Of a stretch of 64,000 nt of DNA, positions 1-64,000 are shown piece after piece; position 1 is the stretch's first letter, and each line of letters begins with the position of its first letter. The translations under genes were made by a program, and so were the position numbers. The stretch covers positions 3,370,501-3,434,500 of the forward strand of contig NZ_CP020700.1 in assembly GCF_003932715.1 (NCBI RefSeq). The letters are read 5' to 3'. Below the pieces are notes generated by a model that saw only the letters and a program-made list of their open reading frames with translations, did no database searches and was not told the origin of the DNA. This stretch comes from Streptomyces tsukubensis (GTDB lineage Bacteria; Actinomycetota; Actinomycetes; Streptomycetales; Streptomycetaceae).

Positions 1-913
1 CGTGGTAGATCCGGCCCACGTACTCGCCGATCACACCGAGGGTGGCGATCTGGATGCCGCCGAGTCCGACCATCGCGGCGATCAGGGTCGCATAGCCGGG
101 GGTGTCGACGCCGCTGACGAGGACGTTGACGACGATCCACACGGCGTAGGCGAGGGCGGAGAGCACCAGCCAAAGACCGGTGTGGATGGCCAGGCGCAGC
201 GGTCGGCTGTTGAAGGAGAGCAGGCCGTCGATGCCGTAGTTGATCAGCCTGCGCCCGCCCCACTTGGACGATCCGGCGGCGCGTTCGACGTTCTCGTAGG
301 TGAAGGTGACGGTGTCGAAGCCGATCCACGAGAACAGGCCCTTGGAGAAGCGGTTGCTCTCGGGGAGCGTCAGCAGGGCGTTGACGGCCCGGCGGGACAG
401 CAGCCGGAAGTCCCCTGCGCCGTCGATGACTTCGACGTCCATCGCCCGGCGCACCAGCTTGTAGTAGGCCTGGCTGACGGTGGCCCGGATCAACCCCTCG
501 CCGCTGCGGTCGCGTTGGGCGATCACCTGGTCATAGCCGTGGCCGTGCAGCTCCAGCATCCGGGGGATCAGCTCCGGCGGGTGCTGGAGGTCGGCGTCCA
601 TGATGACGACGGCGTCGCCCCGGGCCATGCGCAGCCCGGCCAGCATCGCGGACTCCTTGCCGAAGTTGCGGCTGAAGGAGGTGTAGCGGGCCCGGACGTC
701 CGTCTCGGTGAGCTTTCTGAGGCGCTCGCGGGTGCCGTCGGTGCTGCCGTCGTCGACGTAGCAGATCTCGTACGCGTCGCGGTCGGCCGCGGACCCGCCC
801 TGGGAGTGGGCCGGGAAGAGAGCGGCGTCCAGCGTTTCGACGAGCGTGGTGTGGAAGGTCTCGATCACCTCGTTCTCGTTGTAACACGGAACGACGATGG
901 AGATCTTGGGCAT
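1..913 (-). CDS. Family 2 glycosyltransferase (DPM/GtrB-like), 3' end beyond the window
   Basis: Reads leftward from ATG (911-913) and runs off the left edge, so only about 304 codons are visible. The N-terminus [15 protein letters not shown] is the canonical GT-A opening. DDGSTDGT (about residues 54-61) and DADLQHPPE (107-115) are the nucleotide-sugar/metal-binding motifs of dolichyl-phosphate-mannose synthase-like and GtrB-like enzymes. Towards the visible end come hydrophobic stretches ([20 protein letters not shown], then a second ending in [11 protein letters not shown]) that form the two C-terminal membrane helices of this family. Known role of the family: transfer of a sugar from a nucleotide donor to polyprenyl phosphate at the inner membrane face. 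The sugar cannot be deduced. Only a few C-terminal residues should be missing. Confidence 0.9.
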
Positions 914-1235
914 CGGAAAACGGCTTCTCTCGTCGGCTGTCAGGCAGTCAGAGCGTTTCCGCGGGGTTTCGGTTGGCTCCGTTTTGTTGTGACGTCGGTC
1001 ACAATCGTCCAGCGCGGGCGCTCAGGATCGCGAGATTCGCCCCATTTCGTCAACCCGAGAACCACCCGTGCGTGCAACGGCGGGACGTGATGGCAGGTCA
1101 CGGCGGTGCGGCCGGGCCGACCGGATCGGCGGACCCCCGTCCCCCTGCGGCTGCCCGGGACCGGGCTCGGTATCCCCGGCCCCCGGCGGCCGCAACCTTG
1201 TGTGGAGCGCGCCCGGGCGGACTATGTATGGACCC

Positions 1236-2234
1236 ATGGAGTACACGCAACTGGGACGCACGGGTCTCAAGGTCAGCAGGATCGTCCTCGGGACGATGAA
1301 CTTCGGCCCCTACACCGCCGAGGCCGACAGCCATACGATCATGGACGCGGCGCTGGACGCGGGCGTCAACTTCTTCGACACGGCCAACACCTACGGCGGC
1401 CCCGGCGACCGGGGCCGGACCGAGGCGATCATCGGGAAGTGGCTCGCGCAGGGCGGCGGGCGGCGGGACAAGGTCGTCCTGGCCACCAAGGTGTACGGCG
1501 CCGTGCACAACGAGGACGGCCCGGTCTGGCCCAACCACGAGAAGCTCTCCGCCTACGGCATCCGCCGCGCGGTCGAGGCCAGCCTGAAGCGCCTCGGCAC
1601 CGACCACATCGACCTGTACCAGTTCCACCACATCGACCGGGCCACCCCGGTCGACGAGATCTGGCAGGCCGTCGACACCCTGATCCAGCAGGGCAAGATC
1701 CTCTACGCGGGTTCGTCGAACTTCCCCGGCTGGAAGATCGCGCAGATGAACGAGGCCGCGGCCCGCCGCAGCTCGTACGGCCTGGTCAGCGAGCAGTGCC
1801 TCTACAACCTCTTCGAGCGGCGTTCGGAGCTGGAGGTGATCCCCGCGGCGCAGGAGTACGGCCTCGGCGTCATCCCCTGGTCCCCGCTGCACGGCGGGCT
1901 GCTCGGCGGGCTGCTGCGCAAGGAGCGGGAGGGGCAGCTCTCCCCCCGCTACACCGGCCACGGCGCGTCACTGCTGGCGCGGCCCGGGGTACGGGAGCAG
2001 ATCGCGGCCTACGAGGACCTGCTCGACAAGCACGGTCTGGAGCCGGGCGAGGTGGCCCTGGCCTGGCTGCTGACCCGCCCCGGGGTCACCGGCCCGATCG
2101 TCGGCCCGCGCTCGGCCGAGCAGCTCGACAGCGCCCTGCGGGCGGCGGAGCTGACGCTGGGCGACGAGCTGCTGACGGCGCTCGACGAGCTGTTCCCGCC
2201 GGTGGGCGCGGCGCCGGAGTCGTACGCCTGGTAG
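1236..2234 (+). CDS. Aldo/keto reductase
   Basis: 332 residues beginning MEYTQLGRTGLKVSRI, the standard opening of AKR family proteins; an in-frame ATG at 1224 would add only four residues. The catalytic tetrad is visible: Asp48 (FFDTANTYG), Tyr53, Lys85 (LATKVYG) and His131/132 (QFHHID). C-terminal GPIVGPRSAEQL matches the NADPH-binding segment. Known family role: NADPH-dependent reduction of carbonyls. The sequence resembles the YhdN/general-stress type of bacterial AKR, but no substrate can be assigned. Monocistronic, divergent from the glycosyltransferase. Confidence 0.92.
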   Translation: MEYTQLGRTGLKVSRIVLGTMNFGPYTAEADSHTIMDAALDAGVNFFDTANTYGGPGDRGRTEAIIGKWLAQGGGRRDKVVLATKVYGAVHNEDGPVWPNHEKLSAYGIRRAVEASLKRLGTDHIDLYQFHHIDRATPVDEIWQAVDTLIQQGKILYAGSSNFPGWKIAQMNEAAARRSSYGLVSEQCLYNLFERRSELEVIPAAQEYGLGVIPWSPLHGGLLGGLLRKEREGQLSPRYTGHGASLLARPGVREQIAAYEDLLDKHGLEPGEVALAWLLTRPGVTGPIVGPRSAEQLDSALRAAELTLGDELLTALDELFPPVGAAPESYAW

Positions 2235-2296
2235 CAGGGGGTACGGGAGCGGGTGCCGTACGCCGCGGGCGGCGGCACCCGTAACACCCCCGGTGG

Positions 2297-2386
2297 CTAC
2301 CCTCCGACGACGGAAGCCACCGCGATGATCGCGAACATGAACACGAGCGCACCGGCCATGATCCGGTTCCTGGTCTTGGTCTTCAC
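2297..2386 (-). CDS. 29-residue single-helix membrane micro-protein
   Basis: A GTG-started frame of 29 codons giving MKTKTRNRIMAGALVFMFAI then IAVASVVGG and TAG. It has a basic N-terminus followed by one hydrophobic helix, the layout of a small inner-membrane peptide with its N-terminus inside. It lies just downstream of and in the same direction as thpR. I recall similar micro-proteins in Streptomyces genomes but cannot name a function. The ribosome-binding site is weak, so reality rests on the protein-like composition and the clean helix. Confidence 0.6.
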   Translation of the reverse strand: MKTKTRNRIMAGALVFMFAIIAVASVVGG

Positions 2387-2408
2387 CCCACGAGACTAAC
2401 CCGGCGGT

Positions 2409-2999
2409 TCATTTTCCCAGCGGCCAGGTGGCGAGGGTCTCGTACCAGGAGTCCTCGCCCCGGCTCGGCGGATGGCTGCGGATCAGCGAGAACTCCGCCA
2501 CCCGCCAGGGCGTCCCGGTAAAGCCGTCCAGCTCCGCCGCGTATGCCGCGAGTCCGGCGGCGGGCGGGGCGGCGGGGGAGGCCCCGCGCCGGGTCCTGGC
2601 GAGGGTGAGATGCGGGGTCCAGTGCCGCCGCTCCTCCATGACGATCCCGGTGCGGCGGGCGGCGGCGTCGGCCCGCTCGGCGAGCCGCCGCAGGGCCGCG
2701 ACGTCGTCGTCCTCCCCGGCGGCCCCGGCCCAGAGGATCCCCTGCCCGAAGTGCCCGCCGCCGCTGATCGCGACCCGGAACGGCACACTGCGGCGCGCGC
2801 CACGGCGGAACCGTTCCTCCAGCTCGGGCAGGAGCCCTTCGTCCACCTCCCCGAGGAAGGCGAGGGTGTAGTGCCACCCCGCCGGGCGGGTCCACCGCAG
2901 GGCGTCCGCCCCGGGCGCCGCCTGCCGCAGCCGCGCGACGGCGGCGGCCAGCTCGTCGAGCTGCGCGGCGGGCGGGACGACGGCGGTGAAGAGTCTCAT
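2409..2999 (-). CDS. thpR: RNA 2',3'-cyclic phosphodiesterase (2H / 2'-5' RNA ligase family)
   Basis: 196 residues starting MRLFTAVVPP. The two HxT motifs that define 2H phosphoesterases are present: HYTL at residue 43 and HLTL at residue 130, about 87 residues apart as expected. Length fits ThpR (about 180-200). Family role: hydrolysis of 2',3'-cyclic phosphate RNA ends, with 2'-5' ligase activity in vitro. It is the third gene of a leftward run after marR and the MFS exporter, 108 nt downstream of the latter, so co-transcription is possible but not shown. Confidence 0.88.
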   Translation of the reverse strand: MRLFTAVVPPAAQLDELAAAVARLRQAAPGADALRWTRPAGWHYTLAFLGEVDEGLLPELEERFRRGARRSVPFRVAISGGGHFGQGILWAGAAGEDDDVAALRRLAERADAAARRTGIVMEERRHWTPHLTLARTRRGASPAAPPAAGLAAYAAELDGFTGTPWRVAEFSLIRSHPPSRGEDSWYETLATWPLGK

Positions 3000-3107
3000 G
3001 GTGCTGATGCTGCCAAAGGGGCGGTACGGGTGGGGGGAATCCCGCTCCCGGACGGGAAATCCCGTGGCCGGGCGGGATTCCCGCAGCCGGGCCCTGCGGG
3101 CGCGGGG

Positions 3108-4448
3108 CTACCCCGCCCGGGCCGGGCTCTCCTTGTGCGAGACCGGGCCCTGCTGCTTGGGGACCAGGGCCAGATGCGGGTGGCCCCGGCGCAGGTCGAG
3201 CTTGAGGCGGACGCCCGCCGCGCGGGTGAGCATCAGCCCCACCCCGATCGCGGCCAGCAGCGAGACCGCGCCGCCCGCCGCGAAGCCGATCCGGGGGCCG
3301 TAGACGTCGGTGATCCAGCCGACGAGCGGCGCGCCCAGCGGCGTACCGCCGACGAAGACCATCATGAACAGGCTCATCACCCGGCCGCGCACGGCGGGGT
3401 CGGTGGCCATCTGGATGCTGGAGTTGGCCGTCACGTTCACCGTGAGGCCGAACATGCCGATGGGGACGAGGAGCACCGCGAACAGCCAGAACGACGGGGC
3501 GAACGCGGCGACGACTTCCAGGGCGCCGAAGAGGACCGCGGCGCCCACGAGTATGGACAGCTTCGACACGCCACGGCGGGCCGCGAGCAGCGCGCCCACC
3601 AGGGAACCGACCGCCATCAGGGTGTTCAGCAGGCCGTACGTCTCGGCGCCGGAGTCGTACACGTCGTGGACGAACGCGGTGAGCCAGATCGGGAAGTTGA
3701 AGCCGAAGGTGCCGATGAAGCCGACGAGCACGATCGGCCAGATCAGTTCGGGGTGGGAGGAGACATAGCGCAGGCCCTCCCGCAACTGCCCCTTGGCGCG
3801 CGGGGCGCGGTGGGACGGATGCAGCTCGGAAGTGCGCATCAGCAGCAGGCTGGCGATGGTGGCGAGGAACGACAGTCCGTTGAACAGGAAGGCGTAGCCG
3901 GTGCCGACTGCGGTGATCAGCACACCGGCGACGGCGGGGCCGACGAGCCGGGCGGACTGGAAGTTGGCGCCGTTGAGGCTGACGGCGTTGGCGAGTTGGT
4001 CAGGACCGACCATCTCGTTGACGAAGGTCTGCCGGGCCGGATTGTCGACGACGGTGACGAGGCCGAGCAGGAACGCGGTCAGATAGACGTGCCAGACCTG
4101 GACCTGTCCGGTCAGGGTGAGGACGGCGAGCCCGAGTCCGGTCGCGGCCATCGCGGACTGGGTGAACAGCAGCAGGGCCCGCTTGGGCAGCCGGTCGGCG
4201 AGGACTCCGCCGTACAGACCGAAGAGGAGCATCGGGAGGAACTGGAGCGCGACCGTGATGCCGACGGCGGACGCGGAGCCGGTGAGCGTGAGCACCAGCC
4301 AGTCCTGGGCGATGCGCTGCATCCAGGTACCGGTGTTGGAGACGACCTGGCCGATCGCGTAGAGCCGGTAGTTCCGGATCTTCAGCGAGCTGAACATGGT
4401 GGTAGGAGCGGGTGCGGGTGCGGAGTCTGCTCCGGGTCCCGTACTCAA
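3108..4448 (-). CDS. MFS transporter (drug/macrolide-type exporter)
   Basis: 446 residues from a TTG start at 4446-4448, chosen because GGAGG lies nine bases upstream; the alternative ATG at 4395-4397 would begin at MFSSLKIRNYRLYA. The protein shows the usual twelve hydrophobic segments, with the early block SNTGTWMQRIAQDWLVL and a loop GVLADRLPKRALL (MFS motif A region). This arrangement is typical of the MFS_3/enterobactin-exporter-like family that in Streptomyces is usually paired with a MarR regulator, as here: the marR gene ends 25 nt upstream and reads in the same direction. Likely exported substrate: a hydrophobic drug or metabolite, unknown. Confidence 0.9.
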   Translation of the reverse strand: MSTGPGADSAPAPAPTTMFSSLKIRNYRLYAIGQVVSNTGTWMQRIAQDWLVLTLTGSASAVGITVALQFLPMLLFGLYGGVLADRLPKRALLLFTQSAMAATGLGLAVLTLTGQVQVWHVYLTAFLLGLVTVVDNPARQTFVNEMVGPDQLANAVSLNGANFQSARLVGPAVAGVLITAVGTGYAFLFNGLSFLATIASLLLMRTSELHPSHRAPRAKGQLREGLRYVSSHPELIWPIVLVGFIGTFGFNFPIWLTAFVHDVYDSGAETYGLLNTLMAVGSLVGALLAARRGVSKLSILVGAAVLFGALEVVAAFAPSFWLFAVLLVPIGMFGLTVNVTANSSIQMATDPAVRGRVMSLFMMVFVGGTPLGAPLVGWITDVYGPRIGFAAGGAVSLLAAIGVGLMLTRAAGVRLKLDLRRGHPHLALVPKQQGPVSHKESPARAG

Positions 4449-4473
4449 AAGGGTTCGCCTCCTCGGCCGTCGG

Positions 4474-4938
4474 TTACAGGTGGGCGAGCTTCTCCAGGAC
4501 GGGGGCGGCGGCGCGCAGCTTCTCCCACTCGTCTTCGTCGAGACCGTCGGCAAGCTCCGTCAGCCAGGCGTTCCGCTTGCTGCGGCTCTCTTCGAGCATG
4601 GCCTCGGCCTGCTCGGTCTGGCTGACGACCTTCTGCCTCCGGTCGTCGGGGTGCGGCTCCAGCCGGACCAGTCCCTTGGCCTCCAGCAGCGCGACGATCC
4701 GGGTCATGGACGGCGGCTGTACGTGCTCCCGCCGCGCCAGCTCCCCGGGGGTGGCCGAGCCGCAGCGGGCGAGGGTGCCGAGCACCGACATCTCGGTGGG
4801 GCTCAGCGACTCGTCGACTCGCTGGTGCTTGAGCCGTCGGCCCAGCCGCATCACGGCCGAGCGCAGCGCGTTCACCGCGGCCTGGTCGGCGTCGCCGCCG
4901 TGCGGGGCCCCGGTGTCACCATGGGACAGGTCTGACAT
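4474..4938 (-). CDS. MarR family transcriptional regulator
   Basis: 154 residues from ATG at 4936-4938 (MSDLSHGDTG); an in-frame ATG twelve bases upstream is equally possible. The central winged-helix reads SLSPTEMSVLGTLARCG...GELARREHVQPPSMTRIVALLEAKGLV followed by the wing PHPDDRRQKVV, which is diagnostic of MarR. The gene is immediately upstream of the MFS exporter on the same strand, so it probably represses its own operon and is released by the exporter's substrate. No convincing Shine-Dalgarno precedes either ATG, so a leaderless transcript is plausible. Confidence 0.92.
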   Translation of the reverse strand: MSDLSHGDTGAPHGGDADQAAVNALRSAVMRLGRRLKHQRVDESLSPTEMSVLGTLARCGSATPGELARREHVQPPSMTRIVALLEAKGLVRLEPHPDDRRQKVVSQTEQAEAMLEESRSKRNAWLTELADGLDEDEWEKLRAAAPVLEKLAHL

Positions 4939-4942
4939 GTTT

Positions 4943-4953
4943 GTTAGCATAAC
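4943..4953. promoter_or_regulatory. Candidate MarR autoregulatory operator
   Basis: Short interrupted palindrome GTTAGCATAAC in an unusually A+T-rich stretch over the marR start region. Position and symmetry suit a MarR-type operator. It is inferred from position only. Confidence 0.4.
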
Positions 4954-5088
4954 TCATTACTCTGTCTAAATACCAGTCGGACGGCAGAGGCCCTTGTGGT
5001 GGTGCGGGGCAAGCCCTCATCACCCGTACGAGTGATCACCGCATGAAAAGTGACGCCGGGGCGGCGGCCGTGGGGCAACCCTGGCGGC

Positions 5089-5280
5089 ATGAACGGTGGG
5101 AAATCAGCTGTCCTCAGCCTGCGCATAGACGCGGACCTGCTGGAACGTATCCGCGGGCATGCGGCCAAACGCGGAATGAGCGTCCAGGACTATGTCGTCC
5201 GGACGCTCATTCGCGATGACTTCGACGAACGGTTCAAGGTGGCGGTGGAGGAGACGGAGGAGTTCTACGGGCGGACCTGA
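5089..5280 (+). CDS. Ribbon-helix-helix (CopG/Arc-like) small protein
   Basis: 63 residues, MNGGKSAVLSLRIDADLLER, then RGMSVQDYVVRTLIRDDFDE. The pattern of one beta strand (AVLSLRID) followed by two helices is that of RHH DNA-binding proteins and antitoxins. The acidic C-terminal tail (ERFKVAVEETEEFYGRT) could contact a partner, but no toxin gene follows: the next gene is the convergent DEAD-box helicase 31 nt away. Probably a stand-alone regulator. Confidence 0.75.
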   Translation: MNGGKSAVLSLRIDADLLERIRGHAAKRGMSVQDYVVRTLIRDDFDERFKVAVEETEEFYGRT

Positions 5281-5311
5281 ACCCCTCCCCCGCGTCGCCG
5301 CCGCCGGGGTG

Positions 5312-6997
5312 TCAGCCCGCGGTTCCGCGGCGTCCGCCACTGCGGCGGCGCTCGCCGCCGCGGGCGGAGGGGGCGCCCGGAGCCGTACCGGAACCGCGCG
5401 GGGACCGCCCGGAACCGGAAGCCGTACCGGAAGCCGAACCGGAGCCGCGGCCACCGCGGCCGCCTCCGCCGGAGGCCGTACCCGACCGGCCGGAAGCGGA
5501 AGCGGAAGCCGTACCGGAACCGCGGCCGCCACGGCCGCCCGCGCCGGAGGCCGTACCGGAACCGCGCGAGGACCGGCCGGAACCTTCGCCCTCGCCCCCG
5601 CCGGCACCCTGCGGGCGCCGGCGCCGCGAACGCTCACCGGACTCGCCGCCTCCGCCGCCCTGGCGCCCCCGACGGGCCGCCTTCGGCTGCGTGGGCGCGG
5701 GCACCTCTATGGTCACCGCGACGCCCGAGGGCTCCCTGGCACCGGTGACGGTGGCCAGTTCGGCGTCGGTGGAGGTGACGGCGGCCGTACGGGGGCGGAT
5801 GCCCGCGTGCGACATGAGCCGGGTGAACTCCCGCTTCTGCTCGGGCAGCACCAGCGTGACCACGCGGCCGGAGCCACCGGCCCGGGCGGTGCGCCCGCCG
5901 CGGTGGAGGTAGTCCTTGTGGTCGGTGGGCGGATCGACGTTCACGACCAGGTCGAGATCGTCGATATGAATGCCGCGGGCCGCGACGTTCGTCGCCACAA
6001 GCGCGGTGACCTGGCCGTTCTTGAACTGGTCCAGGGTGCGGGTGCGCTGCGGCTGGGAGCGGCCGCCGTGCAGCGCGGACGCGCGGACACCGACGGACAG
6101 CAGCCGCTTGGTGAGCCGGTCGGCGGCCCGCTTGGTGTCGATGAAGAGGATGACCCGGCCGTCACGGGCCGCGATCCGGGCGGTGACGGCCTTCTTGTCG
6201 GTCTCGTCCTGGAGGTGGAGGACGTGGTGCTCCATGGTGGTCACGGCGCCCGCCGAGGGGTCCACCGAGTGCACGACGGGGTCGGTCAGGAACTGCTGCA
6301 CCAGCTTGTCGATGTTCCGGTCCAGGGTGGCCGAGAACAGCATCCGCTGCCCGTCCGTCCGCACCTTCCGGATCAGCTTGGTGATCTGCGGCAGGAAGCC
6401 CATGTCGGTCATCTGGTCGGCCTCGTCGAGGACCGTGATCCGGACGTCGCCGAGGACGCAGTCACCACGTTCGACGAGGTCGTTGAGGCGCCCGGGGGTC
6501 GCCACGACGACCTCGGCGCCGCGCCGCAGCGTACCGGCCTGCTTGTTGACGGACAGCCCGCCGACGACGGTCGCCATCCGGAGGTTCACGGACGTGGCGT
6601 ACGGCGTGAGGGCGTCCGTCACCTGCTGGGCCAGCTCCCGGGTGGGGACCAGGACCAGCGCGAGGGGCGCCTTGGGCTCGGCGCGCAGCCCGGCCGTACG
6701 GGCCAGCAGCGCAAGCCCGAACGCCAGGGTCTTCCCGGAACCCGTCCGCCCCCGGCCCAGCAGGTCACGCCCGGCCAGCGAATTGGGCAGGGTGGCGCCC
6801 TGAATGGGGAACGGCGAGGTCACGCCCTGTGCGGCGAGGGTCTTGAGCAGCGCCTCGGGCATATCGAGGGCGGCGAAGTCCTCGACGGCCGGCAACGGCG
6901 GCGTCTTGGACTCGGGGAGCTTGAAATCCTTGGGCGCCGCCACGGCGGGCGGGCCCGAAGGGGCACGACGATTCGACTTCTGGGGCCTGCGGGACAT
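5312..6997 (-). CDS. DEAD-box RNA helicase with RG/GS-rich C-terminal tail
   Basis: 561 residues from ATG at 6995-6997 with GGAAGG ten bases upstream. Q motif SPFPIQ (61-66), Walker A GRTGSGKT (83-90), PTRELAQQ (118-125), DEAD (191-194), SAT (222-224) and HRGGRTARAG near residue 355 are all intact. From about residue 430 the protein becomes a low-complexity tail of RG, GS and AS repeats (RGGRGSGTAS types), as in RhlE/CsdA-like helicases, and probably binds RNA. Role by family: unwinding structured RNA in ribosome assembly or cold adaptation. The leader carries a very stable hairpin (7051-7079) that suggests post-transcriptional control. Confidence 0.95.
   Translation of the reverse strand: MSRRPQKSNRRAPSGPPAVAAPKDFKLPESKTPPLPAVEDFAALDMPEALLKTLAAQGVTSPFPIQGATLPNSLAGRDLLGRGRTGSGKTLAFGLALLARTAGLRAEPKAPLALVLVPTRELAQQVTDALTPYATSVNLRMATVVGGLSVNKQAGTLRRGAEVVVATPGRLNDLVERGDCVLGDVRITVLDEADQMTDMGFLPQITKLIRKVRTDGQRMLFSATLDRNIDKLVQQFLTDPVVHSVDPSAGAVTTMEHHVLHLQDETDKKAVTARIAARDGRVILFIDTKRAADRLTKRLLSVGVRASALHGGRSQPQRTRTLDQFKNGQVTALVATNVAARGIHIDDLDLVVNVDPPTDHKDYLHRGGRTARAGGSGRVVTLVLPEQKREFTRLMSHAGIRPRTAAVTSTDAELATVTGAREPSGVAVTIEVPAPTQPKAARRGRQGGGGGESGERSRRRRPQGAGGGEGEGSGRSSRGSGTASGAGGRGGRGSGTASASASGRSGTASGGGGRGGRGSGSASGTASGSGRSPRGSGTAPGAPSARGGERRRSGGRRGTAG
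5380..5600. repeat. Imperfect internal repeats encoding the helicase RG/GS tail
   Basis: The stretch around GCCGTACCGGAACCGCGCGG recurs nearly unchanged about 170 bp later (near 5384 and 5553), with shorter GGAAGCCGTACCGG copies between. They encode the alternating RGSGTASG blocks of the helicase tail, so the repeats are coding. Tail length probably varies between strains by slippage. Confidence 0.7.
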
Positions 6998-7050
6998 GCG
7001 GTGTCCGCCTTCCTGCTTCCTGGGCACGATGTCCCGGCACAACGCGAAAC

Positions 7051-7079
7051 GGGGTCCGCACCACGACGGTGCGGACCCC
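7051..7079 (-). promoter_or_regulatory. Perfect 12-bp hairpin in the helicase leader
   Basis: GGGGTCCGCACC and GGTGCGGACCCC are separated by five bases. The hairpin lies 54 nt upstream of the helicase ATG, inside its probable 5' untranslated region. It has no U-run on the transcribed strand. It could be an attenuator, a stability element, or the helicase's own target for autoregulation. Confidence 0.6.
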
Positions 7080-7509
7080 GTTGAGCGGATACGCGTCCGG
7101 TGATCGGACTCTGGAGGCCAAGGCCCCGTCCGGAGCTGCCGGAAACAAACGAAGCGCCTGAGGAAGATGTGGATCTCGCAATATCTGCCAGGCGCACGGG
7201 TTCATGGTTGCTACAACTACAGCCTAGGAACCCTAGCACACCCCCTCCCTGCGGGTGGCGGGGGTCCGGGGAGCGGGATGCCGCAGCGGGCCGGGGCCGG
7301 GGGCCGGGCGAGCGCCCGATACCGGCCAAGGCGGGGCGGACGGGGAACGCTCCGCCCGTACCGTTGTTACTTTGCGCAACGGGCACGTTCCGTATCCGGG
7401 AGATCACTTCGGCGGTCGACCTGCCGCACCCCCGGCCTGCTCTGCCCGTCCCCGGCCCGGAACACCCTTCGAGCACCCGCTCAAGAGAAGGAAGACGGGA
7501 AGGAGCACG
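7080..7509. other. Helicase promoter region and gene-poor spacer
   Basis: No convincing gene. Reading leftward, a CTAGGCTGTAG element near 7220-7230 resembles a Streptomyces vegetative -10 region and would give a leader of roughly 200 nt for the helicase. The stretch 7240-7330 is G+C-rich low complexity. A small CGTTG/CAACG inverted repeat lies near 7365-7385. Confidence 0.4.
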
Positions 7510-7770
7510 ATGATGTCCGATGCGCATGTCCATATCCCCGAAGGGGCCTAGGACCGGCTCGCCGCGGCAGCTGCCGCAGAAGGGTTGTCTCTGCGCGCCT
7601 ACCTGACCCGCCTCGCCGAGACCCGGCCGCCCCCGGCCGAGCGTGCCGATCGGGCGAAGGAAGCAAAGGCCTCGCTGGAGCCGTGGAACGGCTACGCCCC
7701 GTCCGCTTCCGAGGAAAAGGAGCTGGACGGCGAGCTGGACCGGCGGCTCGCACAGGCGAGCCGCCGATAG
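7510..7770 (+). pseudogene. Antitoxin-like gene interrupted by an in-frame TAG
   Basis: An AAGGAG site precedes ATGATG at 7510. The frame reads MMSDAHVHIPEGA, hits TAG at 7549-7551, then continues in the same frame as DRLAAAAAAEGLSLRAYLTR to a stop at 7768. The whole 87-codon frame matches the layout of Streptomyces MazE7/RHH-like antitoxins (strand, then DRLAxxAxxxGxSLxxYL). A single substitution therefore appears to have inactivated it, unless translation restarts downstream (TTG at 7585). No toxin follows; the next sequence is a displaced permease-gene fragment. Confidence 0.7.
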
Positions 7771-7905
7771 GTGAAGGGGCATCATCACCATGACCACAAA
7801 GGCCGGGGCGGGGACCGTGCAGCCGCTCCGGTCGATGTCCCGGACGGAGCCTGCCTGGATCAGGAAGCCGACCGCCAGGAGCGCGGGGCGGGCCCTGGTC
7901 GGCGG
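7769..7905 (-). pseudogene. Displaced ~135 bp remnant of an NCS2 permease gene
   Basis: The sequence from GTGAAGGGGCATCATCACCA (7771) onward is a diverged copy of 9141-9262 inside the intact purine permease gene 1.2 kb away. Long stretches such as GGATCAGGAAGCCGACCGC are identical, with small substitutions and single-base gaps between. It covers only an internal part of the permease (reading leftward), so it is a non-functional fragment. It marks a past duplication or recombination event. Confidence 0.8.
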
Positions 7906-7932
7906 CGGCGCCTGAGGGGGCGGGCCGGTGGG

Positions 7933-8679
7933 TCAGGACCAGTGGATGACGACGTAGCCGTCGGTGCCGGCGGTTCCAGGGTCCCCGGGACTGTTGGTAC
8001 CGCCCAGGTGCCCACCGTTCCCTCCAATGGCACGACCGGCGGGGTTGCTCGTGCCGACGGTCGCAGGGTTTCCGCCGCCCCCGCCTCCGTACCCGGAACT
8101 TCCCTGCCCGTTCTCGCCCGGGCGAACGAAGCCCCCGCCGCCCAGCGCGGTGTCGGCGGGAGCGGTACCACCGCCACCGGCGCCACCCGAACCGAAGAAG
8201 GTGCCTCCGGTACCGCCGCCGGCGGTCACATGGACGGTGCCGCCGTACTCGATGGTGGTGTCGCCGCCGTTGCCTCCCGCCGCTCCATCACCGTCTACGG
8301 CGCCTCCCGCGCCGCCTGCGCCACCCGTCCCGATCGTGATGGTGATCGTCTCCAGTGGAACGACGGTGATCGCGCCGCGCACATAGCCGCCCGCTCCACC
8401 ACCTCCGCCGGGCCTTGCTCCCAAGGCGTTCCCGCCGCTGCTCCCGGAACCGCCGCCGCCCGCTCCCCAAGCGTCGATGTGGAGGCCGGTCACATCCTCC
8501 GGGACGGTGAACGTGGCGGTCGTGGTGAACTCGCGGACTCCCGCGGTGACCGCCTGGGACGGCGCCGCCGCGGCGGTCAGTGCCGAACCGGTCAGCGTCA
8601 GCACCGCGGCGCAGGACGCCAGCCGGGCGGTCCATCGGCCGGGGGTACGGGTCGGGGGGAGCGTGGACGTACGTGTCAT
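7933..8679 (-). CDS. Secreted glycine-rich-domain protein
   Basis: 248 residues. A long signal peptide (basic N-terminus, then LASCAAVLTLTGSALTAAAA) ends near an ASQA/AQA-like site around residue 43. The mature part opens with a beta-strand region (REFTTTATFTVPEDVTGLHI), followed by blocks of GGGG interleaved with short strands and ending DGYVVIHWS. This is the glycine-rich repeat domain also found in phage tail fibres and surface proteins. Probably cell-surface or extracellular; function unknown. It lies between the permease-gene fragment and the intact permease gene, suggesting the segment was inserted there. Confidence 0.8.
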   Translation of the reverse strand: MTRTSTLPPTRTPGRWTARLASCAAVLTLTGSALTAAAAPSQAVTAGVREFTTTATFTVPEDVTGLHIDAWGAGGGGSGSSGGNALGARPGGGGGAGGYVRGAITVVPLETITITIGTGGAGGAGGAVDGDGAAGGNGGDTTIEYGGTVHVTAGGGTGGTFFGSGGAGGGGTAPADTALGGGGFVRPGENGQGSSGYGGGGGGNPATVGTSNPAGRAIGGNGGHLGGTNSPGDPGTAGTDGYVVIHWS

Positions 8680-8983
8680 GGGGGTCTCTCTTCGCTCGGT
8701 GCGGGCAGAGAGCGGCGCGCGGGAGCGGTCCGGCGCCCGGCCCCGGCGAACGCGGACGGGCAGGTCGGCAGCTCACGGGTCCGCCACGGCGTGGACACGC
8801 CTGACCGGCGGTTTCAGGGGCCGACCTGGGGCGCTCACACCTGCCTGATGCGTACCCGCCGCGCGCGGCCGGACGGCCCGGAGCGGAAACAGACATCCGT
8901 TCGGCCCCACTCAGGGAAACGACAGGGCCGCCCCGGAACGGTCGGTCGTCCGGGGCGGCCCTGTCGTACGTTCGCGCGTACCG
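8680..8983. other. Intergenic region upstream of the glycine-rich protein gene
   Basis: Apart from the terminator hairpin at 8919-8967, I see no gene or recognisable element in these ~300 bases. The promoter of the leftward glycine-rich protein gene should lie between 8680 and 8900. Confidence 0.5.
8919..8967 (-). terminator. Strong terminator hairpin of the permease gene
   Basis: ACGACAGGGCCGCCCCGGA pairs perfectly with TCCGGGGCGGCCCTGTCGT across an 11-base loop. It sits 17 bases beyond the permease stop codon. There is no U-run, as is usual for Streptomyces terminators. Confidence 0.8.
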
Positions 8984-10438
8984 CTACTTCGCCAGGCCCA
9001 GTGCCGGCATCGCGTAGTAGAAGACGAAGACCGCCGACACCACGTACATCGCGATCGGCACCTCACGGCCACGGCCCGCCGCCAGGCGCAGGACGCTGAA
9101 GGCGATGAAGCCGATGCCGATGCCGTTGGTGATGGAGTAGGTGAAGGGCATCATCACCATGGCCAGGAAGGCAGGAACGGAGACCGTGTAGTCGCTCCAG
9201 TCGATGTCCCGGATGGAGCCCGCCAGGATCAGGAAGCCGACCGCGAGAAGAGCGGGGGTGGCCGCCTGGGAGGGGACCATCGTCGCCAGCGGGGTGAAGA
9301 AGAGCGCCAGCGTGAACAGACCGCCGGTGACCACCGACGCCAGGCCCGTACGGGCACCCTCACCGACACCCGCCGTGGACTCCACGAAACAGGTCGTGGC
9401 CGAGGACGAGGTCGCACCGCCGGAGGCGACCGCGATGCCGTCGACGAACAGGACCTTGTTGATGCCCGGCAGGTTGCCCTTCTTGTCGAGGAGCTTGGCC
9501 TCGTCACCGACGCCGAGGATCGTGCCCATGGCGTCGAAGAAGCAGGACAGCAGGACGGTGAAGACGAACAGGGTGCCGGTGAGCAGTCCGACCTTCTCGA
9601 AGCCGCCGAACAGGCTGACTTCCCCGACCAGGCCGAAATCAGGGGTGGAGACCGGGCTGCCGGGCCACTTCGGGGTGGTCAGACCCCAGCTCGGGACCTT
9701 GGCCACCGCCTCGATGATCATGGCGATGATCGTCATCACGACGATGGAGATCAGGATCGCGCCCGGCACCTTGCGGATGATCAGCACCAGGGTCAGCAGC
9801 GCGCCGAGGACGAAGACCAGGACCGGCCAGCCGTCGAGGTGACCGCCGGTGCCCAGGGTCAGCGGGACGGTGGTCTGGGCGACATCCGGGATCCGGGACA
9901 CGAAGCCCGCGTCCACCAGGCCGATCAGCATGATGAACAGGCCGATACCGATCGCGATGCCCTTGCGCAGACTGCGCGGCACCGCGCTCATCACCCGTTC
10001 CCGCAGTCCGGTCGCGACCAGCAGCATCACCACGAAGCCGGCGAGGACGACCATGCCCATCGCGTCGGGCCACGACATCTTGGGCGCGAGCTGGAGCGCG
10101 ACGACCGTGTTCACGCCGAGGCCGGCGGCGAGCGCGATCGGGACATTGCCGATCACACCCATGAGGAGGGTGGAGAAGGCCGCGGTCAGCACGGTGGCGG
10201 TGACCAGCTGGCCACCGGCGAGCTGGTTGCCGTACATGTCCTTCGCGCTGCCCAGGATGATCGGGTTCAGCACGATGATGTAGGCCATCGCGAAGAAGGT
10301 GGCGAACCCTCCGCGGATCTCACGGGGCACGGACGAACCGCGCTCGGAGATACGGAAGTACCGGTCGAGGCCGCTGACGGGCCCCTTCGGCGGGGTGCCG
10401 GGGGTTCCGGAGGTGGCGGTGGGAGCCGAGGGGGTCAT
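8984..10438 (-). CDS. NCS2 family purine (adenine/guanine/hypoxanthine) permease
   Basis: 484 residues from ATG at 10436-10438 (MTPSAPTATSG). The N-terminal DRYFRISERGSSVPREIRGG and the GVNTVVALQL segment are characteristic of the AzgA/PbuG branch of NCS2 transporters, as are the hydrophobic helices ending in YAMPALGLAK. Family role: proton-coupled uptake of purine bases at the cytoplasmic membrane. Length is normal. Monocistronic, ended by the hairpin at 8919-8967. A fragment of this gene is duplicated at 7769-7905. No purine riboswitch was seen upstream. Confidence 0.92.
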   Translation of the reverse strand: MTPSAPTATSGTPGTPPKGPVSGLDRYFRISERGSSVPREIRGGFATFFAMAYIIVLNPIILGSAKDMYGNQLAGGQLVTATVLTAAFSTLLMGVIGNVPIALAAGLGVNTVVALQLAPKMSWPDAMGMVVLAGFVVMLLVATGLRERVMSAVPRSLRKGIAIGIGLFIMLIGLVDAGFVSRIPDVAQTTVPLTLGTGGHLDGWPVLVFVLGALLTLVLIIRKVPGAILISIVVMTIIAMIIEAVAKVPSWGLTTPKWPGSPVSTPDFGLVGEVSLFGGFEKVGLLTGTLFVFTVLLSCFFDAMGTILGVGDEAKLLDKKGNLPGINKVLFVDGIAVASGGATSSSATTCFVESTAGVGEGARTGLASVVTGGLFTLALFFTPLATMVPSQAATPALLAVGFLILAGSIRDIDWSDYTVSVPAFLAMVMMPFTYSITNGIGIGFIAFSVLRLAAGRGREVPIAMYVVSAVFVFYYAMPALGLAK

Positions 10439-10680
10439 GCGGTCCTCAACAAGCGGAATCGGGGGAACCAGGGAACCGGGGCGAATCGGGGAATTCACTC
10501 CGGTGCGGATCTTCAGCCTGACTGCTTTTGGAGATTCATACGAATAGAACCGGCCAGAAGCAAACCGTTTCAGTATGAACATATAAGGGCGAGAGCGCTA
10601 TCTCCGCGCGTAGACCGCGTGTGCTGCGGGGCGGCTCGGGGCCGGGCGGGGCGCCCGGAGGGCGCACCTACACTGATCAC

Positions 10681-10959
10681 ATGGCGAAGTGGACACCCAG
10701 GCACGAGGCGCCCGAGCCCCTGGAGGGGCCCGTCGTCGCCACCATCACCGGCGGCACGATCATCTGGTTCGCCCTCTTCCTCGTGCAGATCCCCTTCTAC
10801 AGCTGGTTCGCCGACCGCGATCTGATGTGGTGGGTCTGGACCTGCCTGGCCGGTGGCGGACTCGGGCTGATCGGCATCTGGTACGTCCGGCGGCGGGACG
10901 CCGCACTGAAGCGGGCGGCGGCGGACGCTCAGGACGAGGCTCCGCGCGAAGACGCGTAA
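10681..10959 (+). CDS. DUF2530 membrane protein
   Basis: 92 residues. MAKWTPRHEAPEPLEGPVVA leads into two transmembrane helices (TIIWFALFLVQIPFY and WWVWTCLAGGGLGLIGIWYV) and a basic then acidic C-terminus. The layout and the P-x-P-L-E-G opening match the actinobacterial DUF2530 family, whose function is unknown. Divergent from the purine permease. Confidence 0.8.
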   Translation: MAKWTPRHEAPEPLEGPVVATITGGTIIWFALFLVQIPFYSWFADRDLMWWVWTCLAGGGLGLIGIWYVRRRDAALKRAAADAQDEAPREDA

Positions 10960-11114
10960 CCGCGGGGGCGCGGGCTCCGGGGCGCGTGGGGCCGTAGCCC
11001 CTCCCTAGCCGTACAGGCCCTGGTGTGAAGGTTCCGCCGACGGGCGCGACACCCGCGAACGGGGTTATCCACAGCGGGAGGCGGGCCCGCGCCCGCGGCC
11101 GTACCGTACGAACC

Positions 11115-13679
11115 ATGACCCAGTCGGCGAGGATCGAACCGGACGAGCACGGACCCGACCACGACCACTCCAACAACAGCGACAGCGCCCGCGACCGGCG
11201 GCCCGCCGACCACCCGGCCATCGACGCCGGATCCGAACTCGACCCCGTGCATCCCGTGCGGCCACCCACACCCGCGCCCGCCACCGGGCTCAGCTCCGCA
11301 CAGGTCGCGGAGCGCATCGCGCGCGGCGAAATCAACGACGTCCCGGTCCGGTCCTCCCGCTCCACCGCCGACATCATCCGGGGCAATGTCTTCACCCGGT
11401 TCAACGCGATCATCGGCGTCCTCTGGGCGATCATGCTGATCGTCGCGCCCATCCAGGACAGCCTCTTCGGCTTCGTCATCATCGCCAACACCGGCATCGG
11501 CATCATCCAGGAGCTGCGGGCCAAGAAGACGCTGGACGGGCTCGCCGTAATCGGAGAGGCCAAGCCGACCGTGCGCCGCGACGGCAAGCCCGCCGAGATC
11601 TCCACCTCCGAAATCGTCCTCGGGGACCTCGTCGAACTCGGGCCCGGGGACAAGGTCGTCGTGGACGGCAAGGTCGCGGAGGCCGACAGCCTGGAGATCG
11701 ACGAGTCGCTGCTCACCGGCGAGGCCGACCCCGTGCTCAAACGCCCCGGCGACCCCGTGATGTCCGGGAGCTTCGTGGTCGCGGGCGGCGGCGCGTTCAC
11801 CGCGACCAAGGTGGGCCGGGAGGCGTACGCCGCTCAGCTGGCCGAGGAGGCGTCCCGCTTCACCCTGGTCCACTCCGAGCTGCGCAGCGGTATCAGCACC
11901 ATCCTCAAGTACGTCACCTGGATGATGGTCCCCACCGCGATCGGGCTGATCATCAGCCAGCTCGTCGTCAAGAACGCCGACCTCAAGGACTCCATCGCCC
12001 GGACCGTCGGCGGCATCGTGCCGATGATCCCCGAAGGGCTGGTGCTGCTGACCTCCGTCGCCTTCGCCATCGGTGTCATCCGGCTGGGCCGCAAGCAGTG
12101 CCTGGTGCAGGAGCTGCCCGCCATCGAGGGCCTCGCCCGCGTCGACGTCGTCTGCCTCGACAAGACGGGCACGCTGACGGAGGGCGGTATGGACGTGGCG
12201 GAGGTACGGCCGCTGGGCGGGGCGGACCCCGCGTACGTGGCGCGGGTGCTGGGCGCGATCGGCACGGCCGACCCCCGGCCCAACGCCTCCCAGAAGGCCA
12301 TCGCGGAGGCGTATCCCGACGGTCCGGGGTGGCGGGTCCTCGACGCGCTGCCCTTCTCCTCGGCGCGCAAGTACAGCGGAGCGCGGTTCGCGGAGAACGC
12401 GGAAGAAGCGGCAGGCGCGGGCGGGCCCGGCGGCTCCGGCTCCGCGGGCCCGGGCGGCCCTGCGGGGCCTGGCAGCTCGGAGGGCTCCGCCTGGCTGCTG
12501 GGCGCGCCCGATGTGCTCCTCGCCCCCGGCGACCCCGTCCTCGGCGAGATCGACCAGCTCAACGAGCAGGGGCTGCGGGTGCTGCTGCTCGCCCGCGCCG
12601 GCTCCCTGGAGGACCCGGTGGGAGCCCGCGCCACCGCGCTCGTCGTCCTCGAACAGCGGCTTCGGCCCGATGCGTCCGACACCCTCGCCTACTTCGCCGA
12701 CCAGGACGTCACGGCCAAGGTGATCTCCGGCGACAACGCGGTCTCCGTCGGCGCGGTCGCCGCCAAGCTGGGCCTGCCCGGCGCCGAACAGACGGTGGAC
12801 GCCCGCACCCTGCCCACCGAGCGCGATGCCATGGCCGAGGCGCTGGAGTCGGGCGCCGTCTTCGGCCGGGTCAGCCCGCAGCAGAAGCGCGACATGGTCG
12901 GTGCGCTCCAGTCCCGGGGGCACACGGTCGCCATGACCGGCGACGGAGTCAACGACGTCCTCGCCCTCAAGGACGCCGACATCGGCGTCGCCATGGGCTC
13001 CGGCTCCGAGGCGACGCGCGCGGTCGCCCAGATCGTGCTGCTCAACAACAGCTTCTCGACCCTGCCGTCGGTGGTCGCCGAGGGCCGCCGCGTGATCGGC
13101 AACATCACCCGCGTCGCGACCCTCTTCCTCACCAAGACGGTCTACTCGGTACTGCTGGCGATCCTGGTCGTCATCAGCCAGGTGGAGTACCCCTTCCTCC
13201 CCCGCCATCTCACCCTGCTCGCCACCCTCACCATCGGCGTCCCCGCCTTCTTCCTGGCCCTGGCGCCCAACAAGGAGCGGGCCCGGCCGCACTTCGTCCG
13301 GCGCGTCATGCGGTACGCGATCCCCTCCGGGATCATCGCGGCGGCAGCCACCTTCACCACCTACCTGCTGGCCCGCTCCCACTACAGCGGTACGGACGCA
13401 CTCGACGCGGAGACCAGCGCGGCGACGCTGACACTGTTCCTCGTCGCGCTCTGGGTGCTGGCGATCGTCGCCCGCCCGTACACCTGGTGGCGGATCGCGC
13501 TGGTCGCCACGATGGGGCTCGGGTTCCTGATCGTGCTGGTGGTGCCATGGCTGCAGGAGTTCTTCGCGCTGAAGCTGGTGGGGACGGCCATGCCGTGGAC
13601 GGCGGTGGGCATCGCGGCCGGGGCGGGGGTGCTGCTGGAGGTGGCGTGGCGGGTGGTGGACCGCAGAGTGCCGGCGTAG
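11115..13679 (+). CDS. P-type cation ATPase (CtpE-like)
   Basis: 854 residues starting MTQSARIEPDEHGPDHDH. The actuator motif TGEADPV (about 201), intramembrane PEGL (306-309), phosphorylation site DKTGT (349-353) and TGDGVND (608-614) are intact. PEGL without a CPC motif excludes heavy-metal ATPases and fits the calcium-type group; overall order resembles mycobacterial CtpE, reported as a Ca2+ uptake pump. A glycine-rich insertion (about 433-457, GGPGGSGSAGPGGPAGPG) in the nucleotide-binding domain is unusual. The His/Asp-rich N-terminus (DEHGPDHDHSNNSD) might bind metal. Metal specificity is inferred. Confidence 0.88.
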   Translation: MTQSARIEPDEHGPDHDHSNNSDSARDRRPADHPAIDAGSELDPVHPVRPPTPAPATGLSSAQVAERIARGEINDVPVRSSRSTADIIRGNVFTRFNAIIGVLWAIMLIVAPIQDSLFGFVIIANTGIGIIQELRAKKTLDGLAVIGEAKPTVRRDGKPAEISTSEIVLGDLVELGPGDKVVVDGKVAEADSLEIDESLLTGEADPVLKRPGDPVMSGSFVVAGGGAFTATKVGREAYAAQLAEEASRFTLVHSELRSGISTILKYVTWMMVPTAIGLIISQLVVKNADLKDSIARTVGGIVPMIPEGLVLLTSVAFAIGVIRLGRKQCLVQELPAIEGLARVDVVCLDKTGTLTEGGMDVAEVRPLGGADPAYVARVLGAIGTADPRPNASQKAIAEAYPDGPGWRVLDALPFSSARKYSGARFAENAEEAAGAGGPGGSGSAGPGGPAGPGSSEGSAWLLGAPDVLLAPGDPVLGEIDQLNEQGLRVLLLARAGSLEDPVGARATALVVLEQRLRPDASDTLAYFADQDVTAKVISGDNAVSVGAVAAKLGLPGAEQTVDARTLPTERDAMAEALESGAVFGRVSPQQKRDMVGALQSRGHTVAMTGDGVNDVLALKDADIGVAMGSGSEATRAVAQIVLLNNSFSTLPSVVAEGRRVIGNITRVATLFLTKTVYSVLLAILVVISQVEYPFLPRHLTLLATLTIGVPAFFLALAPNKERARPHFVRRVMRYAIPSGIIAAAATFTTYLLARSHYSGTDALDAETSAATLTLFLVALWVLAIVARPYTWWRIALVATMGLGFLIVLVVPWLQEFFALKLVGTAMPWTAVGIAAGAGVLLEVAWRVVDRRVPA

Positions 13680-13769
13680 GGCCGGGCCCGGGGGCGGGGC
13701 CGGAGGCGGCTTCCGTTGCGGCCGGGCCGCAGGCAGGTGCCCGGTCCCTGCGGTTACGCCTCCCCGCGG

Positions 13770-14549
13770 TTACGCATCCCCGCCCCGCAGCAGGGGCAGA
13801 TCGTCGCCCCACGCGTCGAACACCGGCCCGTGGCCCCAGGCCCGCGCGTGCGGTTCGAGTTCGGTGACCAGCCGCCGTATCGCCGCCGGGCCCCGCGGGC
13901 CCAGCACCTCGCCCAGCAGCGGCAGCAGCCGCTCGGCCGACCACTCCGGGCGGCTCAGCGGATGGTGCCGCAGCTCCCAGGCCAGATACTTGTTGTAGGG
14001 CCGCACCCGGTTGTGGGCCGCGAAGACATAGCTGAGGAAGTACGGCACGGCCTCGGCCGCGTCCAGCCCGGCCGCCAGCGGCTGCCCGTCCCGGTCACCC
14101 TTGAGGGAGCGGTAGGCACTGCTGAGGAAGGCATCGAGCTGCTCGGGCGCGAGGACGGTGCTCTCGTCCCGCCCGAGGGTCCCCTTCGCCGCGACGAGAT
14201 CACCGATCAGCCCGTCGGCCGTGTCCATCTCGACCTTGGCATGCGCGAACGCGTACCGGTTCCACTCGGTCCCGGAGCCCGGCAGCGCATGCACCCGGAA
14301 CTCCGCCAGCGGCAGCACCATCACATTGATCAGGACGTCCGGCCGGATCAGCGCGGCGGGCAGCGTGTCGCTTCGCGCGGCGTCCTCGACCACGAGATAC
14401 ACGTCATAGCCCGAATGCTCGGTCGCCAGCTCCTCCCGGGTCCGCGAGCCGGTGAGAACGAGCCCGAGCACCCGGTGGTCCCTGCGGACCCGGTTGAGCA
14501 GCGCGGCGTACTCCTCGGCAGCCGCGGCGGCTGAGGCGATAGCGGTCAC
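13770..14549 (-). CDS. Nucleotidyltransferase-fold protein, unknown substrate
   Basis: 259 residues. The N-terminus has GSRTREEL followed by YDVYLVVED, matching the GS...DxD/E core of Pol-beta-like nucleotidyltransferases, though spacing between GS and the acidic pair is longer than usual and the first acidic residue must be checked. The C-terminal half (AYRSLKGDRDG, YVFAAHNRVRPYNKYLAWEL) looks like the helical domain seen in aminoglycoside-adenylyltransferase-like proteins. Convergent with the P-type ATPase gene. Could be a nucleic-acid or small-molecule nucleotidyltransferase; I cannot choose. Confidence 0.7.
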   Translation of the reverse strand: MTAIASAAAAAEEYAALLNRVRRDHRVLGLVLTGSRTREELATEHSGYDVYLVVEDAARSDTLPAALIRPDVLINVMVLPLAEFRVHALPGSGTEWNRYAFAHAKVEMDTADGLIGDLVAAKGTLGRDESTVLAPEQLDAFLSSAYRSLKGDRDGQPLAAGLDAAEAVPYFLSYVFAAHNRVRPYNKYLAWELRHHPLSRPEWSAERLLPLLGEVLGPRGPAAIRRLVTELEPHARAWGHGPVFDAWGDDLPLLRGGDA

Positions 14550-14589
14550 CCGGCCACCCCATCACGCCGGGGCGCGGGTTCCAACCCAC

Positions 14590-14852
14590 AGTCACCCACC
14601 AAACACGCGTGCGCGTGGCTCGGGGGTTTGCCCGGGGGTTCCGTCTCCCCCATGGCCCGAGGCCGTCGGGCCCCGGGCCCCGGCCCGGGGGTGCCGTTGC
14701 CCGCGGGGTGCGGGTGTGTTGGGCCCCCGGGCCCCGGGGTGGGCGTTGCCCGCGGGGTGCGGGCAGCTCCTGCGTTGGGCCTCGGGCCCCGGGGGGCGGG
14801 GGTTGCCCGCGGGGTGCGGGCTGCTCCTGCGCCTCAAGCGCCGGCGGGGCTG
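14590..14852. repeat. G+C-rich tandem repeat block ahead of element A
   Basis: The 19-mer GTTGCCCGCGGGGTGCGGG occurs at 14696, 14745 and 14802, separated by GGGCC/CCCGG-rich linkers. The block ends in CCTCAAGCGCCGGCGGGGCTGA (14831-14852), an intergenic motif common in Streptomyces genomes. The same block, shorter, precedes element B at about 18750-18860. No gene is supported here. Confidence 0.75.
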
Positions 14853-14860
14853 AAAGATTG

Positions 14861-15367
14861 GGTGACCGTTGCTCCGTGGTGTAGGTCGCCGGTCCTGCCG
14901 GTGCGGGTGGGTCGGTGGCCTCCGGGCTCACCTCCTCGCAGACTGCGATGCACCGCCCGAAACACGTCCGGTCTTGTCGCAGCCTGCTGCGGGGGCGACC
15001 CTGCACCCCCCTCCCACGTGATCCCCGCACGATCAGTCGCCCAAGGTCCTCGGTGTCGTTGCGCGTCACCGGGGAGGCGAAACTCTCCTGATCACCGCCC
15101 CCGGAAGACACCACCCTCTCGGGGCACAGGCACCCCCTGATCTGCGGGGACCACGTGATGGGTGACTGCGCGAACTCCGTTCTCCCCGGGATCAAGTCGG
15201 GTGTCTCGGGAGGGGGGTGCAGGGTCGCCCCCGCAGCGGACCTGCGACAAGCACAGTTTGCCCAAGCACAGTGCATCGCAGGCCGCGAGGAGGTGAGCCC
15301 GGAGGCCCACGACCCGGCCGCACCCGACAAGACCCCGCGCCTACACCACGGAGTAACGCGACCCGAC
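14861..15367. repeat. Inverted-repeat element A (~507 bp)
   Basis: Two arms of roughly 160 bp point inward. GTTGCTCCGTGGTGTAG (14868-14884) is mirrored by CTACACCACGGAGTAAC (15341-15357), and further blocks match (CTCCGGGCTCACCTCCTCG, then GCGATGCAC...CTTGTCGC, then GGGGGCGACCCTGCACCCCC). Between GCGATGCAC and CTTGTCGC each arm holds exactly 19 bases that differ between the arms (14954-14972 and 15252-15270). The ~200 bp centre is not palindromic. A second copy lies at 18867-19372 in the same orientation. No convincing protein is encoded. It could be a MITE-like element or encode a structured RNA. Confidence 0.85.
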
Positions 15368-15468
15368 CACCGGAGGACCCGCACCCCGCAGGGGCAGCAC
15401 CTCAAGCCACAGAGCCTGCACACCGCAGGTGACCCGCCCCGGGGCACAGGGGCCCGAGGCCCCCCGGC
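15368..15468. other. Spacer between element A and the sacsin-like gene
   Basis: Contains short palindromes such as GCAGG...CCTGC and GGGCCCGAGGCCCC that may terminate the sacsin-like transcript. No gene seen. Confidence 0.4.
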
Positions 15469-18400
15469 TCAGCCCCCTGCGGTCGCGGCGGGCGGCGGGC
15501 CGTCGAACCAGCGGTCGCGGGCCAGTTCCTCCGTGCGCGAAGAGTCCTCCAGCAGCGCCGCGACCTCGAAGCGGCGCGGCCACTGGCCCGCCGCCCAGGC
15601 CAGGCCCGCCGCCACGCCCTCCAGCGTCGCCGCGTGGACCACCCCGTCCGGCGTACGCCGCCAGTCCAGTTCCACCCCGCCCGCCACCAGCTCCTCGTGC
15701 TCGACGTACGTCCGCGGCGTCGCCGGGCCCAGCAGCACCCGTACCGGCTCCGGTACGTCGTGCTCCTCACCTTCCGTCGTCACCTCGGCCCGCACCGTCT
15801 CGCTGAGCCGCCGTACCTGGAACAGGTCCGCCAGCTCCGCCGCCCGCTCCGGGCGCACCGGGAGCAGCGGCAGCCCGCCCGTCAGCGGGATCAGGTCCGG
15901 TACGTCCGCGACGACCGCGTCCGCCGCGTCCACGACCCGCACCTCGCCGTCGACGACCGCCCGCAGCTCGTCCGGGAGCGTCACCTGGTCCGGGTCCAGG
16001 TCGGCCAGCGCCGAGTACAGGCCGTGGAGCTGTGCCGCGCCCACCGGCCGGTCCGGGTCGGCCAGCCGGCCCAGGAGTTCCGCGCCGCCGCCGGGCTCGT
16101 CGATGAGGGCCGCGACCGAGGTCCGTACCCCGAGGGCGCGCAGCACCTGCGCATCGTCGAAGCCGGTCGCGTCGACCGCCTCGTACAGCCCGGCCAGCAG
16201 GGGGTCGCCGCCCGCGGCGCGCAGTCCCGCCGGGCGCCGGCCGTCGAGCACCGGATGGTCGCGGAGCCACCAGGCCGTGTAGGGCCGTACGGTCTCGGTC
16301 GTCCCGTCGGGCAGCAGTACCCGGACCGGCTGGGTGAGCGCGTCCCGCAGCGGCGGCAGGGCGAGCAGCGCCAGGGCCTGCGGCCAGCAGTCGTCGTCGA
16401 CCAGGTCCAGATCGCGTACGGCGACGATCTCGGTGGCCACCGGCGGGACCGGGGTCTCCGGCAGCCGGTCGAGGACGTCCTCGCACCAGACGTCGACGGC
16501 GTCCAGCAGGCCCGCGTCGTCCGGTTCGGCCCAGTCCCCGTCGCGGGGCTCCAGCTCGTCCGGGTCGAGGACCACGTCCGTGGCCCGTACCAGGGTGAAG
16601 TTCGCCAGCACCCCGCAGGCAGCGAGCGGCTGCTCGCCCCACCGGTCGGCCAGTTCGGTGTCGACGTAGGCGAGCGCGTCCTCCCGCATGACCGCAGCGA
16701 AGGGGCTGCCGGGGAGCACCAGCTCGCCCGCCGGGGCGGTCTCGCCGTCCTCGTCGGGCAGGGCGAGGGCGCCCAGCCACGGTTCGTCGCCGGGCTCCAG
16801 CTCCGCGTCCCGGGCGAGTCCGAGGACGGTGTCGGCGAGTTCGTCGGCGTCGAGGGCGTCCGGCGCGTTGTCGTCCCAGATCTCGCCCGCTTCCAGGGAG
16901 CCCGCGACGGCGGCCCGTACCTGCGGGGTGGTCAGCACGGCACGCGGGGAGGCGGGCAGTGCGCCCAGCTTCTCCAGCAGCGGGTGCGCGGCGTCCGCGT
17001 GGGCGACCTTGAGTCCGAGGCGGGCGAGGCGGTCCCGGATGCCGGGGGCGGTGTCCGGGAGGGGCAGGAGGACCTGCCGGGGTCCGATGACCGTACGCCC
17101 GTCGGCGAGCGGCACCGGAAGGCCCGTCAGCCGGTCGGGGTCGACGCCCGCGAGGCTGTCGTACAGCCGCCACCACCAGCCCGGCTCCCGCTCCAGGCCC
17201 GCGAGCCGGTCGATGGCCTCCGTCAGCGGCACCCGGGCCACACCGACGGTCCGCAGCTCCACCCGCCGTTCGAGACCGGCGGGCAGCAGGGTGGGCAGGA
17301 CGTCGGACAGGACGCGTACGGTGTCGGCGCCCGCGCCCTCCAGCACCTCGGCCTCCACGGGCCGCAGCGCACCCGGGCGGTCGGCCTCCGGCAGCCCCGT
17401 CTCCTCGCCGTCCGGCACTTCCGGGCGCGGCGCGGCGGGCTGCAGGAACGCGGTACGCGGCAGCAGCTTCAGGATCTCCGCCCGCAGTGAACCGTCCAGC
17501 TCGCCCTTGCCGAGCGGGCCGGGCACCAGGTCGATCGTGCCCGTCGACACCGGTTCCCAGGTGCCGAGCAGTTCGGCGTACGCCTGCGCGGCCCGCTCGA
17601 CGAGGAAATCGGTCAGCGGTCCGGGCGCGGGGTGGCGGCGGGCGGTGTCCAGCGGCAGGGAGGCGATGAGCAGTGCGGGTACGCCGAGGGGTTCGTCCGT
17701 CGGCGTCGGCGCGTGCACCACGGGTTCGGTCGCCGGGCGTACGGGGGTGCCGTCGCCGTCGACCGGTACGGCCCAGGTCACCGACCAGTAGGGGCGCAGC
17801 CGCTCCTCGACCGGACGGTCCTTCAGGAGGGCGGGGTCGGTGGCGCCGTGGTGGCTGACGGTCCGCCAGCGGCGCGTGCCGTTCCCGGAGCCACCGGAGT
17901 CTTCGATACGGACGTACGGCCCGTCGGCGGCGCGGGTGAGGGTCCGTACGCCGTCCGGGGTGTCGATCACGATCTCGGCGAGGCCGGTGAGGGTAAGGAG
18001 GAGGGCGTCGTCGACGGTACGGAGGAGCTGCCCGACGAGGTCGGCGGCCGCACCGTCGCGGAGCGGGAGCACGACGACGGTGTCGTAGCCGTCGGGTGCG
18101 GTGCCCTCGGCGGGCAGCGGCAGCCGGAGCGTCGGTACGTGACCGTCGCGGCGCTTCAGCTCTTCCGCGAGAGCGGTGTTCCGGTCCGCCGCCTCCTCCG
18201 CAAGCGCCCGGGCCTCCGCGAGGGACCAGCGAACACCGCCGTGCCGCCCGAGGACGGCGGGCTCGTCGCTGACCGCGAGCACCGCGGCGAACCCGACACC
18301 GAACCGTCCGACGGTGCCGCTGTCGTGGGCCTCGTCCCGTTTGGCGGAGGCGCGGAGGGTGCTGAGGGACTCCACCCCGGCCGCGTCCAGGGGGGCGCCC

Positions 18401-18666
18401 GTGTTGGCGGCAGCGAGCGTGTTCTCCCGGAGCGTCAGCCTGAGCCGGCCGGGGGTACGGGCGCGGGCCGCGGCGTCGGCGGCGTTCTGCGCCAGCTCGA
18501 CGACGAGGCGGTCGCGGTAGCCGCCGAGGACGAGGTCCTCCTCCGCGTTCGCGTCCTCCCGGAACCGTGCGGGCACGGCGGCCCAGGCGTCGAGGACCCC
18601 GCGCCGCAGACGTGCGGTGCCGAAGGGGTCGGGGGTGCCGGGCGCCGCTTCGCTCACGCTGCTCAC
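15469..18666 (-). CDS. Large sacsin/HSP90-type (GHKL) ATPase-domain protein
   Basis: 1065 residues from GTG at 18664-18666, chosen because GGAG lies seven bases upstream; an ATG five codons earlier lacks a site. ELAQNAADA (57-65) is the N-box (ExxxNAxDA) and TVGRFGVGFAAVL (118-130) a glycine-rich ATP-lid motif, as in the sacsin N-terminal ATP-binding-like domain. The rest is acidic, mostly alpha/beta, without a recognisable catalytic domain. Sacsin-like modules are thought to act in chaperoning; the bacterial role is unknown. DUF3027 lies upstream on the same strand, a neighbourhood I recall from other Streptomyces. The gene is framed on both sides by inverted-repeat elements A and B. Confidence 0.85.
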   Translation of the reverse strand: MSSVSEAAPGTPDPFGTARLRRGVLDAWAAVPARFREDANAEEDLVLGGYRDRLVVELAQNAADAAARARTPGRLRLTLRENTLAAANTGAPLDAAGVESLSTLRASAKRDEAHDSGTVGRFGVGFAAVLAVSDEPAVLGRHGGVRWSLAEARALAEEAADRNTALAEELKRRDGHVPTLRLPLPAEGTAPDGYDTVVVLPLRDGAAADLVGQLLRTVDDALLLTLTGLAEIVIDTPDGVRTLTRAADGPYVRIEDSGGSGNGTRRWRTVSHHGATDPALLKDRPVEERLRPYWSVTWAVPVDGDGTPVRPATEPVVHAPTPTDEPLGVPALLIASLPLDTARRHPAPGPLTDFLVERAAQAYAELLGTWEPVSTGTIDLVPGPLGKGELDGSLRAEILKLLPRTAFLQPAAPRPEVPDGEETGLPEADRPGALRPVEAEVLEGAGADTVRVLSDVLPTLLPAGLERRVELRTVGVARVPLTEAIDRLAGLEREPGWWWRLYDSLAGVDPDRLTGLPVPLADGRTVIGPRQVLLPLPDTAPGIRDRLARLGLKVAHADAAHPLLEKLGALPASPRAVLTTPQVRAAVAGSLEAGEIWDDNAPDALDADELADTVLGLARDAELEPGDEPWLGALALPDEDGETAPAGELVLPGSPFAAVMREDALAYVDTELADRWGEQPLAACGVLANFTLVRATDVVLDPDELEPRDGDWAEPDDAGLLDAVDVWCEDVLDRLPETPVPPVATEIVAVRDLDLVDDDCWPQALALLALPPLRDALTQPVRVLLPDGTTETVRPYTAWWLRDHPVLDGRRPAGLRAAGGDPLLAGLYEAVDATGFDDAQVLRALGVRTSVAALIDEPGGGAELLGRLADPDRPVGAAQLHGLYSALADLDPDQVTLPDELRAVVDGEVRVVDAADAVVADVPDLIPLTGGLPLLPVRPERAAELADLFQVRRLSETVRAEVTTEGEEHDVPEPVRVLLGPATPRTYVEHEELVAGGVELDWRRTPDGVVHAATLEGVAAGLAWAAGQWPRRFEVAALLEDSSRTEELARDRWFDGPPPAATAGG

Positions 18667-18737
18667 GGTGTGACTCCGCATCTGTCGTCGGTTGCGCCGA
18701 AGGTACCGTGGCGCCTCCCCCTGGGGTTCCTCGCCCC

Positions 18738-18859
18738 GGGGTCCCCGGGGTCCCGTTTCCCGCGGGGTGCGGGCTGCTCCTGCGTTGGGCCTCGGGCCCC
18801 GGGGCGGGGTTGCCCGCAAGGTGCGGGCGCTCCTGCGCCTCAAGCGCCGGCGGGGCTGA
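18738..18859. repeat. G+C-rich repeat block ahead of element B
   Basis: A shorter version of the block at 14590-14852: TTTCCCGCGGGGTGCGGG and GTTGCCCGCAAGGTGCGGG units with the same GCTCCTGCGTTGGGCCTCGG linker, again ending in the CTCAAGCGCCGGCGGGGCTG motif. Confidence 0.75.
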
Positions 18860-18866
18860 AAGATTG

Positions 18867-19372
18867 GGTGACCGTTGCTCCGTGGTGTAGGTCGCCGGTC
18901 TTGTCGGGTGCGGGTGGGTCGGTGGCCTCCGGGCTCACCTCCTCGCGGCCTGCGATGCACCGCTCCACGGGGAGCCCTGCTTGTCGCAGGCCACTGCGGG
19001 GGCGACCCTGCACCCCCCTCCCACGTGATCCCCGCATGATCAGCCCCCAAGGTCCCGGTGATGTCGCGCGTCACCGGGGAGGCGAAACTCTCCTGATCAC
19101 CGCCCGGGGAGATATCCCCTCCTCGGGGCACAGGCACCCCCTGACCTGCGGGGACCCCGTGATGGGTGACTGTGCGAACTCCGTTCTCCCCGGGATCAAG
19201 TCGGGTGATCTCCGGAGGGGGGTGCAGGGTCGCCCCCGCAGACGGTGGCGACAAGCAGGGCTCCCCGTGGAGCGGTGCATCGCCGCCGGCGAGGAGGTGA
19301 GCCCGGAGGCCCACGACCCGGCCGCACCCGACAAGACCCCGCGCCTACACCACGGAGCAACGCAACCCGACC
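18867..19372. repeat. Inverted-repeat element B (~506 bp)
   Basis: Second copy of element A in the same orientation. Terminal blocks are GTTGCTCCGTGGTGTAG (18874-18890) and CTACACCACGGAGCAAC (19345-19361). In this copy the 19-base segments in the two arms (18961-18979 and 19256-19274) are exact reverse complements of each other, so the arms match without a gap for 36 bases there. They differ from both segments of element A. The central ~200 bp closely resembles that of element A. Confidence 0.85.
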
Positions 19373-19404
19373 ACCGGAGGACCCGCACACCGCAGGAGCG
19401 AAGA

Positions 19405-19460
19405 GAGCAAGAAAGGGGCGCGAGGAACTGCGCGAACAGCCACACACGGCCCGCGGCCGG
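19405..19460. repeat. Dispersed Streptomyces intergenic repeat
   Basis: GGGGCGCGAGGAACTGCGCG (19416-19435) followed by AACAGCCACA is a sequence I know as widely dispersed between Streptomyces genes. Function unknown; it directly abuts element B. Confidence 0.6.
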
Positions 19461-19517
19461 ACACGCAGCCGAAACCACCAACGGCGCACCCCGTACCCCG
19501 AGGCCCCGCGGGAGGCG

Positions 19518-20420
19518 CTACGCGTGGCCGAGGTCCGCGTCCTCCGGCTCCTCCTCGCGCAGCGAGAACGCGTCCGGCGCGACGGAGTCCAGCACCGGCG
19601 GCGCCGGCTGCGGCGGCTTCGGCATGACCGCGGCCTCGGAGTGCCCCCCGCAGCCGTACGACAGGGACACGACGCGCCCGTCCGCCGGGGAGAACTCGTT
19701 CGCGCAGATCCCGAACGCCTGGGACAGGGAGCCCGTGATCGGCACCAGGAATCCGCAGGAGACACAGGACGCGGGGGCGGCCTGGGCCATCGGGGTCTTC
19801 GCGCCGAAGGATTCGTCCCAGCGGTCGGCCGCGGTGTGGAGCCCGTAGCGGGACAGGACCCGGGCTCGCCGCATGCCCAGTTCCTCCGCGAGGGAGGCGA
19901 TCGCGCCGCGCCCGTTGAGGACGGTGTCGGCGGGGCGCCGGTCGGTCAGCTCGGCGTCCTCCTCCTCGACGCGTTCGGCGAGGTCGTGGGAGGTCCCGGT
20001 GAGGACGGAGTTCGGCGGTGGGGCGTCCTCGCCGGAGTAGCCGGGCTCCAGTCGGAGATCGTCGGCCTCGGTGGGCAGCAGATCGCCGGGGCCGAGGTCG
20101 CCGGGGCGGAGCCGTTCGCTCCAGGGCACCCATTCGGGTGCCAGGAGGGCGTCGGGTCCGGGCAGCAGAACGCTCTCGTCGAGGGTGACGACCTTGGCGC
20201 GGGAGGCGCGGGCGACGGTCACGGCCCAGCGCCAGCCCCGGTAGCCGGGCTCCTTGCATTCGAAGAAGTGCGTGACGACCCGGTCCCCGTCGGCGACGAG
20301 GGACAGGTGCTCGCCCACTACTCCTGGGGCAGCGGTCTCCTCGGCGGCCGCCCTGGCAAGTTCCACCGCCTCGGCGCACAGACGGTCGGGGGTACGGCTT
20401 CTCGTCGTCGCAGCACTCAC
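19518..20420 (-). CDS. DUF3027 family protein
   Basis: 300 residues from ATG at 20418-20420 (MSAATTRSRTPDRLCAEAVE). The N-terminal half, with VVTHFFECKEPGYRGWRWAVTVARA, is the conserved DUF3027 core. The C-terminal part has cysteines in C-x-x-C (SCVSCGFLV), then GICANEFSP and SYGCGGHSE, a probable zinc or metal site. The acidic tail reads REEEPEDADLGHA. Function unknown. Upstream and co-directional with the sacsin-like gene, though separated from it by element B. Confidence 0.82.
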   Translation of the reverse strand: MSAATTRSRTPDRLCAEAVELARAAAEETAAPGVVGEHLSLVADGDRVVTHFFECKEPGYRGWRWAVTVARASRAKVVTLDESVLLPGPDALLAPEWVPWSERLRPGDLGPGDLLPTEADDLRLEPGYSGEDAPPPNSVLTGTSHDLAERVEEEDAELTDRRPADTVLNGRGAIASLAEELGMRRARVLSRYGLHTAADRWDESFGAKTPMAQAAPASCVSCGFLVPITGSLSQAFGICANEFSPADGRVVSLSYGCGGHSEAAVMPKPPQPAPPVLDSVAPDAFSLREEEPEDADLGHA

Positions 20421-20723
20421 AGGTCTCGTTCTCTCCTACGCCGTCTCACGGGGTGCGCCGGCCGTTGCGCAGGGCGGACACGAGCAGCGGGCGGAGCGGA
20501 CCAGGGGGCCGCATCGACGTCCGCGCCCGGACCGGTCCGTCACGGGCACACCTCCCGCCATCCATTCTGCGGGATGCCGAAGAGGCGCGCGGCCGAGAAC
20601 AATCGCCGGTGGCGCGCTACGCACGCTACCTCCTTCGCCGCCGCCCGCCCACCTGCGCGCCCCAACGGGGAGCTAACAACCCGGCATCACCCGCCGTCGG
20701 CGACCGCCTTCAGGCAGTATGGC
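20421..20723. other. Divergent promoter region
   Basis: Non-coding spacer between the divergent DUF3027 and MFS genes. No palindromes or riboswitch-like structure stand out. Confidence 0.4.
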
Positions 20724-22103
20724 GTGGTGGCCGCAGCCAGTTCGTCGGACGACGGTTCCGCAGCGCGCAGGGCACTCGGGACGCTCGGCCGGGCGTGCCG
20801 GGCGGTGGCGCGTGCGCTGCACCTGCCGTTTACGGGTACGGCGCGGTCGATTCGCCGGGCGACCCATGCGAACGGGGCGGGCGAGTCGGGCCTCGGCAGG
20901 CTGATCGAACTGCATGCGGTCAACGGCGCGGGCGATGTGATGATCACGGTGGCGCTGGCGTCGACGGTGTTCTTCTCGGTGCCGACGGACGAGGCGCGCG
21001 GGCGGGTGACGCTGTATCTGGCGATCACTCTGGCACCGTTCGCGCTGCTGGCGCCGGTGATCGGTCCGCTGCTGGACCGGATTCCGCACGGCCGCCGGGC
21101 GGCGATGGCGACGGCGATGCTGACGCGTGCGGTGCTGGCGGTGTCGATGTCGGCGGCGGTGGTGACGGGCTCGCTGGAGCTGTATCCGGCGGCGCTGGGG
21201 GTGCTGGTGGCCTCCAAGGCGTACGGGGTGGTCCGCAGCGCGGTCGTGCCGCGGCTGCTGCCGTCGGGGTTCTCGCTGGTCAAGGCGAATTCGCGGGTGA
21301 CGCTGGCCGGGCTTCTCGCGACCGGGATCGCGGCGCCGATCGGGGCGGGGCTGCATCGGATCGGTCCGGCGTGGACGCTGTACGGGGCGTGTGCGCTGTT
21401 CCTGCTGGGGACGTTCTGGGCGCTGCGGCTGCCGCCGAAGGTGGACTCCGCGAAGGGTGAGACGAATGTTCGGGTGCTGACTCACGGCGGGAAGCGGCCG
21501 AGTCTGCGGTCGGTCGGCCCGGCGGTGATCCACGGGCTGCAGGCGAATGCGTCGCTGCGCTGTCTCTCCGGGTTTCTGATCTTTTTTCTGGCGTTCCTGC
21601 TGCGGGAGCATCCGCTGGCGGGCCAGAGCGCGGCGGTGTCGCTGGCGATAGTGGGGATCGCGGCGGGGGTGGGCAATGCGGCGGGTACGGCGGTGGGCGC
21701 GTGGCTGAAGGCCCGCGGCCCTGAGGTGATCATCGCGAGCGTGCTGGGTCTGGTGATCAGTGCGGCGGTGCTGGCGGCGGTGTTCTTCGGCGCGGGCGTG
21801 GTTGCGGTTCTCGGGGCTACGGCTGGTTTCTGCCAGGCGCTGGCGAAGCTGTCGCTGGATGCGCTGATCCAGCGGGATGTGCCGGAGTCGGTACGGACGT
21901 CGGCCTTCGCCCGTTCGGAGACGTTGCTCCAGATGGCGTGGGTGGTCGGTGGTGCAATCGGGATCGTGCTGCCGCTGAACGGTGTGCTGGGGATGGCGGT
22001 GGCGGCGACGATCGTGACGACGGGCGCGGCGGCGTCGATCCGCGGCCTCCTGGCGGCGAGCCGCCGCGGCCCCCGCCCGGGCAGCCGCCCCCGCGTTGCG
22101 TAA
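20724..22103 (+). CDS. MFS transporter
   Basis: 459 residues from GTG at 20724 (a second GTG follows at once). After a ~60-residue cytoplasmic N-terminus, HAVNGAGDVMITVALASTVF begins the first helices. GPLLDRIPHGRRAAMA is MFS motif A. Hydrophobic segments continue to GVLGMAVAATIVTTGAAASI. Codon use is richer in G-ending synonyms than in neighbours. Substrate unknown. No regulator is adjacent. Confidence 0.85.
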   Translation: MVAAASSSDDGSAARRALGTLGRACRAVARALHLPFTGTARSIRRATHANGAGESGLGRLIELHAVNGAGDVMITVALASTVFFSVPTDEARGRVTLYLAITLAPFALLAPVIGPLLDRIPHGRRAAMATAMLTRAVLAVSMSAAVVTGSLELYPAALGVLVASKAYGVVRSAVVPRLLPSGFSLVKANSRVTLAGLLATGIAAPIGAGLHRIGPAWTLYGACALFLLGTFWALRLPPKVDSAKGETNVRVLTHGGKRPSLRSVGPAVIHGLQANASLRCLSGFLIFFLAFLLREHPLAGQSAAVSLAIVGIAAGVGNAAGTAVGAWLKARGPEVIIASVLGLVISAAVLAAVFFGAGVVAVLGATAGFCQALAKLSLDALIQRDVPESVRTSAFARSETLLQMAWVVGGAIGIVLPLNGVLGMAVAATIVTTGAAASIRGLLAASRRGPRPGSRPRVA

Positions 22104-22137
22104 TCAAGACCGTCACGGCGTACAGGCCTGGGCCGAT

Positions 22138-22436
22138 GGTCCACTGTTCACGACCCGCCCACCCTCAGGTGCCGTCGAGTGAGCCCAGGGAGCGCGACAA
22201 GTTCTGGGAGGGGACCCTAAAAGGCCACCATGGCGCATACGCCTCGGGCCCAAGGGTCCACTGCTCACAACCCGCCCGCCCCCGGGTGCCGGCGAGTGAG
22301 CCCGGGGAGCACGACAAGTTCTCGGAGGGGACAGGCCCCAGGCCACCATGGCGCCTGTGCCCTTGGGCCAACGGGTCCACTGCTCACGACCCGCTCAACC
22401 TCATGCTCCGGCGAGTGAGCCGAAGGGGCGCGTCTG
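22138..22436. repeat. Three tandem ~118-bp repeats
   Basis: Units start with GGTCCACTG at 22138, 22255 and 22374 (periods 117 and 119). Each carries the same order of blocks: TCCACTGYTCACRACCCGC, GGCGAGTGAGCC, GCRCGACAAGTTCT, GGAGGGGAC, AGGCCACCATGGCGC. The third unit is truncated after GAGTGAGCC. No conserved reading frame fits all three, so they look like non-coding repeats. Confidence 0.85.
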
Positions 22437-22439
22437 GGG

Positions 22440-22468
22440 GTCCCCCCACGCCGGAGGCGTAGGGGGAC
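22440..22468. repeat. Palindromic REP-like hairpin
   Basis: GTCCCCCCACGCC and GGCGTAGGGGGAC form a 13-bp stem with one mismatch around a three-base loop. This is a very common palindromic intergenic element in Streptomyces. It may terminate transcription from the MFS gene. Confidence 0.7.
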
Positions 22469-22557
22469 TGGAGGGAGAACGCGCGCAGGCCGCGAGGAAC
22501 GAGCGGCCGAGCACGATCGACTGAAGAACCCGGCTTAAGCGCCCCGGAGGCGAACCG

Positions 22558-22600
22558 AGCCCCAAAAAAAACAGCGACCCGCCCCGGAGGGGCCCCCGCG
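22558..22600. terminator. Possible leftward hairpin with T-run
   Basis: Read on the minus strand, GGCCCCTCCGGGGC is followed by GGGTCGCTG and eight T residues, resembling an intrinsic terminator. No leftward gene is nearby, so it may insulate the region. The A-run lies just upstream of the next gene. Confidence 0.35.
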
Positions 22601-22634
22601 TGGACGGGGAGGCGGGGACAGATAGCCTTCGGGC

Positions 22635-23105
22635 ATGACCGTTGCGTTCTTGTCCGGGACCCGCCGCCGGGCCACCGCCGCCGTCGCCATCGTCGGCGCC
22701 GGGCTTCTGACCCTGTCCGCCTGCGAAAAGCCGACTCCGGTCGCGACTCTGACGATCGGGTCGGAGTCGGTCAACACGGAGGCTGCCTGCTACAACGACG
22801 GCAAGCCGCTGGCCAAGGACGTCTATGACGCGTGCATGAAGGAGACGGGTAAGACCCTTGAGGTCGATCCGGATCTGCCGCTGCGCATCGGTGTGGACCC
22901 GGCGATTGCCGAGAACGGCTGGGTGCTGGGTGTCGAGGGCTCGCTGTCGAACGAGGCGGAGGAGTCCAAGAAGACGTACCAGTCCGTCAACAGCCGTGCT
23001 TTCTTCCCGCCGGGTGGGCAGGACAAGCTGCGTCTCCAGATCGTCGAGGTGAAGGACCAGCAGCCTGTCGGTGTCTGGCAGTTCCAGCTGAAGAAGCAGG
23101 GCTGA
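22635..23105 (+). CDS. Lipoprotein, DUF2771-like
   Basis: 156 residues. The N-terminus (MTVAFLSGTRRR...AGLLTLSAC) is a lipoprotein signal with Cys30 as the lipidated residue. The mature part has a cysteine pair (AACYNDGK, YDACMKETG) that may form a disulfide. I recall the DUF2771 family next to mqnB in Streptomyces; the match is from memory. Membrane-anchored on the outer face. Role unknown. About 48 nt upstream of mqnB on the same strand. Confidence 0.7.
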   Translation: MTVAFLSGTRRRATAAVAIVGAGLLTLSACEKPTPVATLTIGSESVNTEAACYNDGKPLAKDVYDACMKETGKTLEVDPDLPLRIGVDPAIAENGWVLGVEGSLSNEAEESKKTYQSVNSRAFFPPGGQDKLRLQIVEVKDQQPVGVWQFQLKKQG

Positions 23106-23153
23106 GGCCGGGGCGGCGTACGGTGACGGCGGCCGGGGCCGGAGGCCGGTGAG

Positions 23154-23831
23154 GTGCGGGTACTGGTCGTGACCGCGGTCGCGCCGGAGGCGGAGGCCGT
23201 CGGCGCGGCGGACTGCGGTGCGGAGGTGCTGGTCGGCGGGGTGGGTCCTGCCGCGGTCGCCGCGCGCACGGCCGTGGCGCTGGCCGCCGGGCCGGATCGG
23301 CGCGGCCCGTACGACCTGGTGGTCTCCGCGGGTATCGGCGGCGGCTTCGCCCCGTATGCCCCTGTCGGTTCTCTTGTCGTCGCGGAGACGATCGTTGCCG
23401 CCGATCTGGGGGCCGGGCTGCCGGACGGCGGCTGGCTGGCCGTCGACGAGTTGGGTTTCGGCCGGTCCGGGCACCGGCCGCCGCCGGAGCTGGCGCGGGC
23501 CGCCGTGGAGCTGACGGGTGCGTTGTACGCGCCGGTGTTGACGGTGTCGACGGTGACGGGTTCCGCCGCCCGGGCCGCTGAGCTGACCGGACGTCATCCG
23601 CGGGCGGGTGCCGAGGCGATGGAGGGGTTCGGGGTCGCGGAGGCCGCGGACCTGCACGGGCTGCCGGTGCTGGAGATCCGCGCGATTTCCAACGCGGTGG
23701 GCCCGCGGGATCGGGACGCCTGGCGGATCAAAGACGCGCTGACGGCTCTGACGGAGGGTTTCCGCAGGCTGCGCCCCCTCTTCGAGGGGCCCGTACCGCG
23801 GTCGGCTCTGTCGCCGTCGAAGGAGAGCTGA
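23154..23831 (+). CDS. mqnB: Futalosine hydrolase
   Basis: 225 residues from GTG with GGAGG about ten bases upstream. It is a nucleoside-phosphorylase/hydrolase-fold protein: VSAGIGGGFAPYAPVGSLVV and AEAMEGFGVAEAADLHGLPV are the conserved active-site segments, and ISNAVGPRDRDAWRI the terminal one. It hydrolyses (aminodeoxy)futalosine to dehypoxanthine futalosine in the alternative menaquinone pathway. mqnD starts one base after its stop codon, so the two are translated together, which confirms the assignment. Confidence 0.93.
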   Translation: MRVLVVTAVAPEAEAVGAADCGAEVLVGGVGPAAVAARTAVALAAGPDRRGPYDLVVSAGIGGGFAPYAPVGSLVVAETIVAADLGAGLPDGGWLAVDELGFGRSGHRPPPELARAAVELTGALYAPVLTVSTVTGSAARAAELTGRHPRAGAEAMEGFGVAEAADLHGLPVLEIRAISNAVGPRDRDAWRIKDALTALTEGFRRLRPLFEGPVPRSALSPSKES

Positions 23832-23832
23832 G

Positions 23833-24696
23833 ATGGACATCGCGTACTCCCCCTGTCCGAACGACACGTTCGTCTTCGATGCCTGGGCGCACGGCCGGGT
23901 CCCGGGCGCGCCGCCGCTGGATGTCACCTTCGCGGATATCGACGTCACGAACGGTATGGCGGAACGCGGCGAGGGCACGGTCCTGAAGGTGTCGTACGCG
24001 GTGCTGCCGTGGGTGCTGGACGAGTATGCGCTGCTGCCGTGCGGCGGGGCGCTGGGCCGGGGCTGCGGCCCTCTGGTGCTCACCCGCGCCGGCGCGGACG
24101 GCGGTACGGCGAAGCCCGAGGGGCTCGCGGGGCGTACGGTCGCGGTGCCGTCCGAGCGGTCGACGGCGTATCTGCTGTTCCGGCTCTGGGCGGCGGACCG
24201 GGTGCCGGGCGGGGTGGGTGAGGTCGTGGTGATGCCGTTCCACGAGATCATGCCCGCGGTTCGGGACGGTGTGGTGGACGCGGGTCTGGTGATTCACGAG
24301 GCGCGGTTCACCTACCAGGACTACGGGCTGGTGAAGCTGGCCGATATGGGCGAGCACTGGGAGGAGACGACCGGGCTGCCGATCCCGCTGGGCGCGATCA
24401 TCGCCAAGCGGTCGCTGGGCGTGGAGACGCTGCGGCGGCTCGCGGAGTCGGCGCGGGCTTCGGTACGGATGGCCTGGGACGATCCGGAGGCTTCGCGGCC
24501 GTATGTCCGGGAGCATGCCCAGGAGATGGATCCGTCGGTCGCGGACCGGCATATCGGGCTCTATGTGAACGAGTTCACGGCCGATTTGGGGCCGGACGGC
24601 TATGCGGCGGTACGCGGGTTGCTGACCCGCGCGGCGGCCGAGGGGCTCGTACCGCCGATTGCGCCGGGTGCGCTGGACTTTCCCGCGGCCGCGTAG
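23833..24696 (+). CDS. mqnD: 1,4-dihydroxy-6-naphthoate synthase
   Basis: 287 residues. MDIAYSPCPNDTFVFDAWAH is the highly conserved MqnD N-terminus. The fold is that of a periplasmic-binding protein, with SERSTAYLLFRLWAADR and the His in VIHEARFTYQDYG close to the proposed catalytic residue. The enzyme converts cyclic dehypoxanthine futalosine to 1,4-dihydroxy-6-naphthoate. The other futalosine genes (mqnA, mqnC, mqnE) are not in this window. Confidence 0.95.
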   Translation: MDIAYSPCPNDTFVFDAWAHGRVPGAPPLDVTFADIDVTNGMAERGEGTVLKVSYAVLPWVLDEYALLPCGGALGRGCGPLVLTRAGADGGTAKPEGLAGRTVAVPSERSTAYLLFRLWAADRVPGGVGEVVVMPFHEIMPAVRDGVVDAGLVIHEARFTYQDYGLVKLADMGEHWEETTGLPIPLGAIIAKRSLGVETLRRLAESARASVRMAWDDPEASRPYVREHAQEMDPSVADRHIGLYVNEFTADLGPDGYAAVRGLLTRAAAEGLVPPIAPGALDFPAAA

Positions 24697-24702
24697 CTGC
24701 CC

Positions 24703-24740
24703 GGGCGGTCGGGCAGTCGGGCAGTCGGGCAGTCGGGCAG
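24703..24740. repeat. 8-bp tandem repeat
   Basis: GGGCAGTC repeated: one variant unit (GGGCGGTC) and then 3.75 exact units, just after the mqnD stop codon. Probably a slippage-prone spacer. Confidence 0.85.
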
Positions 24741-24804
24741 GCCACCGCAGCTCCGGCGCGGTCGGGGCCGCGGGGGCGCGTACGAGGCGTACGGGCGTGA
24801 AAAA

Positions 24805-24835
24805 GGCCGAGAGGCTCTGTCACCGCCTCTCGGCC
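24805..24835 (-). terminator. Intrinsic terminator of the cold-shock gene
   Basis: GGCCGAGAGGC pairs perfectly with GCCTCTCGGCC across nine bases. On the minus strand it is followed directly by TTTTT, so it is a classical rho-independent terminator. It probably serves mqnD from the other side as well. Confidence 0.85.
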
Positions 24836-24923
24836 CCATGCGCCGGGCTCATCCGAACGGGCGAGCGCCCCCTGCGCCGTACGGCCGCGTGCCGCTGTGC
24901 ACCGGGACGCGCCGTCGTACGGC

Positions 24924-25307
24924 TCAGACGTCGAGCTGGTCCGCCACCGCCCGCAGCATGCCCGCGATCTTGGCGCCGTGCGCCTTCTCCGGGTACCGGC
25001 CGCGCTCCAGCTGCTGGGTGACGTTCTCCAGGAGGGTGGTCAGGTCCTGGACGATCGACGCCAGCTCGTCGGGCTTGCGGCGCTGGGCCGCGGCCACCGA
25101 GGGCGTGGGGTCGAGGATGACGACGGAAAGCGCCTGGTCACCGCGTTGACCTGCGACGACACCGAACTCCACCCGCTGGCCCGGCTTGAGCACATCGACA
25201 CCGTCGGGCAGCACTGACGAGTGAACGAAGACGTCGCCGCCGTCGTCGCGGGAGAGAAAGCCGAAGCCCTTCTCGCTGTTGAACCATTTGACCTTGCCGG
25301 TAGGCAC
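24924..25307 (-). CDS. Cold-shock domain protein with C-terminal extension
   Basis: 127 residues from GTG at 25305-25307. Residues 1-65 are a cold-shock domain: [14 protein letters not shown] (RNP1) and DVFVHSSVL (RNP2). An extra ~60-residue helical part follows ([20 protein letters not shown]...), making it longer than the 67-residue CspA type and similar to other actinobacterial two-part cold-shock proteins. Expected to bind single-stranded RNA or DNA as a chaperone. Its leader holds a pyrimidine-rich 9-nt triple repeat (25369-25395). Convergent with mqnD. Confidence 0.92.
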
Positions 25308-25368
25308 GTCTGTCCTCGTCCTTGTACTCGTCGGGGCGATTCGTCGGGCGCTCGTGCGCCGGAGAACT

Positions 25369-25395
25369 CAGAAACGTCAGAAAGTTCAGAAGGTT
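25369..25395 (-). promoter_or_regulatory. 9-nt triple repeat in the cold-shock leader
   Basis: Three consecutive units CAGAAACGT, CAGAAAGTT, CAGAAGGTT on the plus strand become AACCTTCTG AACTTTCTG ACGTTTCTG in the leader RNA, with GAACT/AGTTC also able to pair across part of it. Cold-shock domains prefer pyrimidine-rich single strands, so autoregulatory binding is a reasonable inference. Confidence 0.5.
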
Positions 25396-25533
25396 AACGA
25401 AATCAGTGAAAACGATCCGGATAGCAGTGCGGGCGGGTCCTCCGACCCGCACCACACCCAAGGCTAATGGTCCAGGGGCTGGTGACAAGACGTTGCCGAA
25501 CGGTTCGTCCCCGAAGGGAACTACCCTGGCCGG

Positions 25534-25773
25534 ATGACTGCTACTCCTTCCGCGCCGGGCGACGGACTGGTCCGGGCCGGCGCGATCGTCTTCGTCGTCG
25601 GCGCGGTCGCCACGCTCATCACGTTCGCTCCGCTGTTCCTGGGGACGGATCCGTTTCCGCCGGTCGCCTATGCGGTGTGCATGCTGATGGGCGTCGGATT
25701 CATGATCTCGGGCGCCGGGGTGCTGCGTTCGATCGCGGCCCAGCGGCGGACGGCGAAAGCCGTGACGCAGTGA
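25534..25773 (+). CDS. Small two-helix membrane protein
   Basis: 79 residues. Two hydrophobic helices (AGAIVFVVGAVATLITFAPL and AVCMLMGVGFMISGAGVL) flank a short loop, LGTDPFPPVA, followed by a basic tail (AAQRRTAKAV). Conserved-looking hypothetical of unknown function. Divergent from the cold-shock gene. Confidence 0.75.
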   Translation: MTATPSAPGDGLVRAGAIVFVVGAVATLITFAPLFLGTDPFPPVAYAVCMLMGVGFMISGAGVLRSIAAQRRTAKAVTQ

Positions 25774-25868
25774 CTCGGTGATGCGGTGGCGGAAGCCGTG
25801 ACGGCGCCATGGCGTGACGGCTCGGTGACGCGATGGCGTGATGGCGCGATAGCGGCGCCGGGGCGGTT

Positions 25869-26540
25869 CTAACCGCCCGCGGTGAGGGACGGTGCGGTCC
25901 GGCGCAGCCAGGCGGGGAATTCCGTGAGGTCGTCGAGGACCACATCGGCTCCGGCGGCCCGCAGTTCGGCGGCGTCGCAGGGGCCGGTGGGCACGCTCAC
26001 GGCCAGTGCCCCGGCCGTGTGCGCTCCCCGGACGTCGCCGGTGTGATCGCCGACGTACGCCCCGGCGCCGTACTCGCGCAGGGCTTCCGCCTTTCCTTCG
26101 GCCCACAGCCAGCCGATCACCGCGTCCGGGGTGATGCCGAGCCGGTCGAGGTGGAGTTTGGCGTTGGGCTCGTGCTTGGCGGTGACGACGATCGCCCGGC
26201 CGCCGCACTCCTGGACGGCCCGCACCGCTTCGTGGGCGCCGGGCAGGGCGCGGGTGGGCCCGATCGCGTACTCCGGATAGATCTCGCGGTAGCGGTCGCC
26301 CATGGCCTGAATCCGATCATCGGGAAACCAGTGGGCCAGCTCCTGCTCCAGGGGCGGGCCGAGCCGGGTGACGGCGAGGTCGGCGTCGATCCACACCCCG
26401 GTCTCCTCGGCGAGCCTGCGGTACGTCGCGCGGATCCCGGCCCGCGAGTCGATCAGCGTCATATCGAGATCGAATCCGACGGTGAAGGCGGGGCGAGGGG
26501 CCGACGGGTCGTCCCCGGGGGCGGCTGCGGGCGCGTTCAT
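25869..26540 (-). CDS. HAD family phosphatase
   Basis: 223 residues from ATG at 26538-26540. FDLDMTLIDS (nucleophile Asp24, acid/base Asp26) is HAD motif I. VVTAKHEPNAK supplies motifs II/III and VGDHTGDVRGAHTAG motif IV. The cap domain lies between residues about 35 and 100, as in phosphoglycolate-phosphatase-like members. Met replaces the usual Gly after the second Asp (DLDMT), as in many actinobacterial homologues. Substrate unknown. Confidence 0.88.
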   Translation of the reverse strand: MNAPAAAPGDDPSAPRPAFTVGFDLDMTLIDSRAGIRATYRRLAEETGVWIDADLAVTRLGPPLEQELAHWFPDDRIQAMGDRYREIYPEYAIGPTRALPGAHEAVRAVQECGGRAIVVTAKHEPNAKLHLDRLGITPDAVIGWLWAEGKAEALREYGAGAYVGDHTGDVRGAHTAGALAVSVPTGPCDAAELRAAGADVVLDDLTEFPAWLRRTAPSLTAGG

Positions 26541-26664
26541 GGCCCCATTCTGCCCATGATTGCCCCGTACACGCTTCTCCGGCCGCACGGGCGGCCTCTC
26601 GCGACGGTTCCGCCGCGCGGACGAGGTCCGGCGGCGGATCCGGGGTGACCGCCCCGGCGGTGCC

Positions 26665-27705
26665 TCATACCTTCCGCGCCCGCCAGATCAGATACAGCGC
26701 GGACGCCACCGCGGCGCCCCGCAGTACCCAGGGGCCCGTCTCCAGGAAGGCGTCCCGCATCGCTTCGTCCGGCAGGGGGGTGCCCCAGCGGCCCGTGGAG
26801 CGGCCCCACAGCCAGGTGCAGCCCGCCGCCACGGCCGCGCCGGGGATGACGAAGACCGCGACCTTGGTCTGGGCCGGGCCGAGTCTGCGGGAGGCATAGG
26901 CGATCAGCCAGCCCGCCGCGAACGCGATCCACGTGCCGAAGACGGCACCGCCGATCAGCAGCAGTGCGGCCAGCAGCAGGAGCGGGCTGCCGAGACCGGC
27001 CGCAACGGCCGTGGCGGCCGCCTTCTCCGGGTCCTTCGCCCGGCGGGCGAGCAGCTTCGGCAGCAGACCGGGGGGCGGGGCGGACTCCTCCTCCGGCTCG
27101 TCCTCGGCGTCTTCGCCGGCCTCGGGTTCGTCCTCGTCGTCGCGCGGCGGATGCAGTATTTCGGGGACCTCGACGCCGCCGGTGAATCCGCCGACCCGTT
27201 CCCCCGCCCCGTACGGCCGCGGCTGGACGGTCCACCAGTCGCCGTCGCCGCCGATCCCGTCGAGGTCGGGGCCCGAACCCCGGGACGAGCCCAGTTCGTC
27301 GAGGCCCGCGAGATGCGGCGGCAGACCCGGCGGGGACGCGGGCGGCGGGGGGACCGCCGGGGCCGCGCGGTCCTTGCGGGGGCGCGGGATCAGCTTCCGG
27401 ACCCGCGGGGCGGGAAGCGGCAGCCGGTCCGGGGCCGCGGGTTCCACCGGTACGGGGCGGGGGGCGGCGGTCCCGGGCGACCCGCCCGCCTTCTTGACGA
27501 GTTCATCGGGTGTGCCGAGCCGGCCCAGGATCCGCCGAACGGACGCGGGGCTGTCCGACGGTGCCTTCGCCCGCTCCTGTTCGATCCGGCCGCGCACCGA
27601 CGCCACCAGCTCCATCCGCTCCCCGGAGGAGAGTTGGCGCTGCTGGGCGAGGTCCCCGACCCGGCTCAGATAGTCGTAGACGAGCTGTTCGCTCTCGATC
27701 CCCAC
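26665..27705 (-). CDS. Membrane protein with HAAS-like N-terminus
   Basis: 346 residues from GTG at 27703-27705 with GAGGGG nine bases upstream. Residues 1-75 (ESEQLVYDYLSRVGDLAQQ...RRILGRLGTPDELV) resemble the HAAS region that precedes membrane anchors in signalling proteins. A long proline-rich and acidic linker follows (PPPASPPGLPP; EDEPEAGEDAEDEPEEE). Then four hydrophobic segments, from GSPLLLLAALLLIGG to the end. Possibly a PspC-like or anti-sigma-like regulator; no neighbour supports a specific role. Confidence 0.72.
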   Translation of the reverse strand: MGIESEQLVYDYLSRVGDLAQQRQLSSGERMELVASVRGRIEQERAKAPSDSPASVRRILGRLGTPDELVKKAGGSPGTAAPRPVPVEPAAPDRLPLPAPRVRKLIPRPRKDRAAPAVPPPPASPPGLPPHLAGLDELGSSRGSGPDLDGIGGDGDWWTVQPRPYGAGERVGGFTGGVEVPEILHPPRDDEDEPEAGEDAEDEPEEESAPPPGLLPKLLARRAKDPEKAAATAVAAGLGSPLLLLAALLLIGGAVFGTWIAFAAGWLIAYASRRLGPAQTKVAVFVIPGAAVAAGCTWLWGRSTGRWGTPLPDEAMRDAFLETGPWVLRGAAVASALYLIWRARKV

Positions 27706-27819
27706 GGACGGTTTCCCCTCGCACGCTCCCCGGACCCGGACCGGCTCCGGACGGCCCGGATCCGATCCCGGCAACGACGGTAGCGCGGTGGGGGGACGTC
27801 AGCGACTACCGTGGGGCGG

Positions 27820-30483
27820 ATGGGGACGAAGCCCGAGGAACCGCGCGGCGCGCACCAGGACGGACCGAACGGCACGGAGCCTCAGGGCGCGGGCCGGGAC
27901 GAACGGGCGCGCGGTGTACCGCGCACGCTCGCAGAGGCACTGCGCGCCGGGGGTGACGAGGAGCTGGCCGCACTGCTCCGGGCCCGCCCCGATCTGCTGA
28001 ATCCGGTGCCGGGCGATCTGACCCAGCTCGCCACCCGTGCGGGCACCCGTGCCTCCGTCGTACGGGCCCTGGAGCGGCTGGACCGGTTCGCCCTCCAGAC
28101 CGCGGAGGCCCTGGCGGTGGCGCCCGATCCGGCGCCGTACGAAAGCCTGCTCACCCTGCTGACCGGCGACAACGGCGGTGACGACAGCAGTGGGAGCGTC
28201 GTCGCCGCCGCGCTGCCGGGCGCGGTCGCCGCGCTGCGGACCCAGGCTCTGGTGTGGGGCGCGGACGACCGGCTGCGGCTGGTGCGCACCGCGCGCGAGC
28301 TGCTGGCGCCCTCCCCCGCCCGCCCTTCCCCGACCGGTCTGGGCCCGACCGTCGCGGAGGCCACGGCCGGGATGTCCCCGGGCCGGATCCAGGAGATCGT
28401 CGCGGCGGTGGGCCTGCCGTCGACGCACGACCCGGTGTCCGCCGTGGCATCGCTGACCGCCCTGTTCACCGACCGCGACCGGATGGCGGCCCTGCTGGAC
28501 ACGGCACCGCCGGAGGCCTCGGCGGTGCTGGACCGGCTGGTCTGGGGACCGCCGTACGGAGAGGTCACCGCAGACCCGACGCCACCGGTCCGCTGGCTGC
28601 GGGACCGGGGGCTGCTGCTCCCCGCCTCACCGCGCACCGTCGTGCTGCCGCGCGAGGCTGCCCTGCATCTGCGGGCGGGCCGGGCCCATCGCGTACCCGA
28701 ACCGCAGCCGCCGCGGCTGGAGGCCGCCGCTTCGGTGCTGGCCGCCCGTCCACAGGTTGTGGACGGCGCCGCGGCCGCGCAGGCGCTGACGGCGCTGTCG
28801 ACCGTCGAAGATCTGCTCCTGGACTGGCACGAGGGCGGGCCGCCGGTGCTGCGCGCGGGCGGGCTGGCCGTACGCGATCTGAAGCGCGCGGCGGTCGCCC
28901 TGGACACGGACGAGCCGACGGCCGCGTTCTGGCTGGAGCTGGCGTACGCGGCGGGGCTGCTGGCCGCGGACGGCGAGGCGGACGAGGCGTACGCCCCGAC
29001 GCCCGCGTACGACTCCTGGCTGGAGCTGTCCGCCGCCGAACGCTGGGCCCGGCTGGCGGACGCCTGGCTGACGGCGACCCGGACCGCCGGGCTCGTCGGC
29101 TCCCTCGACGGAAAGGGCCGGGCGCTCTCCGCCCTGGGCCCCGGTCTCGACCGGTCCGCGGCGCCGGAGGTACGCCGCCGGGTCCTCACGCTCATGGGCG
29201 AACTGCCGCCCGCGACCGCGCCCACCCCGGACAGCCTGCTGGCCCGTCTGCGCTGGGAACGGCCGCTGCGGGGGCCCGAGGGTGCCTCGTACGGTGCCAC
29301 CCCCGCGACGGGGCCGTACGGTGCGGCGGCGGCCGGTACGTCCGGGACCCTGGCGACCGATCTGCGGAGCCGGCTCGCGGTCTGGACCCTCACCGAGGCC
29401 GAATCGCTGGGCATCACCGGCCGCGGGGCGCTCTCGACCCACGGCCGCGCCCTGCTCGGCACGGATACCGCTGCCGCTGCCGCTGCCGCTGCCGCGAGGG
29501 ATACCGCCACGGCACCGGACCGGGCCGGGCGGCTGCGGGCCGCCGCCGACGCCCTCGCGCCGATGCTGCCCGTACCGCTCGACCACGTACTCCTCCAGGC
29601 CGATCTGACGGCCGTCGCCCCCGGCCCCCTCCAGCGGCACCTCGCCGAAACCCTCGCCGTCCTCGCCGACGTCGAATCGAAGGGCGGCGCGACCGTCTAC
29701 CGCTTCACCCCCGGATCGGTCCGGCGGGCCCTGGACGCCGGACGGACCGCCGCCGAACTCCACTCCTTCCTCGCCCTGCACTCCCGCACCCCGGTCCCGC
29801 AGCCGCTGAGCTATCTCGTCGACGACGTCGCCCGCCGCCACGGGCATCTGCGGGTCGGCGGAGCCTCCTCGTACCTCCGCTGCGACGACGAGGCACTCCT
29901 CGACGAGATCACGGCCGACCGGCGGTCGGAGGGGCTCGGGCTCCGCCGGATCGCCCCGACCGTCGTGTCGTCCCTCGCCGATCCCTCGACGCTGCTCGCC
30001 GGGCTGCGGTCGATGGGCTACGCCCCGGCCGCCGAATCCGCCGAGGGCGATGTGCTGATCGCCCGCGCCCATGCCCGCCGCACCCCGCCCCGCACTCCCC
30101 CGGCCCCGCAGCCCGAGGGCCCGCCGTCGCCGGACGCGACCCTGCTGGGCGCGGCGGTACGGGCGATCCGGGCGGGCGATCTGGCCGCGACGGTCGCCAC
30201 GAAGCCCGTCCCGGCCGCGGACGGCACCCGTGCCCCGGCCGCGCCGGGCAACCTCCCGCGCACCACGGCCGCCGAGACCCTGGCCACGGTCCAGGCAGCC
30301 GTGATGACTGGCTCCGCCGTGTGGATCGGCTATGTGAACGCGGAGGGCGCGGCCAGCCAGCGGGTGATCGCGCCGGTCCGGGTCGAAGGCGGCTTCGTCA
30401 CCGGCTTCGACCACACCGCCGACGAGGTCCGCACCTACCCCCTGCACCGGATCACGGGCGTCGCGGAACTGGCGGACGACTGA
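27820..30483 (+). CDS. Helicase-associated (XPB/Ssl2 N-terminal-like, WYL) protein
   Basis: 887 residues from ATG at 27820 (GTG at 27811 would add three residues). The first ~650 residues are Ala/Leu-rich helical repeats. The C-terminal region, with ETLATVQAAVMTGSAVWIGY, VIAPVRVEGGFVTGFDHTAD and the tail YPLHRITGVAEL, has the WYL-like fold that senses or binds ligands or nucleic acid. Such proteins are annotated as helicase C-terminal/XPB-associated and sit directly before XPB helicase genes in actinobacteria, exactly as here (106 nt gap). Inferred role: partner or regulator of the XPB helicase in DNA repair. No helicase motifs of its own. Confidence 0.82.
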   Translation: MGTKPEEPRGAHQDGPNGTEPQGAGRDERARGVPRTLAEALRAGGDEELAALLRARPDLLNPVPGDLTQLATRAGTRASVVRALERLDRFALQTAEALAVAPDPAPYESLLTLLTGDNGGDDSSGSVVAAALPGAVAALRTQALVWGADDRLRLVRTARELLAPSPARPSPTGLGPTVAEATAGMSPGRIQEIVAAVGLPSTHDPVSAVASLTALFTDRDRMAALLDTAPPEASAVLDRLVWGPPYGEVTADPTPPVRWLRDRGLLLPASPRTVVLPREAALHLRAGRAHRVPEPQPPRLEAAASVLAARPQVVDGAAAAQALTALSTVEDLLLDWHEGGPPVLRAGGLAVRDLKRAAVALDTDEPTAAFWLELAYAAGLLAADGEADEAYAPTPAYDSWLELSAAERWARLADAWLTATRTAGLVGSLDGKGRALSALGPGLDRSAAPEVRRRVLTLMGELPPATAPTPDSLLARLRWERPLRGPEGASYGATPATGPYGAAAAGTSGTLATDLRSRLAVWTLTEAESLGITGRGALSTHGRALLGTDTAAAAAAAAARDTATAPDRAGRLRAAADALAPMLPVPLDHVLLQADLTAVAPGPLQRHLAETLAVLADVESKGGATVYRFTPGSVRRALDAGRTAAELHSFLALHSRTPVPQPLSYLVDDVARRHGHLRVGGASSYLRCDDEALLDEITADRRSEGLGLRRIAPTVVSSLADPSTLLAGLRSMGYAPAAESAEGDVLIARAHARRTPPRTPPAPQPEGPPSPDATLLGAAVRAIRAGDLAATVATKPVPAADGTRAPAAPGNLPRTTAAETLATVQAAVMTGSAVWIGYVNAEGAASQRVIAPVRVEGGFVTGFDHTADEVRTYPLHRITGVAELADD

Positions 30484-30589
30484 GCCGCGCCACCCGCTGA
30501 GGCCCCTCACCGTCCGCCGATACGGCAGACTGGAAGTTTGGCTGCCCGGATCCGGGGAGCAGCCGCCTGCCGGAAGGGATGCACGCCAG

Positions 30590-32236
30590 GTGAACGGGCC
30601 GCTGATCGTCCAGAGCGACAAAACTCTCCTGTTGGAGGTCGACCACGAGCGGGCCGACGCCTGCCGTCGTGCCATCGCGCCCTTCGCCGAGCTGGAGCGG
30701 GCGCCCGAGCACATCCACACGTACCGGATCACGCCGCTCGGGCTGTGGAACGCCCGGGCCGCCGGGCACGACGCCGAGCAGGTGGTGGACGCCCTCGTCG
30801 AGTACAGCCGGTATCCGGTGCCGCACGCGCTGCTGGTGGACGTGGCCGAGACCATGGCCCGTTACGGGCGGCTGACCCTCAGCAAGCACCCCGTGCACGG
30901 GCTGGTCCTCACCAGCACCGACCGGCCGGTGCTGGAGGAGATCCTGCGGTCGAAGAAGGTGCAGCCGCTGGTGGGCACCCGGATCGACGCGGACACGGTG
31001 GCCGTGCACCCCTCCGAGCGGGGCCAGATCAAGCAGACCCTGCTGAAGCTGGGCTGGCCGGCCGAGGACCTCGCCGGGTACGTGGACGGCGAGGCGCACC
31101 CGATCGACCTCGACGAAACGGGCTGGGCGCTGCGGCCGTACCAGAAGCAGGCGGTCGAGGGGTTCTGGCACGGCGGGTCGGGCGTCGTGGTGCTGCCGTG
31201 CGGTGCGGGCAAGACGCTCGTCGGCGCCGGGGCGATGGCCCGCGCCAAGGCGACCACGCTGATCCTGGTCACCAACACGGTCTCCGCCCGGCAGTGGAAG
31301 CACGAGCTGGTGAAGCGGACGTCCCTGACCGAGGACGAGATCGGCGAGTACAGCGGGACGAAGAAGGAGATCCGTCCGGTCACCATCGCCACCTACCAGG
31401 TGCTGACGACCAAGCGGAAGGGCATCTACCCGCATTTGGAGCTGTTCGACTCCCGGGACTGGGGGCTGATCCTCTACGACGAGGTGCATCTGCTGCCCGC
31501 CCCCGTCTTCAAGTTCACCGCCGATCTCCAGGCCCGGCGGCGGCTCGGTCTTACGGCGACGCTGGTCCGGGAGGACGGCCGCGAGTCGGACGTCTTCTCG
31601 CTGATCGGGCCGAAGCGCTTCGACGCCCCCTGGAAGGAGATCGAAGCGCAGGGCTATATCGCCCCGGCGGACTGTGTGGAGGTACGGGTCAATCTGACCG
31701 ACTCGGAACGGCTCGCCTACGCCACCGCCGAGACCGAGGAGAAGTACCGCTTCTGCGCCACCACCGCGACCAAGCGGAAGGTGACGGAGGCGCTGGTGGC
31801 GAAGCACCGGGGGGAACAGACCCTGGTCATCGGGCAGTACATCGACCAGCTCGACGAGCTGGGCGAGCATCTGGACGCGCCCGTCATCAAGGGCGAGACG
31901 TCGAACGCCCAGCGCGAGAAGCTCTTCGACGCCTTCCGGCAGGGCGAGATCTCGGTGCTGGTGGTGTCGAAGGTGGCGAACTTCTCCATCGACCTGCCGG
32001 AGGCGACCGTCGCCATCCAGGTGTCGGGCACCTTCGGCTCCCGCCAGGAGGAGGCCCAGCGGCTGGGGCGGGTGCTGCGGCCCAAGGCGGACGGCCACGA
32101 GGCCCGCTTCTACTCGGTCGTCGCCCGCGACACCATCGACCAGGACTTCGCCGCGCACCGGCAGCGGTTCCTGGCCGAGCAGGGGTACGCGTACCGGATC
32201 GTGGACGCGGACGAGCTGCTGAGCGGCGGGCGGTAG
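30590..32236 (+). CDS. DNA repair helicase, XPB family
   Basis: 548 residues from GTG at 30590. LPCGAGKTLVG (Walker A, 203-209), DEVH (297-300), TATLVRED (motif III), DLPEATVAIQVSG and QEEAQRLGRVLRP (motif VI) are intact. The N-terminal 180 residues are the XPB damage-recognition-like domain; the RED motif is visible in VREDGRESD. Superfamily 2 3'-5' translocase. In archaea and eukaryotes XPB opens DNA for nucleotide excision repair; bacterial members are little studied. Likely co-expressed with the upstream helicase-associated gene. Confidence 0.94.
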   Translation: MNGPLIVQSDKTLLLEVDHERADACRRAIAPFAELERAPEHIHTYRITPLGLWNARAAGHDAEQVVDALVEYSRYPVPHALLVDVAETMARYGRLTLSKHPVHGLVLTSTDRPVLEEILRSKKVQPLVGTRIDADTVAVHPSERGQIKQTLLKLGWPAEDLAGYVDGEAHPIDLDETGWALRPYQKQAVEGFWHGGSGVVVLPCGAGKTLVGAGAMARAKATTLILVTNTVSARQWKHELVKRTSLTEDEIGEYSGTKKEIRPVTIATYQVLTTKRKGIYPHLELFDSRDWGLILYDEVHLLPAPVFKFTADLQARRRLGLTATLVREDGRESDVFSLIGPKRFDAPWKEIEAQGYIAPADCVEVRVNLTDSERLAYATAETEEKYRFCATTATKRKVTEALVAKHRGEQTLVIGQYIDQLDELGEHLDAPVIKGETSNAQREKLFDAFRQGEISVLVVSKVANFSIDLPEATVAIQVSGTFGSRQEEAQRLGRVLRPKADGHEARFYSVVARDTIDQDFAAHRQRFLAEQGYAYRIVDADELLSGGR

Positions 32237-32265
32237 GTCGTACGGCGTGGCGGGGCGGGCCGGGC

Positions 32266-32691
32266 TCAGCCGTCGGCCGCGACCAGGACCGGCGACAGGA
32301 GGATCAGCGCGTACTGGAGCGCCACGAGCCGGCCGCGCACGGTGTTCGACATGCCGTCGCGCGGCAGGGCCGCGGCGAACAGCCCGAACAGGCCCGCCGG
32401 GAGCAGCACCAGCAGTCCGGCTCCGACCAGGCCCCCGGCCCGGCCGTCGGTCTCGTGGGCGTCGACCAGGGCGAGCAGGCCCGAGAACACCAGGGCGCCG
32501 AAGGCCAGCAGCAGTCCGAGGCCCGCGATCACACGGAGCGCGCCCGCCGAGGAGTCCGGGGCGGGGGAAGGGGCAGAGGAAGGGGCGGCGGGCGGCGGGA
32601 AGGGCGCGGCCGCGGTCGGTGACCCGGCGGGCGCTGCACTCCGCGGGGCCCGCGGTTCGTTCTCGTTCGGCGTGGGTCGCAGGGGTCGCAT
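32266..32691 (-). CDS. Membrane protein with proline-rich N-terminus
   Basis: 141 residues. Residues 1-45 are Pro/Ala-rich and cytoplasmic; three hydrophobic segments follow (VIAGLGLLLAFGALVFSGLL, LVGAGLLVLLPAGLFGLFA, VALQYALILLSPVLVA). No recognised family. Convergent with the XPB gene at 29 nt. Confidence 0.72.
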   Translation of the reverse strand: MRPLRPTPNENEPRAPRSAAPAGSPTAAAPFPPPAAPSSAPSPAPDSSAGALRVIAGLGLLLAFGALVFSGLLALVDAHETDGRAGGLVGAGLLVLLPAGLFGLFAAALPRDGMSNTVRGRLVALQYALILLSPVLVAADG

Positions 32692-32956
32692 GGGTCCATT
32701 GAAGGACGCCGGGTGGTCGCCGCGCCTCCGTCGGGGCGCTCAACTCACCGTGCGGGGAGAGTGGGTACGGATACTCAGGCGGTACGGCGCTGTGCGGGAC
32801 CGCCCGGGTGCGGGCCGGGTTCCGGTACGGGTCCGTGCGAGTGGTACCGGTGCGACAGGTGAGGGATGTGTCCGGTGCGGATGCGTCCGGCGCGGGGCGG
32901 GTTCCCTGCGGGGCGTGCTGCGGTACGGCTCCGGGGGCTGTGGCCGCGGGCGGCCG

Positions 32957-33151
32957 TCAGCGGCGGCGGACCCCGGCCGCCTCCGCGTCGTAGTCGCCCG
33001 TGACCGCGACGCTGAAGAGCGCGGAGGCGAACACCTTCACCGCGTGCAGCGCGCCGCCGGTGCGGTGCGCGGCGTGTGCGCCGACCGCGCCGGACGCCGT
33101 GCCGCGGGGGCCGGGGAGCTGGACCGAGGGGGTGAGAGTCGTTGTCGTCAT
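32957..33151 (-). CDS. Small conserved-looking hypothetical protein
   Basis: 64 residues from ATG at 33149-33151: MTTTTLTPSVQLPGPRGTAS then ALHAVKVFASALFSVAVTGD and a YDAEAAGVRRR tail. One amphipathic or weakly hydrophobic helix near residues 36-50. I recall similar short proteins in Streptomyces but no function. Confidence 0.55.
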   Translation of the reverse strand: MTTTTLTPSVQLPGPRGTASGAVGAHAAHRTGGALHAVKVFASALFSVAVTGDYDAEAAGVRRR

Positions 33152-33577
33152 GTGTTCAATGATGTGGTTCCACCCCAGGTCAGCGCATCGGCCGCACGTT
33201 GGAACCCGGCCCGCTCCCGCCTACGACTCCAGGCATAAGGGACCCCTCGGAAGGACAGCACCTGCGGAGGAGAACCATCTGCCCCGCGTCATACTTCAGT
33301 CGATCTCCCTCCTCCTCCAGGAGGGCAACCGGCCCTGAGCCGCGCCTCGGGACCCGGGCCCGGAGAAAGGGTTCGCCGTCCGCGGGGCCGCGCACTAGAC
33401 TGCCGCGTCTGCCCGCCTCCGCCCCAGGAGCGCCGCCGCCCGGACGGAAACCGGCCGGTGTCCCGCGTACCCGGCCCGACCAGGCGTCCTTCGCCCGTGA
33501 CCCGGTGCCCGTACGCCCGTCTGCCCGTCCGTCCGCGGCCTTCCGCCGCGTCCGCCGCAGCCCTGTGGAGGCCCGTC
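33152..33577. other. Spacer and promoter of the HelD-type gene
   Basis: No convincing gene in either strand. TAGACT at 33397-33402 is a plausible -10 for the HelD-type gene about 180 nt downstream. I looked for the 19-bp inverted repeat known upstream of rifampicin-inducible helD/helR genes and did not find it. Confidence 0.4.
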
Positions 33578-35812
33578 GTGCCCGCGCCCGTCCCCCCTTC
33601 CGTACCGGATTCCGCGCCCCTGAGCGGGCCGGGTGCCGGGTCGGGGTCCCCCGCTCCGTCCGGTGACGACGCCCTCGTCCGCGAGAAGGCCCATCTCGCC
33701 GCCTCGCGCTCGGCCCTGAGGACGATGCGCAAGGAGGTGGAGGCGCTCGACATCGCGGACGTCACGGCGAACTGGGTCAACAAGCAGGCGCTGGAGGCCC
33801 GTACCGAGCAGCGGATCAGGGAGCTGGCGGATCTGGCGCACACACCGCTCTTCTTCGGGCGGCTCGACTACGGCGGCGGTGCCCACGAGGGCCACCACTT
33901 CTACATCGGCCGCCGCCATGTGCACGACGCGGTGGGCGAGCCGATGGTCCTGGACTGGCGGGCGCCCGTGTCGCAGCCCTTCTACCAGGCGTCCAGGACC
34001 GTCCCGCTCGGCGTCGACCTGCGGCGGCGCTTCGGCTACACGGGCGGTGAGCTGACCGCGTACGAGGACGAGCGGCTGACCGGTCCGGCCGGTCCGGACG
34101 CGGCGCCGCGCACCAGCCGACTGCTCCAGGAGGAGATCGAACGGCCGCGCGTGGGCCCGATGCGGGACATCGTCGCCACCATCCAGCCCGAGCAGGACGA
34201 GATCGTCCGCTCCGGTCTGGGCGGCACGGTCTGCGTCCAGGGCGGCCCGGGCACCGGGAAGACGGCGGTCGGTCTGCACCGGGTGGCGTATCTGCTGTAC
34301 GCGCACCGCGAGCGGCTGGCCCGTACCGGCACTCTCGTCATCGGCCCCAACCGCTCCTTCCTCCACTACATCGAGCAGGTGCTGCCCGCGCTCGGTGAGC
34401 TGGAGGTGGCCCAGGCGACGGTGGCCGATCTGGTCGCGCACGTCGAGGTGCGGTCGGTGGACGCGCCGACCGCGGCACTGGTGAAGGGCGACGCCAGGAT
34501 GGCCGAGGTGCTGCGGCGGGCGCTGCGCTCGTACATCACCCTGCCCACCGAGCCCGTGGTCGTCGAGCGCGGCTCGCGGCGCTGGCGGATCCCGGCGTAC
34601 GAACTGGCCGAGATCGTCACCGAGCTGCAGGAGCGCGAGATCCGTTACGGGGCGGCGGGCGAGGCCCTGCCGCAGCGCATCGCGCATGCCGTCCTGGTCC
34701 GGATGGAGGAGGCGGGCGAGGCCCCCGACGACCGGGTGCAGGACGCGGTGGCCCGCCATCACGCGGTGAAGGCGGCGGTGAAGGCGGTCTGGCCGCGGGT
34801 CGATCCGGCGAAGCTGGTGCTGCGGCTGCTGTCCGAGCCGGAGTTCCTCGCCGCCCATGCCGAGGGGCTGCTCGGGGCGGAGGAGCAGCGGGCGATCGTC
34901 TGGGCGAAGCCCGCGCGGGGCGTGAAGTCCGCGAAGTGGTCGGCGGCGGACGCCGTGCTCATCGACGAGGCGCAGGATCTGGTGCAGCGCACGCCATCCC
35001 TCGGGCATGTCGTGCTGGACGAGGCGCAGGATCTGTCGCCGATGCAGTACCGGGCGGTGGGGCGGCGCTGTTCGACGGGGTCCGCGACGGTGCTGGGGGA
35101 TCTGGCGCAGGGGACGACGCCGTGGGCGACGGCAGGCTGGCGGGAGGCGCTGGCGCATCTGGGGAAGCCCGATGCGGTGGTGGAGGAGCTGACGGCCGGG
35201 TTCCGGGTGCCGCGGGAGGTGATCTCGTACGCCTCCCGGCTGCTGCCCCATATGTCACCGGGGCTGCGGGAGGTGTCGTCGGTCCGTGAGGCGCCGGGGT
35301 CGCTGGACGTGCACCGGGTGCCGGGCGGGGCGGAGGACGGTGCCGGTACGGCCGATACAGAGGGCAGTGCGGAGGACGGCTCAGAGGGCGGCTCGCAGGG
35401 TGGTGCGGAGGACGGTGCAGCCGGGGGCGCGTTGGACGCTGCGGTGGTCGGCGCCTGCCGTACCGCGCTGCTGCGGGAGGGGTCGATCGGCCTGATCGCC
35501 GCGGATGTCCGGATCCCGGCGCTGGCCGCGGCGCTGACGGCGGCCGGGCTGCCGTTCCTCGACCCCGGCCGGGAGACGACGGCGGAGTCCCGGCTCACGC
35601 TGGTGCCCGCGTCGCTGGCGAAGGGTCTGGAGTACGACTACGTGGTCCTCGACGAACCGGCGGCGGTCGTCGACGGCGAACCGGACGAGCGGACCGGTCT
35701 GCGACGGCTGTACGTGGTGCTGACCCGGGCGGTCTCCGGGCTGACCGTGGTGCACCGGCGGCCGCTGCCCCACCAGTTGGCGGCGCCCGGGCCCCGGGAA
35801 AGTACCCTCTGA
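33578..35812 (+). CDS. HelD-type RNA polymerase-associated ATPase
   Basis: 744 residues from GTG at 33578, chosen for GGAGG six bases upstream. UvrD-like superfamily 1 layout: a coiled-coil N-terminus (REKAHLAASRSALRTMRKEV) that in HelD inserts into RNA polymerase, Walker A GGPGTGKTAVG (222-232), and LGHVVLDEAQDLSPMQYR (Walker B). The helix-rich inserted domain lies between. A linker after about residue 580 is Gly/Glu/Asp-rich (AEDGSEGGSQGGAEDG) and looks expanded. The end, ADVRIPALAAALTAAGLPF to KGLEYDYVVLDEPA, carries the terminal helicase motifs. Known role of the family: removing stalled RNA polymerase from DNA. Confidence 0.9.
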   Translation: MPAPVPPSVPDSAPLSGPGAGSGSPAPSGDDALVREKAHLAASRSALRTMRKEVEALDIADVTANWVNKQALEARTEQRIRELADLAHTPLFFGRLDYGGGAHEGHHFYIGRRHVHDAVGEPMVLDWRAPVSQPFYQASRTVPLGVDLRRRFGYTGGELTAYEDERLTGPAGPDAAPRTSRLLQEEIERPRVGPMRDIVATIQPEQDEIVRSGLGGTVCVQGGPGTGKTAVGLHRVAYLLYAHRERLARTGTLVIGPNRSFLHYIEQVLPALGELEVAQATVADLVAHVEVRSVDAPTAALVKGDARMAEVLRRALRSYITLPTEPVVVERGSRRWRIPAYELAEIVTELQEREIRYGAAGEALPQRIAHAVLVRMEEAGEAPDDRVQDAVARHHAVKAAVKAVWPRVDPAKLVLRLLSEPEFLAAHAEGLLGAEEQRAIVWAKPARGVKSAKWSAADAVLIDEAQDLVQRTPSLGHVVLDEAQDLSPMQYRAVGRRCSTGSATVLGDLAQGTTPWATAGWREALAHLGKPDAVVEELTAGFRVPREVISYASRLLPHMSPGLREVSSVREAPGSLDVHRVPGGAEDGAGTADTEGSAEDGSEGGSQGGAEDGAAGGALDAAVVGACRTALLREGSIGLIAADVRIPALAAALTAAGLPFLDPGRETTAESRLTLVPASLAKGLEYDYVVLDEPAAVVDGEPDERTGLRRLYVVLTRAVSGLTVVHRRPLPHQLAAPGPRESTL

Positions 35813-35859
35813 GCTGCGCGGAAGCCCCGGACGCCGAACCCCGGCGGTGCAGTGAAGCC

Positions 35860-35906
35860 AACCCGTCACCAATTACTCTGTAAAACCTGTTCACAGAGCC
35901 CGGGTT
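35860..35906 (+). promoter_or_regulatory. Nested hairpin upstream of the secreted-protein pair
   Basis: An outer stem AACCCG/CGGGTT (35860-35865 with 35901-35906) encloses an inner stem CTCTGT/ACAGAG (35876-35881 with 35893-35898). The region is much more A+T-rich than its surroundings. It lies about 130 nt before the first secreted-protein gene and may be leader or operator. Confidence 0.45.
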
Positions 35907-36033
35907 GAATGCAACCATTTACATCACTCGGGGGTCCCTACTCTCGGAACACAGACTCGGGCTCCGTGGGCGGAGCCGTGCGCGCCGACGCGCGCCCTCC
36001 CCCACCGCGCCCTGGAATGAAACTGGGGAACAC

Positions 36034-36876
36034 ATGCGCACACGTGCAACCATCGCCGCCGTCACCGGCGCACTGGCCCTGGCCGGGCTCGTCGCCCCGA
36101 CCGCCGTGGCCGACGACGCCCCGCGCCGGGACTCGTCCCGTCCGGTCCTGGAGAAGTTCCAGCAGGCCAAGAAGCCTTCCGCCCGCTCGTCGAAGGCGGC
36201 CGCCCCGGTCATCAGCAACGTCGTGGTGAACGGCGGCAAGCCGTTCGTCGTCGGTATCGCGGACAAGCCGATCCGCGCGGTCTTCAACGTGAAGTCGCCC
36301 GGCGGCATCGGGGACGCGTACAGCGAGATCTGGCACGGCACCACGTACAACGAGAACACGCCCTTCATCCCGATGGACGGCGTCAAGGGCTGCGCGGGCA
36401 CCTGGGTCAACTGCACCGCCGACTTCCTGGTCATGCCCTCCATCGACCTGACCAGCAACGCCCGTGCGGGCAAGTGGAACATCGGGGTCGCCGTGGCCGA
36501 CGCCGGTTTCCTGAACGAGACGGTCAACGAGAAGGCCGGCAGCGTCACCATCCTGCGGGAGTCGCGTCTGACCACCGACGCCACGCCCGAGGGTGTCAAG
36601 AAGGGCAAGCCCCTGACGGTCAACGGCAGCCTGCGGATCGTCAACTGGAACGCCCAGAACTTCGGCGCCTACGCCAACCAGACCGTGCACCTGGAGTTCA
36701 TGAAGAAGGGCGCGACGGCCTACAGCCGCGTCAAGACGCTGAAGACCGACAAGGCGGGCAACGTCAAGACGACGGTCACCGCCTCGGCCGACGGCTACTG
36801 GCGCTACGTCTACCCGGGTGTCGCCTCGGCGATCGCCCCGAAGACGTCCGTCGCGGACTTCATCGACGTCCGCTGA
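36034..36876 (+). CDS. Secreted protein, copy 1 of a tandem pair
   Basis: 280 residues. Signal peptide MRTRATIAAVTGALALAGLV...APTAVA, cleaved near VADDA. The mature part starts with a basic, disordered stretch (RPVLEKFQQAKKPSARSSK). It then forms beta-rich regions: NVVVNGGKPFVVG, EIWHGTTY, a cysteine pair (KGCAGTWVNCTADF), and an end domain ADGYWRYVYPGVASA. The end resembles the Ig-like DUF5707-type domain. Paralogous to the next gene. Extracellular; function unknown. Confidence 0.82.
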   Translation: MRTRATIAAVTGALALAGLVAPTAVADDAPRRDSSRPVLEKFQQAKKPSARSSKAAAPVISNVVVNGGKPFVVGIADKPIRAVFNVKSPGGIGDAYSEIWHGTTYNENTPFIPMDGVKGCAGTWVNCTADFLVMPSIDLTSNARAGKWNIGVAVADAGFLNETVNEKAGSVTILRESRLTTDATPEGVKKGKPLTVNGSLRIVNWNAQNFGAYANQTVHLEFMKKGATAYSRVKTLKTDKAGNVKTTVTASADGYWRYVYPGVASAIAPKTSVADFIDVR

Positions 36877-37052
36877 CGTCGGTCGGCGCTCCGCCACGCC
36901 ACGGCCGCTTCCCGGTGGTACGCCACCGGGCGGCGGCCGTTCGCGCGACTGCCGCCCCCCGCCACAACCTTTCCCCCGGCTCCCTTGTCTGCACCGGCAG
37001 ACGATCCGTCAGCAACGGGTCACCCCGAGAAGACTCAGGGAAGCGGGTACTC

Positions 37053-37838
37053 ATGCGCATCCGCACATCGGCTTCGGCGTCCGCCCTCGCCGCCGCACTG
37101 CTTCTGACCGCTCTCGCGGCGCCTTCGGCCGGGGCAGTCCCGGATCTCGTACCGACCGGCGCGGGGGGAGGCCACCCCCCGGGGTACTCGAACCCCGCAC
37201 TCAACAACGGAAAGCCGGTCGTCATCGGCCTGGGCATCGCAAGATTCCCGGCAGCCTTCGATATCGACGACCGCAACGGCGGGGTCCAGAACACCGCGAT
37301 GATCTGGCACGGCTGGGGCTACGCCGACCAGGAGAACGCCTTCTACGCGGAGGGCGTGGAGAACTGCGGCGGCCATATGCGGTGCAAGGGCACCTTCCAT
37401 GTGAACCACAAGTACGTGAAGAACAGTCAGGCGGGCATCTGGCATCTCACCCTCGCGGGCTCCATCCCCGACGGCCCGGGCACCCTCCTGAAGAGCACCC
37501 TCAGGTTCTCCGTGCTGCGCAAGACGGCGCTGACCGTGAACGCGGCCCCCGAGCCGGCACGGAAGGGCGGCACGATCGGCGTCACCGGGACGCTGACGGC
37601 GGCGGACTGGGAGCGCGGCCGCTACACCGGCTACCAGAGCCGGAAGAAGGTGCAGCTGGAGTTCCGCGCGGCGGGCTCCGGCACGTACCGGACCGTGGGG
37701 CGGGCCTACCCCGACCGGTACGGCAAGGTGGCCTTCAAAGCGAAGGCGGCCGCCGACGGCTACTGGCGGCTGCGGTACCCGGGCGATACCGCGACCGCGC
37801 CCGTCCTCACGTACGGCGACTTCGTCGACGTGCGCTGA
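37053..37838 (+). CDS. Secreted protein, copy 2 of a tandem pair
   Basis: 261 residues. Signal peptide MRIRTSASASALAAALLLTA...PSAGA. The order of motifs follows copy 1: NNGKPVVIGLG, MIWHGWGY, cysteines (ENCGGHMRCKGTF), ADGYWRLRYPGDTA and the terminal GDFVDVR (FIDVR in copy 1). The basic disordered region after the signal is missing and replaced by a Gly/Pro-rich one. It starts 176 nt after copy 1, so it is a local duplication that has diverged well. Confidence 0.82.
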   Translation: MRIRTSASASALAAALLLTALAAPSAGAVPDLVPTGAGGGHPPGYSNPALNNGKPVVIGLGIARFPAAFDIDDRNGGVQNTAMIWHGWGYADQENAFYAEGVENCGGHMRCKGTFHVNHKYVKNSQAGIWHLTLAGSIPDGPGTLLKSTLRFSVLRKTALTVNAAPEPARKGGTIGVTGTLTAADWERGRYTGYQSRKKVQLEFRAAGSGTYRTVGRAYPDRYGKVAFKAKAAADGYWRLRYPGDTATAPVLTYGDFVDVR

Positions 37839-37871
37839 CGCCACCGGCCGGCCGGTCCCGGTCCCGCCGGA

Positions 37872-37900
37872 GCCCCCTGCGCGCCGGACGCGCAGGGGGC
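37872..37900 (+). terminator. Terminator after the secreted-protein pair
   Basis: GCCCCCTGCGCG and CGCGCAGGGGGC form a perfect 12-bp stem with a five-base loop, 33 bases after the stop codon and between convergent genes. Confidence 0.75.
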
Positions 37901-37940
37901 GATACGCAGGGGCCCGAGCCCGCCGGGGGCGGGAGGCCGG

Positions 37941-38639
37941 TCAGGAGTCGACGGCCGTGCGCCACTCCCGTACCGCATCCGCGCTGACCGGTCCCGTCCA
38001 GCCGTGCGGACGCGCCGCGCCGCCGATGTGGAAGGCGTCGAGCCCCGCCGCGCGCAGCGCGGGCACATGGTCGAGGCGGAGACCGCCGCCGACCAGCAGG
38101 TTCTGCTCGTACCCCGGTTCGGTACGGCGTCCGGCCTCGGCGATCAGGGTGTCCAGCCCGGCGTCGACGCCCGCCGCGGAGCCCGCGGTCAGATAGGTGT
38201 CAAGGCCGGGCAGGTCCGCGAGCTGCTTGCGCAGCGCGTCCCGGTCCGCCGCCCGGTCGATCGCCCGGTGGAAGGTCCACGAGCAGCCGGAGATCACGGC
38301 CAGCAGCCGCTCCACGGTCACCAGGTCCGGGCGGCCCTCGGCGTCGAGAAAACCGAGGACGAACTCGTCGGCACCCTCCTCGCGCAGCCCGGCCGCGGCC
38401 GCGACCAGCGCCTCCACATCCGCCGGGGTACCGGCCGAGAATCCGTCGGCGTGCCGCAGCATCACCCGTAGCGGGATATCGACCGCTGCCCGGATGGCGG
38501 CGAACGTCTCCCGGGGCGGGGTCAGTCCGTCCGCCGCCATATCGGTGACCAGTTCGAGCCGGTCAGCTCCGCCGGACTGGGCCGCGACCGCGTCCGCGGC
38601 ATCCAGAGCGATCACCTCCAGAAGCGCACGGTTGCTCAT
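37941..38639 (-). CDS. cutC: Copper homeostasis protein CutC
   Basis: 232 residues, MSNRALLEVIALDAADAVAA. TIM-barrel family with GGADRLELVTDMAADGLTPP, LRVMLRH, TFHRAIDRA and the C-terminal FHIGGAAR, all typical of CutC. Linked to copper homeostasis in E. coli, though its biochemical role is disputed and some data favour other functions. A DasR-like palindrome lies 46 nt upstream of the start. Confidence 0.9.
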   Translation of the reverse strand: MSNRALLEVIALDAADAVAAQSGGADRLELVTDMAADGLTPPRETFAAIRAAVDIPLRVMLRHADGFSAGTPADVEALVAAAAGLREEGADEFVLGFLDAEGRPDLVTVERLLAVISGCSWTFHRAIDRAADRDALRKQLADLPGLDTYLTAGSAAGVDAGLDTLIAEAGRRTEPGYEQNLLVGGGLRLDHVPALRAAGLDAFHIGGAARPHGWTGPVSADAVREWRTAVDS

Positions 38640-38684
38640 GTGACCCCAATCCTCCTGGTGATGGCGGTGACGGCTGGACCCCTA

Positions 38685-38700
38685 ACAGGTCTAGTCCAAT
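38685..38700. promoter_or_regulatory. Candidate DasR (dre-like) operator upstream of cutC
   Basis: ACAGGTCTAGTCCAAT matches the published dre consensus ACTGGTCTAGACCAGT at 13 of 16 positions (my recollection of the consensus). Located between cutC and copA, nearer cutC. Confidence 0.45.
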
Positions 38701-38857
38701 AGCTCAGCCTAGTCCGCGGTCCGGCGGGGCGCATCAGCGGGCGGATGAGAGAACGATGTGAGGCGTATGGATCAGGACAGTCCGGCGTCAGGGTGCTGTC
38801 AGCAGGCGGTCAGGGCGGGGGCGGAGCCGCGGTTCGGGGCCGCACCCCTTGCGTTTG

Positions 38858-38874
38858 ATACCCAGGGGGGGTAT
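38858..38874. promoter_or_regulatory. CsoR-like copper operator 1
   Basis: ATACCCAGGGGGGGTAT is a G-tract palindrome of the ATACCC-n-GGGTAT type bound by CsoR repressors, 60 nt before the copA start. Confidence 0.8.
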
Positions 38875-38891
38875 ACATGGACCCAGAAGGG

Positions 38892-38908
38892 ATACCCTGT
38901 AGGGGTAT
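38892..38908. promoter_or_regulatory. CsoR-like copper operator 2
   Basis: ATACCCTGTAGGGGTAT is a second palindrome of the same type, 25 nt before the copA start and 34 bp (about three helical turns) centre to centre from the first. Two sites suggest tight or cooperative repression. Confidence 0.8.
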
Positions 38909-38933
38909 CAAGGTGTCGGACCGGGAGGAAGTC

Positions 38934-41210
38934 ATGGCGCACACGGCCACCCACCCCCAAGAGGTGGAACTCGCGATCGGCGGCATGACCTGCGCCTCCT
39001 GCGCGGCCCGTATCGAGAAGAAGCTCAACCGCATGGACGGTGTCGAGGCGACCGTCAACTACGCCACCGAGAAGGCGAAGGTCACCTTCAGCGACGACAT
39101 CTCCGTCCAGGATCTGATCGGCACGGTCGAGGCGACCGGCTACACCGCCGCCCCGCCCAAGCCGAAGCAGCAGTCCGCCCCGGCGGGCGACGGCGGTACG
39201 GGCGGCGGCGCGGACGCCGAGGAGGAGGACGATCCGGAGCTGAAGACGCTGCGCGAGCGGCTGATCACGGCCGTCGTCCTGGCCGTGCCGGTGATCGCGA
39301 TGGCGATGATCCCGGCGCTCCAGTTCCAGTACTGGCAGTGGCTCTCGCTGACGCTCGCCGCCCCGGTCGTCGTCTACGCGGGCTGGCCCTTCCACCGGGC
39401 CGCCTGGAAGAACGCCCGCCACGGCGCCGCCACCATGGACACCCTGATCTCGGTCGGCACCATCGCCGCGTTCCTCTGGTCCCTGTACGCGCTCTTCTGG
39501 GGCCACGCCGGAATGCCCGGCATGACCCACCCCTTCGAACTGACCATCGAACGCGGCGACGGCTCCTCCAACATCTATCTGGAGGCCGCGGCCGGAGTCA
39601 CCGCGTTCATCCTCGCCGGGCGCTACTTCGAGGCCCGTTCCAAGCGCAAGGCGGGCGCCGCGCTGCGGGCCCTGATGGAGCTGGGCGCCAAGGAGGTCAC
39701 CGTCCTGCGGGACGGCGAGGAGGTCCGCGTACCCACCGCGGAGCTGAAGGTCGGCGACCGCTTCCTGGTCCGCCCCGGCGAGAAGATCGCCACCGACGGC
39801 ATCGTGGTCGAGGGCTCGTCCGCCGTGGACGCGTCCATGCTGACCGGCGAGTCCGTGCCCGTCGAGGTCGCTCCCGGCGACGGAGTCACCGGAGCCACCC
39901 TCAACGCCGGCGGCCGGCTGGTCGTCGAGGCGACCCGGATCGGCTCCGACACCCAGCTCGCCCGGATGGCCAAGCTCGTCGAGGACGCGCAGACCGGCAA
40001 GGCGGCGGCCCAGCGGCTCGCCGACCGGATCTCCGGTGTCTTCGTACCGATCGTGATCCTGCTGGCCATCGGCACCCTGATCACCTGGCTGGCGCTGGGC
40101 GAGGGCTGGGCGGCGGCGTTCACCGCGGCCGTGGCCGTACTGATCATCGCCTGCCCCTGCGCCCTGGGCCTGGCCACGCCGACCGCGCTCATGGTCGGTA
40201 CGGGCCGCGGCGCCCAGCTCGGCATCCTGATCAAGGGTCCCGAGGTCCTGGAGACCACCCGCAAGGTCGACACCGTCGTCCTGGACAAGACCGGAACCGT
40301 CACCACCGGCAAGATGACACTGCTCGCCGTGCACACCGCGGACTCGACGGACGAGACCGAGGTGCTGAAGCTGGCCGGTGCGCTGGAGAACGCCTCCGAG
40401 CACCCGATCGCCCAGGCCGTCGCCACCGGCGCGGTCCAGAAGGTCGGCGCCCTCCCGGCGCTGGAGGACTTCGCCAATATCCCCGGGCTCGGCGTCCAGG
40501 GTGTCGTCGAGGGGCACGCGGTGCTCGTGGGCCGCGAGAAGCTGCTGGCCGAGTGGGAGATCCGGCTCCCCGATGAGCTGAAGCGGGCGAAGGACACCGC
40601 GGAGGCGTCGGGCCGGACGGCCATCGCGGTCGCCTGGGACGGCGAGGCGCGGGCGGTGCTGGAGGTCGCGGACGCGGTGAAGGAGACCAGTGCCGAGGCC
40701 ATCACCAAGCTGCGGGCCCTGGGGCTCACCCCGATCCTGTTGACCGGTGACAACGAGGCCGTCGCGAAGGCGGTCGCGGCGGAGGTCGGCATCGACGAGG
40801 TCATCGCGGAGGTCATGCCCGAGGACAAGGTCGACGTGGTCAAGCGGCTGCAGGCCGAGGGCCGGAGCGTCGCGATGGTCGGCGACGGTGTCAACGACGC
40901 CGCCGCGCTGGCCCAGGCCGATCTGGGCCTGGCGATGGGCACGGGCACGGACGCGGCCATCGAGGCCAGTGACCTGACCCTGGTCCGCGGCGATCTGCGG
41001 GCGGCGGCCGACGCGATCCGGCTGGCCCGCCGGACGCTGGGCACGATCCGGTCCAACCTCTTCTGGGCCTTCGCCTACAACGTGGCGGCGCTGCCGCTGG
41101 CCGCGCTGGGACTGCTGAGCCCGATGATCGCGGGTGCGGCGATGGCGTTCTCGTCGGTCTTCGTGGTCGGCAACAGCCTGCGGCTGAGGCGCTTCAAGGC
41201 CGTGGCCTGA
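38934..41210 (+). CDS. copA: Copper-translocating P1B-type ATPase
   Basis: 758 residues from ATG at 38934; an in-frame ATG at 38877 would place the second operator inside the coding region, so it is rejected. N-terminal metal-binding domain [14 protein letters not shown] (17-30). Transmembrane CPC at 407-409, DKTGT at 451-455, SEHPIAQA (HP motif) and [12 protein letters not shown] complete the CopA signature. A single N-terminal domain is normal for actinobacteria. Pumps Cu+ out of the cell. Unlike many Streptomyces loci, no copZ chaperone or csoR gene is adjacent. Confidence 0.95.
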
Positions 41211-41230
41211 AGGGACCGAGAGGGAGGGTG

Positions 41231-41277
41231 ATACGGGAGGGGCCCGGGCGCATGAAGCGCCCGGGCCCCTCCCGTAT
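41231..41277 (+). terminator. Very strong terminator after copA
   Basis: ATACGGGAGGGGCCCGGGCG pairs perfectly over 20 bp with CGCCCGGGCCCCTCCCGTAT around a seven-base loop, 20 bases after the stop. Confidence 0.85.
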
Positions 41278-41308
41278 CGGTGTCGGTGTCGGGTGTCCGG
41301 GGCGGGGC

Positions 41309-41626
41309 TCAGCCGCCGAGGCCGCCGCTGCCGAAGGATCCGCTGTGGGTGTTCCGCCCGTGCTGGGGCCGGTCCTCCCGCCCCTTGCCCGTGCTGTGGC
41401 TGCTGTGGGTCCGCAGGTTGTACGGGAGCAGCCGGCCGCCGTCGTGGGGGAAGGAGTCCGGTCCGTCCTCCTCGCGGATCTCCTCCACGTGCTCGCGGTG
41501 CTCGGGCTGCTTCGGCTGCTCGTCGGGGCGCGGCGGGACGATGGCCGCCCGGCGCCGCCCGTCCCACCACATCGCCGCGCAGAGCATGCCGACGAGTACG
41601 AGTCCGAGAATGATCAAACCGGCCAT
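41309..41626 (-). CDS. Small single-pass membrane protein
   Basis: 105 residues from ATG at 41624-41626. MAGLIILGLVLVGMLCAAMW is a transmembrane helix, then a basic stop-transfer (WDGRRR), a charged linker (PKQPEHREHVEEIREED) and a His/Ser/Gly-rich tail (THSSHSTGKG). It resembles DUF6479-type Streptomyces proteins, from memory only. Convergent with copA. Confidence 0.68.
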   Translation of the reverse strand: MAGLIILGLVLVGMLCAAMWWDGRRRAAIVPPRPDEQPKQPEHREHVEEIREEDGPDSFPHDGGRLLPYNLRTHSSHSTGKGREDRPQHGRNTHSGSFGSGGLGG

Positions 41627-41728
41627 GGGGGCCTCCGTAGGACGGGACGCCCGGAACGGGTCCGGGGTGTCTGTCTCGCCTTCCAGTGTCACCCCACCGG
41701 GCAAATCCGCGCTTCGGGACCGGTATCG

Positions 41729-41796
41729 GCGCAGGTCAGCGCAGGTCAGCGCAGGTCAGCGCAGGTCAGCGCAGGTCAGCGCAGGTCGGCGCAGGC
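41729..41796. repeat. 10-bp tandem repeat
   Basis: GCAGGTCAGC repeated exactly five times from 41731, followed by one variant (GCAGGTCGGC) and partial units. The 10-bp period is close to one turn of DNA. It lies in the spacer between two leftward genes. Confidence 0.9.
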
Positions 41797-41817
41797 GAGG
41801 GGGCTCCGTGACCCGGA

Positions 41818-42483
41818 TCAGGTGAAGAACGCCAGGTCCGCCTCCTTGGCGCCGGTCAGCTCGTACCGCTCCCCGGCCGTCGAACGCCCCGTGACCAGCC
41901 TGATCAGCGTCTTCGCCGGACCGGTGTAGACGGCGGGCTCGGGGCTGTCCGCGCCGAGGACCAGCGGTGCGCCGTGCCCGTCCAGCTCCGCCAGCAACGG
42001 CTCCGTCCGCCGGGCCCTGCTGTACGCGGCGAGCAGCGCGAGCGCGTGGGGCAGTCCTTCGCCCTCGTACGCCCCGGGCTCACCGAAGGCCTCCCGCAGG
42101 TCCCCGGCGTGCACCCACTCACCGAACGCGACCGCGTCGAGCCGGCCGTGCCCGGCCGCGGCGATCATGGGCCCGGCGTCGGTGAGCCCGCGCTCCAGAT
42201 CGTCCACGAGTTCCCGGTTCGAGCGGTCGGAGAGTGCGGCGATATCGCGTTCGTTGGACTCGGGCGAGAAGACGTCCTTCTCGTAACGGCTCTCCACGAC
42301 GCGGTTCAGCACGGCGGCACAGTGCGCGACGACATGGCGCACGGTCCAGCCGGGACAGCAGGTGGGCAGCGCGAAATCGGCCTCGGGCCGGGACCGGAGC
42401 AGGGGGACCAGCGCGTCCCGTTCGGTACGGAGAAGAAGGCCGGGCAGCTCGGGATCGCGTACGGAATCGGTGTCGTTGACCAT
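41818..42483 (-). CDS. Maleylpyruvate isomerase/DinB-like mycothiol-dependent enzyme
   Basis: 221 residues from ATG at 42481-42483. LPTCCPGWTVRHVVAHCAAV carries the conserved PGWTxxxVxAHL-like motif of this actinobacterial superfamily (TIGR03083), and WVHAGDLREA supplies the second metal-ligand region. Members bind a divalent metal and use mycothiol as cofactor in various isomerisations or detoxifications. Divergent from the HD-domain gene. Substrate unknown. Confidence 0.82.
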   Translation of the reverse strand: MVNDTDSVRDPELPGLLLRTERDALVPLLRSRPEADFALPTCCPGWTVRHVVAHCAAVLNRVVESRYEKDVFSPESNERDIAALSDRSNRELVDDLERGLTDAGPMIAAAGHGRLDAVAFGEWVHAGDLREAFGEPGAYEGEGLPHALALLAAYSRARRTEPLLAELDGHGAPLVLGADSPEPAVYTGPAKTLIRLVTGRSTAGERYELTGAKEADLAFFT

Positions 42484-42550
42484 GGTCCCAGCCAAGCGCA
42501 CGGGGCGGGTGAGGGCCAGGGGGCGATCCCGGCCCGTCTACAGTCGGCGC

Positions 42551-43294
42551 ATGAGCGCTGCGGACGGTTCCCTGTACGACCCTGATGCGCCGGGCCCCGG
42601 TCCGGACCCGGCGACGGGCGAGGGGCTGCGGGCCCGCTGGGTGCGGGCGCTGGCGGGCGCAGGCGCGGGCCGGACCACGGCCGCCTCGGTCGGCGCCCCG
42701 TCGGCCCCGGACCCGCTCCCGTACGCCGAGAATCTGCTCGCCCGCTGGTCGGAGCCGCAGCGCCGCTACCACACCACCGATCATCTGGCCGCCGTGCTCG
42801 ACCGGATCGACCTGCTCGCGGACCGGGCCGCCGACCCCGATCTGGTCCGGCTCGCGGCCTGGTTCCACGATGCGGTCTACCGCCCGGACCGCTCCGAGAA
42901 CGAGGAGCGTTCGGCCGCACTGGCGGAGCGGGCCCTGCCGGAAGCCGGACTGAGCGCGGCGGCCACCGCGGAGGTCGCCCGGCTGGTGCGGCTGACCGTC
43001 ACCCACGCGCCCGAACCCGGCGACGCCAACGGTGCGGTGCTGTGCGATGCGGACCTGGCGATCCTGGCGGCGCCCCCGGAGGCGTACCGCTCCTATGCGC
43101 GGGCGGTGCGCGAGGAGTACGCCTTCGTCCCCGACGACGCCTTCCGGCAGGGCCGGGCCGCGGTGCTGCGCCAGTTGCTGGCGCTGCCGAGGCTGTTCCA
43201 CACCCCGTACGGAGCACGGGAATGGGAGGCTCCGGCCCGGGCGAACATGACGGCGGAGCTGGAGGAACTGGAGCAACTGGAACAGCCGGGCTGA
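42551..43294 (+). CDS. HD-superfamily metal-dependent hydrolase
   Basis: 247 residues from ATG at 42551. RYHTTDHL (72-79), WFHDAVY (104-110) with the HD pair, and LCDADLAIL provide the metal ligands. Matches the COG4339 group of predicted phosphohydrolases. RPDRSENEERSA follows the HD as in the family. Substrate unknown, probably a nucleotide or phosphate ester. Confidence 0.85.
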   Translation: MSAADGSLYDPDAPGPGPDPATGEGLRARWVRALAGAGAGRTTAASVGAPSAPDPLPYAENLLARWSEPQRRYHTTDHLAAVLDRIDLLADRAADPDLVRLAAWFHDAVYRPDRSENEERSAALAERALPEAGLSAAATAEVARLVRLTVTHAPEPGDANGAVLCDADLAILAAPPEAYRSYARAVREEYAFVPDDAFRQGRAAVLRQLLALPRLFHTPYGAREWEAPARANMTAELEELEQLEQPG

Positions 43295-43448
43295 GGGCGC
43301 CGAGGTGCGGCCATCGGCGGGTCGACAGGGCCGTGGCCGGTCGCGGCGCCGGGGCTGTGTCCGGGGCCGATGTTGCAGCTCTGTGTCGGTTTGCCGTTCT
43401 TCCCGCACGGCGGGAATGCGGTCCGCCGACGGCGGGGTTGCCCTGGTC

Positions 43449-44738
43449 ATGCCCGACTCCGCTCCCGTACCGAACCCTGCCCCCGCCCCCGCCTCTGCCC
43501 GCCCCCGGATGCCGCTCGCGGTCTACATCCTCGGACTCTCGGTCTTCGCCCTCGGCACCAGCGAGTTCATGCTCTCCGGCCTGCTGCCGCCCATCGCCGA
43601 CGATATGGGTGTGTCGATCCCCCAGGCCGGCCTGCTGATATCCGCCTTCGCGGTCGGCATGGTGGTGGGCGCGCCGCTGCTCGCGGTGGCCACCCTCAGG
43701 CTCCCCCGCAAGGCCACCCTGATCGCCCTGATCTCCGTCTTCGGCCTGGGTCAGGTGGCGGGCGCGCTCGCCCCGACGTACGAGATCCTCTTCGCGTCCC
43801 GCGTCGTCAGCGCCCTCGCCTGCGCCGGTTTCTGGGCGCTCGGCGCGGCCGTGGCGGTCGCGATGGTGCCGGTGAACTCCCGGGCCCGGGCGATGGCCGT
43901 GATGATCGGCGGGCTGTCGATCGCCAATGTCCTCGGTGTTCCGGCGGGCGCCTTCCTCGGTGAGCACCTGGGCTGGCGCGCGGCCTTCTGGGCGGTGGCC
44001 GTGTCGTCGGCGGTGGCGCTGGTCGGTGTGGTGACCCGGATCCCGAGCATCCCGGTGCCCGCCGAGAAGCCGCAGCTCAAGCGGGAGCTGTCGATCTACC
44101 GCGACGGTCAGGTGTGGCTGGCGGTCTTCACCACGGCGCTCGCGGGCGGCGGCGTGTTCTGCGCCTTCTCGTACTTCGCCCCGCTGATCACCGATGTCGC
44201 GGGCATCGGTGAGGGCTGGGTGTCGACGGTCCTCGCGCTCTTCGGTATCGGTGCTCTCGTGGGTACGACGGTGGGCGGCCGGATCGCGGACGCGCACCTC
44301 TTCGGCGTGATGATCAGCGGTATCGCGGCGTCGACGGTCTTCCTGGCGGCGCTGGCGGTCTTCGCGGCGGTTCCGGCGGTGGTCGTCACGCTGGCGTTCC
44401 TGCTGGGCGTGTCCGCCTTCTACACCGCCCCGGCGCTCAACGCCCGCATCTTCAATGTGGCGGGTGCGGCCCCGACGCTCGCGGCGGCCACCACGACGGC
44501 GGCGTTCAACATCGGCAACACGGCGGGCCCGTGGCTCGGCGGCACGGTCATCGACGCGGACCTCGGCTACGAGTCCCCCGCCTGGGCGGGAGCGGCGATG
44601 CTGATCGTGGCGCTGGCGCTGGTCACGGTGTCGATGCGGATGCAGGGCCGGTCGAAGGTGGTGACGGGTTCGGCGGTCACCGCGGCCGCGGACGAGGCCG
44701 CCCGGGTACCGTCTCCGGCGGTCGCGGAACGGGCCTGA
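43449..44738 (+). CDS. Cmx/CmrA-type chloramphenicol efflux MFS transporter
   Basis: 429 residues from ATG at 43449. MPLAVYILGLSVFALGTSEF, GLLPPIADDMGVSIPQAGLL and VNSRARAMAVMIGGLSIANV closely match the CmlR/Cmx family. Twelve transmembrane helices. Known family role: proton-driven export of chloramphenicol. Intrinsic copies are usual in Streptomyces, so it need not signal acquired resistance. No regulator adjacent. Confidence 0.9.
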   Translation: MPDSAPVPNPAPAPASARPRMPLAVYILGLSVFALGTSEFMLSGLLPPIADDMGVSIPQAGLLISAFAVGMVVGAPLLAVATLRLPRKATLIALISVFGLGQVAGALAPTYEILFASRVVSALACAGFWALGAAVAVAMVPVNSRARAMAVMIGGLSIANVLGVPAGAFLGEHLGWRAAFWAVAVSSAVALVGVVTRIPSIPVPAEKPQLKRELSIYRDGQVWLAVFTTALAGGGVFCAFSYFAPLITDVAGIGEGWVSTVLALFGIGALVGTTVGGRIADAHLFGVMISGIAASTVFLAALAVFAAVPAVVVTLAFLLGVSAFYTAPALNARIFNVAGAAPTLAAATTTAAFNIGNTAGPWLGGTVIDADLGYESPAWAGAAMLIVALALVTVSMRMQGRSKVVTGSAVTAAADEAARVPSPAVAERA

Positions 44739-44904
44739 CGCCCGACGCGGTTCCCGGCGGGTGCGTCAAGGAAGAAACGACGCGCCCGCCGTCAACCTTG
44801 CCCTTGTACGTTCATTCGATCGTGGGATGCTGGCACAAGTGGACGATGACCGCCGCGCCACCTCCCTACGCTCGCCGCGTTAGGCCATGGGGAAGGGAGT
44901 CGCG

Positions 44905-45507
44905 ATGACAGCCGCGATGGCCGAGAGGGTCCAGATGTCGCATGACGAGCCGTGGGACGCGCTTCTGGAGACATGGCGAGGGCTGGACGTGCCCGAGGGG
45001 TGGCACGCGGAAATCAGCGAAGGACAGATCCACGTGGTTCCACCACCTCATGCACAGCACAACCGGATCACGGCCAAGCTGCAGCGGGCCCTGCTGACCG
45101 TCCTCCCCGACGAGTGGGAGGTCTTCCAGACCCTCGGTATCCAGATCGTGGCCTCCGAGAAGCTCTACATTCCGGATCTGGTCGTCATGCCCGACGACGT
45201 GGTCGCCGCCGTCCCGGCGAACGTGAGCACGCCGATCGACGCGGGCGAGGCCCTGCTCGTCGTCGAGGTCACCTCTCCGTTCAACGCGGCCGACGACCGG
45301 GTGAAGAAGCGGGGAGCGTATGCCCAGGCCGGGATCCCCGTTTACCTGCTGGTCGACCGCTTCGACCCGCACGGCCCCACCTCGACGCTGTACACCGACC
45401 CACTGAACGGCGCCTACCGGCTGGCCCGCCGGGTTCCCTTCGGGGAGCAGCTCCAGCTGCCCGAGCCCTTCGACCTCAAGATCGACACCTCGGCGTTCCC
45501 CGTCTGA
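44905..45507 (+). CDS. Uma2 family protein (PD-(D/E)XK fold)
   Basis: 200 residues from ATG at 44905 with GGGAAGGGAG upstream. EISEGQIHVVPPP, YIPDLVVMPDD, ALLVVEVTSPFNAADDRVKK and YAQAGIPVYLLVD are the Uma2 core; PDLVV and VEVTS hold the acidic residues of the nuclease-like fold. Highly amplified in Streptomyces and cyanobacteria. Function unresolved. Confidence 0.88.
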   Translation: MTAAMAERVQMSHDEPWDALLETWRGLDVPEGWHAEISEGQIHVVPPPHAQHNRITAKLQRALLTVLPDEWEVFQTLGIQIVASEKLYIPDLVVMPDDVVAAVPANVSTPIDAGEALLVVEVTSPFNAADDRVKKRGAYAQAGIPVYLLVDRFDPHGPTSTLYTDPLNGAYRLARRVPFGEQLQLPEPFDLKIDTSAFPV

Positions 45508-45543
45508 CCCACCGCCCGGCCCCCGGCGGGAACATCCGACCGG

Positions 45544-45810
45544 TCAGGTGGGCCGGCTCTTCCTCCGGCGCAGGCCCGCTGCCAGCAGCAGGCGGACAAT
45601 CTCCCGGCTCCTGACCTCGACCGCGCCCGCCGCGACCGCGTCGGCGTAGCGGTGGGACGGGACGTCGTAGTGGTCCCGGTCGAAGGCGCGCGGCGGGCAG
45701 CCGATCGCGGCGGCGAAGGCGTGCAGCTCCGCGTAGGAGACGTCGCTGATCAGATGGGACCACTTCCGGCCGTGGCCCGGCCAGTTCGGCGGGTCGATGT
45801 AGACGGCCAT
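45544..45810 (-). CDS. DUF4031 protein
   Basis: 88 residues, MAVYIDPPNWPGHGRKWSHL, then DVSYAELHAFAAAIGCPPRA and HYDVPSHRY. The DPP.W...HL and DHYDVP motifs define the DUF4031 family, of unknown function. Its ATG overlaps the stop of the upstream gene (ATGA), so the two are translationally coupled. Confidence 0.85.
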   Translation of the reverse strand: MAVYIDPPNWPGHGRKWSHLISDVSYAELHAFAAAIGCPPRAFDRDHYDVPSHRYADAVAAGAVEVRSREIVRLLLAAGLRRRKSRPT

Positions 45811-46271
45811 CAGGCGCCCGGCGCCCCGGTCCCGCCCCAGAGTCCACCGCCCGCGCCACCGCCCGTACCCTCGTCCGGTTCGGAGTCCGCCGCCGAGTCC
45901 ACCGCGGGTGTGCCGCCGCCCAGCGCCCCCACCCGGGCCACCACCACGCCCGCCTTTCCGCAGACCCAGTGCGGGTCCGTGCCCAGTTCGGGTTCGACGT
46001 CGAGGGAGTGCGGATCGCCCGCGTCGCAGACGGGGCAGAGCGGCCAGCGGCCGTGCCGCTCCAGCAGGGCGTCCTGGACGTCCTGGGCGACGAGCCCGGT
46101 GACGTACGCGACGCCCTCCGGCCACTGCTCCACCCACCAGCGGCGGTGCGTGACGGACTCCTCGACGAGGGACACCACCCCGGCGTCGGCCACATCGCGC
46201 GCCGCGAGATCGGCGAGGATCAGGGCGCGGGCGGTGTGGAGGGCCTGCTCCAGCGGGTCGGCGTCGTCCAT
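45810..46271 (-). CDS. Hypothetical protein coupled to DUF4031
   Basis: 153 residues from ATG at 46269-46271 (an ATG nine bases upstream is too close to GGGA). Residues 1-70 are helical (MDDADPLEQALHTARALILA). A CPVCDAGDPHSL pair and later HWVCGKAG suggest a zinc-ribbon. The C-terminus is an acidic, Gly-rich tail. No family recognised. Expression is tied to DUF4031. Confidence 0.78.
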   Translation of the reverse strand: MDDADPLEQALHTARALILADLAARDVADAGVVSLVEESVTHRRWWVEQWPEGVAYVTGLVAQDVQDALLERHGRWPLCPVCDAGDPHSLDVEPELGTDPHWVCGKAGVVVARVGALGGGTPAVDSAADSEPDEGTGGGAGGGLWGGTGAPGA

Positions 46272-46440
46272 GACAACCATTGTCCCGCATCGCCCGTGGA
46301 GCCCCGGGGGCCCCTCGCGCACCGGTCGAACACCGGTTCACTCATCGTCCATACGCCCGCGAGCTGCTGTTTCCTTGCCCGCGCTATACCAACGGGATAC
46401 CGACGGGATACCGGCGAGGGTCTTGACCAGCCCCATGATG

Positions 46441-46455
46441 TGAAAATAGCTTTCA
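46441..46455. promoter_or_regulatory. Candidate MurR operator
   Basis: TGAAA-ATAGC-TTTCA inverted repeat, five bases before the murR start codon. Position implies autoregulation of murR-murQ. Confidence 0.6.
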
Positions 46456-46459
46456 TACC

Positions 46460-47398
46460 ATGGGTAACCAAGTGAAGGAAATTTTCAACAAGGGGGCTGC
46501 CGCCAGCGACACACCGCCCGCCCCCGCCGCCCTCGCCGCGAAGGTGCGCACGCTCGCCCCGTCCATGACCCGTTCGATGCAGCGCGTCGCAGAAGCCGTC
46601 GCCGACGACCCGGCGGGCTGTGCCGCGCTCACGGTCACCGGCCTCGCCAACCGTACGGGCACGAGTGAGGCGACCGTCGTCCGCACCGCCCGGCTCCTCG
46701 GCTACCCCGGATACCGCGATCTGCGGCTCGCCCTCGCGGGGCTCGCGGCCCATCAGCAGTCCGGCCGCGCGCCCAGCGTCACCGCCGACATCGCCGTCGA
46801 CGACCCGATCGCTGACGTCGTCTCCAAACTGGCCCACGACGAACAGCAGACCCTCGCTGACACCGCCGCCGGGCTCGACATCTCGCAGCTCTCCGCGGCC
46901 GTCGCCGCCGCCGCGACCGCCCGCCGGATCGACATCTACGGAGTCGGGGCCTCGTCCCTCGTCGGCATGGACCTGGCGCAGAAGCTGCTGCGCATCGGAC
47001 TGATCGCCCACGCCCATGCGGATCCCCATCTCGCCGTGACCAACGCGGTGCAGCTCCGCCCGGGCGATGTGGCCGTCGCCATCACGCACTCGGGCTCCAC
47101 CGGCGACGTCATCGAACCGCTCCGTACCGCCTTCGAACGCGGTGCGACCACGGTCGCCATCACCGGCCGCGCCGACGGGCCGGTGACGCAGTACGCGGAC
47201 CATGTGCTGACGACGTCGACCGCGCGGGAGAGCGAGCTGCGGCCCGCCGCGATGTCGTCCCGTACGGGGCAGCTCCTCGTCGTGGACTGCCTGTTCATAG
47301 GCGTGGCGCAGCGGACGTACGAGACCGCGGCGCCCGCGCTGGCCGCCTCCTACGAGGCCCTCGCACACCGGCACACCCCCCGGACCCCCCACAGATGA
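46460..47398 (+). CDS. MurR/RpiR family regulator (HTH + SIS)
   Basis: 312 residues from ATG at 46460. HTH RpiR domain (ALTVTGLANRTGTSEATVVR, about 55-75), then SIS sugar-phosphate-binding domain with IYGVGASSLVGMDLAQKLLR and AITHSGSTGDV. Directly followed by murQ (stop TGA overlaps an ATG at 47395), so it should sense MurNAc-6-phosphate, as MurR does in E. coli. No Shine-Dalgarno is seen before the ATG; a GTG at 46472 is an alternative. Confidence 0.88.
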   Translation: MGNQVKEIFNKGAAASDTPPAPAALAAKVRTLAPSMTRSMQRVAEAVADDPAGCAALTVTGLANRTGTSEATVVRTARLLGYPGYRDLRLALAGLAAHQQSGRAPSVTADIAVDDPIADVVSKLAHDEQQTLADTAAGLDISQLSAAVAAAATARRIDIYGVGASSLVGMDLAQKLLRIGLIAHAHADPHLAVTNAVQLRPGDVAVAITHSGSTGDVIEPLRTAFERGATTVAITGRADGPVTQYADHVLTTSTARESELRPAAMSSRTGQLLVVDCLFIGVAQRTYETAAPALAASYEALAHRHTPRTPHR

Positions 47399-47406
47399 GG
47401 ACACCC

Positions 47407-48342
47407 ATGACGCCCGCCTCCCCCGCGTACCGTGAACTCCGCGACCAGTTGGCGACCCTGACGACCGAGGCGTTCCGGCCCGATCTCGCGGAGATCGACC
47501 GGCTGCCGACGGCCGAGATCGCCCGGCTGATGAACGCCGAGGACCGCACGGTCCCGGAAGCCGTCGCCGGGCAGCTTTCCGCGATCGCGTCCGCCGTCGA
47601 CGCGGCGGCGGAGCGGATGGCCCGCGGCGGCCGGCTGATCTATGCGGGAGCGGGCACGGCGGGCCGGATGGGCACCATGGACGCCAGCGAGTGCCCGCCG
47701 ACGTTCAACACCGATCCGTCGCGGGTCGTGGGCCTGATCGCGGGCGGCCCCGCCGCCTTCGTGACCGCCGTGGAGGGCGCGGAGGACCGCAAGGACCTGG
47801 CGGCGAAGGACCTGGAGGACATCGCGCTGGGCCCCGAGGACACGGTGGTCGGAATCTCCGCCTCCGGCCGTACGCCCTACGCGGTCGGCGCGGTGGAGTA
47901 CGCCCGCGGCCTCGGCGCCCTGACGATCGGTCTGTCCTGCAACGCGGGCAGCCCCCTCGCGGCGGCGGCCGACCACGGCATCGAGGTGGTCGTCGGCCCG
48001 GAGCTGCTGAGCGGCTCGACCCGGCTGAAGGCGGGCACGGCCCAGAAGCTGGTCCTCAACATGATCTCGACGATCACGATGATCCGCCTGGGCAAGACGT
48101 ACGGAAACCTGATGGTCGACCTGCGGGCGTCGAACGACAAACTGCGGGCCCGTTCGCGTCGGATCGTCTCGTACGCCACGGGTGCGACGGACGAGGACGT
48201 CGAGGCGGCGCTGGAGGCGACGGGCGGCGAGGTGAAGCCCGCGATCCTGACCCTGCTGGCCGATATCGACGCTCCGACGGCGGAGAAGCTGCTGGCGGAG
48301 TCGGGCGGCCACTTGCGGGATGCGCTGGGGGCGGCGGGCTGA
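47407..48342 (+). CDS. murQ: N-acetylmuramic acid 6-phosphate etherase
   Basis: 311 residues from ATG at 47407, chosen for GAGG six bases upstream. IYAGAGTAGRMGTMDASECP is the MurQ signature, with GISASGRTPYAVGA in the second half. Cleaves the lactyl ether of MurNAc-6-P to GlcNAc-6-P in peptidoglycan recycling. Coupled to the upstream regulator. Confidence 0.95.
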   Translation: MTPASPAYRELRDQLATLTTEAFRPDLAEIDRLPTAEIARLMNAEDRTVPEAVAGQLSAIASAVDAAAERMARGGRLIYAGAGTAGRMGTMDASECPPTFNTDPSRVVGLIAGGPAAFVTAVEGAEDRKDLAAKDLEDIALGPEDTVVGISASGRTPYAVGAVEYARGLGALTIGLSCNAGSPLAAAADHGIEVVVGPELLSGSTRLKAGTAQKLVLNMISTITMIRLGKTYGNLMVDLRASNDKLRARSRRIVSYATGATDEDVEAALEATGGEVKPAILTLLADIDAPTAEKLLAESGGHLRDALGAAG

Positions 48343-48350
48343 CGCGGTTC

Positions 48351-48384
48351 GGGGGCGGGACGCTCTGCCGGGCGCCCCGCCCCC
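48351..48384. terminator. Bidirectional terminator between convergent genes
   Basis: GGGGGCGGG (48351-48359) pairs with CCCGCCCCC (48376-48384). Lies in the 46-bp gap between murQ and the leftward RTX-like gene. Confidence 0.6.
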
Positions 48385-48388
48385 GTGG

Positions 48389-50206
48389 TCAGCTCTCGCA
48401 GTTGAGGGCTCCGGACAGCGGGACACAGATGTCCGTACCGCCGTCGCCGTCGAGGATCCCGGCGTTGGCGGTGCCGGTCGCCCCGCTACCGCCGCCGGGA
48501 CCCGTGCTGCCACCGGGACCGTGCCGTCCGCCCGCGCCGCCTCCGCCGCCGGGACCACCCTTGGCGGTGAGCCGGTCGTCTCCGGTCCCGCCCAGCAGAG
48601 AGGCGCCGACCGCGTTGCCCACGCCGCCTCGGCCGCCGGTGCCACCACGGCCCGAGGTCTGGTTCCCCGGGGCCCTTCCGCCCTGGCCACCGGTGCCGCC
48701 GGTACCGCCGCCGGCGGTCACGGTGTCCTGTCCCGCCCCGCCGTCGAGGGTTCCGGCGTTCCCCGCCCCGCCTTCGCCGCCCACGCCGCCGGGCTGGAAG
48801 TAGCCGCCCTCTCCGCCGGTGCCTCCTGTGCCGCCGGTCGACGAGAGGACGTCGTCCCCGTCACCGCCGCTGACGGTTCCCCCGTTCCCGGCGCCACCCA
48901 CACCACCGGGGTTTCCCGGCGTCCCGGTGATGGGAAGACTGTTGGAAAGGCTGCCTTCGCCTACCCCTCCGACACCGCCTCGGGAGCCCCGGGTGGTGAT
49001 GGTGTCGTTGTCACCACCGCCGTCGATGGTCCCGGTGTTACCGATGGCCCCCGCTGCTGACGCACCGGGAGTCGTATCGTCGTTGGCGGCACGCAGCGTG
49101 TCCTCTCCCGCCTGCCCTTCGATGGTCCCGGTGTTGCCGGGGCTTCCGTCCCGTCCGGCGGCGGTGACGGTGTCGTCGCCCGGACCGCCCAGAATCGTCC
49201 CGGCATTTCCCGCGCCGCGAGTGCCCCCGTAGCCGCGCGAGCCGCGGGCGGTGACGGTGTCGTCGCCGTCCCCCGCGTCCACGACCCCGCCGGGACCCAC
49301 CCCCGAGCCATTCGCCCTGGCAGGCACCTCGTTGACCGTCCCCAGCGGCACCGCGGAAAGGGCGGCGATCCGGTCGGCGCCCGCCCCGCCGTCGACGGTG
49401 CCCAGCACCCCGTGGCCGGACGTGTCCCTCGAAGAGCCGCCCGCGACCGTGAGGACATCGTCACCGTCGGCCCCTGTCACCGTGGCATTGGCCTCCAGTC
49501 CGGCACCACCGGACCCCTGCGCGAAGTTGTAGATGCTGAACCTGCCGGGCCAACGGCCGAAGCCACCACCGGACAAGCCGTCCTCGGCGGCCCCGCCCTT
49601 CACCTCGATGGTGTCGCCGTCGGCACCGCCGTCGACCACGGCCCCGGACCCGGCGCCGGCACCCCCACCGACGTCCGACCCCCTCTGGTACCCCGCACCG
49701 CGCACACCACCGCTGACCCGGAGCGTGTCGGTCCCGAGAGCGCCACGGACCGTACCCAGAGCACCGACGCCACCTGCCAGAGCCTCGCCGGCGACGGCTC
49801 CCCCCTTACCGCCGGTGATCGTCACCCGGTCGGCCCCGGGCCCGGCGTCGACCGTTCCGTCCGCCCCCACCCCGACCCCGCCCGCACGCCCCGTGCCGGT
49901 ACCGCTCACCCCGGTCACGGTGATGGTGTCGTCGCCTTCTTGGCCGTTGACCGTGCCCTGTACCTCACCGGTGATGGTCACGGTGTCGTTCCCCGGCCCG
50001 GCGTCCAGCACCTGACCGGCCGGGATGCCGTCCGTGCAGGTGATGGTGTTGTTGCCGTCGAGGGTGGCAACCGTGCATCCCGGCGGTACGGCGGCGTGCG
50101 CGACACCCCCGAGCGGGAACTGGACGACCCCGGCGAGCACGGTGACCGCGACGGCGGTGACGGACCGGCGGGCACCTGGTCTCCGGGCGGGTGGCGAAAG
50201 CGGCAT
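48389..50206 (-). CDS. Secreted RTX-like, glycine-rich repeat protein
   Basis: 605 residues from ATG at 50204-50206 with CAGGAG upstream. Signal peptide ends near GGVAHAAVPP. The mature protein is built of acidic glycine-rich repeats: DAGPGNDTVTITG, GQEGDDTITVTG, GGDGDDVLSSTG and DGGAGQDTVTAGG, near matches to the calcium-binding RTX nonapeptide GGxGxDxxx, broken by long Gly/Thr runs (GGTGGTGGEGG). It ends at two cysteines (DICVPLSGALNCES), likely a disulfide that closes the roll. Probably a Ca2+-folded extracellular or wall protein. No type I exporter is adjacent. Confidence 0.82.
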   Translation of the reverse strand: MPLSPPARRPGARRSVTAVAVTVLAGVVQFPLGGVAHAAVPPGCTVATLDGNNTITCTDGIPAGQVLDAGPGNDTVTITGEVQGTVNGQEGDDTITVTGVSGTGTGRAGGVGVGADGTVDAGPGADRVTITGGKGGAVAGEALAGGVGALGTVRGALGTDTLRVSGGVRGAGYQRGSDVGGGAGAGSGAVVDGGADGDTIEVKGGAAEDGLSGGGFGRWPGRFSIYNFAQGSGGAGLEANATVTGADGDDVLTVAGGSSRDTSGHGVLGTVDGGAGADRIAALSAVPLGTVNEVPARANGSGVGPGGVVDAGDGDDTVTARGSRGYGGTRGAGNAGTILGGPGDDTVTAAGRDGSPGNTGTIEGQAGEDTLRAANDDTTPGASAAGAIGNTGTIDGGGDNDTITTRGSRGGVGGVGEGSLSNSLPITGTPGNPGGVGGAGNGGTVSGGDGDDVLSSTGGTGGTGGEGGYFQPGGVGGEGGAGNAGTLDGGAGQDTVTAGGGTGGTGGQGGRAPGNQTSGRGGTGGRGGVGNAVGASLLGGTGDDRLTAKGGPGGGGGAGGRHGPGGSTGPGGGSGATGTANAGILDGDGGTDICVPLSGALNCES

Positions 50207-50385
50207 GAAGCACTCCTGACGAGGGGAAGGCCGAGGAGCGCGGCACCGGAACGCACCCGCTCCAGCCTCACCGTCGAACCACCCGGCCCACCCCGCAACA
50301 CCAGGCGCCAGGCGGCACACCCATCCGGTGACCCCGGCCACCCGTACGTACTCCGGGACCTCACCGGACGGCGCCGTGGCTCCCC

Positions 50386-51066
50386 CTACTGTTCCCCTCG
50401 CAGGAACTCGTCCGCAGCGGCCAGCAGATAGGACCTGGCGTCGGAGCCGGTGAGCGCGTGGTCCAGGAAGACGGCGAACAGGTCGAGATGATGGGCCACG
50501 TCCCGGGGGTCGCGCAGGACAACCTCCCCTGAGAACAGCTCGACGGTCACCAGCCGCTCGTCGTAGACGACGAAGATGTTCATCGGAATCGCGGGCACCT
50601 CGGCGGCCCGGGGCACGATGGCGATCTCCACGTTCTTCTTCTGCGCCACCGCCGCCATATGGGAGCACTGCGCTGCCATCACATCGGCGGGGGCCCGGCG
50701 CCATGTCACGGCCTGCTCGGTGAGGAGGAAGGTGAAGGAGCGCGAGGGGTCGTCCAGGATCGCCTGCCGTTCCATCCGGGCGTCCACAGCGCGCCGTACG
50801 TCTCGGGCCGGGTCGCCCGCGACCGTACGGGACAGGGTCCGCTCCGCGTACTCCCGGACGTGCAGAAGCCCCGTGGGCACGGCGGGCAGGAAATGCCGCA
50901 TCACGCGCGAGGACCGTTCGAGGGCCCGCAGCTCGGTCTGCTTCTGATGGAGCCCGACCCGTGTGTGGGTCCGCCAGGACGCGTACTCCACGGTCGGCCG
51001 GTGGTCGTTCCTGCACCCGTCGTCACCAGTGCCACATGCCCCTTCACCAGACCCCATCAGCTCCAT
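50386..51066 (-). CDS. DUF5753 protein lacking the HTH domain
   Basis: 226 residues from ATG at 51064-51066 with GGAGAGG upstream. From about residue 28 it is a DUF5753 domain: ALERSSRVMRHFLPAVPTGL, RMERQAILDDPSRSFTFLLT, then EVAHHLDLFAVFLDHAL. The normal ~80-residue XRE helix-turn-helix in front is absent; the first 25 residues are short and cysteine-containing with no HTH-like segment. So it is either a truncated regulator or a free-standing effector domain. Confidence 0.75.
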   Translation of the reverse strand: MELMGSGEGACGTGDDGCRNDHRPTVEYASWRTHTRVGLHQKQTELRALERSSRVMRHFLPAVPTGLLHVREYAERTLSRTVAGDPARDVRRAVDARMERQAILDDPSRSFTFLLTEQAVTWRRAPADVMAAQCSHMAAVAQKKNVEIAIVPRAAEVPAIPMNIFVVYDERLVTVELFSGEVVLRDPRDVAHHLDLFAVFLDHALTGSDARSYLLAAADEFLRGEQ

Positions 51067-51129
51067 GAGAACCTCTCCTTCCGGTAAGGCAAGGACCGCA
51101 AAGAAATCAAGCGCGCCTTCTCACCGAGT

Positions 51130-51561
51130 TCACATCCGATACAGCCCGGGGCGCATCGCCACCTGATCGGACGCCATGCCGGCTACGGTCAAATCACCGG
51201 TCCACAGCCCATATCTGTTGCAGTACGCGTCAGCGAACCGAACACGATGACCGTCCGGTCCGAGCTTCCAGGTACGGGAGTCGTAGTGGCCGATTCGCCC
51301 GCTGCCACAGACGAATGCCCGAGTGGCTTGGAGCAGGATCCAGCGCGCCAGTTTGTCGCGTGACGCACCTTCGGTGTTCATCGCGGCAGCCATCCTCCAC
51401 AGTTCCTGCCAACTGACGCCCGGCGTCAGCGGGCCAACCACGCCGATGTCACCAAGTCGCCTTTCATCCATATGATGAGTTGTGTATCCGAACACCACCG
51501 TAAACATATGGAAGACGGTGACCCGCCCTCGCCCGTCCAACCCCTTGCCGATCTCCGCCAT
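51130..51561 (-). CDS. Hypothetical protein
   Basis: 143 residues from ATG at 51559-51561 with CAGGAG upstream: MAEIGKGLDGRGRVTVFHMF then VVFGYTTHHMDERRLGDIGV. No recognised domain. The G+C content is visibly lower than in most genes here (runs such as CATATGATGAGTTGTGTAT), suggesting foreign origin. Same strand and close to the DUF1399-like gene (75 nt), probably co-transcribed. Confidence 0.65.
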   Translation of the reverse strand: MAEIGKGLDGRGRVTVFHMFTVVFGYTTHHMDERRLGDIGVVGPLTPGVSWQELWRMAAAMNTEGASRDKLARWILLQATRAFVCGSGRIGHYDSRTWKLGPDGHRVRFADAYCNRYGLWTGDLTVAGMASDQVAMRPGLYRM

Positions 51562-51636
51562 CGCAGATACTCCTGCCACAGGAGGGCGGTCCGGGAGCCC
51601 TGACCGCGCCCGGACCGCGCAGTTCGCCGTCTCCCC

Positions 51637-52077
51637 TCAGCAGCAGGGGCCGTCACCGCAGCACGTGGGCGGGTTGCAGTCCGCTGCCGCACCCCAGAGC
51701 CGTTCTTCGACCACGAATCCGGCGGCCCGGATCCGCCCGGTGACGGCAGTCATCAGATGCTGCGTCCGGATCTTCGAGTTCGGTGCATGGTGTACAAAGA
51801 ATCCGAACGTCGACTCACACCAGTCCGCGTACTCCTGCGTGTGGAGCATGAAGGCGTGCCAGCCGGGATCCACGAGTCGGCTCGGCGCCAGTTCATACGC
51901 CCGCTCATGACCGACGACGTACACGAAAGACAGAGCCTGGTCGATCACCTTTTCCGCCACCAGGCGTTCCACGCCGTACTCGTCTGCACAGAATTGGGCC
52001 AGCCGGTGAAACAGTTCCGGGCTGACCAGGTCTCGCCCATGCCGTAAGACGGCTGTGGTCCCGATCACGGTCGCCAC
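51637..52077 (-). CDS. DUF1399/GRDP-like protein with Cys-rich end
   Basis: 146 residues from GTG at 52075-52077 with GGGAGGC upstream. VDPGWHAFMLHTQEYADWCE and FFVHHAPN carry the paired histidines seen in glycine-rich-domain (GRDP/DUF1399) proteins. The C-terminus, ADCNPPTCCGDGPCC, has five cysteines in thirteen residues and could bind metal. Function unknown. Lies between an XRE regulator and a hypothetical gene. Confidence 0.7.
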   Translation of the reverse strand: MATVIGTTAVLRHGRDLVSPELFHRLAQFCADEYGVERLVAEKVIDQALSFVYVVGHERAYELAPSRLVDPGWHAFMLHTQEYADWCESTFGFFVHHAPNSKIRTQHLMTAVTGRIRAAGFVVEERLWGAAADCNPPTCCGDGPCC

Positions 52078-52166
52078 GATCGCCTCCCATCAGAGTTCGG
52101 GGTGACGTTCACGTTAGGGACGACCCCGACCGGGGCTCCAGCGACTTGCATCCGATTGCACGCCGA

Positions 52167-53015
52167 TCACCCGAGCACGTCCCGCGCCCCCGAGATCAGT
52201 CGGCGGGCTGCCGCGCCATGCACCGCCATAGACGCCAGTTCGGCGAATCGGGATGCATACATAGCGACCTCGCCCGAACGGGTTAGGGTGAGATAGCCGG
52301 ACACCAACTCCACGTTGACCTGAGCGGCGTCGTAAATCCAGAACCCCTCGACCGGCATGCAGGAACGATCCGCGGTCATGGGCAGGACACCCAAGCTGAC
52401 GTGAGGCATGCCTCCGACGTCCAAGAGCCGGTCCAATTGTTCGGCCATGACGACGGGGCCACCCATGCCGTTCCTCAGCACCGACTCCTCCATGAGGAGC
52501 GCGAAAGTGCGGCCCCGCTCGTGGAGAATGCGCTGCCGGTCCATCCGTACCCGTACAGCACCTTCGACATCGTCGACAGGAACCCGTCGCCGTTGCACAG
52601 CCCGCAGCACTTCGGCGGTGTAGGCACGCGTCTGGACCAGTCCGGGCACCAGCCATGAGGAGTACGAGCGGAAGCGCCGGGTCTGCTGGAACAGTGGGAG
52701 TACGGACTCCTGGGCCCGGCGCAACCCCGTACGCTCCAGCCGACGCCACTCGACGAACATGCCCTCCACGGTGCGCAAGGACTCCACCAGGTCGTCCGCC
52801 TGGTCTTCAGCCCCTGTGGCGGCACACCAGGCGCGGATGTCATCAGTCGACGGTACGGTGCGCGCGTTCTCGATGCGCGATGCCTTCGACGGATGCCAGC
52901 CGCAGGCGTGGGCGAGTTGCTGTCCCGTGAGCTGCGCGTCCCTGCGCAGCTCACCGAGCCGGTCTGCGAGAACCTTCCGGGCAGCCCGAACACTGGATAA
53001 TCCCGAACCGGACAT
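52167..53015 (-). CDS. XRE family regulator with DUF5753 domain
   Basis: 282 residues from ATG at 53013-53015. HTH in residues ~14-70 (LGELRRDAQLTGQQLAHACGWHPSKASRIENARTVP), DUF5753 from ~90 (RRFRSYSSWLVPGLVQTRAY, RMDRQRILHERGRTFALLME). This is the WhiJ-like class of Streptomyces regulators that work with small DUF397 or DUF6879 partners; a DUF6879 gene precedes it by 11 nt. Confidence 0.9.
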   Translation of the reverse strand: MSGSGLSSVRAARKVLADRLGELRRDAQLTGQQLAHACGWHPSKASRIENARTVPSTDDIRAWCAATGAEDQADDLVESLRTVEGMFVEWRRLERTGLRRAQESVLPLFQQTRRFRSYSSWLVPGLVQTRAYTAEVLRAVQRRRVPVDDVEGAVRVRMDRQRILHERGRTFALLMEESVLRNGMGGPVVMAEQLDRLLDVGGMPHVSLGVLPMTADRSCMPVEGFWIYDAAQVNVELVSGYLTLTRSGEVAMYASRFAELASMAVHGAAARRLISGARDVLG

Positions 53016-53026
53016 TGTCTACACGA

Positions 53027-53539
53027 TCACTCAGGCTTGTACTCCGCGTGTGGAGTGGCATGCTCCCATACAGCGGCGAATGCGGATCTGCACAAGTCCA
53101 CAACCGACTGCTCAGCAGTGATCTCCTTCCCGACGGGCTCGCCCCTGCCGTTGAAGTGGTTGAAGATCACCGTGGCGTCGTCGAACAGCCAGAAGTCGTT
53201 GCCGGGAAGGGCTATGTCCGAGGCCTTCCGGCGAGGCAGCCAGCGCACCTGCTCACCGGCGGACACGTTGGCAAAGGTGAAGTCGTGCTCGTAGCGGATG
53301 TAGTCGGAGACGGGCTCGGAGACGATCCGCGCCCGCCTCAGAACGACGCCCCGCCCCACAGCCTCCGTCACGACCTCGTGCCACGGCCACCACCACTCCG
53401 GAAGTGTGTCGGGCGTGCGGCGCCTTCCGCTCAGCCACTCCAGAAAGTCCGGGTCGTCAGGTGTGTAGCTGTCCCGCATCTCCAGATGGACGGCGGAACG
53501 GCCGGCCCGGGCGAGCAGCTCACGTACGGGGAACTTCAC
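53027..53539 (-). CDS. DUF6879 family protein
   Basis: 170 residues from GTG at 53537-53539 with GGAG six bases upstream. RDSYTPDDPDFLEWLSGRRR, RARIVSEPVSDYIRYEHDFT and DFWLFDDATVIFNHFN are the family's core. It overlaps the 3' end of the preceding small gene by 20 nt and is followed after 11 nt by the XRE regulator, so the three form an operon. Presumed partner of the regulator. Confidence 0.85.
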   Translation of the reverse strand: MKFPVRELLARAGRSAVHLEMRDSYTPDDPDFLEWLSGRRRTPDTLPEWWWPWHEVVTEAVGRGVVLRRARIVSEPVSDYIRYEHDFTFANVSAGEQVRWLPRRKASDIALPGNDFWLFDDATVIFNHFNGRGEPVGKEITAEQSVVDLCRSAFAAVWEHATPHAEYKPE

Positions 53540-53783
53540 CGCTGTCTCCTGCCGGACGGGGCATGTACTGCAGCATGACCTGCGGCAGCCTGACGATCGT
53601 CTCGTGAGCCGGAACGTCGGTGGAGTGACCGGGAACCGAACCAACCGCCCGGCACGCCTCGACCTCCGTGTCAGTGGCCTTGTAGGACTGGATGAGGAGG
53701 TCCCCTGTCTCCTCGTCCACCCAGATCGTGGGCGAGTCGTCCGTAGGGGTGTTCGGAATGATCCCGAGAAAACGAAGCTGCAT
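53520..53783 (-). CDS. Small protein of the DUF6879/XRE operon
   Basis: 87 residues from ATG at 53781-53783: MQLRFLGIIPNTPTDDSPTI then WVDEETGDLLIQSYKATDTE and a tail with PAHETIVRLPQVM. Acidic. I recall this family always directly upstream of DUF6879 genes in Streptomyces; function unknown. First gene of the three-gene unit. Confidence 0.82.
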   Translation of the reverse strand: MQLRFLGIIPNTPTDDSPTIWVDEETGDLLIQSYKATDTEVEACRAVGSVPGHSTDVPAHETIVRLPQVMLQYMPRPAGDSGEVPRT

Positions 53784-53910
53784 GTTCTCTCCCTGCGAGT
53801 CAGGACGGTGCTCTGCCTGTCACAGGGTCGTGGCTGCGTCCGTCCACGTCCACCGCGCATGATGGGGCGCTCGGGGTGCGGACCCCGGGGCCGGGTGACC
53901 CCTCCGTGGC

Positions 53911-54657
53911 CTAGCCGAAGGGGACGGCGTCCTTCGCGGAGGTGTGCCAGTTGGTGACGATCGGCTTGTCGACCCGAATCGGGCCGGTCTTCAGCTCGAC
54001 CGGGTCGGAGTCGTTGTTCTCCGGCGCGACGATGATGAAGTTCAGCTCCTTGTAGGAGTCCGTGTTCGTGGTCTTCGGGTTCACTCCGGCGTACGCGGTC
54101 TTGTTCCCGCTCAGCGTGATCGCCTTGCCGAGCGACTGCTCCGCCGGGCCCGCCTCGGTGCCGTCGGAGCCGAAGGCCACGACCGGGTGCTTCTCCGGCA
54201 GGACGCAGGTGATTCCCGGCTTCGCCTTCGCCATCACCAGGATGTAACCGCCGGCCTGGGACTCGGAGCGGGTGCTCCACGAGAGGTCGTTGGCGCCGCA
54301 GCTCTGCTGGACCGGCACCCGAACGCCGTCGCCCCGGTCGACGCCGGAACCGTCCCGGCCCTGGCCCGAAGCGCCGCCCTTGTCACCGCCGTTGTCGGTG
54401 CTCTTGTCCGTGCCCTGGCCGGAGGAGCCCTTGTCCGATCCCTTGTCGGCGCTCTTCTCGGAGCCCTTGTCGGAGGTCTCGGCCGTCGAGCCGTTCGGGG
54501 TCGCCCCGGCCGCGTTCCCCGCCGGAGCGGCGGCCGCCGCGTCCTTCGCAGCACCGGTCCCCGCCGCCTTGTCCGATTCCCCGCACGCCGTCATCAGCAG
54601 CGCGCCGCTGACGAGGGCTGCGGAGACGAGAAGAGCCTTACGACGGGTGCCGGACAT
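53911..54657 (-). CDS. DUF4232 lipoprotein
   Basis: 248 residues from ATG at 54655-54657 with AGGGGGA upstream. Lipoprotein signal ending LLMTAC (Cys25). Residues ~60-105 are a low-complexity linker of DKGSEKS/DKGSDKG units (Lys/Asp/Ser/Gly). The C-terminal ~140 residues, with CGANDLSWSTRSE, ITCVLPEKHPVVAFGSDG and two cysteines, are a DUF4232 domain. Anchored on the outer membrane face with the domain held away by the linker. Function unknown. Confidence 0.85.
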   Translation of the reverse strand: MSGTRRKALLVSAALVSGALLMTACGESDKAAGTGAAKDAAAAAPAGNAAGATPNGSTAETSDKGSEKSADKGSDKGSSGQGTDKSTDNGGDKGGASGQGRDGSGVDRGDGVRVPVQQSCGANDLSWSTRSESQAGGYILVMAKAKPGITCVLPEKHPVVAFGSDGTEAGPAEQSLGKAITLSGNKTAYAGVNPKTTNTDSYKELNFIIVAPENNDSDPVELKTGPIRVDKPIVTNWHTSAKDAVPFG

Positions 54658-54850
54658 GAAATCCCCCTGGTGGATTGGCGTTCGGGCCGAAGTTCTTTCG
54701 GCCGCTCGGTGCCTGCTCACTCACTATGAGGGGGCTGCGAGACGTGGGGATAGCGACGTCGCCGGGCCCGGACGACGTTGTCATGGTCCGGTGACATGGT
54801 CACGAAGTGTTGTGATGCGGCAACGGATGGAACGGCTGCACGCATACGAA

Positions 54851-54879
54851 CGGGCCCGGCGGGGGATCCGCCGGGCCCG
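54851..54879 (-). terminator. Terminator of the DUF397/XRE unit
   Basis: CGGGCCCGGCGG pairs perfectly with CCGCCGGGCCCG across five bases, 17 nt beyond the DUF397 stop codon. Confidence 0.75.
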
Positions 54880-54896
54880 GACGGGCGTGCTGTGGG

Positions 54897-55193
54897 TCAG
54901 GAGGGGAGGCTGCCCTTCTTGACCGCCGTGACGAAGGCGGACCAGTCGCCGGCCGGGAAGACCAGGACCGGGCCGTCGGGGGTCTTGCTGTCACGGACCG
55001 GGACGACGGCGGGGAGGTTCGCGGCAATCTCGACGCAGGCGCCGCCGTCCGAGTTGCTGTAGCTGCTCTTGAACCAGTCGGCGGCGGTCAGAAGGCCGTC
55101 GGAGACCTCCAGGCAGGCGCCGCCGTCGGGATTGCTGTAGCTGCTCTTGCGCCAGGTGACGGCACTCAGGTCGAAGGTGGGGCGTCGTCGCAT
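54897..55193 (-). CDS. Double DUF397 protein
   Basis: 98 residues. Two copies of the DUF397 motif: WRKSSYSNPDGGACLEV and WFKSSYSNSDGGACVEI, 27 residues apart, then VVPVRDSKTPDGPVLVFPAG. Most DUF397 proteins have one full copy, so this is a tandem internal duplication. Overlaps the 3' end of the upstream XRE gene by 28 nt. BldB/WhiJ-partner type small protein. Confidence 0.9.
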   Translation of the reverse strand: MRRRPTFDLSAVTWRKSSYSNPDGGACLEVSDGLLTAADWFKSSYSNSDGGACVEIAANLPAVVPVRDSKTPDGPVLVFPAGDWSAFVTAVKKGSLPS

Positions 55194-56017
55194 GGCACTT
55201 CCTCCAACATCCGCAGGATGAATGTCCGCGACTGGGCCGGGGACAGCGCCAAGTCGCGTACGGCATCGTATGCGACCTGGAGACGGTCAACGGATGTGCT
55301 TTCTTCGATGAGTTCGCCCCGGTGAGCGTTTTCCGTGTAGGCCACGGACTGGCCGCCGGGAAGCCGCAGGAACATCACGTCCGTGCTGTCGAGACCGTGC
55401 ACACCCGCGGTCTGGAGCAGCACCTGGAGGGTGATCCTCGGGTGATCCGCCATGGCGAGGAGGTGTTCCAACTGGGCCCGCCATTCCTGAGGGTCTGCCA
55501 GTGGAGTACGGAGCACCGCCTCCGACAGGATCGTGCGGAAGTGCGGTACTCCGTCGCCCATCAGCAGCGCCCGTCGGCTCGCTCGCGCCTCGACCTGCTG
55601 GCTTAATTCCACACCGCTGGCGCCGCCCGCCGACAGTACGGCGGTGGCATAGCCGTCGGTCTGGAGCAGGCCGTGAATGGTGCTCACCGAGAAGTGGCTG
55701 AGGCTGGCAGTCTCTGCCTCCAGCTTCATATACCTGCGGTACTGCTCCTTGAACTGCGTGGAGTCCCCCAGCGCCAGCTCCCACAGCGCCAGCAGCCCAC
55801 CCTTCATCCCATAGTGCTGGTCCAGCGCCAGCGCGACCTCCGGGCCGCCGATCGTCTCTCCGTTCTCCATCTTGCCGAACAGGGACCAGTCCCAGCCCAT
55901 CCGCTCGGCCAGCCTGCGCAGGCTCTCGCCCGACTCGACTCGCAGGGCCTTCAACTCCTCTGCGAACCGCCGACGCGGTGACTGACTCCGGCCCGTTGTC
56001 GCTTTTCTCGGTGGCAT
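55166..56017 (-). CDS. XRE family regulator with DUF5753 domain
   Basis: 283 residues from ATG at 56015-56017 with GGAAGGGGG upstream. HTH at ~22-75 (RVESGESLRRLAERMGWDWS), DUF5753 following (FSVSTIHGLLQTDGYATAVL, LLMGDGVPHFRTILSEAVLR). Paired with the overlapping DUF397 gene, as for WhiJ-like systems that control development or antibiotic production. Confidence 0.9.
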   Translation of the reverse strand: MPPRKATTGRSQSPRRRFAEELKALRVESGESLRRLAERMGWDWSLFGKMENGETIGGPEVALALDQHYGMKGGLLALWELALGDSTQFKEQYRRYMKLEAETASLSHFSVSTIHGLLQTDGYATAVLSAGGASGVELSQQVEARASRRALLMGDGVPHFRTILSEAVLRTPLADPQEWRAQLEHLLAMADHPRITLQVLLQTAGVHGLDSTDVMFLRLPGGQSVAYTENAHRGELIEESTSVDRLQVAYDAVRDLALSPAQSRTFILRMLEEVPCDDAPPST

Positions 56018-56196
56018 GACGCCCCCTTCCAACCGTGTGGAAGTTGCCCCGGACGGTGTGGAAGGAGCATCCGTCTACGTTGTTCGCGCGCAAGGTCCGG
56101 GCCCAAGCTCGGTGACGCTCGGGATACGCACCGTAGCTCAACTCCCGTATGACATACAGGCAAACGGGGGAAATATCAGGATAGGAGCGACCACGC

Positions 56197-56454
56197 ATGG
56201 CGAAGGACAGGGACCAGCAGCGCATCGCTGCGGCGGAGAAGATCAGGGCGGCCGAGGAGGCCTTCGACACCCTCGGGGAGGCACTCGCGCGGGCCGGAGT
56301 GCGGCTGCCCTCACTCGGGGTCGACCCCTGTGCGTACGCCGCCACCGATCCCATCCCGCTCGTCGAGCTGGGGCGCTGTATGCCCGATGTCGCGCTCGCC
56401 CTCGCGGCCGTCATCGACCGGGGCGTCGAGCACCGGCGGGCATGTCAGGGGTGA
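56197..56454 (+). CDS. Small hypothetical protein
   Basis: 85 residues from ATG, AGGATAGGAG upstream. MAKDRDQQRIAAAEKIRAAE is charged and helical; RLPSLGVDPCAYAATDPIPL and LVELGRCMPDVALALAAVID follow. Family unknown to me. The next gene starts within its last codons. Confidence 0.72.
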   Translation: MAKDRDQQRIAAAEKIRAAEEAFDTLGEALARAGVRLPSLGVDPCAYAATDPIPLVELGRCMPDVALALAAVIDRGVEHRRACQG

Positions 56455-56702
56455 AGCGGGCCGGCGCCGCGCGCTTCCCCTGGCGGGAAGCGTGGCCCGG
56501 CCCCGCCCGTACCGACGACGGCCATGCCTGGACCACCGGCGACTGCTGGCTGTACTGCCGCCGTGCCGGAGTCCGTGTCCTCTGGGTCGGCTCGGTCCAC
56601 ACGCCCGCCGCCACCGGCGATCTGTACGCCTGCGGGGCCTGCATCGCGGAGATCGCGAGCCGGGTCCGCACCCAGGTCATCGCCCGCGACACAGCCGTCT
56701 GA
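56442..56702 (+). CDS. Small hypothetical protein with CxxC
   Basis: 86 residues from ATG at 56442, overlapping the previous gene by 13 nt (a GTG at 56451 would give a 4-nt overlap). WTTGDCWLYCRRAGVRVLWV and DLYACGACIAEIASRVRTQV contain two cysteine pairs that could bind zinc. Function unknown; translationally coupled to the preceding gene. Confidence 0.68.
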   Translation: MSGVKRAGAARFPWREAWPGPARTDDGHAWTTGDCWLYCRRAGVRVLWVGSVHTPAATGDLYACGACIAEIASRVRTQVIARDTAV

Positions 56703-56781
56703 ACAGCAGAAACGGGCAGACCCCCGCGACGCGCCAACGTCCGGGGGCACGGCCCATCAGCCGTCTCTCACCAAGGAGCTG

Positions 56782-56865
56782 ATGAACGTGACGGACCCTA
56801 TCCCGGACGTGTTCGCGCGTCTGTGCGTTTCCCGGATGACGGCCGGAACGAAGGGGGTCGGGTGA
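56782..56865 (+). CDS. 27-residue micro-protein
   Basis: MNVTDPIPDVFARLCVSRMT then AGTKGVG and TGA. AAGGAG lies just upstream (better spaced for an internal GTG at 56788). Its stop overlaps the ATG of the next gene as TGATG, the usual sign of translational coupling. May be a leader peptide or a real micro-protein. Confidence 0.5.
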   Translation: MNVTDPIPDVFARLCVSRMTAGTKGVG

Positions 56866-57074
56866 TGACCCGGGAAGGGCTCACCGAACTGCCCCCGCCC
56901 GCCCGGAACGCCATCTGCTGCGACTGCGGGCGGCCGACCTACGCGCCCGTCCCCGTCCGGCATATCGAGCGGGGCAGCGGCCCGGGGTACACGGTGTACG
57001 CATGCCCCCGCTGCGCCCCGGACGTAGCGCCCGGGCCCCTCCCCGGGGAGGTAGCCCCCTCCCCGTCCTCCTGA
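56865..57074 (+). CDS. Small zinc-ribbon-like protein
   Basis: 69 residues: MTREGLTELPPPARNAICCD, then CGRPTYAPVPVRHIERGSGP and YACPRCAPDV. CxxC pairs (CDCG, CPRC) spaced by ~35 residues are typical of a small zinc ribbon. Couples by TGATG to the micro-gene. Confidence 0.7.
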   Translation: MTREGLTELPPPARNAICCDCGRPTYAPVPVRHIERGSGPGYTVYACPRCAPDVAPGPLPGEVAPSPSS

Positions 57075-57179
57075 CGCTTGGGTCACAGGCTTGTCGGGAA
57101 AAGCACTCATGGCGGCCGCGTCCGGCCGGTTAGGGTCGGTGGCCGATTCAGCGCAATGCACGTGTCGTCAGGGGGACGC

Positions 57180-57605
57180 ATGTCATTCGAGGAAGAGTGG
57201 GCACAGCTGAAGCAGGACGCGCTACGGCGGCGCGAGGCCGCCGCCGGTATGCAGCTCGCGTCCGCCGGGCCCGGCTCGGGGCCTGGGCCCGCCGCCGGGG
57301 ATCTCGGGCTTCAGGACGGGCCGATCCGGGCGAAGACGTCACAGCTCTACACCGTCCAGGCCGAGGCACAGGGAAAGTCGCAGCTCGACGATGCCGTCGC
57401 GGTCGGCCGGGTGCACTCCGGCTGGGAGGCCGGCGGCGCCAGCAATGTCTGTGTCGAGGCCTGGCAGAAGCGGCTCAGGGAGCTGGCGCGGATGGCGGAG
57501 AACGCGGCGAACTCGGTCACCGCCGCCATGGACCAGCTGATCGGTGACGATGTCTCCGTCGCCACCCGGATCCGGCTCAACGCCGAGCTGCTGGAGGAGT
57601 CCTGA
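57180..57605 (+). CDS. WXG100-like small protein
   Basis: 141 residues from ATG at 57180. MSFEEEWAQLKQDALRRREA is a long helix; a Gly/Pro hinge (PGSGPGPAAGDLGLQDG) follows; then GWEAGGASNVCVEAWQKRLR, with W82 in a WxxG turn between helices, and ENAANSVTAAMDQL. Helix-turn-helix with a central Trp is the ESX/WXG secreted fold, though the exact WxG is missing. Stop overlaps the next start (TGATG). Confidence 0.75.
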   Translation: MSFEEEWAQLKQDALRRREAAAGMQLASAGPGSGPGPAAGDLGLQDGPIRAKTSQLYTVQAEAQGKSQLDDAVAVGRVHSGWEAGGASNVCVEAWQKRLRELARMAENAANSVTAAMDQLIGDDVSVATRIRLNAELLEES

Positions 57606-59029
57606 TGGTCTCCGTACAGGAACTCGACACCGCTCAGCCGCAGAAGTGGCGTGACGCCGCCGCCGATGTGATCCGCGCGGCCCAGCAGTGCGAGGCGCTC
57701 GGCGCGTTCGCCCGGGACGAGATCGGACAGACGCTGAAGAAGTGCTGGTCCGGGGATGCGGCGCGCGGGGCCCGCGATGCCTTCCACCGGAACGCCGGGG
57801 ACTACGAGGCCGCGGCGGTCGCGCTGCGGGCCCTGGCGAAGACGTACGACGGGCTGGCGGAGACGATCACGACGGCGCAGCGGGACCTCCGCAGCGGCGT
57901 GGACTACGCGGTCCGGAACGGGCTCACGGTTCAGGAGAGCGGGCGCGTTGTGCCCGGCGTCGACAAGCCGGGCGTTTCCCAGGAGGAGGTACAGAAGGCG
58001 GTGGACAGTGCGTCGACCACCATCTCCGCTGCGCTGGCCCTGGCGAGCCTCGTCGACCGGAACGCCGCCCGCGATATGCGGACCTTCGAGGGGATGACGA
58101 AGCTCGGCGACGCGAACATGGCGCGGGAGGCGCTGAACCCGAACAGTCCGCTGGCGATCGCCCTGCGGTTGTCCGGAGGGCTGGACGGCGTCCATCCCCT
58201 CAATGTGCCGCCGAGCGTTCTGGCCTCCGTCGACCGGGCGGCAAGGGAAACCGGCATGTCCCGGAAGCTGCTGCTGGCGATCCTCTGGCAGGAGCAGCAG
58301 TGGTACCAGAACTTCAACCCGAGCGGCCGTGGCATCTGGTCCGAGTTCGGGCGGTTCGCCAACTGGGCCGCGATCGCGAGCGGCCAGGTTCAGGACAAGT
58401 CTTTGGGGATCGTGCACATCAAGCCGGATTCGGCCCGCCAGGTCGCCATCGACAATCCGGGAAAGTTCATGCTGACCGACGACCGCGACATCAAGGATCT
58501 CTCCAACCAGGAGTTGGCCGTACTCATCGAGAACGACCCCGAACTCAGTGTCCGGCTCGCCGCCTACCATCTGGCGGCGCTGAAGGAGAACGAGCACGGC
58601 GCGGCCACCGACAAACATCTCTTCCTGCTCTACGCGGCGGATACTCCGCAGATGCGGGACAGCAACGAGCGGTACGGCGACGAGTCGGACCAGCGCGGCG
58701 GCGCCATCAAGCCACGGGCCAACAACTGGGACCGGATCGAACCGCAGCTCGACGATGCGATGGCGTGGAACGCCCTCACCCCCGAGCAGCGCGCCCAGGC
58801 CTTCGATCAGGTGAAGTCGCAGGCTCCCGCGGGCACGGACGTCTCCGTGGACTCCGTCATCCGCCCCGACAGCGCCGACGGCAAGGGCACGGGCGAGCGT
58901 GAACCGGTCGTCTACGAGCCGGGGCTGATGCCGCCGCCGCCGACCAAGGACCAGATGTACGACAACCCCTGCCCGCCCACCCCGGAGCCGAGTCCCGGCC
59001 CTTCGCCCACACCCCGCCCGGGAGGCTGA
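57605..59029 (+). CDS. WXG-like / lytic transglycosylase-like fusion
   Basis: 474 residues. Residues 1-100 are helical with CWSGDAARGARDAFHRNA (W48-S-G50 WXG motif). Residues ~205-345 look like a lysozyme-like wall hydrolase: RKLLLAILWQEQQWYQNFNP with Glu230 in the catalytic position, then SLGIVHIKPDSARQVA (GxxxI/V motif) and LSVRLAAYHLAALKE. The C-terminal tail is Pro-rich (PCPPTPEPSPGPSPTPRPGG). No Sec signal, so a WXG-dependent export route is the best inference. Coupled to the WXG-like gene and followed three bases later by a lipoprotein gene. Confidence 0.8.
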   Translation: MVSVQELDTAQPQKWRDAAADVIRAAQQCEALGAFARDEIGQTLKKCWSGDAARGARDAFHRNAGDYEAAAVALRALAKTYDGLAETITTAQRDLRSGVDYAVRNGLTVQESGRVVPGVDKPGVSQEEVQKAVDSASTTISAALALASLVDRNAARDMRTFEGMTKLGDANMAREALNPNSPLAIALRLSGGLDGVHPLNVPPSVLASVDRAARETGMSRKLLLAILWQEQQWYQNFNPSGRGIWSEFGRFANWAAIASGQVQDKSLGIVHIKPDSARQVAIDNPGKFMLTDDRDIKDLSNQELAVLIENDPELSVRLAAYHLAALKENEHGAATDKHLFLLYAADTPQMRDSNERYGDESDQRGGAIKPRANNWDRIEPQLDDAMAWNALTPEQRAQAFDQVKSQAPAGTDVSVDSVIRPDSADGKGTGEREPVVYEPGLMPPPPTKDQMYDNPCPPTPEPSPGPSPTPRPGG

Positions 59030-59032
59030 TTC

Positions 59033-59911
59033 ATGAGGAGGACCGCGCGCCTTGCGGTCGGCCTTCTGCTCGTGTCCGTGCTCACCGCCTGCGGTCTCGA
59101 CGACGGTCCCGCCGACAGCCCACCCGTGCCGATTCCGTCGAACGTGCCCAGGGACGTCCGGTACGTCTCCGCGGACGAGGTCGTGGCGGCCCTGGTCACG
59201 GCCGGCCTGGACTGCAAGGTGCAGTACCGCGGGGAGCTGCCGAGGAACGGCGGCAGCAATGCCCGCTGCACCTTCGAGGACGACGGCAGGACCATCGAGA
59301 ACGAGATCTCGGTGTACAACACCGAGGTCATCGGCGCGGACGATATCGGAGACGCCATCTTCTCCCGGCGTGATCCGCCCTTCCCCCAGACCCTTGTCGC
59401 CGGAGGGAACTGGTTCGTCCGGGTCGTCGTCGGCGACACCACGCGCTATGCGCGGAAGGTCGCCGAGGCGACCCGGGGCAGGGTCCTCCCGCCGCTCCGG
59501 AAGCTTCCGGAGATCCCGGTGAAACCGCAGTACACCGATCTGGAAGCCCTGGCCGCCGCCGTCGACCGGGCCGTGGGCTGTACGGGACGGAAGAAGGTCG
59601 ACGACGGGATCGCGTGCCGGTCCCGGGCCTGGAAGACCGACGATCCGTGCGACGCGCACAGGGACGACTACGACATCAGGCTGGTCCACTACCGGACGGC
59701 CGCGGACCGCGAGTACGGGCTGCTGATGAAGCTCGCGGAGGAGGACATCCCGTACCGCATCGCGACCGCCGGGAACTGGATCGTGCAGTTCCGGTACACC
59801 GAGACCCGGGACGAGGCCGCCCGGGCCCTCGGTGCCGCCGCGGTGAACGGGGTGGAGTCGGGGGCGCCGGTGGCCGTGAAGCCGCCCTGCGATCCCGACC
59901 GCCTCCCCTGA
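59033..59911 (+). CDS. Lipoprotein of the WXG cassette
   Basis: 292 residues. MRRTARLAVGLLLVSVLTAC gives Cys20 as lipid site. Two similar alpha/beta halves (about 40-140 and 165-280): each has a helix, a Cys-x-strand (LDCKVQYRGELP; IACRSRAWKTDD) and a GGNWFVRV / AGNWIVQF motif. The repeat of GNW shows an internal duplication. Probably membrane-anchored partner or inhibitor for the transglycosylase-like protein; function unknown. Confidence 0.78.
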   Translation: MRRTARLAVGLLLVSVLTACGLDDGPADSPPVPIPSNVPRDVRYVSADEVVAALVTAGLDCKVQYRGELPRNGGSNARCTFEDDGRTIENEISVYNTEVIGADDIGDAIFSRRDPPFPQTLVAGGNWFVRVVVGDTTRYARKVAEATRGRVLPPLRKLPEIPVKPQYTDLEALAAAVDRAVGCTGRKKVDDGIACRSRAWKTDDPCDAHRDDYDIRLVHYRTAADREYGLLMKLAEEDIPYRIATAGNWIVQFRYTETRDEAARALGAAAVNGVESGAPVAVKPPCDPDRLP

Positions 59912-59940
59912 CCCGGCCCTGACCCGGCTCGGGAGACCCC

Positions 59941-60873
59941 TCAGCCCAGGATCACGCTCCGCGTCAGGTTCCGCGGCCGGTCCGGGTCGTACCCCTTCGC
60001 CTCCGCCAGGGCGACCGCCAGGCGCTGGGCGCGGATCAGGTCCGCGAGGGGGTCGCAGGGGGCGTTGGCGACCAGGGTGCCGCCGACGCCCGCGACGTCC
60101 GCCGCCAGGCCCTCGGGGAGCGGGCCGAAGGTCCAGGTGACGCGGCCGGGGGCGGTGATGGAGATGGGGCCGTGGCGGTACTCCATCGCGGGGTACGCCT
60201 CGGTCCACGCGCCCGCCGCCTCCCGCATCTTCAGCGCCGCCTCCAGGGCCAGCCCGTAGGTCCAGCCCCGGCCCAGGAACGTCCACTGCTCGGCGGCCAC
60301 GACCGCCTCCGGCAGCGGTTCGGTCAGGGCCAGTTCGGCGTCGACCGCCGCGTCCGCGACGGGCTTCACGCCGAGCCCGGCGGGGAGTTCACCGAGTCCG
60401 GCCCGGAGGAACGCCAGCGCGGTGGTCGCGAACCGGGTCTGGACCACGGACTCCTCGTCCGCCCAGTCGAGTACGGCGACGGTGTCGGCCGCCTCCATGA
60501 CGGGAGTCTCCGGGTCGGCGGTGATCGCCAGGGTCGGGATCCGGCCCTTCAGCGCGGTGAGCAGCTCCAGCACCTCCGTCGTCGTACCGGAGCGGGTGAT
60601 CGCGACGACACGGTCGTACGTCCGGCCCGCCGGGAACTCCGAGGAGGCGAAGGCGTCGGTCTCACCGAGGCCCGCGGCCTCGCGCAGGGCCGCGTAGGCG
60701 ATGGCCATGAACCATGACGTACCGCATCCGGTGACCGCGACCCGCTCACCCGCCCGCGGCAGCCCGCCGAAACCTTCGGCGGCCCCGGCGGCACGGCGCC
60801 AGGAATCGGGCTGAGTCGCTATCTCGGCGGCGGTGCGGGAGGGGGCGGCGGACGGCGGGGTCGTACGGGACAT
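59941..60873 (-). CDS. SIS-domain sugar-phosphate isomerase
   Basis: 310 residues from ATG at 60871-60873. Two SIS domains: VTGCGTSWFMAIAYAALREA and ITRSGTTTEVLEL in the first, FLGRGWTYGLALEAALKMRE and AMEYRHGPISI in the second. This is the isomerase half of glucosamine-6-phosphate synthase without the glutaminase domain (AgaS/FrlB-like). Divergent from a sugar-binding protein with a DasR-like site between. Likely amino-sugar metabolism. Confidence 0.88.
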   Translation of the reverse strand: MSRTTPPSAAPSRTAAEIATQPDSWRRAAGAAEGFGGLPRAGERVAVTGCGTSWFMAIAYAALREAAGLGETDAFASSEFPAGRTYDRVVAITRSGTTTEVLELLTALKGRIPTLAITADPETPVMEAADTVAVLDWADEESVVQTRFATTALAFLRAGLGELPAGLGVKPVADAAVDAELALTEPLPEAVVAAEQWTFLGRGWTYGLALEAALKMREAAGAWTEAYPAMEYRHGPISITAPGRVTWTFGPLPEGLAADVAGVGGTLVANAPCDPLADLIRAQRLAVALAEAKGYDPDRPRNLTRSVILG

Positions 60874-61225
60874 GCGTCGGGCTCCTTGCGCATAGATGAC
60901 CACTCGGCACTCCGTGCATAGCAGCAGGTCGGCCCGGGCGGCAACGGTGTCGCGGAGTGTCCCCGCAGGTCGTCGAATTGGTCTGGACCGGTGGCCCGGA
61001 CCGGTGACCCACCCGTAGCCGAAAGGAGACCCTGTGGCATAGACCTCTGCAAAGACTTGGTGAACAATCGCACGTCATTCCGGGCGAGTTCGAAGGGACC
61101 GAGAGGCTCCCGCGAACCGTGTGCCCCCCGGAACAGGAGACCGCGCGAAGCAGCGCGAGCGGCACCTCACCTCGGCCCGCGGCCGTACCCGCGGCGGGCT
61201 CCGGCAACCAGATGGGGAACCCTCT
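60874..61225. other. Divergent regulatory region of the SIS and sugar-binding genes
   Basis: No gene. Contains the dre-like site at 60977-60992 and repeats of GGACCGGTG (60985-60992 and 60998-61006), which extend the palindrome and could be a second weaker site. Confidence 0.5.
60977..60992. promoter_or_regulatory. Candidate DasR (dre-like) operator
   Basis: ATTGGTCTGGACCGGT matches ACTGGTCTAGACCAGT at 13 of 16 positions. It is between the divergent SIS isomerase and sugar-binding lipoprotein genes, the place expected for a GntR-type amino-sugar regulator. Confidence 0.5.
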
Positions 61226-62533
61226 GTGCGACAGCACCTCTTCCGAAACGGACGCCGGCCAGGATTCCGGTACGGCCGGACGGCGGCCGCGGCCGTGGCC
61301 CTGGGGCTGACCGCCGGCCTCACGGGCTGCGGGTCCGACGGGCCCTCCCACACCACGCTCACCCTGGTCGCGGCCGACTACGACGTGGACGGCGGCCAGA
61401 GCAGCAAGGAGTACTGGGCGAAGCTCGCGGCCCGCTTCGAGGAGAAGAACCCGAAGATCGACGTCGATGTGCACATCGAGCCCTGGACGAACGTGGACCG
61501 CAAGGTCCAGGACATGGTCAAGGCCGGGAAGGCGCCCGATATCGCACAGATCGGCGCCTATGCGGACTACGCCGCCGCGGGAAAGCTCTACAACGTCGAC
61601 CGGATGCTCTCGCTGCAGACCGCGGCGAACTTCCTGCCGCCCCTCGCCAAGGCCGGAGAGCACCGCCGGACACCGTACGGAATACCCTTCGTCGCCTCGA
61701 CCCGGCTGCTCTTCTACAACAAGAAGCTGTTCGAGGAGGCGGGCATCGAGAAGGCCCCGGCCTCCTGGGACGAACTCCGCGACGCAGCGGAGAAGTTGAA
61801 GGAGAAGACCGATGCCGAATACCCCTTCGCGCTGCCCCTCGGGCCCGAGGAGGCCCAGGCCGAGACCATGAACTGGCTGCTCAGCGCGGGTGAGTCGTAC
61901 ACGGTCGGCGGTGGCAGCTACGACATCAACTCCGCGCGGAACATCCAGACCGTCTCCTGGGTGAAGACGAACCTCGTCGACCGGAAGCTGACCGGGCCCG
62001 TCGCCCCGGCCGAACTCAACCGGAAGATGGCCTTCGCGGCGTTCGCGCGGGGCGAGGTGGGGATGCTGAACGGGCATCCGTCGCTGCTGCGGATCGCCCG
62101 GAAGGCGGGAGTCGACCTGGGTACGGTGCCGATACCGGGGCCCAAGGGCACTCCGTACAACGCCATGGGTGTCGCCGACTGGATCATGGCGTTCAAGGAG
62201 AACGGCAACCGCGTCCAGGCCGGGAAGTTCCTCGACTTCGTCTTCAGCGACGAGAACGTACTCGCCTTCGCCGGGCAGAACAATCTGCTGCCGGTGACGG
62301 TGTCCGCGTCCCAGGCCATGGAGGACGATCCGAAGTACGGGGATCTGAAGAACTTCCTGGAGCCGCTGCCGAAGTCCGTCCTGCCGCCGGTCGGCAAGAC
62401 GTCGTGGGCGGCGGTCAGCGCCGAGATCAAGCAGTCCATCGGGAAGGCGGTCGCCCCGGGCGGCAATCCGAAGGCGGTGCTGGACGCGATCGACCGGGTG
62501 GCGGAGCAGGCGGACATCAAGAGCGGCGAGTAG
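61226..62533 (+). CDS. ABC sugar-binding lipoprotein
   Basis: 435 residues from GTG at 61226 with GGGGAA upstream. Lipoprotein signal RTAAAAVALGLTAGLTGC (Cys35). TLTLVAADYDVD, IPFVASTRLLFYNKKLFEEA (the family's hallmark), PASWDELRDAAEKLKEK and MAFAAFARGEVGMLNGHPSL are typical of family 1 carbohydrate-binding proteins. Delivers a sugar to an ABC permease, but no permease genes follow, so it is an orphan that uses components elsewhere. Substrate unknown. Confidence 0.9.
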   Translation: MRQHLFRNGRRPGFRYGRTAAAAVALGLTAGLTGCGSDGPSHTTLTLVAADYDVDGGQSSKEYWAKLAARFEEKNPKIDVDVHIEPWTNVDRKVQDMVKAGKAPDIAQIGAYADYAAAGKLYNVDRMLSLQTAANFLPPLAKAGEHRRTPYGIPFVASTRLLFYNKKLFEEAGIEKAPASWDELRDAAEKLKEKTDAEYPFALPLGPEEAQAETMNWLLSAGESYTVGGGSYDINSARNIQTVSWVKTNLVDRKLTGPVAPAELNRKMAFAAFARGEVGMLNGHPSLLRIARKAGVDLGTVPIPGPKGTPYNAMGVADWIMAFKENGNRVQAGKFLDFVFSDENVLAFAGQNNLLPVTVSASQAMEDDPKYGDLKNFLEPLPKSVLPPVGKTSWAAVSAEIKQSIGKAVAPGGNPKAVLDAIDRVAEQADIKSGE

Positions 62534-62658
62534 GCGAGGGAAGGCGAGCAGAAGACGGGGAGGGGAGGGCGGGGCGTGCTCCCGCAGGCCGGAAGGCCGG
62601 GGTCCGCTCCCGCAGGCCGGGATGCCGGGTGTCGGACCCGGGGCCTATGTTGGATCGT

Positions 62659-62931
62659 ATGAACGACCCCGCCGCTCCCCCTCCGGACGCCGCAGGCTCC
62701 CCGGCTCCCGGCCTCCCGGACCGCGACCGGGCCGTCCTCGCCATGGAGCGGCGGTCCTGGAGCGGGCCCGGTGCCAAGGAGCGGGCCGTGCGGGAGCAGC
62801 TCGGGATGTCGCCCGTCCGCTACTACCAGTTGCTGAACGCCCTGCTCGACGACCCCCGGGCGCTGGCCCACGACCCGGTGACCGTCAACCGGCTCCGACG
62901 TGTCAGAGACGAGAAACGCACACGCCGATAG
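62659..62931 (+). CDS. DUF3263 protein
   Basis: 90 residues from ATG at 62659 (an ATG four codons upstream is an alternative). PDRDRAVLAMERRSWSGPGA, KERAVREQLGMSPVRYYQLL (HTH-like) and LLDDPRALAHDPVTVNRLRR match the actinobacterial DUF3263 family, a probable small DNA-binding protein. otsB starts ten bases after its stop. Confidence 0.88.
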   Translation: MNDPAAPPPDAAGSPAPGLPDRDRAVLAMERRSWSGPGAKERAVREQLGMSPVRYYQLLNALLDDPRALAHDPVTVNRLRRVRDEKRTRR

Positions 62932-62941
62932 GGTCTGTCGC

Positions 62942-63826
62942 ATGGGTAGCTCTCCGCACTTCCCGGATGCTTCACCGTCACCCGGCCACGGTCTGCCGCG
63001 GCCGTCGACCCCGGCCGGCCGGGACGGGCTCGCCGCGCTGCTGGCCCGGCCCGAGAAGGCCGTGATCGCCCTCGACTTCGACGGCACCCTCGCCGAGATC
63101 GTCCCCGATCCGGAGCAGGCCCGGGCCCATCCGGGCGCGGCGCCCGCGCTCGCCCGGCTGGCGCCCCTGGTCGGCGATGTCGCCGTGGTGACCGGCCGTC
63201 CGGCCGGTGTCGCGGTGCGGTACGGCGGCTTCGCCGGGGTCGACGGGCTCGCGCATCTCGTCGTACTCGGGCACTACGGCTCCGAACGCTGGGACGCGGT
63301 CAGCGGTACGGTCAACACCCCGGCCCCGCATCCCGGTGTGGCGGCGGTCCGCGCCGAACTCCCCGGCTATCTCGACCGGTTCGGCGCCTGGCACGGCACG
63401 TGGATCGAAGAGAAGGGGCAGGCGGTCGCGGTCCACACCCGGCGGGCCGAGGACCCCGCGGCCGCGTTCGAGGCCCTGCGGGAGCCCCTCGCGACCCTCG
63501 CGGCCCGGCACGGACTGGTCCTGGAGCCGGGCCGGATGGTCCTGGAGCTGCGGCCGCCCGGGATGGACAAGGGCGTCGCGCTCGCGGAGTACGTCCACGA
63601 GGTCGGCGCGGAGTCCGTGCTGTACGCGGGGGACGATCTGGGCGACCTGCCCGCCTACGCGGCGGTGGAGAAGCTCCGCTCGGACGGTCTCGCGGGTGTG
63701 CTGGTGTGCAGCGGGAGTACGGAGGTCACCGAGCTGGCGGACCGCGCCGACCTGCTGCTGGCGGGTCCGGCGGCGGTCGTCTCCTTCCTGTCGTCCCTGG
63801 CGGACGCGCTGGGACCTCAGGGCTGA
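62942..63826 (+). CDS. otsB: Trehalose-6-phosphate phosphatase
   Basis: 294 residues from ATG at 62942. HAD fold: VIALDFDGTLAEIVPDP (Asp45, Asp47), VVTGRP (motif II), GHYGSERWD, RPPGMDKGVAL (Lys) and YAGDDLGDLPA (motif IV). Removes phosphate from trehalose-6-P. Convergent with the otsA end downstream, giving the two-step OtsAB trehalose route. Confidence 0.93.
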   Translation: MGSSPHFPDASPSPGHGLPRPSTPAGRDGLAALLARPEKAVIALDFDGTLAEIVPDPEQARAHPGAAPALARLAPLVGDVAVVTGRPAGVAVRYGGFAGVDGLAHLVVLGHYGSERWDAVSGTVNTPAPHPGVAAVRAELPGYLDRFGAWHGTWIEEKGQAVAVHTRRAEDPAAAFEALREPLATLAARHGLVLEPGRMVLELRPPGMDKGVALAEYVHEVGAESVLYAGDDLGDLPAYAAVEKLRSDGLAGVLVCSGSTEVTELADRADLLLAGPAAVVSFLSSLADALGPQG

Positions 63827-63836
63827 GCCCCCGGGG

Positions 63837-64000
63837 CTATGCCTCCGGGGCCAGCGCCTCCAGCTGGTCCAGGAACCACCGCTGCGGCGGGAGGGCCGTC
63901 GCGGCGGCGGCGAGGCGGGCGGTGCGGTCCGCCCGTACCTGCGCGGGAAGGGTCAGCGCCTCGTGGAGCGCCGCCGCCGTCGCGATCACGTCGTACGGGT
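63837..64000 (-). CDS. otsA: Trehalose-6-phosphate synthase, C-terminal end
   Basis: The last ~54 codons read PYDVIATAAALHEALTLPAQ, VRADRTARLAAAA and WFLDQLEALAPEA then TAG. NPYD(I/V)xATAxALHxALTMP near the end is conserved in OtsA (GT20). The rest lies beyond the right edge. OtsA joins glucose from a nucleotide sugar to glucose-6-P. Assignment rests on the short end and the otsB neighbour. Confidence 0.8.
   Translation of the reverse strand, partial: PYDVIATAAALHEALTLPAQVRADRTARLAAAATALPPQRWFLDQLEALAPEA

Follow-up and report, generated by a model that had tools for sequence, protein, structure and literature searches.

Two inverted-repeat elements of Streptomyces tsukubensis as probable copies of a miniature interspersed hairpin repeat resembling REPINs and BIMEs

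Introduction

A weakly sacsin-like gene in the genome of Streptomyces tsukubensis is flanked by two inverted-repeat elements, A and B, whose arms each carry a short segment of changing sequence inside a fixed frame. What such an arrangement is, and what the changing segment is for, are the questions that this locus raises. An earlier note on the window (the whole 64,000-nucleotide stretch that was analysed) had named four options: a MITE-like element, a cassette for recombination or inversion, a structured RNA carrying a specificity loop, or covarying hairpins. Comparison of the two elements with their relatives leads us to regard A and B as probable copies of an undescribed, apparently RAYT-less, REPIN/BIME-like miniature interspersed hairpin repeat of Streptomyces.

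Results

Elements A and B

Both elements are recovered as inverted repeats by an inverted-repeat search of the window. The arms of B, at 18873-19021 and 19214-19362, are 149 nt long each, 89% complementary and spaced by 192 nt, and A has B's plan broken into pieces with more gaps (e.g. 14867-14901 with 15324-15358, 14900-14953 with 15271-15324, and 14986-15015 with 15208-15237). The identity of A and B is 88% across A's full length, and B matches A in a genome-wide search. Exactly four hairpin cores are found in the 64-kb window by the family covariance model, with E values from 1.5e-16 to 5.4e-14. The features are laid out as follows.

14867..15358, no strand: element A, inverted pair of two hairpin arms (inverted repeats; 88% identity to B)
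14908..15020, plus strand: A left arm, hairpin core (covariance model, 90.5 bits, E 1.5e-16)
14919..14938, plus strand: A left box1, CCTCCGGGCTCACCTCCTCG (sequence; 1/620 cells off the majority in 31 arms)
14954..14972, plus strand: A left variable tip segment, 19 nt (sequence)
14987..15006, plus strand: A left box2, CTGCGGGGGCGACCCTGCAC (sequence; 0/620 cells off the majority in 31 arms)
15203..15316, minus strand: A right arm, hairpin core (covariance model, 90.5 bits)
15286..15305, minus strand: A right box1 (sequence)
15252..15270, minus strand: A right variable tip segment, 19 nt (unique in the genome at up to 3 mismatches)
15217..15236, minus strand: A right box2 (sequence)
18873..19362, no strand: element B, inverted pair of two hairpin arms (149-nt arms, 89% complementary)
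18915..19027, plus strand: B left arm, hairpin core (covariance model, 86 bits)
18926..18945, plus strand: B left box1 (sequence)
18961..18979, plus strand: B left variable tip segment, 19 nt (one of five exact genome copies, all in family arms)
18994..19013, plus strand: B left box2 (sequence)
19208..19320, minus strand: B right arm, hairpin core (covariance model, 78.5 bits)
19290..19309, minus strand: B right box1 (sequence)
19256..19274, minus strand: B right variable tip segment, 19 nt, identical to the B left tip (sequence)
19222..19241, minus strand: B right box2 (sequence)

The common block order that had been described for the four arms is present in all of them, one base off in the right arm of A, where GTTACTCC stands in place of GTTGCTCC. 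The window likewise holds three distinct 19-nt tip segments, of which B's two arms share one, exactly as had been read from the sequence. Element A is bounded on one side by a gene to which Pfam gave no match (13770-14549) and on the other by the stop of the sacsin-like gene (15469-18681), whose Pfam SACS match (E 0.00018) falls short of the curated cut-off. Element B lies between the start of the sacsin-like gene and a DUF3027 gene (19518-20318). In relatives the gap between the DUF3027 and sacsin-like genes, read in the forward direction in four of them, measures from 115 to 803 bp without a box in any, so that the length of this gap is uninformative.

Hairpin structure and covariation

Each arm can fold as one long imperfect hairpin, with an outer stem, the paired boxes, an inner stem and a tip. 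The pairing of box1, CCTCCGGGCTCACCTCCTCG, with box2, CTGCGGGGGCGACCCTGCAC, is interrupted by a bulge and an A.C mismatch and includes a T.G pair; pairing is poorest in the outer stem (76% of cells). Among 31 arms of this genome, a set that was not selected on the boxes and from which the 29-nt fragment and the two arms with inserts are excluded, box1 departs from the majority in 1/620 cells and box2 in 0/620, the counts being 263/1829 for the outer arm and 270/1488 between the boxes; pairwise identity is 0.81 in the outer arm, 0.997 and 1.0 in the boxes and 0.63 in the variable segment. In distant clades (e.g. G094, G179, G182, G203 and G228) the part of the box between CCTCCGG and CTCC varies, and its partner tends to follow. 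For comparisons beyond this genome, 119 cores were collected, partly by an exact pattern, and all were re-screened for near-intact boxes, so that the conservation of the boxes among them is partly a product of how they were chosen.

The stems were examined for covariation in two sets. Among 12 sequences from distant clades, 91.4% of cells pair (76.1 when shuffled), 16 of 33 pairs have changes on both sides (12.0 when shuffled), and the covariation score is 0.410, compared with 0.138 for shuffles and 0.029-0.094 for slid partners; the count of pair types in this set is not above shuffles. The second alignment (A1) holds 60 of 62 non-redundant cores, two having been left out by choice, and most of its box pairs are invariant. 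Here 90.9% of cells pair against 85.1 in shuffles and the covariation score is 0.155 against 0.063 (slid partners 0.039-0.073), with neither the pairs changed on both sides (10 vs 9.6) nor the pair types (23 vs 26.9) above shuffles. The structure of alignment A4 was taken from one member sequence, which biases it towards its sequences. When each of the four window arms was folded by itself as DNA, the z-scores were -1.54, -2.90, -2.60 and -0.76 for the arm strand and -1.91, -2.56, -2.65 and -0.21 for the opposite strand, the right arm of B folding no better than shuffles. Because these scores are not striking for every arm, folding energies would be no proof of the hairpin by themselves; the proof lies in the covariation of the aligned sequences. 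The covarying-hairpin option of the earlier note is thus the one borne out, with the variable segment at the hairpin's tip. As to which strand might act as the folded molecule, the signals in the alignments appear to conflict: in the 60-sequence alignment the paired boxes keep a T.G pair when the arm strand is read, whereas two inner-stem pairs are C.A 53 times and T.G never.

Family size and distribution

With one arm as the query, 33 arms were found in this genome at 21 places, comprising 12 inverted pairs and 9 single arms, in addition to one 29-nt arm fragment; inserts interrupt two of the 33. A family with 33 arms in a genome is far more than chance would produce. The covariance-model search of Streptomyces genomes that the earlier note had proposed found relatives in 16/392 genomes. 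In an order-wide sample 8/293 genomes were positive, three of them previously known and all 8 within one of nine genera. The pattern GCTCACCTCCTCGN{40,70}GGGGGCGACC occurs in 5/392 genomes of the genus, with 31, 36, 23, 10 and 1 occurrences, and the reversed pattern was absent among the matches listed for the same 392 genomes. In named genomes the pattern matched 66 stretches from eight species or strains, all titled Streptomyces. Two arm types, usually standing as an inverted pair, recur in many species. In one positive genome, G492, the order-wide search gave three model matches, one of them short, within 31 kb, and the surrounding genes have no transposase matches; these copies look as if they had been imported with a chromosomal segment.

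Element A had no match in plasmid and phage collections. Rfam 15 gave 0 matches across the window at the gathering score and 0 over element A at E up to 1. In the open-licence literature on Streptomyces REP, MITE, RAYT and interspersed repeats we found no account of the family, which is therefore undescribed as far as those papers show and may have been described elsewhere.

The variable tip

The length of 19 nt that had been taken as constant is so in the four window arms; genome-wide it is 19 nt in 20/31 uninterrupted arms and 20 nt in 11/31, and two further arms are interrupted. The 31 segments comprise 18 different sequences, the commonest occurring five times. The tips of 26 copies in CB03234 are about as unlike one another as unrelated DNA (0.36 over the least conserved ten bases), and the same ten-base stretch scores 0.76 in noursei. 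For the first arm type, the two copies read in each of G228, G179 and G203 have tips that match completely or differ by a single base. Taken together, the variability and the lengths indicate that the segment is a hairpin tip, apparently free in sequence within a narrow range of length.

Could the tip instead be a guide, pairing with DNA or RNA targets from within a fixed scaffold? The sharp borders of the segment, its narrow length range and the CB03234 tips, which look like unrelated DNA beside fixed boxes (boxes that were partly chosen by the search), are what such a guide would be expected to show. However, the three window segments, tested by sequence alone, did not find targets in excess of the controls. 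Allowing up to 3 mismatches in the own genome, the first matches only itself; outside the repeats the second matches at 11 places, each time with 3 mismatches, and its reversed control also has 11; the third has 5, the best being 17/19 with two mismatches, and its reversed control has 7. Viral contigs gave no exact match to any of the window tips. A guide would also sit badly with the near-constancy of the tips read in G228, G179 and G203. The specificity loop suggested earlier is accordingly rejected as unlikely, its own-genome matches beyond the repeats being not above the reversed-pattern control, and we regard a guide function as very improbable.

Genomic position

None of the 119 cores lies inside a called gene (111 could be judged and 8 came without flank, some places having been fetched twice). 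Among 49 loci of 6 kb or more, some of which may overlap and whose genes were called by our own procedure, gaps that bear an element are convergent in 19/45 cases and divergent in 1/45, the corresponding figures for other gaps being 39/252 and 63/252; the convergent excess has a Fisher p of 1.3e-4 and the divergent deficit one of 1.4e-4. By these gene calls, the copies are intergenic and appear biased to the 3' ends of genes. In G228, G179, G203 and G094 the hairpin pair is nested within a second inverted pair, an intergenic repeat with CCGTCCTCAATCGCCGGACGGGCTT.

This placement raises the possibility that the arms are host-selected structured elements in transcripts, be they (bidirectional) terminators at 3' ends, mRNA stabilisers or a multi-copy small structured RNA. 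According to PMC1590033, many bacteria have their intergenic stem-loops clustered towards the 3' ends of genes, and families of repeats at such ends can be co-transcribed. Selection by the host would fit the near-invariance of the boxes in every copy, the covarying stems and the strong preference for convergent over divergent gaps, as well as the retention of orthologous sites described below. Against it, the family is confined to a minority of Streptomyces (the 16/392 genomes), its copy number varies, Rfam has no match, orientation towards one gene is not conserved and the strand signals disagree. We therefore see a transcript element as a possible but rather unlikely account of the family.

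Evolution between species

Orthologous intergenic sites are occupied in several species, for example in CB03234, noursei and G234 at one locus. Orthologs were compared 21 times at 14 locus pairs; in one of these pairs just one of the two flanks is aligned. The orientation of the repeat is the same in 12 of the 14 pairs and reversed in 2, which speaks for inheritance and not random re-insertion, the pairs being partly non-independent. At two loci the repeat is present in one species and absent in the other, with borders that could not be aligned and no clean empty site or target duplication.

Identity of the inner sequences is 0.735 between orthologous copies (21 comparisons) and also 0.735 between non-orthologous copies of the same species pairs (742 comparisons), while within CB03234, noursei and G234 it is 0.797 (540 comparisons). 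Because orthologs are no closer than non-orthologs and fall below copies of the same genome, the identities indicate that the inner sequence is undergoing concerted evolution, probably via gene conversion or repeated replacement. The second arm type of CB03234 is an exception, with 0.771 among its own copies and the same 0.771 to noursei orthologs.

The two reversed pairs bear on the inversion cassette, in which the inverted arms would be recombinase sites that flip the DNA between or around them. Inversion relative to the flanks did occur at some loci (2/14 comparisons), and many species have the two arm types as inverted pairs. There is nevertheless no sign of a cassette: no gene lies between the paired arms in the copies read, 9/21 places hold a single arm, and ordinary recombination between inverted repeats gives the same outcome. 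We attach hardly any credence to this reading.

Search for an enzyme

A RAYT is a REP-associated tyrosine transposase, and association with one is a defining feature of REPINs, which are thought to depend on it. The family that contains RAYTs, Y1_Tnp (PF01797), is absent from 11/16 positive genomes (found in 0/5 and 5/11) and was found in 2/10 negative genomes. The match classified in each of the five positive genomes that have Y1_Tnp is IS200-type, scoring 20-26 bits with the RAYT model against a cut-off of 80; this classification took one of six matches in G081, one of two in G203 and the single match in each of the other three, and the search covered the first 16 positive genomes, before the order-wide sample added five more. 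The loci of the five classified IS200-type matches carry no hairpin repeat. The enzyme of the hairpin family thus does not appear to be a RAYT, and since this defining association of REPINs was not found in the genomes covered, what remains is a likeness in build and evolution. Around the copies themselves, no transposase gene was recognised among 23 scanned proteins from the window and the neighbours of copies, and a non-exhaustive look at the low-copy genomes G492, G099, G584 and G113 gave no transposase among 17 proteins neighbouring copies.

Discussion

We consider it probable, from comparative sequence data, that A and B belong to a miniature interspersed repeat whose unit is a hairpin. 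The boxes would be the recognition sites of a trans-acting enzyme and/or a host protein; the enzyme would spread the copies, which the same enzyme or gene conversion may later overwrite; and the tip, from which folding alone may be required, would for that reason change fast. A more elaborate scheme, in which a non-RAYT enzyme reads the boxes as hairpins in single-stranded DNA or RNA and the tip serves as an address, might yield an addressed set of copies with tips rewritten in each genome, but we regard it as a long shot.

The earlier note had found a fixed frame around a variable segment unusual. The family is real, yet it is less strange than it first seemed, because this build is normal for hairpin repeats of this kind. 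Its interest for further work lies in the missing enzyme and in what keeps the boxes constant. If a REPIN-like plan exists without a RAYT, the same way of life may be led with another enzyme, or the hairpins may be retained by the host; if neither holds, the family would be an interspersed repeat of the ordinary sort, which annotation can now recognise with a single covariance model. Because the same sites are occupied across species while the inner sequences differ, the family also provides a natural setting in which to test gene conversion among short repeats.

Among known systems, IS110 bridge RNAs and IS200-IS605 guide RNAs resemble the arms in having a structured scaffold with variable loops, but they differ in that no transposase was found here among the 23 scanned proteins and the tips had no targets in our tests. 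MITEs are short, non-coding, dispersed inverted repeats. The Streptomyces elements are likewise short, non-coding, inverted and dispersed, and their intergenic occurrence as pairs and singles fits a miniature non-autonomous repeat; that much of the MITE-like option stands, whereas its enzyme was not found. Each arm here is itself a hairpin, in which it differs from MITEs, and neither a related transposase gene among the proteins scanned nor a target duplication at the two loci with unalignable borders was found. Closer in build are the BIMEs of enterobacteria, which PMC1590033 mentions: intergenic mosaics whose hairpins are of two related types, inverted relative to each other. The Streptomyces family has the same arrangement between genes and differs in carrier genus and box sequences; no sequence likeness between the two is known.

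REPINs are described by Bertels and Rainey 2011 (PMC3116915) as REP doublets that form hairpins, with spacer length, hairpin capacity and compensatory changes listed among their features. As set out there, they share with the present family conserved inverted ends around a less conserved spacer of fairly constant length, one long hairpin with compensatory changes, and many extragenic copies in which singles occur alongside pairs. Measured against that account, the Streptomyces family lacks an identified RAYT, numbers tens of copies and not hundreds, and has longer ends (20 nt) that are only imperfectly complementary to each other. What makes it distinctive is its bias to convergent gene ends, its arms of two distinct hairpin types set in inverted pairs, and its boxes, which stay static while the rest changes.

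Repeats beside and within the arms

A single intergenic repeat, GCGCCTCAAGCGCCGGCGGGGCTGA, precedes both elements in the window and resembles the intergenic repeat that brackets the arm pair in other clades:

14823-14853, GCGCCTCAAGCGCCGGCGGGGCTGA repeat before element A
18829-18859, GCGCCTCAAGCGCCGGCGGGGCTGA repeat before element B

A second short hairpin repeat, distinct from the family and ending in ACCCCCA, is inserted close to the inner stem/box2 border of arms in three species, the insertion-bearing copies lying at these loci:

L008, L009: G000, the window's own genome
L134: ficellus
L073, L076, L090: noursei

What looks like a remnant of it is found near the same border in copies L103 and L105 of CB03234.

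Neighbouring copies

Most of the variable tips in CB03234 differ widely. In contrast, those of two inverted copies at L135 (positions 713 and 5170, spaced 4.4 kb apart) differ by one base, which suggests conversion between neighbours. At L205 of the more distant G094, the covariance model of the family places three consecutive arms within 1501-2180, two direct and one inverted, a row resembling a small cluster.

Box1 and ribosomal sequences

In all arms box1 contains TCACCTCCT, the anti-Shine-Dalgarno sequence at the 16S rRNA 3' terminus. The complement of this stretch, GAGGAGGTGA, resembles a strong ribosome-binding site and may be a putative one.
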